The notes under the pieces are model-generated. The model saw nothing but the letters and a program-made list of their open reading frames with translations. It did no database searches and was not told the origin of the DNA. Shown here one piece after another: positions 1 to 33,239 of a stretch of DNA of 33,239 nt. The stretch comes from a virus. Where the stretch lies: IMG/VR virus record IMGVR_UViG_3300046791_000161, positions 1-33,239 of that record; one strand, given 5' to 3'. The first letter of the stretch is position 1; each line of letters begins with the position of its first letter. Made by a program: the position numbers and the translations under genes.

Positions 1-146
1 TAAAAGCTGATTTAGCCAAATGGCGCTCTCAAGCCATGATAGTCAACACTCAGGGCAGACCAAACCAAGGCATTACAAATAGCCCATGGGTTGGCGCGCG
101 TGTTGCTGGAACAATGTACGGAACAGGCTGGGCGGGCAGTGGCTAA
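1..146 (+). CDS. Tail tubular protein A, C-terminal part (gene continues from the end of the window)
   Basis: An open frame with codons starting at position 3 runs to TAA at 144-146 and ends in ...MYGTGWAGSG. It has no start here. Joining the window end (final base C at 33239) to bases 1-2 (TA) makes a Leu codon in exactly this frame, so this is the tail end of the gene that starts at 32729. The whole product would be 218 aa, close to the 196 aa of T7 gp11, which forms the tail ring under the portal. The stop overlaps the next start as TAATG, the usual coupling in this tail operon. Seen: frame continuity and coupling. Inferred: that both ends belong to one gene on a closed molecule. Confidence 0.85.
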   Translation, partial: KADLAKWRSQAMIVNTQGRPNQGITNSPWVGARVAGTMYGTGWAGSG

Positions 147-2629
147 TGGGAACAAGAGATTTAATAAACAAGTTTACAAGCGGAGAACTTGACCCCAAGT
201 TTATAGCCGAAGTTGATTATGACGGCTATCACAAAGCTGGTAGAAAGCTCCGAAATGTAATTTGTCTCCCACAGGGCGGCGTTACAAGAAGATTTGGCAC
301 TATATATCAAGATGTCATGGTAGACGGGATAACATTCATTTCAAACCAAGATAACGTGCGCTTAATCAGCTACGAACATCAAAATGATGAGCTGTACGAT
401 ATTATAATACGCGCTGATGTAATGAATGTGGTTGCGTTCGATATATATCTATTGGGCGTATTTCAAACTTCCGTACCGGCACCAGCATTAACTTATACTC
501 AGCCTATGATTCGAGAAATTCGATGGGTAAAAGATTATGACAGATTAATCATTCTGCACAAGGATGTGCGTCCGTATGAACTGCGCAGAATAGCGGTTAA
601 TAATTGGGAAATTTTGCCCATAACTTTTCAGTTTTTCCCTACATATGATTTCTCATCTAGCGATAATCCCGCAACATTACCTACGCCTAACGTTCCCTAT
701 ACATCACCTACGGTAACATTTACACCCAATGCTATGCACGCCACGATGCTTACTGCAAACATGGCTGTATATACATCTAATCATGTTGGAGGAGTATTTT
801 TAGGGAATGCTGGCGTATTTAGAATCACAGCCGTTAACGGCGCTGGAACCGTGGCAACCGGATATTCTCTCGAAGATTTTACTGACACAACTCCAATCAT
901 TGGACCGCTTGCCAGTTTGCTTGAAAGAGCCTGGAATGACGGTGCAGCAATTGCGGGGGCTCCTCCAGGAATTGTCAGAGGATGGCCTAGCCGAGGATGC
1001 TTCTATCAGTCTAGATTAGTTATGGGTGGTTCACCGGCATTGCCAGGAATTGTATTTGCTAGCGTGACAAAAGCTTATTACGACTTTGATGACGCAGAAG
1101 GCAACGCAACAGATGGATGGGGCGTTGAGCTTGGCGTTACTGGTAATGACATTTTAACGGATATATTGGCAACCAAATCATTAGTGTTGCTTGGGAATAA
1201 AGGGCCCGCGTCAACTAGTATTTTGATTGACACACCTACAACACCAACCAATGCATTTTTAAATACCCAGGGATCTGAGGGTAGCCGAAACATGAATTCT
1301 GTAATCATAGACAATCAGGTGGTCTATGGTGACAGGGCAGGTAACACCATATGGAGCATGAGCTATGAAATCCCCGATACAGGCTACAACATTTCGAACG
1401 CGTCGATACTTTCTACGCAACTTATTCGCGGTCCTCGTTGGGCCGATATCTTTGATCCTGACGATGTTGACGGCAGGTACTATTTGTTGGTTAATAGCGA
1501 TGGTTCTATGGCCGTGTATAACACCATAAGAGATGAAAATATAAAAGCGTGGACGCTTGCTCAAACTACCGGAGAATTCACGGACGTAGCATGTGTAGCC
1601 AATCAAGCAAAGGTGTTAACAAAGCGTCGAGTAAATGTAGGCTTTCCTTTAGGGCAGGCTAATGCAGATTATACGGTCGATACAACATTTAACGCATTTA
1701 GAAATATAACAGCGAGTATAGATGCTGCAGTTAGCACGCCCGTTTTTATGGTTGATGGTGATTATTTGCTTATTGGCAATCAGATACCATTTTTACAAAT
1801 ACAGTTCATGCTTGCCGTTGTTGCAAGCGCGTCAATCCACCCCACATTTGAATTTTTAGATAACACAAATGCTTGGGAAGCTTTTATACCAACCAATGAA
1901 TTTACTAATGGATTTACGAATAGCGGAAATATCGGCTGGACTCAAGACCAAGTTTCCGACTGGCTGTCACAGCCAATCGACCATACAACAAAAACATTTG
2001 GTGAATTAGTCCCTCTATATTGGCTAAGAATCAAAAGAGTTAACTCCGCAATAATCACAAATCCCGTAATTCAATCGATGATGGTAGATAGTGAAGATAG
2101 AATTTATTTAGAAAGCCTAGATTTTGCTGTTTACATGGATGCTCAAATTCTTACAACATCAGATGGCGCAGGCATTGTGACAGGTCTTAACCATCTAGAA
2201 GGTCAAAATGCATATGTATTTGTCAATGATTTTCCTATTGGAAATTTTTATATTCCAGTTGGCGGACAAATAGACGTAAAAACAGCAAACGCAAATGTCA
2301 GGGTGGGCTTAGATTACAAACCATCCATTATACCAATGCCAACAGTAGCTTTCCTACAAAATGGTCTAAGCGTTTATGAGCCCACAAAGATCGAATACAT
2401 GTATGTAGATTTCTTTGAATCACTCGGAATTGTGGCAGATGGTAAACCGTTACCTGAAACATCCCCCGGCGCATTTATGGCAAACCAAATACCCGAACCA
2501 CAAACGAGTTACTACAAAATCCCAACTTACAATGGATGGGATGCTCGCGTAGAAATTGAAATTACCCAATCATATCCCGCCCCTATGAATTTATTGGCGG
2601 TGAGCTACACAGTAGAGGTAAGCCCTTAA
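146..2629 (+). CDS. Tail tubular protein B (T7 gp12-like nozzle protein)
   Basis: An 827-aa protein that by family forms the tail nozzle below the tail ring. The N-terminus (GTRDLINKFTSGELDP..., then KAGRKLRNVICLPQGGVTRRFGT) has the typical opening of podovirus gp12-like proteins: a short 'F..GELDP' motif followed by 'L.N....PQGG..RR.GT'. T7 gp12 is 794 aa, so the length fits. I chose ATG 146 over the in-frame ATG 86 because it starts the conserved N-terminus and overlaps the stop of tail tube A as TAATG; the extra 20 residues from 86 are cysteine/tryptophan-rich and lie entirely over the upstream gene. The next gene starts in the stop codon (TAATG at 2627-2631). Family membership is recognised from sequence style, not from a search. 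Confidence 0.88.
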   Translation: MGTRDLINKFTSGELDPKFIAEVDYDGYHKAGRKLRNVICLPQGGVTRRFGTIYQDVMVDGITFISNQDNVRLISYEHQNDELYDIIIRADVMNVVAFDIYLLGVFQTSVPAPALTYTQPMIREIRWVKDYDRLIILHKDVRPYELRRIAVNNWEILPITFQFFPTYDFSSSDNPATLPTPNVPYTSPTVTFTPNAMHATMLTANMAVYTSNHVGGVFLGNAGVFRITAVNGAGTVATGYSLEDFTDTTPIIGPLASLLERAWNDGAAIAGAPPGIVRGWPSRGCFYQSRLVMGGSPALPGIVFASVTKAYYDFDDAEGNATDGWGVELGVTGNDILTDILATKSLVLLGNKGPASTSILIDTPTTPTNAFLNTQGSEGSRNMNSVIIDNQVVYGDRAGNTIWSMSYEIPDTGYNISNASILSTQLIRGPRWADIFDPDDVDGRYYLLVNSDGSMAVYNTIRDENIKAWTLAQTTGEFTDVACVANQAKVLTKRRVNVGFPLGQANADYTVDTTFNAFRNITASIDAAVSTPVFMVDGDYLLIGNQIPFLQIQFMLAVVASASIHPTFEFLDNTNAWEAFIPTNEFTNGFTNSGNIGWTQDQVSDWLSQPIDHTTKTFGELVPLYWLRIKRVNSAIITNPVIQSMMVDSEDRIYLESLDFAVYMDAQILTTSDGAGIVTGLNHLEGQNAYVFVNDFPIGNFYIPVGGQIDVKTANANVRVGLDYKPSIIPMPTVAFLQNGLSVYEPTKIEYMYVDFFESLGIVADGKPLPETSPGAFMANQIPEPQTSYYKIPTYNGWDARVEIEITQSYPAPMNLLAVSYTVEVSP

Positions 2630-3096
2630 TGGATCCAATCACTATAGGATTATTTGTCGCCTCAGCAATTGGAACTTCAGTTGCTAATAGAAATCAATAT
2701 AGAGTTGAAGAAGCCTCTAACAAATTGCAAGTTGAACAAACACGACTGCAAGCCGCGGAAACTGCATACGAACGCACAAAAGCGTTTAGACAAAATATTT
2801 CTCAGAACTTAGCGCTTAGCGGGATTGGCGTTGGTGGCGTAAGTGGGTTTAGAGGGGTGGCAGCGCAAAGCATTGGCGACTATTTTGGTGATATTGCATC
2901 AATTGGCAGGCAAGATTTGTTTGCACAAATAACAGGCGAAGCTAATAGCGCGCTAAATAAAAGCAAGAAATTTGGCAATGATGTCGCCAACTTAACCAAT
3001 TCAGCCATGCTGGCTAAAGATCTGGGATTATTTAATTCTAAGAAGCCAAAACAATCCAGCCTCGGCGCTCAGCTTGCGACAAGGAAAATTAAATAA
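2629..3096 (+). CDS. Internal virion protein, gp14-like
   Basis: A 155-aa protein in the gp14 position, directly after tail tube B and before two very large internal proteins. It opens with a hydrophobic, glycine/alanine-containing segment (ITIGLFVASAIGTSVA, residues about 4-19), then a helical, Gln/Glu/Arg-rich stretch (about 25-60), a Gly/Val-rich patch (SGIGVGGVSGFRGVAA, about 64-79), and a basic tail ending RKIK. T7 gp14 (196 aa) has a similar membrane-seeking opening and an Ala/Gln-rich helix; it is ejected first and forms the outer-membrane part of the DNA channel. Start and stop are both coupled by TAATG. The assignment rests on position, size and composition. Confidence 0.7.
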   Translation: MDPITIGLFVASAIGTSVANRNQYRVEEASNKLQVEQTRLQAAETAYERTKAFRQNISQNLALSGIGVGGVSGFRGVAAQSIGDYFGDIASIGRQDLFAQITGEANSALNKSKKFGNDVANLTNSAMLAKDLGLFNSKKPKQSSLGAQLATRKIK

Positions 3097-5534
3097 TGGC
3101 TGAGCTAAAACCACTAGGAAGAGCGGTGGCGCAACCCTCAGCGCCAGATATAAGCGCAGCGGGACAAGCATATGGAACTATCGGCAAACTAATTCAAGGT
3201 GCGGCTAAAACAGTAGGAGAGTACAAGAAGCGCGAAAAAGAAGCGGCTCTTGAAATGGAATCTACATTTAATACGCTTACCGCCCAAAGAGAGATGAATC
3301 TTAACTTACTTAAATTGAAGCAAAAACCTAACCTTACAGATCAAGATTTAGAAGAACTCAATCTCACCAATCAAGAGATTGGAAAAAATATTCTAAAAAA
3401 TACAAGCCCAGAAAATAGAAATGCCGTAACAAAATCCTTAATGCAATCGGCTATCAAATCAGAAGCCTCAGCTTTTGAGATTATAGCTTCATCCAAAAAG
3501 AAACAAATAAAACAATCCGCAGCGCTTACTTTTTTTGAAGGATCGAAGCAATTAGAAGAGCAAGTGCTTGGCGGAGATAATGAAAGCGCTGATATCACCT
3601 TCAATCAAATAGAAAAGTCTCAGCGAGACATGATGGAGTTAGGATATCTTTCGCCAGAACAATACCAAAGAAACAGAGATGATTTACTTCAAACCGCTAT
3701 CAATGGCAGGCTCCAATATGAGTATACACAAGCTTTAGAACAAGGCGGTGAAAGAGCAGGCGCTAAGTTTATTGAAAACTTCTGGGAAACAGAACATGAA
3801 AATCTTACTCAGGCACAAAAGAATGTAGCTCTCAAAGGTTTGATTTCATTACGCTCACAAGACAGGGCAGCCTCTAACCAAGTAGGGCAGGCCGGATTTA
3901 GAGATGTTATGGAATATATAACATCAGGAAATCCACCCAAAAGCGAAAACGATGTTTTAAACTTTATTGCAGCTCAGGAAGAAAAAGGATTTGGTCTTAA
4001 TGAATATCAAGAATACAAAGCTATTCAAGCTTTCAGAAAGACGCAGAAAACAAGCAATCGAAGAAATGAAAAAAATATTGAAATATCGGGTTACGTCGCA
4101 ACTCAAAATATTAATGCATTATTAAACGAAAGCTCAACAGATATTGATAATAATTATATAGATACTAAAAAATTTATTGTCGAGCAAATGGCCCAAGAAA
4201 GCCAAGAACAGCCAAACCTAAGCGGCCAAGTTATGGCCAATCGTCCCGACTGGATGATAGGCGCAACCATTGCCGCACAAACCCCGGTGCCTATTGGGCA
4301 ATGGCAATCTGAGATACATAGCCAACTTTTATCGAGTAGTCCTCAGGATATCTTAGGAGCGGTAAGCGCCTATAATTATGTATCAAAACAAAACAAAATA
4401 GCATTAGATGGCGTTAGCGCTAAAGACAAAGCCTTTATAAGTGCAGTTACAAATGATTTAGAGCGAACCACGTTAACTCCACAAGAAGTAATCGAAAAGT
4501 ATAAAGATGCTATTTTGAATGTCGACCCAAGAGTGGCTGAAAATCGTGAGTTGGCTTATAAGCAAATCATTAAAGATAACCCAGGATTGCCAAATAATAT
4601 TGTTAAAAAAGCTTTTGGCGATAAGATTAAAAATACTCTACTTCAACCCTCAGCTGAACTTTATGCAACTGCGCAGGAATCATTTGAGCGAGAATATAAA
4701 CTGACGGGCGACGAAAACCAAGCGATTAAAAACGCAGTAAGTTATTTGAAAGATAATGGCGGCGTTTCGCTTTTTGGCCCAAAGGGTCAGCCTGTTTGGA
4801 ATCCACCCGAAAACTTACCTTATAATGATTTTGGTAACATTGTTAGAAATCAAGCCACCAAATATTTAAAAGAAACAGTTATAAATGCCAGCGAAAATCC
4901 GGGCAAGCTTCCTTACAAAGTCGAATGGTCAAGCAAGATGCCACAGTTTCCTGATAAAGTTTCCGAGCAAGACTTGTTTAAAAACAAATACGACAAAGGT
5001 GAGTGGTGGCTAAAGATAAATGATGTAGATAGGAGGGTTTATTTTATTTCCCCAAACTATAATCAAGCTAATTCATTTGCCGAAACGCGCTATCAGGTGA
5101 TGTATGAAAAAGATGATGGTTATCTACACGAATTATTAACTGTTAATCCATCCCTTGTAAATGGCGAAATATCAATGGCTGCAGGCTCATCAATGATGAC
5201 ATTCAAGGGCCCGCTTGAGCTAACGCCTAACTTAGTTAGTCATATGCAAAAGGAAAGAGCAACGGGCGCCAAAGAAAGGTATTTCGAAAATGAGTATAAA
5301 AGACAAAATCCAGACTTTAATGCGATCAATGCGGCGGAAGGTGCGGACATTAGTCAATTTCTTTACGGGAACCCAGAAGAGAAAAAGTTCACCCAAAAGA
5401 AAGAAAAAGAACAATTACGGCGGATCGTTGAAGAAAAGAATAAGAATTTACCCAAAGAAATAGAGAAAGAAAAGTTTCGACGTCAGCAAGAAGCTACCAA
5501 GCAATCCACAAAAGTAATTGGAGGGCTTGAGTGA
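3096..5534 (+). CDS. Internal virion protein, gp15-like
   Basis: An 812-aa, largely helical, Gln/Lys/Glu-rich soluble protein in the position of T7 gp15 (747 aa), the periplasmic tunnel part of the ejection apparatus. After an Ala/Pro-rich start (PLGRAVAQPSAPDISAAGQA) come long charged helices, with a strongly basic and glutamate-rich C-terminus (residues about 760-812). No signal peptide or membrane span is visible, as expected of a core protein loaded into the virion. It starts in the stop of the gp14-like gene (TAATG) and its TGA overlaps the GTG start of the next gene (GTGA). I saw no enzymatic motif. Confidence 0.72.
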   Translation: MAELKPLGRAVAQPSAPDISAAGQAYGTIGKLIQGAAKTVGEYKKREKEAALEMESTFNTLTAQREMNLNLLKLKQKPNLTDQDLEELNLTNQEIGKNILKNTSPENRNAVTKSLMQSAIKSEASAFEIIASSKKKQIKQSAALTFFEGSKQLEEQVLGGDNESADITFNQIEKSQRDMMELGYLSPEQYQRNRDDLLQTAINGRLQYEYTQALEQGGERAGAKFIENFWETEHENLTQAQKNVALKGLISLRSQDRAASNQVGQAGFRDVMEYITSGNPPKSENDVLNFIAAQEEKGFGLNEYQEYKAIQAFRKTQKTSNRRNEKNIEISGYVATQNINALLNESSTDIDNNYIDTKKFIVEQMAQESQEQPNLSGQVMANRPDWMIGATIAAQTPVPIGQWQSEIHSQLLSSSPQDILGAVSAYNYVSKQNKIALDGVSAKDKAFISAVTNDLERTTLTPQEVIEKYKDAILNVDPRVAENRELAYKQIIKDNPGLPNNIVKKAFGDKIKNTLLQPSAELYATAQESFEREYKLTGDENQAIKNAVSYLKDNGGVSLFGPKGQPVWNPPENLPYNDFGNIVRNQATKYLKETVINASENPGKLPYKVEWSSKMPQFPDKVSEQDLFKNKYDKGEWWLKINDVDRRVYFISPNYNQANSFAETRYQVMYEKDDGYLHELLTVNPSLVNGEISMAAGSSMMTFKGPLELTPNLVSHMQKERATGAKERYFENEYKRQNPDFNAINAAEGADISQFLYGNPEEKKFTQKKEKEQLRRIVEEKNKNLPKEIEKEKFRRQQEATKQSTKVIGGLE

Positions 5535-8500
5535 TTCCAGAAAATCAATCATCACAATCAGAAGTAGAAGAAGCGCATCTTGCACAAAAAGATATTGGCG
5601 ATCTAATTTCTAATGCAGCAAGCGTTCATCCTGGCTTTCAATATACGCCGGGCGTTCAACCTATCCAGCCGCCAGAATTCAAAGCCGGTGAATTGGCTTC
5701 TGCGGTTTATGAATCTAGCGGTTATGGATTGGCTCATCGCATTACAGAAGACACTATTCGTGATAATACAGCAGTTCCGGGATACAACTTTATAGAAAAT
5801 GTTGACGAAGAATTCTTAAACGATCAAGACATATGGTATTTCGTCAATGATGTTAATCCAGCTCAAACTAAAGTCAATAACCAAAAGTTAAGACGAGAAA
5901 AGAATGCAGCTCAAGGAATGGATAACTATCCTTGGAGATACGGCGCAGCTTTTATTGCTGAAGGCGTTATCGATCCAATTAATTGGGCCTTTCCAGGCGC
6001 TAAGATAGCAGTAGAAACAAAAAAGGCATATAGCCTAGCCAAAGCTGGGAAAGCTGCCTTGAGCGCCAAATCACTAGCCCTAGTTGGCGCTGAATCTACG
6101 CTACTTGGCGCGGCTTCAGGGCTTACACAAGAAGCCCTAATTCATCAAACTCAATTAACTCGAGATTTACAAGATAGCGTTTATAGTGTCATGGCCAGTG
6201 CTGGCATGAGTGGATTGTTGGGTACGGCAATTCCTGCAGGGATATCGGGTTATCATTATGCAAAAGCTAGCTCGCAACTTGGCAATATCATGGCGGGTAA
6301 TACGCCAACACCCACAAGAGCACCTCAATCACACGTATTTGCAATGATGCCAGAAGAGCGCGCGGCAATGAAAGGTGATGATGTGATTGCTTCGTTACCC
6401 GAAGTAACTAAAAAAATGATGAATATTAGTAACGCGGGTCGACTAAGAAATTCTAAGTCAGTGTCGGCCAATGCTGCAGCTACAGATTTGGCAACTACAT
6501 CTTTATTACTAAACAAAAACGTTGAAAAGAACAAGGCGACTCAAATAGCGGTTGATGAGCATATTACTCAGCTTAGAGGAAAGGCTCGAGCTACATCTAT
6601 TGATGTCAATAAAATATTTATGGAGCAACAGGGCGTTAGTGGTAATTTTGCTGGCATTCGATCGCGAATCAAAGAAGCGCAAGGGGTGGGGTTAGGACGA
6701 AAAGATTTTAGCGAAAAGATGTTCTTTTCCATGGAAAGTGGTTTATCTAGCGGCAATTCGGCTGTAGATAGCGCTGTTTCGCGAGTTAAAAAATATTTAA
6801 CCGAAACTAAACTTGAGCTTGTACAAATGGGTCGCCTGGATAAAAAGTTTCTCGATCCAGAGTTTGACAACTATTTCACCCATCATTGGTTAGAAAAAGA
6901 GATATTTCGGAATCACGAGGGATTTAAGTTATTAGCGTTCAAATGGTATGACGAGACAAATAAGTATTATCAGGCCAATCAAACGATACTTAGACCATTA
7001 GTTGATAAGATGGAATTCTCCCAAAGAGAATTGGATAAAGCCAATCGAAATCTATCAAGAGTACTTAATTCTAAAGAATATAAAGCATTTCAAGAAACTA
7101 AAAATGTAGGGCTCGAGAAAGCCAAAGAGGCTAGAAAAACTGCATTAGGTGCTAGGAAAAAATTAAATGAAGAAGTCAAAGTTCTCCGCAAAGAAATCAC
7201 CGGGCTTAAGAAAAATCCAAAAGAAATTAAAAAGCTTGAGAAAACCCAAAAAAGGTTAGATGAAATATTATTAGGTAGAGAAAATCTTGAGGCGGATTTG
7301 GGGCTTATTAAGTCAGAGAGAAAAGGAATAAAAGCCACAAGATTTAAGCGTGTAATTGAACTAGAAGAAAGATTAGATAAATTCAAAAAATTAACTGAAC
7401 AAAGAAAAGAGAAACTTTATTCAAAGATTGATCCAAAGTATCTTACCCCGGGTGGGTGGGTGCCATTAGGCAACAAAACACCATTAGAACTCCACGCTGC
7501 TGCCATGCAAACGTTCTATAGAACTACTGGCAGTGATGTATCTTCATTTTTGAATCCTATGACAGGTGGTGGGGCTGGCGGAAATCCTGATCCATTGCAA
7601 GCGCGGCTTTTGACCATGCCGCATGATTATACTATAACTAAGTTTGACGGCTCAACTATTACCGCTAGTGATTTTCTATCCAAAGATATTTGGCGAATGC
7701 TTGATAACTACGCCGGCGCTACCGCAAGCACCATGGCGTTCGATCGCATAGCACGTAGCCGTGGGTTTAAAGATCCAGCCGAATTAAAAGAATGGTATCT
7801 CAAAAATATAGAAGCTGATTATGATGAAATGCTACAAGGTAAATCAGGAAAAGAAGCATTAAAGATTGGGCAGCAGAAGAAAAAAGACCTAAGAAATCTT
7901 ACAGGGTTATGGGACCAACAACATAATATAGCCGGTAAATCTTTGGATTTATGGGGAACAGATTTTGCTAGGTTCATGAGAAGACTTCGAGAATATAACT
8001 CCCAGCGCATGCTCGGAAGCGCCGCGCTATCCAGCCTAACAGATCCCTTTATGGTTCCGTTTCGCCAGGGCCCATTCACTTGGATGCAAGAATGGTTAAT
8101 TCCATTTGCTAAACAATTGGGCGGCAGAAACCAGGCAATAAAACGAAATATTAATGACATTAATGACGCTGGTTTTGCTTTAGAAACCCAGGCGGGAATG
8201 ATTGCTAAAAAGTTCTACGATAATGATGATTTGTTGATTGAGCAAAAATGGTGGCACAACACTGCAGAATTCTTCACAACAAGCTTTGGAAATATTACAT
8301 TCCTTAGTCAAATAGGTGACTTCACAAAAGCTGTGGGCGGCCACGTTTCAATTTCTAGAACCATTAGGCAGCTAGTAAATAAAATTGAGAATGGAAAGGT
8401 TAGCGAAAAGGGCAGAAAGAGATTAAGGAAAGTAGGCATATCAGAATCCAGTGAGAGAGTTATTTATGATATGTGGAAAGAAAAAGGCGGGATAGACAGG

Positions 8501-9208
8501 GGGGCCTACTATTCTAACCATACGGAATGGAATATTAACTCAGACCAAAGAGCTATAGCTTACGCAGAATTCACAAACTCATGGCAAAGAGATGTTACCC
8601 ATGGAAATCTTAGATCATCCGTTGCGGAACAGCCAGAGTTTTACAATTCAACTTTAGGGAAAGCATTATTTCACTTTAAAGATTATATGCTTGCTGCTAA
8701 TGAAAAAATTTTGCTTTCAGGCATTCAGAAGATAGGCCAAAGAGAATATGAGGTTTTAATCTCAACGATGATGCTAATGGGAATGGGGTCAATTACTTAT
8801 ATTCTTAACAGCCTTGCTAAAGATCCAACTGGAGAAAGTTTGGATTTGAGTGCCGGAAAGTTATTTCGAGAAGGAATGGATAGGGGCGCAATCCTTGGCA
8901 TTTGGGCTGAGCCCATCAATATGTTTCAAAAACAAGGCTGGCTTCCTGGTCAAAGCGTATCAAGATATCAATCGCGAGGAATATTAGGCAATTGGGTGGG
9001 ACCTGAAATAGGAACGGCGCAAGATTTAGCTAACGCTATTGGCAATCCCATTGTTAGAAAAATAAAAGGCGAAGGCAACTACACCACAAAAGATGCTTTA
9101 CAGATATTAAGATTGATTCCTTTGCAAAATCTATTTTATTTAAGATATTTAAACGAACAAGTTACGAAGAAAACAGCGGAAAGCTTGGGGGCTACTCCTA
9201 AAGAGTAA
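5531..9208 (+). CDS. Internal virion protein, gp16-like (large core/ejection protein)
   Basis: A 1,225-aa protein, similar in size to T7 gp16 (1,318 aa), the last and largest ejected core protein. It uses a GTG start overlapping the upstream TGA. Visible parts: an Ala/Ser/Gly-rich amphipathic region near residues 130-240 that could insert in membrane; a long coiled-coil with heptad-like Lys/Glu/Leu spacing around residues 500-630; and a C-terminal hydrophobic stretch (ISTMMLMGMGSITYILNSLA, about residue 1080). T7 gp16 carries an N-terminal lytic transglycosylase domain; I could not find a convincing equivalent here, and one short 'YESSGYG' near residue 60 is not enough. So a wall-degrading activity is unproven. 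Family call is by position, length and architecture. Confidence 0.72.
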   Translation: MIPENQSSQSEVEEAHLAQKDIGDLISNAASVHPGFQYTPGVQPIQPPEFKAGELASAVYESSGYGLAHRITEDTIRDNTAVPGYNFIENVDEEFLNDQDIWYFVNDVNPAQTKVNNQKLRREKNAAQGMDNYPWRYGAAFIAEGVIDPINWAFPGAKIAVETKKAYSLAKAGKAALSAKSLALVGAESTLLGAASGLTQEALIHQTQLTRDLQDSVYSVMASAGMSGLLGTAIPAGISGYHYAKASSQLGNIMAGNTPTPTRAPQSHVFAMMPEERAAMKGDDVIASLPEVTKKMMNISNAGRLRNSKSVSANAAATDLATTSLLLNKNVEKNKATQIAVDEHITQLRGKARATSIDVNKIFMEQQGVSGNFAGIRSRIKEAQGVGLGRKDFSEKMFFSMESGLSSGNSAVDSAVSRVKKYLTETKLELVQMGRLDKKFLDPEFDNYFTHHWLEKEIFRNHEGFKLLAFKWYDETNKYYQANQTILRPLVDKMEFSQRELDKANRNLSRVLNSKEYKAFQETKNVGLEKAKEARKTALGARKKLNEEVKVLRKEITGLKKNPKEIKKLEKTQKRLDEILLGRENLEADLGLIKSERKGIKATRFKRVIELEERLDKFKKLTEQRKEKLYSKIDPKYLTPGGWVPLGNKTPLELHAAAMQTFYRTTGSDVSSFLNPMTGGGAGGNPDPLQARLLTMPHDYTITKFDGSTITASDFLSKDIWRMLDNYAGATASTMAFDRIARSRGFKDPAELKEWYLKNIEADYDEMLQGKSGKEALKIGQQKKKDLRNLTGLWDQQHNIAGKSLDLWGTDFARFMRRLREYNSQRMLGSAALSSLTDPFMVPFRQGPFTWMQEWLIPFAKQLGGRNQAIKRNINDINDAGFALETQAGMIAKKFYDNDDLLIEQKWWHNTAEFFTTSFGNITFLSQIGDFTKAVGGHVSISRTIRQLVNKIENGKVSEKGRKRLRKVGISESSERVIYDMWKEKGGIDRGAYYSNHTEWNINSDQRAIAYAEFTNSWQRDVTHGNLRSSVAEQPEFYNSTLGKALFHFKDYMLAANEKILLSGIQKIGQREYEVLISTMMLMGMGSITYILNSLAKDPTGESLDLSAGKLFREGMDRGAILGIWAEPINMFQKQGWLPGQSVSRYQSRGILGNWVGPEIGTAQDLANAIGNPIVRKIKGEGNYTTKDALQILRLIPLQNLFYLRYLNEQVTKKTAESLGATPKE

Positions 9209-9216
9209 GGAAAAAT

Positions 9217-11517
9217 ATGAGCATAGCGATTAATAATAACTTTCAGCGCGATCAACTTGTCGCTACGTTTAATGGACAAGTTCTTTTTCCTTATACATTT
9301 CCTATTTTTTCAGAAACATATTTGACCGTTTATAAGTATGGCGCAAATGTTACGCCTGATGATGCAACTCAAAAGCTAGTGCTTGGAGTTGATTACACTG
9401 TTCAAGGGGTTGGGCAAGATACTGGGGGAACTATAACGCTCACCGCTGGGGCCACTATCGGTGATATCGTTACGCTAGTCGGAACCCAGCCCATTGAACG
9501 TCTAACATTATTTGCTGACTTGAATCCTTTTACCGTTTCATTGAATCAACAATTCAATGATCAAACAGTAATGCAAGAACAAACCTATACCTACTGGGCT
9601 AATCTCACGCCACATTATAATTATGATGAACTGGTATCCGCTCCCAGTGGGTTTAATGTTGGTGTGAGACCATTTAAATTAATACTTCCGATGCTTCCAG
9701 ATATGCATACATGGATTGGACGAGGATCAATCGGAACTATCCCTGATGATATAACCACTTTATTTATAGGCGGGGCTGGAACTGGAAATGTTATCTCGAC
9801 AGGCAACCCTATGCGTCAATCCATTGCAAACTGGACTGGCGTAGGAACTCAAATAACAGATACTAATCTAAATATAATTGGCGACTTTATCGACCCCACA
9901 GCTGGAGTTGCTGCTAACCTTCAAACAGGTTTTGGGGATAGTTGGGGCGCTATGCATTGGCCAGCGCATATAACTGCCAATAGACCTGTAGCGCCTGTTG
10001 ATGGCGACACATATTACGACACCCTTCTACAAATGTTTTTTGGTTACGAGAATGGTGCCTGGGTTCCTTTCTCAACAGGTGGCGCAAATGATGCCTTAAT
10101 CAAAAAGACAATAACCCAGGTAGCCCATGGGTTGTCGGTTGGAAATTATGTTTATATTGATACTGGAAGCTTATATCAAAAAACTTTAGCTGATGATGTT
10201 GTAACAGCTGAACTTCAGGGTCTTGTAGTAGAAGTAATTGACGCAGATCACTTTGTATTACAAACAGCTGGATACGTAGATGCAGGAGTATTTGCTGGAT
10301 TATTACCAGGCCGCGTTTATTTCATGAGCGATACTGTGCTAGGCGCGCATAGCATAAACGAGCCAGTTACAAATGGATTCGTGAGCCTCCCCGTGTTCTG
10401 GACTGAAACAGCAACAACCGGCTGGCTAAGACATTCTAGAGGTTTCATTATTGGTGGTGAGCCTGCGCCTGATGGTGGCGGAGCAGGAACAGATACGAGC
10501 ACGAAGACAATCACCCAAGCGGGACACGGATTCAGTGTTGGTGATTGGTTATATGTCTCTGCGGATTTAACATATGCTAAAGGTTTGTCAACTGTATTAA
10601 CGTCCTCGCAAGCGGTTGGCGTGGTTATTCAGGTAATTGATGTAAATACATTTAAACTTCAACAAAGCGGAGATTTAGCGGGTGTTGTAACCCAAGATAA
10701 AGATGGGAACCCAATTGCATCTTCTATAATTTACTACCTGACAGATGATGTTGCTCACCCAGGATTATTGCAAAATGTAGCACCGGTAACACTTGGTCAC
10801 TACTCAAAGCCTCTATGGGTTCAAGATGACTTAGCATTAAACTCCGGTTGGATATTAGAGCAAAGACCATTAATAGTAAGCGCTCCCGTAACGGCGGGCG
10901 GCGATCAACTTATTCAAACTTTCACTTTAAATAATGGCGATATGTTTTTAGACATGGGCGCAGCGCTTCTGGATGGCACATATACTGATATTAAGATTGT
11001 GGGTAGAGGGATAACTGTCGCTGATGGCACAGGAAATAATGCGGCAAACGCTCTCAAAATGAGAGTATATACAAATGGTGTTTTAAGAAATGGCGCGCTA
11101 GGTTATCGAATATTTCCAAATTCGGGCGGTGGATCTGCATTTTCAAATGCACACTTATTTTTTACTCAATTCGGCGCACTTAACGGAACATTCGGAACAA
11201 ATGGTGGCGGCAGTTTTCAATTTGAGGCTGAAATAAGAAATTGTCCTAGCGCAACTTTATACAAAAATGTGTATCAAACTAATATAACAGTTCAAAATGT
11301 AACTCTGCCACCCAATACGGGTGCACCCTCTATACCTAACATTTCAGATATAGCACACGGCGCAGGCGGGGCAAACACAACAGAAAATGATTCTTGGATG
11401 TATATAGGCGATACATTGCCAATTACAGGATTTTATATGTTTCTTGATTATCCTGTCGGGGCAAATACAGCATTTTTTACTGGCGGCACAATTTCTGTTT
11501 ATGGAACGGTGGCATAA
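9217..11517 (+). CDS. Tail fibre protein 1 (T7-fibre-like N-terminus, duplicated binding module)
   Basis: A 766-aa protein with a good ribosome site (AAGGA) before ATG 9217. Residues about 1-130 look like the podovirus tail-fibre attachment domain: 'F.Y.FPIFSETYLTVYKYGANVTP', 'LVLGVDYTV.GVGQDTGGTITL', then 'GDIVTLVGTQPIERLTLF' and 'SLNQQFND'. Around residue 245 is the common fibre motif 'NRPVAPVDGDTYYDT..QMFFGYENGAWV'. Two related modules follow, at about 293-400 and 428-540, each beginning 'TITQ..HG.SVG' and continuing through 'V.GVV..VID...F.LQ..G'. The C-terminal 210 residues look like a beta-rich head. By family it attaches to the tail and binds the host surface. The stop overlaps the next start (TAATG). 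Confidence 0.85.
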   Translation: MSIAINNNFQRDQLVATFNGQVLFPYTFPIFSETYLTVYKYGANVTPDDATQKLVLGVDYTVQGVGQDTGGTITLTAGATIGDIVTLVGTQPIERLTLFADLNPFTVSLNQQFNDQTVMQEQTYTYWANLTPHYNYDELVSAPSGFNVGVRPFKLILPMLPDMHTWIGRGSIGTIPDDITTLFIGGAGTGNVISTGNPMRQSIANWTGVGTQITDTNLNIIGDFIDPTAGVAANLQTGFGDSWGAMHWPAHITANRPVAPVDGDTYYDTLLQMFFGYENGAWVPFSTGGANDALIKKTITQVAHGLSVGNYVYIDTGSLYQKTLADDVVTAELQGLVVEVIDADHFVLQTAGYVDAGVFAGLLPGRVYFMSDTVLGAHSINEPVTNGFVSLPVFWTETATTGWLRHSRGFIIGGEPAPDGGGAGTDTSTKTITQAGHGFSVGDWLYVSADLTYAKGLSTVLTSSQAVGVVIQVIDVNTFKLQQSGDLAGVVTQDKDGNPIASSIIYYLTDDVAHPGLLQNVAPVTLGHYSKPLWVQDDLALNSGWILEQRPLIVSAPVTAGGDQLIQTFTLNNGDMFLDMGAALLDGTYTDIKIVGRGITVADGTGNNAANALKMRVYTNGVLRNGALGYRIFPNSGGGSAFSNAHLFFTQFGALNGTFGTNGGGSFQFEAEIRNCPSATLYKNVYQTNITVQNVTLPPNTGAPSIPNISDIAHGAGGANTTENDSWMYIGDTLPITGFYMFLDYPVGANTAFFTGGTISVYGTVA

Positions 11518-13913
11518 TGGCTAACTCAGCACGTTTATTAGCAACTAATTCTTTATCAAACCCAGTCCTTCAAGTCGCTCATGGGCTTGTAAAGGGAAAT
11601 TTAGTTAGATTATCTGGCGGTAATTTTGTTGCAGCTAAAGCAGACTCAGAAGCCAACGCGCAAGTTGTTGGTATGGTTTCAGGTGTTGCTGATGCAGATC
11701 ACTTCTTTCTGATGCAAGATGGATTCATAAGTGGACTAACTGGCCTCTCTGCTAACACTCTTTATTATTTAAGCCCAAGCAGTGCTGGCGATTTAACATC
11801 TTCAATTCCAACGGGCGGCACGCAGGCTGTTTTGCCATGCTTTATCGCTTATACGACAACTTCCGGTTATTTCTTTACGAGCATTGGACATAATCCATAC
11901 GTTCCAATTAACGGCGGGATAATGACAGGGCTGTTGCAATTAAGTGGTGACCCGGTGGGACCATTAGACGCTGTAACCAAGGAGTATGCCGACACAATAA
12001 GCGCAGGTTTAACAGTTAAGACAGCTGTTGTGGCAACTTCCACAGCCAATCTAACCGCAACATATGCAAACGGAGCAGGAGGTGTAGGGGCTACACTAAC
12101 CAACTCAGGAGCTATGGCGGCATTTAGCACAGATGGCGTATCTCCTGCATTAAATGATAGGGTGCTTGTGGCATTCCAAAGCTCTACGTTTCAGAATGGT
12201 ATTTATACCCTAACAACCGTTGGCTCTGGCGCGGTAAACTGGGTGCTAACAAGGGCTACAGATTACGATACAAATTTTGAAATTCAACCAGGCAATTTAG
12301 TTCCAGTAACTCAGGGGACTTTATATGCTCAAACATCATGGCTGCAATCAGCAACTGTCACTGTTATGGGAACCGATCCAATCGTGTTTTCTCAATTTAC
12401 AGCTTCACCCAGCACGTTTGCAAAAAAAGAATTGAACAATCTTTCTAGCGTTTCAATCAATAGCGCTTTACCTCCTGATACAGATAATACTTATGATTTA
12501 GGTGCCCTTACAGCCAGATGGAAGGATATCTTTGCACTTACATTAAATAGCGGTGGCATTGCTACAAACACGCTCAAGATTAGGGGCTATAACCCAACAT
12601 CAGTTTCATACACGGACTTTTTGACAATAACTTCAAATAATCCTCCTACTGCTAGTTTAAATTCAGCAGTTACGGCCACAACCCAAGCCGCTAATGACAA
12701 CTCAACTAAGATTGCCACTACGGCTTATGCTGACACATTGGGCGCCCTTAAGGCTAATGTTACATTAAACAATTTAAGTGCGGTTGCAATAAATACATCG
12801 CTACTGCCTGGCGCTGATAACACAATTGATGCGGGAGATGGGACTCATCGTTATCGACAAATTTATAGTGCAGGACTAAGCACAGGCCACACAGCGGCGG
12901 ACGCGCTAAGTATTGGCGCATGGGATGTTGATGGTGCTTCTTTCACAAGCTTTATTTTATTAACTGCAAACAACACACCAACATGCTCACTCGCAAGTGC
13001 TGTAACAGCAACCACACAAGCTGCTAATGATAACAGTACACGTATCGCTACTACAGCATATGTTGACGCCTCTGCAGCTGCCGGAGCGCCCATCAATGCA
13101 ACTTATATAACGCAAACTCCAAATGCAACACTCACAAACGAACAAGCTTTGAGTTTGCTTACAACTGGATTGATGAAAAATACTACAGCTACGGGCGTCG
13201 TTTCGATTGCAGCCGCTGGAACGGATTATGTTGCCCCAGCCACAACTATAACTATAGCCGGCACTGCAAATGAAATAACAAGCAGCGCTGGCGCCCAGGA
13301 TTTGTCCGCTAATAGAACATGGACACTATCATTACCAACCGCTCTAACCTTCACAGGAAAAACTATAACAGGTGGCGCTCTTTCGGGGATGTCAGCTACC
13401 ACTTTTACATTCACAACAGGCTCGATAGGGACAGCAGTAACAGCCGTCACACAAGCGGCACTGACAAACAACACAACTGTCGCTACAACGGCCTATGTAG
13501 ACGCAGCAGTAGCAGCAGGAGCAACCGGCGCAAATACAGCGCTATCTAACTTAGCAGCAGTTGCAATCAACACAACGCTGCTTTCCGACACAGACAATAC
13601 CGATGATCTGGGAACAGCTACAGTTCGATGGGCAAATATTTATGGATTAACACATCGTACAGGCACAGGTGCTGGTAACACGATGATACTTCAAGCCCGT
13701 GATGTCGACGGTGCGGCGTGGGTAGACTTTATTACATTGACTGCAAACAATACACCGACCTGTGCTCTAGCTAGTGATGTAACAGCAACTACTCAGGCGG
13801 CTAGTAATAATTCAACGAAAATAGCAACCACAGCATACGTCGATGCCGCTGTAGGTGGTGGCAGTATTACAATCGGCAAAGCTTACGCAATGGCACTTTT
13901 ATTCGGGAGATAA
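11517..13913 (+). CDS. Tail fibre protein 2 (modular, repeat-rich)
   Basis: A 798-aa fibre protein. Residues about 15-125 are a third copy of the 'HGLVKGNLVRL...VVGMV..V.DADHFFL...G' module of fibre protein 1. Residues about 135-305 form a widespread phage fibre block (GIMTG.L.L.GDP..PLDAVTKEYAD..SAGL, then NGIYTLTTVG, LTRATDYD, VTQGTLYA). After that come three units of about 100-110 residues of the type 'DTDN..DLG....RW..IY.LT', 'DVDGA...F..LTANNTPT', 'VTATTQAA.NNSTKIATTAYVD', with a fourth copy of the last part at about 640-665. It lacks the attachment domain of fibre protein 1, so it probably extends that fibre. It is translationally coupled to the previous gene. Confidence 0.83.
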   Translation: MANSARLLATNSLSNPVLQVAHGLVKGNLVRLSGGNFVAAKADSEANAQVVGMVSGVADADHFFLMQDGFISGLTGLSANTLYYLSPSSAGDLTSSIPTGGTQAVLPCFIAYTTTSGYFFTSIGHNPYVPINGGIMTGLLQLSGDPVGPLDAVTKEYADTISAGLTVKTAVVATSTANLTATYANGAGGVGATLTNSGAMAAFSTDGVSPALNDRVLVAFQSSTFQNGIYTLTTVGSGAVNWVLTRATDYDTNFEIQPGNLVPVTQGTLYAQTSWLQSATVTVMGTDPIVFSQFTASPSTFAKKELNNLSSVSINSALPPDTDNTYDLGALTARWKDIFALTLNSGGIATNTLKIRGYNPTSVSYTDFLTITSNNPPTASLNSAVTATTQAANDNSTKIATTAYADTLGALKANVTLNNLSAVAINTSLLPGADNTIDAGDGTHRYRQIYSAGLSTGHTAADALSIGAWDVDGASFTSFILLTANNTPTCSLASAVTATTQAANDNSTRIATTAYVDASAAAGAPINATYITQTPNATLTNEQALSLLTTGLMKNTTATGVVSIAAAGTDYVAPATTITIAGTANEITSSAGAQDLSANRTWTLSLPTALTFTGKTITGGALSGMSATTFTFTTGSIGTAVTAVTQAALTNNTTVATTAYVDAAVAAGATGANTALSNLAAVAINTTLLSDTDNTDDLGTATVRWANIYGLTHRTGTGAGNTMILQARDVDGAAWVDFITLTANNTPTCALASDVTATTQAASNNSTKIATTAYVDAAVGGGSITIGKAYAMALLFGR

Positions 13914-13916
13914 TTC

Positions 13917-14288
13917 ATGGCTGCACCTAATATGCTGGCTCTCACAACTATTACTGGAAGTAATGTTAATGTGGCACCTTCAAACACTTCAGCAAACTCA
14001 TTGATAAGCAATGCCGCAGCGAGTGGTACGCTTGTTAAAGTAAATAGTTTATATGTAGCAAATACAGATACTGTTGCACGAAATTGTACTGTCAATTATT
14101 ACAGCGCCGCCGCTTTAGGAGGGACAGCTTTTGCTATTGCGTCTGTTGTTTCTATTCCTGCTAATTCTACTCTTGTTGTAGTTAATAAAGATTCAAATTT
14201 ATATCTTCCAGAAAATACAAGTTTAGGAATTACAGCGGGAACATCAAATACTTTGGTAGCGACTTCAGCATATGAGATTTGCTCATGA
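13917..14288 (+). CDS. Small fibre-associated structural protein
   Basis: A 123-aa, Ala/Ser/Thr/Asn-rich protein with alternating hydrophobic residues, suggesting a beta-sandwich. The segment 'LVKVNSLYVANTDTVARNCTVNYYSAAALGGTAFAIA' followed by 'VSIPANSTLVVVNKDSNLYLPENTSLGITAG' resembles small phage proteins that sit between fibre genes and describe a measured 'value with offset' beta fold. It begins four bases after the fibre stop, with GGGAGATAATTC before ATG, and its TGA overlaps the ATG of the glycine-rich gene (ATGA). No signal peptide or membrane span. The role (fibre tip, cap or decoration) is inferred from position only. Confidence 0.7.
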   Translation: MAAPNMLALTTITGSNVNVAPSNTSANSLISNAAASGTLVKVNSLYVANTDTVARNCTVNYYSAAALGGTAFAIASVVSIPANSTLVVVNKDSNLYLPENTSLGITAGTSNTLVATSAYEICS

Positions 14289-15181
14289 GACAGAACAATT
14301 CTTTTATTGGACCCGGAAGACCAACTGGAATCATTATGGGAACAGGCGGCACAATTACAACAAGTGGCAATCGTCGCATTCATACATTTACAACTAGTGG
14401 AACATTTACACCTCAGATAGCCGTTCCACAAGGAATGACTAATTTATCAGCTGATGAATTAGCAAAAACTCTCACTGATTTTTATGCCGCTGTAGACTTC
14501 ATCATGGTTGGCGGCGGCGGCGGTGGTGGCGGAGCAGCAACTAATGTGCGTGCTGGTGGTGGTGGCGGTGGTGGCGGCATGATTGTGGGCGGGGCAAGCT
14601 TAACTATTGGTACAGGATATTCAATAGTTGTTGGCACTGGCGGCGCAGGTGGGACGACAGCTGGAACGCAAGGTACAACGGGCATAGCTACCACATTTAA
14701 TGGTCTTACGGCCGATGGCGGCGGTGGCGGCGGCGGTTCAGCGACCAACGCTGGCAAGGCTGGTGGCTCAGGCGGCGGTGGTGCCACAAACGCGGCTGGC
14801 GGCACAGCAACAGCGTATCAAGGCAGCAATGGCGGCCAGAGCGGCATTATTCTTGGTGGTGCTGGCGGAGGCGGAAAGGGCGCGGTTGGTACCGGTGGTT
14901 CTACAACGTCAGGTGGAAAAGGTGCTGTAGGCTTAGCAAGCTCTATATCTGGCTCATCGGTAACTTATGCGGGTGGTGGTTCGGGTGGTTCGTTTACTGG
15001 TGGTACTTCAACAGCGCCCGACGCGGGTGGTGGTGGCACAGGCGGTAACGCTGCAAACGGTGGGAATGGTACTGCCAATCTAGGTGGTGGTGGCGGTGGC
15101 GCAGGAGATTCGGCAGCCTCAGGCTTTACGGGTGGAACTGGCGGCGATGGTGTCGTAATTATTAGTTACCCTATTTCCTAA
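14285..15181 (+). CDS. Glycine-rich tail tip/adhesin-like protein
   Basis: A 298-aa protein made mostly of glycine. Residues about 30-75 are ordinary ('RRIHTFTTSGTFTP', 'MTNLSADELAKTLTDFYAAVDFIMV'); from about residue 77 there are runs of up to eight glycines separated by short Ala/Thr/Ser/Asn stretches, ending 'GGDGVVIISYPIS'. This 'hydrophobic strand, GGGGG repeats, final GDGVVIISYP' pattern is known in phage tail adhesins; in T-even gp38 the glycine-rich part packs as polyglycine II helices and carries hypervariable host-binding loops. I take ATG 14285 (overlapping the previous TGA) rather than an in-frame TTG six bases earlier. Local GC is far above the neighbours because of GGN codons. 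Host-recognition role is inferred. Confidence 0.78.
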   Translation: MRQNNSFIGPGRPTGIIMGTGGTITTSGNRRIHTFTTSGTFTPQIAVPQGMTNLSADELAKTLTDFYAAVDFIMVGGGGGGGGAATNVRAGGGGGGGGMIVGGASLTIGTGYSIVVGTGGAGGTTAGTQGTTGIATTFNGLTADGGGGGGGSATNAGKAGGSGGGGATNAAGGTATAYQGSNGGQSGIILGGAGGGGKGAVGTGGSTTSGGKGAVGLASSISGSSVTYAGGGSGGSFTGGTSTAPDAGGGGTGGNAANGGNGTANLGGGGGGAGDSAASGFTGGTGGDGVVIISYPIS

Positions 15182-15243
15182 TAGAATAGAAAATAAACAT
15201 ATGCAATACTATATTTTTAACAGATTAATTGAGGGAAAATGAA

Positions 15244-15438
15244 ATGCCATTACTTCCTGGAAAAGCTAACATTGGGCATAATATTTCTGAGATGGAAAAT
15301 TCGGGTCATCCACATAACCAAGCGGTGGCTGCAGCTTTGAATGAAGCTAGGAAATCAGGGGCTAATATTCCCAGAAAAGGCTATCATGACGTTCATAAAA
15401 TTCACCATAAACCTAGAGGACACGTAAATGAAAGATAG
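15244..15438 (+). CDS. Small conserved phage protein (QAVAAALNEAR type)
   Basis: A 64-aa basic protein with 'MPLLPGKANIGHNISEM', 'SGHPHNQAVAAALNEARKSGANIP' and a His/Lys/Arg tail. The 'phkQAvAiALn.AR' signature is common in tiny proteins of podo- and siphophages, often beside structural genes; no biochemical role is established as far as I know. GAGGG sits seven to eight bases before ATG 15244, which favours it over an in-frame TTG at 15229. The gene end overlaps the next ATG (15428). It heads a run of very small genes between the adhesin-like gene and the early region. Confidence 0.75.
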   Translation: MPLLPGKANIGHNISEMENSGHPHNQAVAAALNEARKSGANIPRKGYHDVHKIHHKPRGHVNER

Positions 15439-15547
15439 AAAAGAACACGAAAAAAAAGAAATGAAACATGAAAAAAAAGAAAAAAAAGAAATGAAGACTA
15501 TAGGTAAAGAAGTTAAGAAAATGGAAAAGCTACATAAGGGGAAATGA
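15428..15547 (+). CDS. Tiny Lys/Glu-rich protein
   Basis: A 39-aa open frame, more than half Lys and Glu (KDRKEHEKKEMKHEKK...), predicted to be one charged helix. It overlaps the gene before it by 11 bases and its TGA is followed after one base by the next ATG. GGACACGTAA gives a weak ribosome site. The DNA holds three runs of eight A and a 17-base direct repeat (GAAAAAAAAGAAATGAA at 15449 and 15479). Unknown function; similar KE-rich micro-proteins occur in phage small-gene clusters. It could be low-complexity sequence, but the packed context supports expression. Confidence 0.55.
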   Translation: MKDRKEHEKKEMKHEKKEKKEMKTIGKEVKKMEKLHKGK

Positions 15548-15548
15548 A

Positions 15549-15722
15549 ATGTTTAATCATGATTCAAGACAAGATCAATTGGCTGGTGAGCATTTAGAAG
15601 GCAAGACTAGAGAAGCAGAAGAAGAGCGCCGAAAGAATCAAAACTTCGGGATGTTTCATGAAGATGCAAATACAAGTCATACCAGATTGCACGAAGAGCA
15701 CGGAAGAGATAGAAACAAATGA
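15549..15722 (+). CDS. Small hydrophilic protein of unknown function
   Basis: A 57-aa protein rich in Glu, Arg, His and Asn (FNHDSRQDQLAGEHLEGKT ... HEEHGRDRNK). It follows the KE-rich gene after one base, with AAGGGGAAATGAA as ribosome site, and its TGA overlaps the next ATG (ATGA). I do not recognise a family. The composition suggests a soluble, helical, possibly nucleic-acid- or protein-binding micro-protein. The strict chain of overlaps with both neighbours is the main evidence that it is real. Confidence 0.6.
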   Translation: MFNHDSRQDQLAGEHLEGKTREAEEERRKNQNFGMFHEDANTSHTRLHEEHGRDRNK

Positions 15723-15895
15723 GCCCCAAAAAACCCAAGCTTGGATCTGGAGAAAGATTCAAAGAAGTGGAACGCAAGGCTGCAGCATCAGGAGCTAGAG
15801 ACCCAGGCGCGGTAGCTGCGGCGGCAGGCATTAAAAAGTATGGCGTCAAAAAGATGGAAAAAATGGCACATGCAGGCAAAGAAAGGAGAAAATGA
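15719..15895 (+). CDS. Small basic conserved phage protein (SGARDPGAVAAAAGIKKYG type)
   Basis: A 58-aa basic protein with 'LGSGERFKEVERKAAASGARDPGAVAAAAGIKKYGVKKM' and a Lys/Arg tail. The 'SGa.dP.AlAA.iGrkKYG' signature is found in many tiny phage proteins with unknown role, usually near structural genes. Both ends overlap the neighbours by ATGA. I infer that it belongs to the same co-expressed small-gene set as the 64-aa protein upstream. No membrane span or enzymatic motif. Confidence 0.75.
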   Translation: MSPKKPKLGSGERFKEVERKAAASGARDPGAVAAAAGIKKYGVKKMEKMAHAGKERRK

Positions 15896-16143
15896 TGTCA
15901 AGCTCAGATGAATACATGAGACAATATGGCGAAGGCCCAAGACCTCGCGGTGTTGGAGATAATAATCGCCCAAGAGATGTCACGCCACAGATGAAAAATA
16001 AAGTGTTTCAGAATGCTGAAGAAATCTTTAATCAACCTGGCAAATCTAATCATGGTGCCATTTATATTAGCGGCACTCATGTTAATGGTGTTCCAGATGA
16101 TAACGATCGGATTGTTAGTTATGGTCCATTCAGGACTTATTGA
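15892..16143 (+). CDS. Hypothetical small protein
   Basis: An 83-aa protein starting MMSSSDEYMRQYGEGPRPRG; two adjacent ATG codons (15892, 15895) could both serve, with AAAGGAGAAA just upstream. The first half is polar and Arg/Pro-rich; the second half contains 'GAIYISGTHVNGVPDDNDRIVSYGPFRTY'. I recognise no family. It overlaps the previous gene by four bases and is followed after 12 bases by another small gene with a clear ribosome site (AGAGGATTAAGAA). Confidence 0.65.
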   Translation: MMSSSDEYMRQYGEGPRPRGVGDNNRPRDVTPQMKNKVFQNAEEIFNQPGKSNHGAIYISGTHVNGVPDDNDRIVSYGPFRTY

Positions 16144-16155
16144 GAGGATTAAGAA

Positions 16156-16428
16156 ATGAAAGGTGGAAACTTTTTCAATGGCAATCACGCCCCATCGCCA
16201 GCTCATACCATGGAAAAAACATGCTATCAAGGAAGAATGGGTGTAACTGCCACAAAAACAACCTATGTTGCTTTTAAAGATTCTATGGAAGATGGAGAGC
16301 GTAAGATGGCTGAAGATCATTCGATGAACTACACGCCCATTAATAATCGTGAACCTACACCTCAAGAAAAGGGCCATGCTTCAGAGCAAAGTACGATGGG
16401 TGGTTTTGAAAACAAATTTAAGTACTAG
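16156..16428 (+). CDS. Hypothetical small protein
   Basis: A 90-aa polar protein (KGGNFFNGNHAPSPAHTMEK, then CYQGRMGVTATKTTYVAFKDSMEDG and a Gly/Phe tail ENKFKY). Good ribosome site AGAGGATTAAGAA before ATG 16156. No signal peptide, membrane span or motif I recognise. It belongs with the rightward set of micro-genes that follows the fibre genes and precedes a membrane protein. Function unknown. Confidence 0.65.
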   Translation: MKGGNFFNGNHAPSPAHTMEKTCYQGRMGVTATKTTYVAFKDSMEDGERKMAEDHSMNYTPINNREPTPQEKGHASEQSTMGGFENKFKY

Positions 16429-16429
16429 A

Positions 16430-16519
16430 ATGAAGTGGCGAATTGTTATCATAGCAATGTTTTGCACTATGTGGGTGTGTTTAGCTTTAAAATGCATATG
16501 GCAAGCGGCCCTAACTTAA
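16430..16519 (+). CDS. Possible 29-aa membrane peptide overlapping the next gene
   Basis: ATG 16430, one base after the previous stop, opens a 29-aa frame (MKWRIVIIAMFCTMWVCLALK...) that is almost entirely one hydrophobic segment with a positive N-terminus. It overlaps the start of the next membrane protein in a different frame. Ribosome site is weak. Overlapping membrane micro-genes are typical of phage lysis regions, but nothing here shows function, and a frame this short can arise by chance. Confidence 0.3.
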   Translation: MKWRIVIIAMFCTMWVCLALKCIWQAALT

Positions 16520-16710
16520 AGGATAAGATTAGATTGAGTGCGTTATTAATAGCGATTACATTTTTTGCGGTCATTGGGATTGGTTCGGCTGTAATTTTGG
16601 GTCCAAAAAATCAAATTACAGAAGATATTGAAGTTATAGAAGAAGATTTGCTTGAAATGGAAATTGGCGTGGTGCCGCATCCTATAGCTCACCACGGCCC
16701 CAACAAATAG
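16492..16710 (+). CDS. Single-span membrane protein, possible lysis or envelope protein
   Basis: A 72-aa protein with one clear membrane segment (LSALLIAITFFAVIGIGSAVILG, residues about 17-39) after a short basic N-terminus (GPNLKDKIR), then an acidic helix (EDIEVIEEDLLEMEIG) and a His/Pro tail. I place the start at ATG 16492 (or 16498) because the extra N-terminal residues from GTG 16435 overlap the upstream peptide and add nothing conserved-looking. It is the last rightward gene before the leftward operon and ends exactly one base before the opposing stop. It could be a holin- or spanin-like protein, or only a small membrane protein. No endolysin is recognisable beside it. Confidence 0.6.
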   Translation: MHMASGPNLKDKIRLSALLIAITFFAVIGIGSAVILGPKNQITEDIEVIEEDLLEMEIGVVPHPIAHHGPNK

Positions 16711-16977
16711 CTACTTTGGTGCTTTTGAATATTCTTGCATCAGATTAGCTGCCATTTTGATGAAATCATTTGAGGCAGCAAGACATCCTTCTACATATCC
16801 TGACTGCTTTGAGCAATTTGCAAATGCATCGATGCTGGCTTTGATTAGTTCTATGTGGTCGTCAAAACCTTTGATATCAAATTCAGGAATATCTTTGATC
16901 ATTTGTTGAAGCTGAGAAAACCTATCTTTAATTTCTTGGGTTTTAACCATGCTTAATTGGCTTGGGTTTAACTGCAT
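16711..16977 (-). CDS. Hypothetical helical protein, end of SSB operon
   Basis: An 88-aa, mostly helical protein (QEIKDRFSQLQQMIKDIPEFDIKGFDDHIELIKASIDAF...), with two cysteines and no membrane span. AAGGAGAATTT gives a strong ribosome site before its ATG at 16977. It is the last gene of the leftward operon that carries the ATPase and SSB, 45 bases after SSB. Its stop codon abuts the stop of the rightward membrane gene with no gap and no terminator. Unknown function; the operon suggests a DNA-metabolism accessory. Confidence 0.68.
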   Translation of the reverse strand: MQLNPSQLSMVKTQEIKDRFSQLQQMIKDIPEFDIKGFDDHIELIKASIDAFANCSKQSGYVEGCLAASNDFIKMAANLMQEYSKAPK

Positions 16978-17022
16978 AAATTCTCCTTAATTATTATTTT
17001 AACACTTTTAGTTTTATCCGAA

Positions 17023-17433
17023 TCAGAAAGGGATATTATCTTCATAGTCAGCATATTCATCTGTCGTCGGTTGACCGCTCGGCTTAGGCGGTGGATTATC
17101 TCCGCTAGTAGCATTACCTTCAGATTTTGATCCGAGCATTTGCATTGAATTGGCAATGATACTTGTAGAATAGTGCTTAATTCCATCCTTTTCATAGGTT
17201 TGATTATCGATTTTTCCTTCCACATAAACTTTCATCCCTTTTGTAAGGTACTGTCGAGCAATATCAGCAAGCTTAGAAAAGAAAACCACGTTATGCCACG
17301 TGGTTTTCTCGTTCTTTGATCCATCTTGCCCTGTAAACTTTTCTGATGTGGCAATGCTAATTTTTACGAACTTATCTTTTTTTTCGACAAAACCAATATT
17401 GCCGATGATCATTGCTTTATTTAACCCGCTCAT
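17023..17433 (-). CDS. ssb: Single-stranded DNA-binding protein
   Basis: A 136-aa SSB. The OB-fold is clear over residues 1-105: 'LNKAMIIGNIG', 'KFVKISIATSEKF', 'EKTTWHNVVFFSKLADIARQYLTKGMKVYVEGKI', 'STSIIANSMQMLG'. A disordered Gly/Pro/Asn/Ser linker follows, then the acidic tip 'EYADYEDNIPF', which in bacterial SSBs recruits partner proteins. It coats single-stranded DNA in replication and recombination. Ribosome site TAGGGATGAT before ATG. It is downstream of the Sak4-like ATPase in the same operon, which fits the known partnership of Sak4-type annealing proteins with SSB. The leftward promoter at 18632-18660 probably drives it. Confidence 0.95.
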   Translation of the reverse strand: MSGLNKAMIIGNIGFVEKKDKFVKISIATSEKFTGQDGSKNEKTTWHNVVFFSKLADIARQYLTKGMKVYVEGKIDNQTYEKDGIKHYSTSIIANSMQMLGSKSEGNATSGDNPPPKPSGQPTTDEYADYEDNIPF

Positions 17434-17440
17434 ATCATCC

Positions 17441-17578
17441 CTATGCTAGACTGCTAGCCAACACTAAAATATTAAAGCCCACCACAATGATAAGTGGTGA
17501 GCAAACTATAGGCCATGACCAGTTTATTTTTCCTTTAACCTTAAGGGTTAAGAATACGAAAAATATAATTAAAAACAT
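17441..17578 (-). CDS. Tiny two-span membrane protein between ATPase and SSB
   Basis: A 45-aa frame with ATG overlapping the stop of the ATPase gene (TAATG) and ending eight bases before the SSB start. It has two hydrophobic segments (FLIIFFVFLTL; IVCSPLIIVVGFNILVLA) joined by 'KVKGKINWSWP'. This 'hydrophobic, LK.KG.I.WSW..V..PL' pattern recurs in tiny phage and prophage membrane proteins of unknown role. Coupling to both neighbours makes it convincing in spite of its length. It might tether replication or recombination proteins to the membrane, but that is only a guess. Confidence 0.75.
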   Translation of the reverse strand: MFLIIFFVFLTLKVKGKINWSWPIVCSPLIIVVGFNILVLASSLA

Positions 17579-18459
17579 TATGACGCCTTTTTACCTGCTA
17601 CGAATGTTAAAAACTCTACTTGTTCAGGGTTAAGGCGCTTCATAAGCTCGCGCTTTTCTCTGTCGCTGTACTCGTCGATTATTTCCTTAGCTGCGAGCAA
17701 GTCTATATCAACGCGGTGCTTTTCCAACAGTTCAAGATCTGCGTCTAGGTTGCGCGCCGGCTTGCCGCTCGTGAGCCACTCTCTAAGCGTCTCTCCCGTC
17801 TTGACCGTTACTTTCTCTACGCAACCCTCAAAAAGGCCCGTACGGTCCTTGGAAACGCTAAAATTGTGCCCCATGTCGCAATCGAAGACCGTTGTAAACT
17901 CGTATTCCATTCCATCGCGCTGAATTGGAGCCAATCCAACCTTCTTTGGGGCGGTCTTACCTCGGTCGTTAATCTCTGTAATGTAATCCTGCTTACTTCT
18001 CATTGTTACGATTAGATGCGTGTCCGAATGAACCATTTTAGATTTAAACTTTTCCTGTTCCTTTGTGATAGAGCCCCAGTTCGTATAAGAATTTCCGCCT
18101 CGGGTATCTAAAGCTGATTTCTTTTCGAGCAAACCGCCCTCACCAGCCCAAGCATGAGAAATAGAATCTATAATAATTACATCGTATTTCTCTTTTTGAC
18201 CAAGTTCTAAAGCCTTTAGATATTTATCAATTGTGTATGGGGCTTCTATTTCCAAAACGTCAAAATTAATACCAGCCGTTAATTGATGGTCAGCATATAG
18301 ATTTGAACTACCGTCCTCGGAATCAATAACAAGAATTCTACCTTCCGGACATAACCCTTTAGCCAATAATAGTGAACTCATCGTTTTACCAGCCCCAGAG
18401 GGGCCGGTAATTGCTAGTTTAATTTTAACTGATTTTCTTTGAGCTTTTTGAATCTTCAT
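17578..18459 (-). CDS. Sak4/RecA-like AAA ATPase (single-strand annealing recombinase)
   Basis: A 293-aa P-loop ATPase. Walker A 'GPSGAGKT' is at residues 19-26, a 'ILVIDSEDGSSNLYAD' strand follows, and Walker B 'YDVIIIDSISHAW' lies near residue 95. The body 'GSITKEQEKFKSKMVHSDTHLIVTMRSKQDY' and 'VGLAPIQRDGMEYEFTTVFD' match phage AAA_24/Sak4-type ATPases. These shortened RecA relatives anneal single strands and are stimulated by SSB, encoded two genes downstream. The C-terminal 70 residues are helical and charged. It starts one base after the stop of a 46-aa gene. In a genome without a recognisable polymerase it is probably the main phage recombination protein. Confidence 0.88.
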   Translation of the reverse strand: MKIQKAQRKSVKIKLAITGPSGAGKTMSSLLLAKGLCPEGRILVIDSEDGSSNLYADHQLTAGINFDVLEIEAPYTIDKYLKALELGQKEKYDVIIIDSISHAWAGEGGLLEKKSALDTRGGNSYTNWGSITKEQEKFKSKMVHSDTHLIVTMRSKQDYITEINDRGKTAPKKVGLAPIQRDGMEYEFTTVFDCDMGHNFSVSKDRTGLFEGCVEKVTVKTGETLREWLTSGKPARNLDADLELLEKHRVDIDLLAAKEIIDEYSDREKRELMKRLNPEQVEFLTFVAGKKAS

Positions 18460-18460
18460 A

Positions 18461-18601
18461 TTAATATACCTCTACCCATTCGCCTGATTCATTGAATTGA
18501 AATTCAAGGGAATTTCCCTCTATTTCGCAAAATCCAATTTCGTCCTGATAAGGGCATTGAGGCAAGTAACTGTTTTGCAATTCTTCATCTTCGTTAAACA
18601 T
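18461..18601 (-). CDS. Small acidic protein, first gene of the leftward SSB operon
   Basis: A 46-aa acidic protein (MFNEDEELQNSYLPQCPYQD ... EFQFNESGEWVEVY) with two cysteines (CPYQDEIGFCEIEG) that could bind a metal. I use ATG 18601 because AAAGGAGTGAGCAAA lies just before it; a longer frame to 18670 would begin upstream of the promoter. It is the first gene after the leftward promoter, and the ATPase gene follows after one base. Function unknown. Confidence 0.65.
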   Translation of the reverse strand: MFNEDEELQNSYLPQCPYQDEIGFCEIEGNSLEFQFNESGEWVEVY

Positions 18602-18609
18602 TTTGCTCA

Positions 18610-18625
18610 CTCCTTTTGTGTTAGC
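18610..18625 (-). promoter_or_regulatory. Transcript leader shared with the second leftward operon
   Basis: Read leftward, the sequence GCTAACACAAAAGGAG begins seven bases after the -10 box, so it would be the first 16 bases of the message and includes the ribosome site. The same 16 bases occur at the same distance from the other leftward promoter (24141-24156). Confidence 0.6.
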
Positions 18626-18631
18626 CTCACC

Positions 18632-18660
18632 AGAATAGCAAATAATTATGCATGACACAA
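18632..18660 (-). promoter_or_regulatory. Leftward sigma70 promoter of the SSB operon
   Basis: Read leftward: -35 TTGTGT (18655-18660), 17-base spacer, -10 TATTCT (18632-18637) preceded by TGC, an extended -10. Start of transcription expected near 18625. The -35 overlaps the palindrome at 18652-18670. Confidence 0.7.
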
Positions 18661-18670
18661 GATTTGTCAT
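18652..18670. promoter_or_regulatory. 19-bp palindromic operator across both divergent -35 boxes
   Basis: ATGACACAAGATTTGTCAT has six perfect terminal pairs (ATGACA/TGTCAT) plus an inner pair, centred on G18661. It covers the leftward -35 (18655-18660) and the rightward -35 (18664-18669). A protein bound here would shut both promoters. The ribbon-helix-helix gene that starts 53 bases downstream is the obvious candidate binder. Confidence 0.6.
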
Positions 18671-18691
18671 TTTGTTTTTAATGTGTATAAT
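18664..18691 (+). promoter_or_regulatory. Rightward sigma70 promoter of the regulator operon
   Basis: TTGTCA (18664-18669), 16-base spacer, perfect TATAAT (18686-18691). A leader of about 25 bases holds AAAGGAG, then ATG 18723. Drives the ribbon-helix-helix gene and probably the genes after it. Confidence 0.75.
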
Positions 18692-18722
18692 AGCGTTTTG
18701 ATTAAAGGAGAATTAAATAATA

Positions 18723-18914
18723 ATGAAGCGCGGATACCATAGAGCTTCTGGCCCTTTGAGAACGTGTACAGTCACGTTTAGGGTTCCTTTTGATATAAAT
18801 GAAAAGCTCAATGAAATAGCTAGAAATCGAGGCATTAGCCGAACACAGGTTGTAGAAGAGATTTTTGACCCAGCATTTGAAAAGGTAATAAAAAATGAAA
18901 AGATCGATCAGTGA
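18723..18914 (+). CDS. Ribbon-helix-helix transcriptional regulator
   Basis: A 63-aa protein. After a basic arm (MKRGYHRASGPLR) comes the classic ribbon-helix-helix pattern: beta strand 'TCTVTFRVP', helix 1 'FDINEKLNEIARNRG', turn and helix 2 'SRTQVVEEIFDPAFEKVI'. Such proteins bind palindromic operators as dimers through the paired strands. It lies just downstream of a divergent promoter pair with a 19-bp palindrome over both -35 boxes, so autoregulation together with control of the SSB operon is likely. AAAGGAG precedes ATG by 13 bases. The last 20 bases overlap the next gene. Fold recognised by pattern; target is inferred. Confidence 0.82.
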   Translation: MKRGYHRASGPLRTCTVTFRVPFDINEKLNEIARNRGISRTQVVEEIFDPAFEKVIKNEKIDQ

Positions 18915-19308
18915 TGAATTAAGAGAGCATGTTAGGCGCCATTTAGAAAAGATAGAAAAACCTCAGATTGATGTTATTCGATCTAGTGAGGCTATTTTTG
19001 TCGGTGCTTTCATGGCCGGAAATAATGTTAAAGATGCACTAGGAGATGATCGGAAACTACCAGAAGGCGCGCTATTTATTGAGGCATGCATCAATGCTAT
19101 TGGTGAATTAACCTCGCATATAGTCGAACAATCAAATGACGATGTTCATGATGAAATTTTTGCAGAAATCAAAGGTCAGGTATCAAGAGGGATGAAGGCG
19201 GGTGAAAGGCGCAAAACCCAAACAAAACAAATCCGTGTCGAATGTGACAGCAAAGAAGAGGCTGAAAAGATTGAAAGAATTTTAAATGAGATATTGAAAA
19301 AGCTTTGA
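18895..19308 (+). CDS. Hypothetical protein downstream of the regulator
   Basis: A 137-aa, helical, charged protein starting inside the regulator gene (20-base overlap, with AAAGGTAATAAAAA before ATG). It contains 'IFVGAFMAGNNVKDALGDDRKLPEGALFIEACINAIGELTSHIVEQ' and ends in an amphipathic helix 'SKEEAEKIERILNEILKKL'. Basic middle 'KAGERRKTQTKQIRVE'. I recognise no family. Coupled expression with the regulator suggests a partner or early-control role, but nothing shows it. Confidence 0.65.
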   Translation: MKRSISDELREHVRRHLEKIEKPQIDVIRSSEAIFVGAFMAGNNVKDALGDDRKLPEGALFIEACINAIGELTSHIVEQSNDDVHDEIFAEIKGQVSRGMKAGERRKTQTKQIRVECDSKEEAEKIERILNEILKKL

Positions 19309-19315
19309 CATAAAA

Positions 19316-19347
19316 AAGCCGTGGTTCCAGGGATGGAGGCACGGCTT
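19316..19347. terminator. Stable stem-loop; terminator-like on the minus strand
   Basis: AAGCCGTG (19316-19323) pairs with CACGGCTT (19340-19347); inside, TCCA pairs with TGGA around GGGA. Read leftward, the stem is followed by a run of T, like an intrinsic terminator, though no leftward gene lies to its right nearby. Read rightward it begins the leader eight bases after a stop codon. Confidence 0.5.
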
Positions 19348-19377
19348 AGTACTAACAAACAAATCGGAGTTTACTCT

Positions 19378-19404
19378 ATGAAAAACAACCACAGCTCTGG
19401 TTGA
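19378..19404 (+). CDS. Possible 8-codon minigene (leader peptide)
   Basis: CGGAG lies eight bases before ATG 19378, which opens a peptide MKNNHSSG and stops at 19402-19404. A 6-bp hairpin (CAACCA / TGGTTG, 19386-19403) covers most of it, so ribosome movement would change RNA folding. A leader-peptide role is inferred from this layout only. Confidence 0.35.
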   Translation: MKNNHSSG

Positions 19405-19496
19405 ATTTGCACTATAGACTCACATTTGATGTATTTGCAATAGATCTTTTACTTTTAGTGGTATAGGATCGCGGAAATTTTTAGTTTTAACTTCGA

Positions 19497-19544
19497 CGCT
19501 TACTTATCTGTCTACGGATTTAGCCATCCTCAGTAAAGTAAGCG
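19497..19544. repeat. 9-bp inverted repeat in the leader/origin region
   Basis: CGCTTACTT (19497-19505) and its exact complement AAGTAAGCG (19536-19544), 30 bases apart. Confidence 0.6.
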
Positions 19545-19564
19545 CCCTATCACAGGACAGCGAT

Positions 19565-19723
19565 ATGAAGCGAATTATCCAGACTCAAGAGCCTTCCGTC
19601 AATACCCCCAGAACTAACTTTTTTCAATCTTACGATCTACACTGTTTTCCTGATTTCGAATCACAGGGATGTAGTTGTGATTCGCGTATTGTTCAAAACA
19701 AGGACGTGCTCCTATGCAATTAA
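19565..19723 (+). CDS. Possible 52-aa frame coupled to the initiator-like gene
   Basis: ATG 19565 opens 52 codons (KRIIQTQEPSVNTPRTNFFQ..., four cysteines near the end) and stops ten bases into the next gene, giving a possible coupling. The ribosome site (CAGGACAGCGAT) is modest and the frame contains the 9-bp hairpin at 19657-19684. It may be chance; I report it because the overlap pattern is that of neighbouring real genes. Confidence 0.25.
   Translation: MKRIIQTQEPSVNTPRTNFFQSYDLHCFPDFESQGCSCDSRIVQNKDVLLCN
19657..19684. repeat. 9-bp hairpin just before the initiator-like gene
   Basis: CGAATCACA (19657-19665), ten-base loop, TGTGATTCG (19676-19684); perfect pairing. It ends 29 bases before the initiator-like ATG. 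Related 'ATCACAGG' also occurs at 19549, so these may be protein-binding sites. Confidence 0.6.
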
Positions 19724-20679
19724 ACTTACCTAATGTTCTTTCAGATATTTCCAAGAAAAAAGGAAGGTTACCTGACAAAATTTTCCAAGATGCAAATCAA
19801 CATAAAATAATGTGGGTCAAAGCTGCCACCATCGAATGCAAACTTAGACTTAACGAGCCAGTCGTCTTAGAGGCTTTGGCATTTCTTACCGATCCCAGGA
19901 TGGGGATTGGCAAGCCGTCCATAGCCACCATCATGGAAAGAATTTTGGATAAGAAAGGAACCTATCTTTCTTATAATGCTGTCCAAGGAATACTGAAGCG
20001 CCTTGAATTTAAAGGCGCGATTGGTTCTATAGCGGGAAAATATAAGAATGGTTGGCGCGAAACTAACACATTTAAACTTATTGGCTTCGAATATAAGTTA
20101 GCAAACAATTCTCCAGATTCTGGGACAGGTATTAACCTTCTTGATCCAGTATTAACTACCATACCAAGTAATGAGATCTATAGGGATAGTGAGTCACGAA
20201 ACAAAGGTGGTAATTTTGATTTCATGATGGAAGAGAGAATTAAGGCGCTCCCCGAGTCGATAAAGATTCAAGCTAGAGAGGAAATGCTAGCTGCATTGCA
20301 AAAGCAATCAATCACATATAAGGTATCTTACCTAAACAAAATAATTGCTAGACTACTTAAAAACCCACAAACCACGGGGGAACCTATGGCGACCAACAAG
20401 GCAAGTTTTTTTGAAAATGCATTAGAAGCCCAAACCTCAAGAGAAAAGGCTGTAGCGCTCGCCACAGAGCGAATGAAGGCAGAAGGATGCTTTTATCCTA
20501 TCCATACAACACAAGCCGCTGGAGATTATTTGGATGAGTTAAATGCTTATGGAGCAAAACATAGCAAATATGTGGTTGAATTTATGCGCCAACCCTCTGG
20601 CTCTAGACCGCTTGAGCTTGATAACGTGAAGCTTCTCAAGCCTGTAAACCAATGGGGAAGACCTTACTACGATGACTGA
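19714..20679 (+). CDS. Winged-helix replication-initiator-like protein
   Basis: A 321-aa protein. Residues about 30-125 look like a winged-helix DNA-binding domain: 'VVLEALAFLTDPRMGIGKPSIATIMERI' then 'TYLSYNAVQGILKRLEFKGAIGSIAGKYKNGWRETNTFKLIG', a helix-turn-helix with recognition helix and a beta wing. The C-terminal part is charged and helical and ends 'GRPYYDD'. This layout resembles phage replication proteins of the O/DnaD-like type, which bind an origin and bring in the host helicase; a transcription factor is the alternative. Supporting context: hairpin-rich region upstream, SSB and Sak4 operon nearby, no phage polymerase or helicase found. The ribosome site is weak (AAGGACGTGCTCCT). 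Next gene overlaps by eight bases. Confidence 0.6.
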   Translation: MQLNLPNVLSDISKKKGRLPDKIFQDANQHKIMWVKAATIECKLRLNEPVVLEALAFLTDPRMGIGKPSIATIMERILDKKGTYLSYNAVQGILKRLEFKGAIGSIAGKYKNGWRETNTFKLIGFEYKLANNSPDSGTGINLLDPVLTTIPSNEIYRDSESRNKGGNFDFMMEERIKALPESIKIQAREEMLAALQKQSITYKVSYLNKIIARLLKNPQTTGEPMATNKASFFENALEAQTSREKAVALATERMKAEGCFYPIHTTQAAGDYLDELNAYGAKHSKYVVEFMRQPSGSRPLELDNVKLLKPVNQWGRPYYDD

Positions 20680-20881
20680 CATAAAAGAGAATATATTTTT
20701 TGCCCTAGCAAAAATCAAATCAACATTAGGGGATAAATATTTCCAAAAAACACATAAAGAATTTGAAGCGGCATTTCTTAGAACTGGAGATAGCAAAAGC
20801 AAAGATTGTTTAGATATTGGCAGAAAAATACTTAAAGACTTCGCAGATAAAATTATACCATTATCGAAGGATCGAGAATGA
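20672..20881 (+). CDS. Hypothetical small protein
   Basis: A 69-aa Lys-rich helical protein (TDIKENIFFALAKIKSTLGDKYFQKTHKEFEAAF...). It starts eight bases inside the initiator-like gene and its TGA overlaps the following ATG (ATGA). Not recognised. The chain of overlaps with an initiator-like gene makes co-expression certain in practice and a replication accessory possible. Confidence 0.65.
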   Translation: MTDIKENIFFALAKIKSTLGDKYFQKTHKEFEAAFLRTGDSKSKDCLDIGRKILKDFADKIIPLSKDRE

Positions 20882-21141
20882 ATCCAGACCGTCAAAGAAC
20901 TATCGAGCTTACGCTTAGAAAGCTTGAAGAAAGGGTTAATACCTTATTGACCAAATGTGACTCGAAAGAAGAGGCTACATTTGCAATATGCGCACTTGCA
21001 CAGGATATGATTCGAAAGTTTTATTTTTGTGTAAATACATTCATTGGGCAGCAAGAAGCTAAAGCAGCTATCAAAGTAGCGCTAGACTGCGTATTGTTAG
21101 ATTACGGAATGTCTGTGGTTATACATGAGTTCAAACAATGA
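20878..21141 (+). CDS. Hypothetical small helical protein
   Basis: An 87-aa protein (NPDRQRTIELTLRKLEERVNTL..., 'ATFAICALAQDMIRKFYFCVNTFIGQQEAKAAIKVALDCVLLDYG') predicted mostly helical with four cysteines. ATGA overlaps on both sides. Family not recognised; expressed with the initiator-like gene. Confidence 0.65.
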   Translation: MNPDRQRTIELTLRKLEERVNTLLTKCDSKEEATFAICALAQDMIRKFYFCVNTFIGQQEAKAAIKVALDCVLLDYGMSVVIHEFKQ

Positions 21142-21320
21142 ACATCACAAAGCTCACCATGAGCGAAGAGTATCATTCAGTTTACGAATCCTGTATTACC
21201 TTTATGATGGATGCTTTGACAGAATATGTGCGCTGTATACCAATCAGGATTGATGAGATTGAGATTGAGAAAGATTTGCGTAAAATATTGATGAAGAATA
21301 TTTTAATTGAAAACGAATGA
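21138..21320 (+). CDS. Hypothetical small acidic protein
   Basis: A 60-aa protein (NITKLTMSEEYHSVYESCITFMMDALTEYVRCIPIRID..., ending IENE). ATGA overlap with the previous gene. It closes the coupled set that starts at the initiator-like gene; a structured 167-base gap follows. Not recognised. Confidence 0.6.
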   Translation: MNITKLTMSEEYHSVYESCITFMMDALTEYVRCIPIRIDEIEIEKDLRKILMKNILIENE

Positions 21321-21386
21321 TAGAGTTTTAAGAAAGTTAATGCTGAAGGCTTTTATACGTACATGCTTAGCTAGAAAAAAGGTAAG

Positions 21387-21452
21387 GTGCGCTATTGAGG
21401 GATGCAGCATTAGGACTCTTTCAACTGACTTAATGCGTACTCAATAGCGCAC
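21387..21452. repeat. Perfect 13-bp inverted repeat with nested 6-bp stem
   Basis: GTGCGCTATTGAG (21387-21399) and its exact complement CTCAATAGCGCAC (21440-21452) enclose 40 bases, inside which GCATTA (21407-21412) pairs with TAATGC (21431-21436). No T-run follows on either strand, so it is not a plain terminator. It lies in the 167-base gap before the gene at 21488 and 36 bases before its ATG. A structured RNA or a protein-binding cruciform are both possible. Confidence 0.75.
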
Positions 21453-21487
21453 ATGGAAATATAACACAAGGATAGGTGGAATCAACG

Positions 21488-21691
21488 ATGAGCCTTAGAA
21501 CGCAAAGACTATTAAGTGCTATGAAAGGGATTGAAGAAGATCTAAGGTATCACATCAGGCCCTGTGATGGCGTCTCAGAGAAGCTGAGCGACGATAGCTA
21601 TATCGAATTTCTAGAAGAGGTTATTGATTTATGCATGGTTATTACAAGAACATGCGATAAGCTGATTGATAATTATGAGGATAAAACATGA
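21488..21691 (+). CDS. Hypothetical small acidic protein
   Basis: A 67-aa helical, acidic protein (SLRTQRLLSAMKGIEEDLRYHIRPCDGVSEKLSDDSYIEFLEEV...). I use ATG 21488 with AGGTGG eight bases upstream; an in-frame GTG at 21476 would lie inside that ribosome site. Its TGA overlaps the next ATG (ATGA). Preceded by the 13-bp nested hairpin, which may control it. Function unknown. Confidence 0.6.
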   Translation: MSLRTQRLLSAMKGIEEDLRYHIRPCDGVSEKLSDDSYIEFLEEVIDLCMVITRTCDKLIDNYEDKT

Positions 21692-21849
21692 GTTATTCTG
21701 AAATGTTTTTATTATTTTCTGTTACATGTGTGGCTGTTTTATATTTTCGAGCCATATATTTAAAAAATCCAGTTGTACAAATGCCCATAGTTAAATACGG
21801 GCTTCCTTTGCTGACCTTTCTTTTGATAACGCCGATACTTATTGGTTAG
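21688..21849 (+). CDS. Small two-span membrane protein
   Basis: A 53-aa protein with two hydrophobic segments (MFLLFSVTCVAVLYFRAIYL; YGLPLLTFLLITPILIG) around a short 'KNPVVQMPIVK' loop. It overlaps the previous gene by ATGA and its last 11 bases overlap the end of the opposing leftward operon. Size and topology would fit a class II holin, but the same is true of many phage membrane micro-proteins and there is no endolysin next to it. Confidence 0.65.
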   Translation: MSYSEMFLLFSVTCVAVLYFRAIYLKNPVVQMPIVKYGLPLLTFLLITPILIG

Positions 21850-22018
21850 GATCGTAAGGGTGATTGTGCTCCCAGGCCCATTCGCCTAGGTTGTGACCCC
21901 ATTCATTGCAGACTTCATGATTCTCGTGAATTATTTTAGGCAGCGTTATGATTGTGATAATTGCTATTAAAGCCGGTAAAAATCCGCCTGAAACTTCATT
22001 TATCTCTATTTTGTTCAT
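21839..22018 (-). CDS. Small peptide with double-glycine (bacteriocin-like) leader motif
   Basis: A 59-aa peptide. The N-terminus MNKIEINEVSGG matches the 'E-(L/I)-x-x-V-S-G-G' end of double-glycine leaders cleaved by peptidase-containing ABC exporters in class II bacteriocins and microcins. After GG comes a hydrophobic stretch (FLPALIAIITIITLPKII), then a His/Trp/Asn-rich tail (HENHEVCNEWGHNLGEWAWE...). ATG 22018 gives a 12-residue leader, shorter than usual; an in-frame GTG at 22045 would make it 21. It overlaps the upstream gene by 23 bases. No exporter or immunity gene is recognised here. It may equally be a small membrane protein whose start matches the motif by chance. Confidence 0.5.
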   Translation of the reverse strand: MNKIEINEVSGGFLPALIAIITIITLPKIIHENHEVCNEWGHNLGEWAWEHNHPYDPNQ

Positions 22019-22196
22019 TAATCTCACAAATATCCCTCTCGTCACATTTACAAAAAAATAAATTTCTTACTGTATCTCTAATCTCATCTTCATCAAATTC
22101 AATGCCAACATCTTTTATTTGTCTTAGCAAGATCTCCTGAACCATTACAACGACTAAAGCCTTTGTTATCATTTTTGTTTCTAGTAAGTCATTCAT
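21996..22196 (-). CDS. Hypothetical small protein
   Basis: A 66-aa protein with a hydrophobic helix near the start (ITKALVVVMVQEILL), an acidic middle (GIEFDEDEIRDTV) and 'FFCKCDERDICEIN' with three cysteines near the end. Its ribosome site is weak (AATAAAGT before ATG); GGAG is 33 bases away, beyond a palindrome. Unknown function. Confidence 0.55.
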   Translation of the reverse strand: MNDLLETKMITKALVVVMVQEILLRQIKDVGIEFDEDEIRDTVRNLFFCKCDERDICEINEQNRDK

Positions 22197-22205
22197 ACTT
22201 TATTA

Positions 22206-22224
22206 CGTAATATGTAATATTACG
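22206..22224. repeat. Perfect 8-bp palindrome with 3-base centre
   Basis: CGTAATAT-gta-ATATTACG. It lies between a GGAG (22230-22233, read leftward) and the ATG at 22196. It could be an operator or an mRNA hairpin that brings ribosome site and start closer. Confidence 0.55.
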
Positions 22225-22293
22225 ATATTCTCCTATAATTTAGACAAATAGATCATGAGTTTTATTACTTGCGATAATCAACGTTATCGAAAG

Positions 22294-22479
22294 TTAAATT
22301 ATTGAAAGAACTTTCACTTCTGTACCGACCCAAGTGCCGTCATCTTTTGGATGAAGTATGTATTGTGTTTCTCTTCTCACATTTATGACAACCCCACATT
22401 CACCGTCACCATCGTGACAAAAAATCTCTTCATCATCAGGATACTTTTTGAGTAATTCTTGTAACTCTTTGTTGGTCAT
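22294..22479 (-). CDS. Small 'MTNKELQELLKKYPDD' family protein, copy 1
   Basis: A 61-aa protein beginning TNKELQELLKKYPDDEEIF, then 'GDGECGVVINVRRETQYILHP'. The N-terminal 'EL...LKKYP.D..I' helix-plus-strand pattern is widespread in tiny phage proteins. Two further copies lie in the same operon (22577-22768 and 23025-23216), so this is a local paralogue family. Its ATG overlaps the end of an unusual frame upstream by four bases. Function unknown. Confidence 0.7.
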   Translation of the reverse strand: MTNKELQELLKKYPDDEEIFCHDGDGECGVVINVRRETQYILHPKDDGTWVGTEVKVLSII

Positions 22480-22592
22480 TCTTGTTTTTCTCTTTCTGTT
22501 TCCAATTTTATAAACTCACTTTCTATATGCCACGGGCATTTATAAATGCTTGCTTTGCAAATGTTATCGATAGTAATTAATAGTAAATTTTT
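22476..22592 (-). pseudogene. Open frame without ATG (broken gene or unusual start)
   Basis: A 38-codon frame runs leftward from 22592 to TGA 22476 and contains 'DNICKASIYKCPWHIESEF' followed by a charged helix. The TGA overlaps the next ATG (ATGA), the same coupling as between real genes of this operon, and the amino-acid pattern looks like a true protein. It has no ATG, GTG or TTG in a suitable place near its left-in start. Either it uses a rare ATT-type start, or a base loss removed its beginning; in another frame ATG 22596 opens ten codons over the same bases. Confidence 0.4.
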
Positions 22593-22768
22593 TCATGACC
22601 TGATTCGTTGGGTATCAATAAAATATGATCTTTCAAAACGGCAGCCTGAAATACTTCATTAACACTTAATAAATTACCAAAGTTCCAATGATATTCGTCC
22701 CAACAAAATTTAACAGGTAACCCATCAGGATACTGTTTAAGTAATTCTTGTAACTCTTTATTGGTCAT
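22577..22768 (-). CDS. Small 'MTNKELQELLKQYPDG' family protein, copy 2
   Basis: A 63-aa protein. The first 14 residues differ from copy 1 at only one position (Q for K), while the rest is quite different ('FCWDEYHWNFGNLLSVNEVFQAAVLKDHILLIP'). I use ATG 22768, which overlaps the previous stop as ATGA; a longer frame to 22813 overlaps that gene further and lacks a ribosome site. Likely arose by duplication, with selection keeping the N-terminal helix. Confidence 0.7.
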   Translation of the reverse strand: MTNKELQELLKQYPDGLPVKFCWDEYHWNFGNLLSVNEVFQAAVLKDHILLIPNESGHEKIYY

Positions 22769-23028
22769 ATCATATTTGCCCCATAACTTTTCATATTTTC
22801 TATATATCCGCATAACTTAATGGCTACATCCATAGGATTGTCGGCTATATGTTTGTCATCAAATTCAAATACTTTAAAAGGGAAAAATATTTCTACGCTA
22901 TCTTTTCCTTTAGATCTAAAAAAACAAACATTAGCGCCATACAATCTAAAATAACCATGATCATTCATCAAAAGCGTTTTTATTAAAGCATCTTCTATGC
23001 TCATATAAGTTGTTGACTCTGAATTCAT
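22765..23028 (-). CDS. Hypothetical small protein
   Basis: An 87-aa protein (NSESTTYMSIEDALIKTLLM..., 'GYFRLYGANVCFFRSKGKDSVEIFFPFKVFEFD') with a mixed alpha/beta pattern. ATGA overlaps join it to both neighbours, which are paralogues of one another. Not recognised. Confidence 0.65.
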   Translation of the reverse strand: MNSESTTYMSIEDALIKTLLMNDHGYFRLYGANVCFFRSKGKDSVEIFFPFKVFEFDDKHIADNPMDVAIKLCGYIENMKSYGANMI

Positions 23029-23216
23029 TCTTTTTCCTCATGAAGAAATCTAATATTACTCGCAGACATTGTTAATAGGATAAGCTTATCTTCTGCAATG
23101 TATTCTGCCCATGCTTTATCTAGCTGAAGTTCGTTAGTTTCGCCATCCACATGGATATTAATTTTAGAATCAGGAGGATACTTTTTGAGTTCTTCGATTA
23201 GTTCTGAGGCTGTCAT
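23025..23216 (-). CDS. Small 'MTASELIEELKKYPPDSKINI' family protein, copy 3
   Basis: A 63-aa protein. 'EL.E.LKKYPPDSKI.I' matches copies 1 and 2 and the broader phage family with 'EL.e.L...P.d..v.v' openings; C-terminal part 'WAEYIAEDKLILLTMSASNIRFL' is beta-rich. ATGA overlaps on both sides. This copy is the most divergent of the three. Function unknown. Confidence 0.72.
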   Translation of the reverse strand: MTASELIEELKKYPPDSKINIHVDGETNELQLDKAWAEYIAEDKLILLTMSASNIRFLHEEKE

Positions 23217-23392
23217 TCGTATTTCACCATTGCTTGATATAGATGATTGTGCCCCAAAGAACTATTATAGGAACATATACCGCCCTGCGGATACCATCCT
23301 TCTTTTATTAAAATATCAATACGATATGTTGAAATATTTCCATAAGAGTCTTGAGCTGAAACGATTTGATAATCAATTATTTTTTTATTCAT
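23213..23392 (-). CDS. DUF1737-like small protein, copy 1
   Basis: A 59-aa protein: 'KIIDYQIVSAQDSYGNISTY', 'DILIKEGWYPQGGICS' and the end 'HLYQAMVKYE'. The pattern 'Y.IV....... I.EGW.PQGG... QAMVK' is that of DUF1737 proteins, short phage and bacterial proteins of unknown role. It overlaps the next gene by four bases (ATGA) and the previous one by eight. The neighbour upstream ends with the same six residues, QAMVKYE, and is a second copy. Confidence 0.8.
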   Translation of the reverse strand: MNKKIIDYQIVSAQDSYGNISTYRIDILIKEGWYPQGGICSYNSSLGHNHLYQAMVKYE

Positions 23393-23618
23393 ATTTCACC
23401 ATAGCCTGACAAAGCTCTGGCCTTAAATGTGAATCTTCTTTATGTGTGAAGGGGCCATAGTATAAACAATAACCCACCTCAGAATATTCGCGAATTAATT
23501 GAGATAGAACAGTCCTTTCCCTGGCGGCAATTACAATGTAATCACTTATTTTTTTTGGTTCCCTAAATTGTTTTAAACCATCTATTATGAAATACCAATC
23601 TTCAGGATGTCCGTTCAT
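23385..23618 (-). CDS. DUF1737-like protein, copy 2 (longer)
   Basis: A 77-aa protein with an extra N-terminal part (NGHPEDWYFIIDGLKQFREP), then 'DYIVIAARERTVLSQLIREYSEVGYCLYYGPF' and the ending 'CQAMVKYE'. The second half fits the DUF1737 pattern but the usual 'GW.PQGG' is replaced by 'GYCLYYG'. ATG 23618 has AAGGATC upstream; the TTG at 23624 is within that site. Downstream copy overlaps by eight bases. Confidence 0.7.
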   Translation of the reverse strand: MNGHPEDWYFIIDGLKQFREPKKISDYIVIAARERTVLSQLIREYSEVGYCLYYGPFTHKEDSHLRPELCQAMVKYE

Positions 23619-23848
23619 TTGCAAAGATCCTTATACATATATTCATACTTTTTTAATTCTTTATATTCTTCAGATTGATAAAATTGTTGCATTCCATATA
23701 TTTCCCCGGCGTTAAAACCATGCTCTGCGCATATCATTAAAGTTTGTTCTAATTTTAATGAGTCTTGCACACTAAAGCGATCTTTTAGGGTAGAGAGAGC
23801 TTTAATAATTACATTTCTAAGATTATTTAGGTGTTCTTCGCGAGTCAT
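23615..23848 (-). CDS. Hypothetical helical protein
   Basis: A 77-aa helical protein (TREEHLNNLRNVIIKALSTL..., 'EHGFNAGEIYGMQQFYQSEEYKELKKYEYMY'). Clear ribosome site GAGGAAAAA before ATG 23848. It overlaps the tiny membrane gene upstream by four bases and the DUF1737-like gene downstream by four. Not recognised. Confidence 0.68.
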   Translation of the reverse strand: MTREEHLNNLRNVIIKALSTLKDRFSVQDSLKLEQTLMICAEHGFNAGEIYGMQQFYQSEEYKELKKYEYMYKDLCK

Positions 23849-23949
23849 TTTTTCCTCGATAATTTTTCACATAGCAAAAAGCCCACGGTAAAACCTACCG
23901 TGAGCCCTATTAAGAAACAGATTAATAATTTTTCAGAATCGATCCACAT
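23845..23949 (-). CDS. 34-aa single-span membrane protein
   Basis: A micro-protein MWIDSEKLLICFLIGLTVGF... ending CEKLSRKK: one membrane helix with a basic end, so probably N-out/C-in. ATG 23949 sits in the stop of the previous gene (TAATG) and its TGA overlaps the next ATG (ATGA), so it is firmly part of the operon. Its coding sequence contains a 10-bp hairpin followed by five T (23876-23905), which could also end or attenuate transcription. Confidence 0.72.
   Translation of the reverse strand: MWIDSEKLLICFLIGLTVGFTVGFLLCEKLSRKK
23876..23905 (-). terminator. Terminator-like hairpin inside the 34-aa gene
   Basis: Read leftward: GCTCACGGTA, five-base loop, TACCGTGGGC (ten pairs, one G-T), then TTTTT. 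It has the form of an intrinsic terminator but lies in a coding sequence after the first two genes of the operon, so it may act as an attenuator. Confidence 0.5.
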
Positions 23950-24131
23950 TACATACCATCATAATGCTTAACAGGCATTTTCATTCTTTGCCCTATTGTT
24001 AACTTGACGCGCTTAAATTCTCCGCATTGGAGTTTTTTGAATACTTCGATATCACCCATATCTCTTAAGATATCCTTATGTATTATTGCGCATGTCTTTA
24101 TTTCAATGATCGTTTCTATTAGATGGTTCAT
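23949..24131 (-). CDS. First gene of the second leftward operon, hypothetical
   Basis: A 60-aa protein (NHLIETIIEIKTCAIIHKDI..., 'DIEVFKKLQCGEFKRVKLTIGQRMKM'). I use ATG 24131 with AAAGGAGCAATATCAA before it; a longer frame to 24191 would start within the promoter. The promoter at 24163-24191 drives it and the genes after it. Not recognised. Confidence 0.65.
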   Translation of the reverse strand: MNHLIETIIEIKTCAIIHKDILRDMGDIEVFKKLQCGEFKRVKLTIGQRMKMPVKHYDGM

Positions 24132-24140
24132 TTGATATTG

Positions 24141-24156
24141 CTCCTTTTGTGTTAGC
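24141..24156 (-). promoter_or_regulatory. Transcript leader shared with the SSB operon
   Basis: Read leftward GCTAACACAAAAGGAG, identical to 18610-18625 and also starting seven bases after its -10 box. Contains the ribosome site of the 60-aa gene. Confidence 0.6.
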
Positions 24157-24162
24157 AAATGC

Positions 24163-24191
24163 AGAATATCAATTAATAAAAGTTTTGTCAA
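24163..24191 (-). promoter_or_regulatory. Leftward sigma70 promoter of the small-gene operon
   Basis: Read leftward: perfect TTGACA (24186-24191), 17-base spacer, TATTCT (24163-24168). Transcription expected from 24156. Same -10 box and spacing as the promoter at 18632-18660. Confidence 0.8.
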
Positions 24192-24198
24192 TCCGCTA

Positions 24199-24249
24199 AT
24201 GTATAGAAAAATAAGAAAATCTATACATGTCCAATCGCTTATGTATAGA
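24199..24249. repeat. Three 9-bp ATGTATAGA boxes (candidate operators)
   Basis: ATGTATAGA at 24199-24207 and 24241-24249, and its complement TCTATACAT at 24220-24228. Centres are 21 bases apart, two helical turns, so all three would face the same side of the DNA. They fill the space between the leftward and rightward promoters. Likely binding sites for a regulator of both. Confidence 0.65.
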
Positions 24250-24252
24250 AAA

Positions 24253-24281
24253 TGGACTTTTATCGGTTGCTAATATATCTT
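24253..24281 (+). promoter_or_regulatory. Candidate rightward promoter of the packaging operon
   Basis: TGGACT (24253-24258), 17-base spacer, TATCTT (24276-24281). Moderate match. It begins four bases after the third ATGTATAGA box and would drive the gene at 24307 and the terminase genes. Confidence 0.4.
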
Positions 24282-24306
24282 ATCTACATGGCTCAAGGAG
24301 AGAGGC

Positions 24307-24552
24307 ATGACTAAGTCAGATAGCCAAAGAAAGAGATCTTATCCCGTCGGTAGAAACCTGCGAGGATCAAAAGAGATGGAAGCGGAAAGGATGTCCATTT
24401 ATGAAGAATTGCGATGTGAAAGAATTTTGAGAATCCAAGAATGCTGCGACAAAATTAACAAGAAAATACTTAAATCAAAAAGGGGGAAGCTTAGTATTTT
24501 TAGCGACGGAAGAAAAGTGGCGAAAAGAATTAAGAAGTATTACCAAGATTAA
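24307..24552 (+). CDS. Small basic protein at the head of the packaging operon
   Basis: An 81-aa, strongly basic protein (TKSDSQRKRSYPVGRNLRGSK..., 'CDKINKKILKSKRGKLSIFSDGRKVAKRIKKYYQD'). Strong ribosome site AAGGAGAGAGGC before ATG. The C-terminal basic helix could bind DNA or RNA. It lies next to the three-box operator region, so it might be its regulator, but no helix-turn-helix is evident. Not recognised. Confidence 0.62.
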   Translation: MTKSDSQRKRSYPVGRNLRGSKEMEAERMSIYEELRCERILRIQECCDKINKKILKSKRGKLSIFSDGRKVAKRIKKYYQD

Positions 24553-24592
24553 GATCATAGAATGAAGATTTTAAATAGACTTAGGGCTGCTA

Positions 24593-25060
24593 ATGGCTAC
24601 ATATGATAAATATGGAAACTTAAAAACAGTTAATGAAAAAACCACAACAAAGTACGATGCGGAAGCGCCTGAAAGATATTTAGCCCTTTGCAGGGAGGGT
24701 GGAAGCGTTCCAGAATTTTGCCGTAATGAGATGATATGCAGGCGCACTTTAGATGCATGGTGTGAAAATTATCCTGAAATGAAACAAGCGAAAGAATTGG
24801 GCAAAGTAATAGCGGAGGGATGGTGGATAGAACAGGCAAGAAATAATCTTGTAACGCATTCTTCTAAAGAATATGGCACAACAAAATTCGACACGAATTT
24901 ATATAAGTTTATTGCTGGCGGTCGCTTTGGTCACACAGGCGATAAAAATATTGACGATCGTCTCACGGCTTTAGAAAATGAAGTGCGAGCACCCCAAACT
25001 TTAACTACAGTTGATGCACACGCAGAAAGAGCAGAATGCGAAAGTGAGACAAAAGACTAA
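24593..25060 (+). CDS. terS: Terminase small subunit
   Basis: A 155-aa protein. Residues about 25-65 form a helix-turn-helix ('ERYLALCREGGSVPEFCRNEMICRRTLDAWCENYPEMKQA'), followed by helices for ring assembly ('GWWIEQARNNLV', 'TNLYKFIAGGRFGHTG') and a disordered acidic tail. This is the layout of small terminases that recognise phage DNA and feed it to the large subunit. The large subunit lies 222 bases downstream, after one small gene that starts in the terS stop (TAATG). The ribosome site is AGGG. Confidence 0.85.
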   Translation: MATYDKYGNLKTVNEKTTTKYDAEAPERYLALCREGGSVPEFCRNEMICRRTLDAWCENYPEMKQAKELGKVIAEGWWIEQARNNLVTHSSKEYGTTKFDTNLYKFIAGGRFGHTGDKNIDDRLTALENEVRAPQTLTTVDAHAERAECESETKD

Positions 25061-25302
25061 TGGATGACGAGTTTAAAAAGTTTTTGTTTAGGTATATAGA
25101 AAAACAAATAGATTATTATTCTGAAATGAGCCATTTTTTTTTAAATAGTATAGATGACGATGATTTTTATAAAAACGGATATTATTTGCTGATGGGCATA
25201 GAAAAAGGTCTTAATGATATAAAGTATAGTGTAAAACGTATGGCGGGAATGTCTCACGAAGAAATACAAAAGATTTTAACTGATGATACTGAGATTAAGT
25301 GA
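25060..25302 (+). CDS. Hypothetical acidic protein between the terminase genes
   Basis: An 80-aa acidic, aromatic-rich protein (DDEFKKFLFRYIEKQIDYYSEM..., 'INSIDDDDFYKNGYYLLMGIEKGLNDI' style helices). It starts in the stop of terS and overlaps the start of terL by 20 bases, so all three are translated together. An extra gene between small and large terminase is not usual. Not recognised. Confidence 0.65.
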   Translation: MDDEFKKFLFRYIEKQIDYYSEMSHFFLNSIDDDDFYKNGYYLLMGIEKGLNDIKYSVKRMAGMSHEEIQKILTDDTEIK

Positions 25303-26620
25303 CACTACCCGATTACGACCCCAACAGTTTCCTTTATTTGATGCTTTTTTTAATAACGGTATCAAGCATATCATTCGTGTTGCTCATCGTCGTTTCGGTA
25401 AAGATTTTGAGGCATTTTCGCTCACTTGGTGTGCAGCCCTCGAAAAGCGAGGAATCTACATCTACTACTTACCCACGATCGGTCAGTCACGCCGAGTTAT
25501 CTGGGACACAATTGGCGAAGATGGAACGCGTCTTGTCGACCGTATCCCTAAGCGACTCCTTACCAAGCTCAATGGATCAGACCAAACGATCACGCTCCTC
25601 AACGGATCGATTATCTACATAACCGGCTCTGACAACTACAAGCGGATGGTTGGTCTCAACGCGACGGGAATTGTTTACTCGGAATATCAAGACACAAACC
25701 CCGCCGCTACAGATGCCATGCGTCCGATGGTCACCCGCAACAAGGGCTGGCAAATGTTTATTGGCACACCTCGAGCTTACAACCACTTTGGTCAACTATA
25801 TGAAATGCAGAAAGATAACCCAGAATGGTTGGTGACATCCCTTACAATTAATGATACGTATGATCATGAAGGGAAACCTATTATCACCGAGGAAGACATA
25901 GAGGCGGAAAGACGCAATGGAATGCCGGAAGAGCTTATTCAACAAGAATACTACGGGTCGTGGGATGCCGCGATACGTGGAGCCTACTATAGCAAGCAAT
26001 TTATTCAGGCAAGAAAAGAAAACAGGATTGGAAATTTTCCGATTAATCCTCAGTTTCCTGTGTACACTGGTGCTGATTTGGGGTTCGATGATCATTTTGC
26101 GATTTGGTTTTTCCAACATTACAATGAAAGACTTTTTTTCGTTGGATATTATGAAAACCGAGAACAAGATATTGCCCATTACTGCTCAGTCATGAAGGCA
26201 AAACAACGCGAATGGGGATGTAGGTATTCAACTCACTTTGCCCCCCATGATATCGAAGTAAGGGAGCTAGGACCCGGAAAAAGCAGAAAAGCCATTGCGC
26301 TTGAAAATGGGATTATGTTTCGTACAGTTCAGAGACCGGCACGAAAGATTCACGGCATTCATGTGGTTAGGCACATGTTTCCTCGCATGCATTTCAACGA
26401 GCCTACATGCCGACAAGGATTGAAACATTTAACCGAATATCGCTCAGACTATAATGAGAAAGATGATATATATAGTTTGGAGCCAAAAAGGACCGCAGCC
26501 ACACACGGATCTGACGCGATGCAAACCGCAATGCTTGGATGGATGAAAGCTTTTGATGATAATGGACTAAAGAAGCAAATTGAGATATCAAACTTATATG
26601 GAAGTACATTTTGGGTGTGA
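25283..26620 (+). CDS. terL: Terminase large subunit (packaging ATPase/nuclease)
   Basis: A 445-aa DNA-packaging motor. The ATPase has an unusual Walker A 'HRRFGKD' at residues 35-41 (Asp where Ser/Thr is usual; this RRxGKD form is known in a branch of phage terminases), an adenine-proximal segment 'YYLPTIGQSRRVIWD' and Walker B 'IVYSE' (130-134). The RNase H-like nuclease starts near residue 255 with 'YTGADLGFDDHFAIW' (first catalytic Asp) and ends with 'HGSDAMQTA' (H408, D411). The motif set differs from T7 gp19, so the packaging module is not simply T7-like. A reversed HNH gene follows after three bases. Confidence 0.93.
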   Translation: MILRLSDTTRLRPQQFPLFDAFFNNGIKHIIRVAHRRFGKDFEAFSLTWCAALEKRGIYIYYLPTIGQSRRVIWDTIGEDGTRLVDRIPKRLLTKLNGSDQTITLLNGSIIYITGSDNYKRMVGLNATGIVYSEYQDTNPAATDAMRPMVTRNKGWQMFIGTPRAYNHFGQLYEMQKDNPEWLVTSLTINDTYDHEGKPIITEEDIEAERRNGMPEELIQQEYYGSWDAAIRGAYYSKQFIQARKENRIGNFPINPQFPVYTGADLGFDDHFAIWFFQHYNERLFFVGYYENREQDIAHYCSVMKAKQREWGCRYSTHFAPHDIEVRELGPGKSRKAIALENGIMFRTVQRPARKIHGIHVVRHMFPRMHFNEPTCRQGLKHLTEYRSDYNEKDDIYSLEPKRTAATHGSDAMQTAMLGWMKAFDDNGLKKQIEISNLYGSTFWV

Positions 26621-26623
26621 CTA

Positions 26624-27172
26624 TTATCGCCACCCCCTTTTCTCTCTCTTTTTTCTTGTTGGCAACCATGTATAACCTTTTCTGCATCTTTGATTAATTC
26701 TTTGCTCGCTAGATGTGGCCCAGCGACAATTGGATGGCTCATAATTTCCATTGTTATCTATTCTATCTAAAGAATGAAGTGACGAAGGCTTCTCTCCCAT
26801 GTCAGCAATAAAGTTTTCAAAACTATTAATCCATCTATCGCAAACGGTTATCCCTCTTCCTCCATAATAGAAATATTGACTATAATTAATATTATGACAC
26901 CTCCTTTTCATTCCTCGCCAAGATTCATATTCTGTTGATACTTTATATCCTACCGTAAATCCGTGCGTAGAAAGGCTATTATGAAAACATCCGCATGATT
27001 TTGTGTGGGAGCTTAATACAGATTTGCATAAAGGCTCGGTAATTTTTCCGCATTCACAAACACACCTAAAGCGATATCTTTGTATGTTTGCGTCACGATA
27101 AACATCTAATATTGTTAGCTTGTTAAATTTCTTGCCAATTAATGGTAAATATTTTAGTTTGCACTTAGACAA
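26624..27172 (-). CDS. HNH homing endonuclease (reversed, free-standing)
   Basis: A 182-aa protein on the opposite strand to all its neighbours. The N-terminal part has 'GKKFNKLTILD' and a cysteine cluster ('RCVCECG', 'HTKSCGCFHN') likely to bind zinc. The nuclease part reads 'YESWRGMKRRCHN', 'YYGGRGITVCDRW', 'FENFIADMG', 'HSLDRIDNNGNYEPSNCRWAT', the signature of phage HNH homing enzymes that cut a site in uninfected relatives and spread their own gene. It starts with TTG 27172 preceded by GGGAG. It ends three bases from the terL stop, and has its own promoter candidate at 27234-27262. The insertion splits the packaging operon from the portal genes. Confidence 0.92.
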   Translation of the reverse strand: MSKCKLKYLPLIGKKFNKLTILDVYRDANIQRYRFRCVCECGKITEPLCKSVLSSHTKSCGCFHNSLSTHGFTVGYKVSTEYESWRGMKRRCHNINYSQYFYYGGRGITVCDRWINSFENFIADMGEKPSSLHSLDRIDNNGNYEPSNCRWATSSEQRINQRCRKGYTWLPTRKKREKRGWR

Positions 27173-27203
27173 TTCTACGTCTCCCTAAAGACTAGATTGT
27201 TAG

Positions 27204-27231
27204 ACGAATCTGAGCGGTAACTCAGATTCGT
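27204..27231. repeat. 11-bp hairpin at the start of the HNH transcript
   Basis: ACGAATCTGAG (27204-27214), loop CGGTAA, CTCAGATTCGT (27221-27231). It begins at the expected start of leftward transcription, so it would form the 5' end of the HNH message or be an operator. Only a weakly T-rich tail follows rightward, so a terminator is unlikely. Confidence 0.65.
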
Positions 27232-27233
27232 TG

Positions 27234-27262
27234 ATTATATCACGATGATCTGTTTTTAAAAA
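27234..27262 (-). promoter_or_regulatory. Candidate promoter of the HNH gene
   Basis: Read leftward: perfect TATAAT (27234-27239) with TGA just before it (extended -10), and a weak -35 TTTTTA (27257-27262) at 17 bases. Leader of about 55 bases to the TTG start, containing the 11-bp hairpin. Confidence 0.5.
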
Positions 27263-27317
27263 TTTACTTGTGTTAACTTAATTCACACATCAAAATATAC
27301 GACAAGGATAAGTCAGC

Positions 27318-27737
27318 TTGCCAGTTTTTTATTACCATCCGCATGATGAAGTCCCCAAACTATTAGCAGAAATGACCGGCGTTAGAGGTTTTCTCTATAC
27401 AAACCGTGGTGAATTAGAATTCAAACTACAGCAACAGCTAATCGAAGCTGGATATGATATCGACCCACGCTTTCATACTGTGATAGGAACTCTCGCGGGC
27501 TCTATTGATTACCACATCCCCCTTAATCCCGATGATGAACTAGATCGCCATACGCTAAAGCTATGCGCTTCTAAAGCTCCTTGGTCATGGATCAAGATTC
27601 TAAACGGACCGCGCATGATGATGATATTAGGCTACGTATCATCAGCGGGCTCATCCCCTTACGGAATGGGAGCTATTGAAATGGTTCAAAAAGGATTGGC
27701 CGGTAGCGGAGGATTTATTCCGAGGATGCAGTCATGA
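27318..27737 (+). CDS. Hypothetical protein
   Basis: A 139-aa protein with a TTG start and AAGGATAAGTCAGC before it. It contains 'YYHPHDEVPKLLAEMTGVRGFLYTNRGELEFKLQQQLIEAG', 'SIDYHIPLNPDDELDRHTLKLC' and a hydrophobic, glycine-rich end ('MMMILGYVSSAGSSPYGMGAIEM'). I recognise no family. Position between terminase and portal suggests an accessory morphogenesis role. Next gene overlaps by four bases. Confidence 0.6.
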   Translation: MPVFYYHPHDEVPKLLAEMTGVRGFLYTNRGELEFKLQQQLIEAGYDIDPRFHTVIGTLAGSIDYHIPLNPDDELDRHTLKLCASKAPWSWIKILNGPRMMMILGYVSSAGSSPYGMGAIEMVQKGLAGSGGFIPRMQS

Positions 27738-27916
27738 CGGCTTTATTAGGTTCCACGTGTAACCATGAATGGCAGATAAGCTTTTGGCAATATTCCAAAG
27801 CAGGTCAAAGAGCAAATTGTTATACCTGCAAATATTGTTTACATACACTAGAGGGTAGAACAGCTATAGAGGCAGCTAAACATGAGCTTCAACGAAAGTA
27901 TCAAAAACCGTCTTAA
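27734..27916 (+). CDS. Small zinc-ribbon-like protein
   Basis: A 60-aa protein with 'CNHEWQISFW' followed by 'NCYTCKYCLHTLEG': a Cys/His set spaced like a small zinc-binding fold. ATGA overlap with the previous gene; the next small gene starts 35 bases before its end. Role unknown, possibly nucleic-acid or protein binding. Confidence 0.65.
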   Translation: MTALLGSTCNHEWQISFWQYSKAGQRANCYTCKYCLHTLEGRTAIEAAKHELQRKYQKPS

Positions 27917-28025
27917 GAAACTAACTGACAAGATTTTAGAAGTTAAGAAAGTTCAAATCGCGATTGGTAAAGATAAAAAGCCAATTGATAAGCCAGGGGT
28001 TATAATTTTTCACATAGACATATGA
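27882..28025 (+). CDS. Tiny basic protein
   Basis: A 47-aa basic protein (SFNESIKNRLKKLTDKILEVKK... 'GVIIFHIDI') that starts inside the zinc-ribbon-like gene in another frame and stops eight bases before the next ATG. Ribosome site is moderate. The overlap on the left and tight spacing on the right support a real gene. Not recognised. Confidence 0.5.
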   Translation: MSFNESIKNRLKKLTDKILEVKKVQIAIGKDKKPIDKPGVIIFHIDI

Positions 28026-28033
28026 GGTGATTC

Positions 28034-28282
28034 ATGAGTCTTTTGCGCAATTTAGGCAAATTATTTAGAACAGGTAAAAGCGCATCTAAAAGAGCCGCTA
28101 ACCAAGCAAATGCCGCTGCAGCAGAAGCGCAAGCAGCTCGAACAGCTTTAGAGGAAAAAACCAAAAGGGAACGGAAAAAGGCACAAAAATTAGCCGTGCG
28201 TGGCTTGCGTTCGCGTCGCGCCGCATCCCATTTCGCCGGGTCTGAAGGCTCGCCATCTTATGGAAGCCCCACAATTGGATAA
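28034..28282 (+). CDS. Small basic virion-associated protein (gp7.3-like position)
   Basis: An 82-aa protein: basic and Ala/Gln/Glu-rich helix (residues about 12-60) and a C-terminal 'RGLRSRRAASHFAGSEGSPSYGSPTIG'. Directly upstream of the portal, where T7 carries gp7.3, a 99-aa basic tail/virion protein that also ends in an Arg/Ser/Gly-rich tail. That match of position, size and style is suggestive, not proof. AGGTGATTC ribosome site. The last 23 bases overlap the portal gene. Confidence 0.55.
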   Translation: MSLLRNLGKLFRTGKSASKRAANQANAAAAEAQAARTALEEKTKRERKKAQKLAVRGLRSRRAASHFAGSEGSPSYGSPTIG

Positions 28283-29840
28283 GAACGTACAGTGGCTACT
28301 TAAGCGTCGAAATGCAGCCCTAACCAAAAAGCAAATGTTCGGCAGTCTTTTTCAAAAGGCTTATAGGCTTTCTCAACCCAATCGTAACATGTTCGATATG
28401 CGGCCCATCGGCCAGAACCCGAGCACTCATAATGTGCAAGGTATCGATATCGCGTGGTATGTATTTGACCTTACATTAGCTCATGCCACCGATGTATGGG
28501 TAAATGAGATTGTTAACTCAATCTGTCCGGCTGGTAAGAATTGGCTTAATTTTGTGGCGGGCGTCGAAGTTCCAGAAGAACAAAAAGAAGAGGTAACGAA
28601 AGCCCTTCAAAAAAGAACCAAAACATTCTTTCATTACATACATAAATCAAACTTTCAGCCTATTGTGACAGAATGCTTTTTTGATGTTGCAGTTTCCACG
28701 GGATTCATGACAGTCAATGAAGGCCCATCAAATAGTGACCCATTGATATTTTATTCATGCCCACCTGATGCAATCTATGCGGAAGAGGGGCCTTATGGTG
28801 TTTATGATAGTTACTTTAGAGACTGGACCAAGCTTAAAGTAGAAATTGCCGAAGTGATGTGGCCTGGGTTCACACGACCTAATCTATTAGAGAAGGATAA
28901 TCTTGATGAGACGCTTATCACCGTATATGAAATCATGTACTACGATTACAAATCAGAGCTCTGGGAATACCGCGTTATCCATCCGGACAGTTTCACCGTA
29001 TGTTACAAACGAACCGATAGAACATCAGCTTTTATTGGGTGGCGTGTCAAGAAACTCAGTGGCGAGACGTATGGACGAGGACCGTCCATGGATGCAACCC
29101 CAGCCTCGGGCACTATAAACCAAGCTCTTTATGATGAAATAGTTTCGGCGAATTTCCTCGCCTTACCGATGTGGATGGGATTTGAGGATGGTGTTTTCAA
29201 TCCGAACAACTTCCAAATGATTCCTAACACAATATTAGCCTGCGCTCCTACCGCCTCAGGTACCTGGCCACTCCAGCCAGTTCCGAGCGCAGGAAATATC
29301 CAATGGTCTATGTTGATTCTTGATGAATTGAGGCAACAAATCCATGACATCATGCATACAAACCCATTGCCAGCGGTGGACGACCCTAAAGCAACAGCCA
29401 CGGAAATACTTAAGCGCGATCAAAAAAACGTGGAGAATCGCTCCGCGCAATATTCAAGAATACAACAGGAATTCTTTGGACCCTTCGTTAAGAGAGTAGT
29501 TGATATCCTTCGCAAGAAAGGCATATGGGATGATATCGAAGTTAACGGTGAAGTCATTGGAATTGAGTTTGAAACGCCTCTTGTGGCTTCGCAAGGCCAA
29601 AAAGATGTCGTTGACATCCTGCAGCACATCCAATTCATTCAGGGATTGTATGGTGCGGAAGTTGCTTCAGCATTCTATCAAACCTCTAAGTTATCTCCTT
29701 GGGTTGCTAAGAAGCTTGGGGTAGATTTAGATATGATCAAGGGTGAAAAAGAATTAGAGGCAATAGAAGAAGAAACCGACAAGAAACGTAAAGCTATGGA
29801 AGAAGCGCAAGCCAATCAACAGGGAGCACAAGCAGCATGA
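28260..29840 (+). CDS. Portal protein (head-to-tail connector)
   Basis: A 526-aa protein, close to T7 gp8 (536 aa), the dodecameric ring through which DNA enters and leaves the head. Features: N-terminal helix 'VQWLLKRRNAALTKKQMFGSLFQKAYRLSQPNRNMFD', 'STHNVQGIDIAWYVFDLTLAHATDVWVNEIVN', 'FFDVAVSTGFMTVNEGP', and the late 'PLPAVDDPKATATEILKRDQKNVENRSAQYSRIQQEF', all typical of podovirus head-tail connectors. A C-terminal acidic coiled tail follows (EKELEAIEEETDKKRKAMEE). I use ATG 28260, the first before conserved-looking sequence; a start at 28200 would overlap the upstream gene more. The next gene overlaps by four bases. Confidence 0.92.
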   Translation: MEAPQLDKNVQWLLKRRNAALTKKQMFGSLFQKAYRLSQPNRNMFDMRPIGQNPSTHNVQGIDIAWYVFDLTLAHATDVWVNEIVNSICPAGKNWLNFVAGVEVPEEQKEEVTKALQKRTKTFFHYIHKSNFQPIVTECFFDVAVSTGFMTVNEGPSNSDPLIFYSCPPDAIYAEEGPYGVYDSYFRDWTKLKVEIAEVMWPGFTRPNLLEKDNLDETLITVYEIMYYDYKSELWEYRVIHPDSFTVCYKRTDRTSAFIGWRVKKLSGETYGRGPSMDATPASGTINQALYDEIVSANFLALPMWMGFEDGVFNPNNFQMIPNTILACAPTASGTWPLQPVPSAGNIQWSMLILDELRQQIHDIMHTNPLPAVDDPKATATEILKRDQKNVENRSAQYSRIQQEFFGPFVKRVVDILRKKGIWDDIEVNGEVIGIEFETPLVASQGQKDVVDILQHIQFIQGLYGAEVASAFYQTSKLSPWVAKKLGVDLDMIKGEKELEAIEEETDKKRKAMEEAQANQQGAQAA

Positions 29841-30136
29841 ATGAACCTTTTAGACAACCAGTAAACCCATATGCAAATACACCAAACATCGATGAAGAGA
29901 AAAACAAATATCTTCGCAACTTAGATCAAAAGCTACGAGAACAAATCGTAGCTGTATTCGCAAATCCACACGGCATGCAATTACTGGATACGCTAGAAGA
30001 TTTCTATTTAAGGCAACCCGTCTGCCCTCCTGGGTGTGTTAAGGGTTATGGCTACAAACGAGAGGGGGAAAATAGTTTCATTATCAAACTGCGAGCGATA
30101 GTTAATAACGCGCAAAAACCAGTGGTGACTCAATGA
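29837..30136 (+). CDS. Bbp19-like small head-region protein
   Basis: A 99-aa protein: 'IVAVFANPHGMQLLDTLEDFYLRQP', then 'YKREGENSFIIKLRAIVNNA'. This 'F..p.G..lL..L...f......... reG.. ....l' pattern is that of the Bbp19 family described from Bordetella phage BPP-1, found between portal and scaffold genes. ATGA overlaps with portal upstream and scaffold downstream. Exact role is not known. Confidence 0.65.
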   Translation: MNEPFRQPVNPYANTPNIDEEKNKYLRNLDQKLREQIVAVFANPHGMQLLDTLEDFYLRQPVCPPGCVKGYGYKREGENSFIIKLRAIVNNAQKPVVTQ

Positions 30137-30867
30137 CAGAAGCTGATAAATATGCACCCGAAGTTTCACATACTGTCGAATTAGCCAACAATCCACCGGT
30201 TGAATCTGCTCCACCTACCCATCCAACAAATGAGCCCGAATGGTATATTGATGACAATACGCCCGGCCAAGGAGCTAGACCCGATTGGTTGCCGTCTAAA
30301 TACAAAAAGGTCTCTGATGCAGCCAAAGCTTATACAGAGCTTGAAAAGAAACTGGGAGCCTTTACGGGCGCACCAGAGTCATACGATGCCGCCTCTCTTG
30401 AGTTAGATGCCAGCGATCCCACGTTTCAAGCGCTGTCAGATGTAGCCAAAGAACTCAACATGAGCCCCGATGGATTCAACAAGATGATAGGTCGCTTAGC
30501 TAGCATTCAAGAAACCCAAAATGAAATGCATATTGAGAATGAAGTTAAGAAGCTTGGACCCGATGGCGAGCGCATGCTCAAAGAGTATAAAAATTGGGTA
30601 AATGATTATGTACCAGCGGCGGAACGCGAAGTCGTCACAGAATGGGTTAAAAATTCAGATGACTTAAAAGCGTTCAATAGGATAATGGCTCACACACACA
30701 TGAGCAGTGTTCCTACACAAAATAATATGCACATGGCTAATGCTTTCGAGGGCGTGGCAGAGCTAAAAGCTGAAATGAACAAAAATATTGAAAAATTCAA
30801 AAGCGATGCTACGTATAGAAAAGATTGGTCATCTAGAATGGAAAGAGCGGTAAAACGCAGCAGCTAG
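30133..30867 (+). CDS. Capsid scaffold/assembly protein
   Basis: A 244-aa acidic protein just before the major capsid gene. It has a disordered Pro/Glu-rich start, 'RPDWLPSKYKKVSDAAKAYTELEKKLGAFTGAPESYD' (a common opening of podovirus scaffold proteins), a helical middle, and a basic C-terminal helix ('YRKDWSSRMERAVKRSS') which in scaffolds contacts the capsid protein. T7 gp9 has the same role but is larger (307 aa). It would be expelled when the head matures. ATGA coupling with the preceding gene. Confidence 0.88.
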   Translation: MTEADKYAPEVSHTVELANNPPVESAPPTHPTNEPEWYIDDNTPGQGARPDWLPSKYKKVSDAAKAYTELEKKLGAFTGAPESYDAASLELDASDPTFQALSDVAKELNMSPDGFNKMIGRLASIQETQNEMHIENEVKKLGPDGERMLKEYKNWVNDYVPAAEREVVTEWVKNSDDLKAFNRIMAHTHMSSVPTQNNMHMANAFEGVAELKAEMNKNIEKFKSDATYRKDWSSRMERAVKRSS

Positions 30868-31020
30868 TTGATCAAAAAAAATACATAGTGTAGGCTATCC
30901 TCAAATGCACCCTTAACCGGATACTGCATCAGTATTAAAGCTGGTTGACGATACTAGTAATACCGTCCTATGAGAAACCAACTGTGGAAACGAGAGTTTT
31001 TATTAGTTGGAGGTATCCAA
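30868..31020 (+). promoter_or_regulatory. Leader of the major capsid gene with candidate promoters and a hairpin
   Basis: A 153-base gap without a gene. TTGACG (30945-30950) with TATGAG (30969-30974) at 18 bases, and TTGATC (30868-30873) with TAGGCT at 17 bases, are two promoter candidates. ATACTG-CAT-CAGTAT (30921-30935) is a perfect 6-bp hairpin flanked by AACC and GGTT that could extend it. GGAGGTATCCAA just before ATG 31021 is one of the strongest ribosome sites in the window, fitting high capsid expression. Confidence 0.45.
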
Positions 31021-31854
31021 ATGGATATTACATTAGTCAAACAGATAGAATATGATGCTTACGTTCATGCCGTGTTTCAAAGCACCGGCGGTCTTTTAGA
31101 TGGTACGTTCCGTGAGCGTACCGGCGTTATTGGTAACGTCGAACAATTCAGAAAATCACAACAAATCGTGGCCACACAAAAGGCAGCTCAAGCAGCCTTG
31201 AACCCATTAAACATGGTGTTCGATCCTGTTCTAGCCACCCTAAATCCTTGGTCAGCTCCTGATTTCGTCAACATATTTGAAGAAACAGACATTAACTTTG
31301 CACCCGCTCGTGAAGTTGCTGACGGATGCGTGAAAGCCATTAAGCGTCGTCGCGATCAAATCAGAATTGATGCTCTTGCCGCGTCTGCTACTGCAAACGT
31401 TATTGCTGATGGTGGTACCGGATTTACATTTGTTAAATTCGAAGAAGCTATATTCTTCTTAGCTGAAAACTCAGCAGGCCGAGGAATGGTAACTTGCGCA
31501 ATCTCTGCGGCAGGACAACGTCAGCTGATGTCTGAAGAGAAAATCACTAACCAATTTTATGTTAATTACAAACCAATCGCAGGCTCAGGCTTAGATGGCG
31601 CTGTAATTCAAAACGTTAAATTCGTTCTAATTCCTAATATGCTTGAGGGCGGATTGCCAGTTAATGGTGATATTCGCACATGCTTTATGTGGAATTGGGA
31701 AGCGGTTGGTCATGCTGAATCAGAACTTCAAAGAACCGATATGCAATGGCAGGGTCTTTATGAATGCTGGTTAATCAATTGCAGAATCAAAGCTGGCGCT
31801 GTCGCTGTCGATGACACCGGTATCGTCAAAATTAACATTGACGAAACAGCGTAA
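31021..31854 (+). CDS. Major capsid protein
   Basis: A 277-aa protein between scaffold and a decoration-like protein, with the strongest ribosome site of the late region. Typical elements are 'FRERTGVIGNVEQFRKSQQIVA', 'DFVNIFEETDINFAPAREVADGCVKAIKRRRDQIRIDALA', 'GTGFTFVKFEEAIFFLAENSAGRGMVTCAISAAGQRQLM' and 'GHAESELQRTDMQWQGLYECWLINCRIKAGA'; these fit the long helix and loop pattern of HK97-fold capsid proteins of podoviruses. I chose ATG 31021, not ATG 30970, because of GGAGG. Shorter than T7 gp10A (345 aa). Confidence 0.9.
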   Translation: MDITLVKQIEYDAYVHAVFQSTGGLLDGTFRERTGVIGNVEQFRKSQQIVATQKAAQAALNPLNMVFDPVLATLNPWSAPDFVNIFEETDINFAPAREVADGCVKAIKRRRDQIRIDALAASATANVIADGGTGFTFVKFEEAIFFLAENSAGRGMVTCAISAAGQRQLMSEEKITNQFYVNYKPIAGSGLDGAVIQNVKFVLIPNMLEGGLPVNGDIRTCFMWNWEAVGHAESELQRTDMQWQGLYECWLINCRIKAGAVAVDDTGIVKINIDETA

Positions 31855-31865
31855 GGGGAATAATC

Positions 31866-32678
31866 ATGGTTTACGATCCAAACAAAATGCAAGGATGGTC
31901 AGAGGGCCGAAATGTTACGGGTAATAACTTTTGGAATTACTCTGATACAGCTACTCCTATCGCAACGCTAGTTGCTGCAAACTTTTTCGACCCTGTTAAT
32001 GAAGGCAATCCAAGCCCTCTTATGAGGATTGGCGATTTAATCTGGCTTGTCGCAAGTGATGTCCTAGATGGTGAGCTTGCTCAAGTTACCGCAATTGCAC
32101 CGCACGTTACGATTGCTGTTTTTGATGCCATTTTGGGCGTCGGCGCTGTAGGTAATGCTAACCTAGCGGCGAATGCGGTGACTACAGATAAAATTCTTGA
32201 TGGCACAATTTTAGCCGCTGATATTGCGGCACATGTGCTAGATAGTTCTGTGTTGGCATTGAATACTATTCAATACGTGCAAGTTCCCGTTACAGCAGCC
32301 CAATTCGCGGCCGCATATGGCGCCCCTTTTATCATGATCGCAGCTCCAGGTGCTAACAAAATTATTGTTATCGACGAAGTTATGATCGAGATGGAATTTG
32401 TTGCCGCACAATATACCGCTGGTGGTGCGACTGCATTGCAATACGATAATACTGTCCATGGCGCCGGAGTATTGGCTACTGCGACTGTTGATGGCGCAAC
32501 AGTTGATGGGTGGGCAGCAGATACTAACCATGTGTTACAAGGCGCTCTCTCAAGCGGCCCTAATGCAACTACAGCAAATAAAGGTATTTATTTGTCGAAT
32601 GATACAGCGGCATTCGCTACTGGTGATTCGACCTTTAATATTAATATTTGGTATCACGTAGTTAGCGTAACCGCGTAA
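31866..32678 (+). CDS. Head decoration/fibre-like structural protein
   Basis: A 270-aa, Ala/Val/Thr-rich protein after the capsid gene, with AAGGGGAATAATC before ATG. Residues about 98-135 ('NANLAANAVTTDKILDGTILAADIAA...') resemble short triple-helix or fibre repeats. From about 138 is 'YVQVPVTAAQFAAAYGAPFIMIAAPGANKIIVIDEVMIEMEF', a beta-rich block seen in phage virion decoration proteins. It probably binds the outside of the capsid. An intrinsic terminator follows at once. Family is recognised only by pattern. Confidence 0.68.
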   Translation: MVYDPNKMQGWSEGRNVTGNNFWNYSDTATPIATLVAANFFDPVNEGNPSPLMRIGDLIWLVASDVLDGELAQVTAIAPHVTIAVFDAILGVGAVGNANLAANAVTTDKILDGTILAADIAAHVLDSSVLALNTIQYVQVPVTAAQFAAAYGAPFIMIAAPGANKIIVIDEVMIEMEFVAAQYTAGGATALQYDNTVHGAGVLATATVDGATVDGWAADTNHVLQGALSSGPNATTANKGIYLSNDTAAFATGDSTFNINIWYHVVSVTA

Positions 32679-32683
32679 AGATT

Positions 32684-32718
32684 TGACCGTCAAAACTCCC
32701 TTTTGACGGTCATTTTTT
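32684..32718 (+). terminator. Strong intrinsic terminator between head and tail genes
   Basis: TGACCGTCAAAA (32684-32695), loop CTCCC, TTTTGACGGTCA (32701-32712): 12 perfect base pairs, followed by TTTTTT. It begins six bases after the decoration stop, and the ribosome site of tail tube A (AGGAG at 32719) comes immediately after the T-run. It would lower, but not necessarily block, tail expression relative to capsid. Confidence 0.9.
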
Positions 32719-32728
32719 AGGAGATTAA

Positions 32729-33239
32729 ATGCCCACAGGAATACCGCACGACGAAACTCAGGTTGTTTCTACAGCACTTTCATTGCTGGGCTTTCCTTTA
32801 ATTGAATCTATCGCATCTGGCGGCCCCGCCGCTGCGGCTTTAGACAATTTATATGATTTAACGTTGGCCGCTGATTTAAGCTCGCCTAACTGGCGCTTTG
32901 CGACTAAGGTCGCATATCTTGCACAAATAGCGGGTGTTAATCCAAATTTTAAATATTTCAATGTAGCCTATCAAATTCCTCCTGACTGCCTAGCAATTTG
33001 GCAGGTATGGCCTAATGTGCCATACGAAGTATTCGGAGAACAAATATGGACAGTGGGAACACCAAGCCCTGTATTGGCTCCCCCTCCTTCTCATTTTGCA
33101 CCGGGTCCAGGTCCTCAGCTGCAGGTTCAATATAGGGCAGTCGTTACGCCTGCCAAGCTACCACCAGCTTACGTAATGTACTTTACCTATTTGCTAGCTC
33201 TAACTGCAGCTCCTGGCATTACTGACGATCCAAAAATAC
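32729..33239 (+). CDS. Tail tubular protein A, N-terminal part (continues at position 1)
   Basis: From ATG 32729, with AGGAG six bases before it, 170 codons run to the window end. 'TQVVSTALSLLGFPLIESIASGG' and 'LYDLTLAADLSSPNWRFATKVAYLA' then 'YFNVAYQIPPDCLAIWQVWP' match T7 gp11-like tail tube A proteins ('ALs.iG...I.S........A..l...l...l....W.F.......L', 'y.YP.DCL.i'). With bases 1-146 the product is 218 aa. By family it forms the ring joining portal and nozzle. Frame and style both fit a gene interrupted only by the arbitrary break. Confidence 0.9.
   Translation, partial: MPTGIPHDETQVVSTALSLLGFPLIESIASGGPAAAALDNLYDLTLAADLSSPNWRFATKVAYLAQIAGVNPNFKYFNVAYQIPPDCLAIWQVWPNVPYEVFGEQIWTVGTPSPVLAPPPSHFAPGPGPQLQVQYRAVVTPAKLPPAYVMYFTYLLALTAAPGITDDPKI

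Follow-up and report, generated by a model that had tools for sequence, protein, structure and literature searches.

The two leftward operons

The stretch of DNA analysed here (33,239 bases; "the window") represents a small tailed phage, whose genome it covers almost completely. In a sequence comparison, contig L086 matched the end and the start of the window at 100% with 9 bases between them, and the genome therefore closes on itself. It encodes a terminase, a podovirus-type head-tail connector (PF12236) and a capsid protein (PF19821). No named phage matches the window at the DNA level. Among such phages, the best capsid relatives (about 26-32% identity) come from Dunaliella virus SI2, Methylophilales phage MEP301 and 32-kb Vibrio phages.

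Two operons are read leftward. The first, called operon B, encodes a 46-aa acidic protein, a Sak4-like recombinase, a single-strand DNA-binding protein and small genes, and its promoter lies back to back with the rightward promoter of a ribbon-helix-helix (RHH) gene. The second, operon A, consists of small genes without known function and has the terminase small subunit as its divergent neighbour. From these gene contents, we infer that both operons are early. The features of the operon B region are:

17023..17433, minus strand: single-strand DNA-binding protein (SSB), operon B (phrog_44)
17578..18459, minus strand: Sak4-like recombinase, operon B (phrog_1366/phrog_124)
18461..18601, minus strand: first gene of operon B, 46-aa acidic protein
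18610..18625, minus strand: shared 16-nt leader, copy B, predicted +1 to +16, with the SD sequence AAGGAG (from the sequence)
18626..18631, minus strand: discriminator GGTGAG, unlike copy A
18632..18637, minus strand: -10 box TATTCT preceded by TGC (extended -10)
18655..18660, minus strand: weak -35 box TTGTGT, 17-nt spacer
18652..18670, no strand: inverted repeat ATGACAcaagattTGTCAT between the divergent promoters, a candidate repressor operator as read from the sequence
18664..18691, plus strand: strong divergent promoter of the RHH gene, TTGTCA-16-TATAAT
18723..18914, plus strand: RHH repressor-like gene, divergent from operon B

Those of the operon A region are:

22294..23848, minus strand: remaining small genes of operon A, three with a repeated N-terminus (MTNKELQELLKKYPDD and similar)
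23949..24131, minus strand: first gene of operon A, 60 aa, no family
24141..24156, minus strand: shared 16-nt leader, copy A (from the sequence)
24157..24162, minus strand: discriminator GCATTT
24163..24168, minus strand: -10 box TATTCT preceded by TGA (extended -10)
24186..24191, minus strand: -35 box TTGACA, 17-nt spacer
24186..24252, no strand: two 25-bp direct repeats (24186-24210 and 24228-24252; 84%) upstream of promoter A, candidate operators
24593..26620, plus strand: terminase small and large subunits, adjoining operon A and divergent from it

A 37-bp element at both promoters

The initial annotation had pointed to a 16-mer, GCTAACACAAAAGGAG, at the head of both operons. This 16-mer occurs at 18610-18625 and 24141-24156, both on the minus strand, and nowhere else in the window, a count that was not reached in any shuffle. 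At both sites, TATTCT is followed by 6 nt and then by the 16-mer, with a 17-nt spacer behind each box, and the -35 boxes do differ as described (TTGTGT for the 18610 promoter vs. TTGACA for the 24141 promoter). As the annotation had proposed, the two messages are predicted to have identical 5' ends, ribosome site included.

The likeness is longer than first noted, since 30 positions out of 37 agree between the copies from -21 to +16, and both promoters possess an extended -10 (TGnTATTCT). The pattern ATTAnTTGnTATTCTnnnnnnGCTAACACAAAAGGAG, which was derived from the two copies themselves, matches both sites at all of its specified positions (29/29), with 0 matches expected in shuffles. The copies differ at seven positions within the 37 nt (-17, -13 and -5 to -1) and are identical throughout +1 to +16 (p = 0.011 for a difference-free leader if differences were randomly placed within the 37 nt). 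The discriminator, unlike at 5 of its 6 positions, is thus flanked by two well kept blocks. Outside the 37 bp, the flanks are unrelated, with identity between the copies dropping to 8/40 and 10/40.

In both copies, the SD sequence AAGGAG lies inside the 16-mer, 8 and 9 nt from the ATG of small non-structural genes, and the predicted leaders are 24 and 25 nt long. Both leaders are essentially unfolded (z of +1.07 and +0.91), and by inspection the 16-mer presents no dyad or tandem repeat symmetry. The sigma-70 pattern with 16-18 nt spacing and an extended -10 is found at both promoters. TTGACA-17-TATTCT with its TG scores 10/12 and TTGTGT-17-TATTCT with its TG is weaker: the 18610 promoter, with its weak -35, reaches 7/12 overall. 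As this promoter is also overlapped by an alternative (ATGACA-17-AATTAT, 18670-18642), the +1 at this site is predicted only.

Repeated 16-mers are not rare by themselves (mean of 1.2 per simulated sequence), and the significance of the shared leader therefore rests on its position relative to the -10. A second exact 16-mer repeat in the window, ATAATTTTTCACATAG (23859 and 28002), was judged to be due to chance. About one such repeat is expected in a sequence like the window and AAAGGAG is a common SD sequence, so that two good ribosome sites close to two promoters might match by accident. However, the two copies lie in the same register to the -10 and agree over the extended pattern. When promoter-like sites of unrelated genomes were compared in 1.18 million pairs, shared runs in the same register reached 12 nt at most, and extrapolation from these pairs gives about 3e-4 expected 16-nt runs in the window. 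Moreover, a second phage (G004, below) carries a leader pair of its own. The evidence is strongly against a chance origin, which we regard as barely conceivable.

Leaders in related phages

We then searched for the 16-mer in relatives recovered by Sak4, portal, terminase or capsid. The sampled genomes were picked via Sak4 and terminase, and frequencies among them are not those of phages at large. The 16-mer was absent from every relative recovered, including G001-G004, L085, L088, L095 and L099, and this particular sequence is thus not conserved among them. None of 64 screened Sak4 loci carried it in a leader context, and no shared leader was found in the Vibrio, Methylophilales and Dunaliella-virus relatives. 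In IMG/VR, TATTCT+N6+16-mer gave zero matches. The exact 16-mer alone occurred in 18 stretches, hardly any of them in a promoter or start context, which is about the chance level.

Another leader pair was found in G004, whose Sak4 shares 77% identity with that of the window. Its layout is the same, with an operon A adjoining the terminase and a recombination operon B on the same strand, but its structural module is different (own terminase, another portal family). Operons A and B of G004 both start with GGCTTCGTTAGTCAGAGA (-6 to +12), and here also the leader begins at +1, 6 nt past TATACT/TACAAT. As sharing in G004 ends ahead of the SD, the window and G004 do not have the translation part in common. 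The operon B leader common to G002 and G004 is GTTAGTCAGAGA(A/T)TACACGAGGA, six bases past the -10. A search of IMG/VR for TANNNT+N6+GTTAGTCAGAGA returned 36 stretches, in which the only early leaders were those of G004 (two) and G002, the others being mostly coding. The early regions of G002 and G004 contain no tRNA and no Rfam match.

In 23 more genomes or large contigs, several of which do have A and B operons, promoter-like sites yielded no further within-genome pair longer than 12 nt. Seemingly longer matches in G002 were overlapping copies of one stretch, and in several G004 relatives no leader is shared between the apparent A and B operons. Within genomes, same-register 12-mers peak at the -10, as the definition of the sites forces. 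At +1 there are three unrelated cases (the window, G004 and L214), a small number, vs. about 0.35 per offset at +12 to +59. In addition, AACAACTGACAGAAAGG is common to two tandem leaders in L060.

Sharing that is specific to each genome could result from homogenisation without any regulatory function, the leader copies being the footprint of recombination between two early promoters. Such a footprint could arise by duplication, by gene conversion or through a short "linker" joining early modules, perhaps by means of the phage Sak4, which is encoded in operon B of both the window and G004. Leaders are indeed identical within a genome and different between genomes. In the nearest structural relatives (L085, G001, G002 and G003), same-strand genes precede the terminase and no operon A is found there, so the operon A of the window looks acquired. 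Gene families also shift between the operons: genes of one family belong to operon A in one phage and to operon B in another, as for the homologues of the 46-aa protein (operon B of G001, operon A of G004). These movements would also fit two operons run as one regulon. Moreover, a third GTTAGTCAAAGGAG lies mid-operon in G004 with no -10 ahead of it. However, the divergent discriminator between the two kept blocks means that the copies do not form one continuous patch, and a perfect +1 to +16 stretch, SD included, beside this discriminator argues against a single recent copying event. Short identities at the edges of exchangeable modules are known in modular phage genomes as linker or boundary sequences, whereas the identity in the window is aligned with the promoter elements and extends over the SD. 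Conversion within a genome also leaves unexplained a leader kept between phages with diverged surroundings (below). We consider homogenisation rather unlikely; because the sharing is specific to each genome, it nevertheless stays the main rival explanation.

Conservation between phages was observed in G055, G056, G063 and L156. In these four phages, operon B starts with ACGTCAATACCGACG, six bases past -10 boxes that differ. Mean pairwise identity is 1.00 for +1 to +15, compared with 0.39 for the discriminator, 0.64 for the -10, 0.56 for -36 to -13 and 0.37 for +20 to +40. The leader is clearly the constrained part of operon B in this group. Promoter boxes are usually expected to outlast leaders, and here this expectation is reversed. 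The initial annotation had named the usual pattern as evidence against a functional leader, and it is indeed seen in operon A of G062 and G064 (promoter 26/31 vs. leader 9/16). Since the promoter was kept there while the leader drifted, leader constraint is not universal. Cross-genome sharing of 12-mers at +1 is likewise not enriched overall (29 pairs vs. about 20-30 at other offsets), and leader conservation therefore belongs to particular groups and not to every promoter sampled. These comparisons suggest that the transcript start, and not only the promoter, can be constrained in this loose phage group, the constrained leader sequence being apparently specific to a genome or a clade.

A phage repressor binding the DNA of +1 to +16 might also account for the sharing, by shutting off both early operons together. 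Candidates are the divergent RHH protein in the window, such an RHH-like repressor gene being divergent from operon B in G001, G002 and G004 as well, and a P22-Cro-like protein in the four-phage group, where the gene divergent from operon B is of this type (the G055 protein matches PF14549 with an E of 8e-4, below the curated cut-off). The leader of the four phages is a dyad (CGTC-N6-GACG), and that of L214 is a palindrome (GCCACGG-N6-CCGTGGC) found before sak4 and again behind it. Given the dyad and the divergent Cro-like gene, the leader of the four-phage group could be either a DNA operator or a small hairpin in the RNA. In contrast, the leaders of the window and G004 present neither dyad nor tandem repeat, and this lack of symmetry in the window argues against an ordinary operator. 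No copy of the leader is found at the repressor's own promoter, the RHH gene leader (TTGATTAAAGGAG) being unlike the shared 16-mer, and an operator would not be expected to have its boundary of sharing at +1 or to include the SD. Furthermore, other operator-like repeats are available upstream of both promoters (18652-18670 and 24186-24252). Binding of a repressor to the leader is thus unlikely in our view.

A putative early-promoter and leader module

Our preferred reading, held tentatively and at somewhat less than an even chance, is that the 37-bp element is an early-promoter and leader module used twice, which would align the output of both operons. Host RNA polymerase would initiate each leftward early message at the G of GCTAAC (18625 and 24156), and both would therefore begin with GCUAACACAAAAGGAG. 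The shared leader would fix the initial transcribed sequence, and with it promoter escape and the identity of the 5' end, and would supply the same unstructured, strong ribosome site to both operons. Expression of the two early operons, between which genes move in relatives, would then be coordinated. The start site, the joint expression and the early timing of both operons are predictions from sequence, and selection would probably act on the initiation of transcription and translation and not by way of a factor that binds. This module is preferred because the window leader has no symmetry, no structure and no complementary phage RNA, and because agreement between the copies, lost in the discriminator, returns exactly at the predicted +1. 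On the other hand, part of the shared leader is an SD, which selection for good ribosome sites would favour anyway, and the window leader sequence is found in no recovered relative.

The initial interpretation of the common leader is retained in part, and control might act on the RNA, on promoter escape or via a DNA-binding protein. The G004 pair and the four-phage leader point to the first 12-16 nt of early transcripts as a constrained unit. The form in which a small RNA or a protein, from host or phage, recognises the 5' end in trans, or in which the leader loads an antiterminator, is improbable. Both predicted messages do offer the same accessible 5' end, and terminator-like hairpins lie within the operons (23912-23873, z of -4.1; 17502-17477, z of -2.2), but both hairpins fall within short membrane-protein ORFs. 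No phage RNA was found to have more than 10 nt of complementarity to the leader. The leader is unstructured and has no Rfam match, which argues against known RNA-control elements. The put sites of HK022, like the nut sites of lambda, resemble each other within the phage, lie close to the beginning of its two early transcripts and act in cis to provide joint control. These sites are longer and have RNA structure, whereas the window leader is unfolded and, with 16 nt, far below the known length of a put site; it therefore lacks the length and structure associated with put- or nut-like antitermination.

A more general and more doubtful possibility is that early operons in this phage group carry a 5' "address" specific to a genome or clade, i.e. 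12-18 nt from exactly +1 that evolve apart from the promoter boxes, are identical among the operons of one phage and are read by a dedicated factor; we give it little weight. If functional, the transcript start would be a control part of phage early operons that evolves on its own and is easily missed in annotation. Our observations suggest that the beginning of an early phage mRNA, instead of being filler, can be conserved for control.

The module would be analogous to the Start-Associated Sequences (SAS/ESAS) of Cluster K mycobacteriophages (PMC3203893) and Cluster EF Microbacterium phages (PMC7302621). A genome contains some ten or more copies of these sequences, which typically sit 3-7 bp ahead of start codons; they vary among phage groups and their function is unproven (PMC3203893, PMC7302621). 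As with SAS, the window leader is a short, asymmetric and unusually well conserved repeat over the ribosome site of non-structural genes. In contrast to SAS, it has two copies only, placed by their distance from the -10 and +1 with promoter sequence included, and the 16-mer ends 8-9 nt from the ATG instead of 3-7 bp. In addition, the 16-mer is not conserved across relatives: the principle recurs but the sequence does not. For the T5 N25 promoter, it is established that the initial transcribed sequence (ITS) sets the rate of promoter escape and the productive fraction (PMC12464699). That work deals with variants of one promoter, whereas the window presents two natural promoters with one ITS.

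Elements shared by operon leaders

The sequence ACGTCAATACCGACG, running from the predicted transcript start (+1), is common to the leaders of operon B (Sak4/SSB recombination) in four comparison sequences, the promoters of which have diverged; the divergent gene at these leaders is Cro-like.

Operon-B leaders with ACGTCAATACCGACG
G055, 35369
G056, 812
G063, 11233 (-)
L156, 262 (-)

Within L214, a contig of a gammaproteobacterial MAG, a palindrome (GCCACGGTCGCACCCGTGGC in its first copy) covers the +1 of two promoter-like sites, one on each side of sak4 (1598-1616 and 2569-2587), and a second common block, GTAACCAGGAGAAA, precedes both start codons. In locus L060, AACAACTGACAGAAAGG is found ahead of each of two tandem genes (1263-1279 and 1464-1480, minus strand), at equal distance from the -10 boxes.

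Hairpins and small genes of the window

A strong intergenic hairpin (21387-21453, plus strand; GTGCGCTATTGAG ... CTCAATAGCGCAC; z -3.85), a stretch without a match in Rfam, is followed by TATAACACAAGGATAG, of which the part TAACACAA also occurs in the 16-nt leader. Two tiny membrane-protein-like ORFs of 34 and 42 aa lie within operons A and B (23950-23840 and 17579-17445, respectively; minus strand), their coding running uninterrupted across terminator-like hairpins. Three operon-A genes have a common N-terminal coding repeat (MTNKELQELLKxYPD and similar), which the N-terminus of small genes in the relatives G002 and G004 resembles.

Operon-A N-terminal coding repeat, three copies
22434-22479
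22723-22768
23171-23216

Partition gene in relatives

G004 carries a ParA-like partition gene (L108:2833-3510), a relative of which is present in genomes G002 and G001, suggesting a plasmid-like prophage state in all three.
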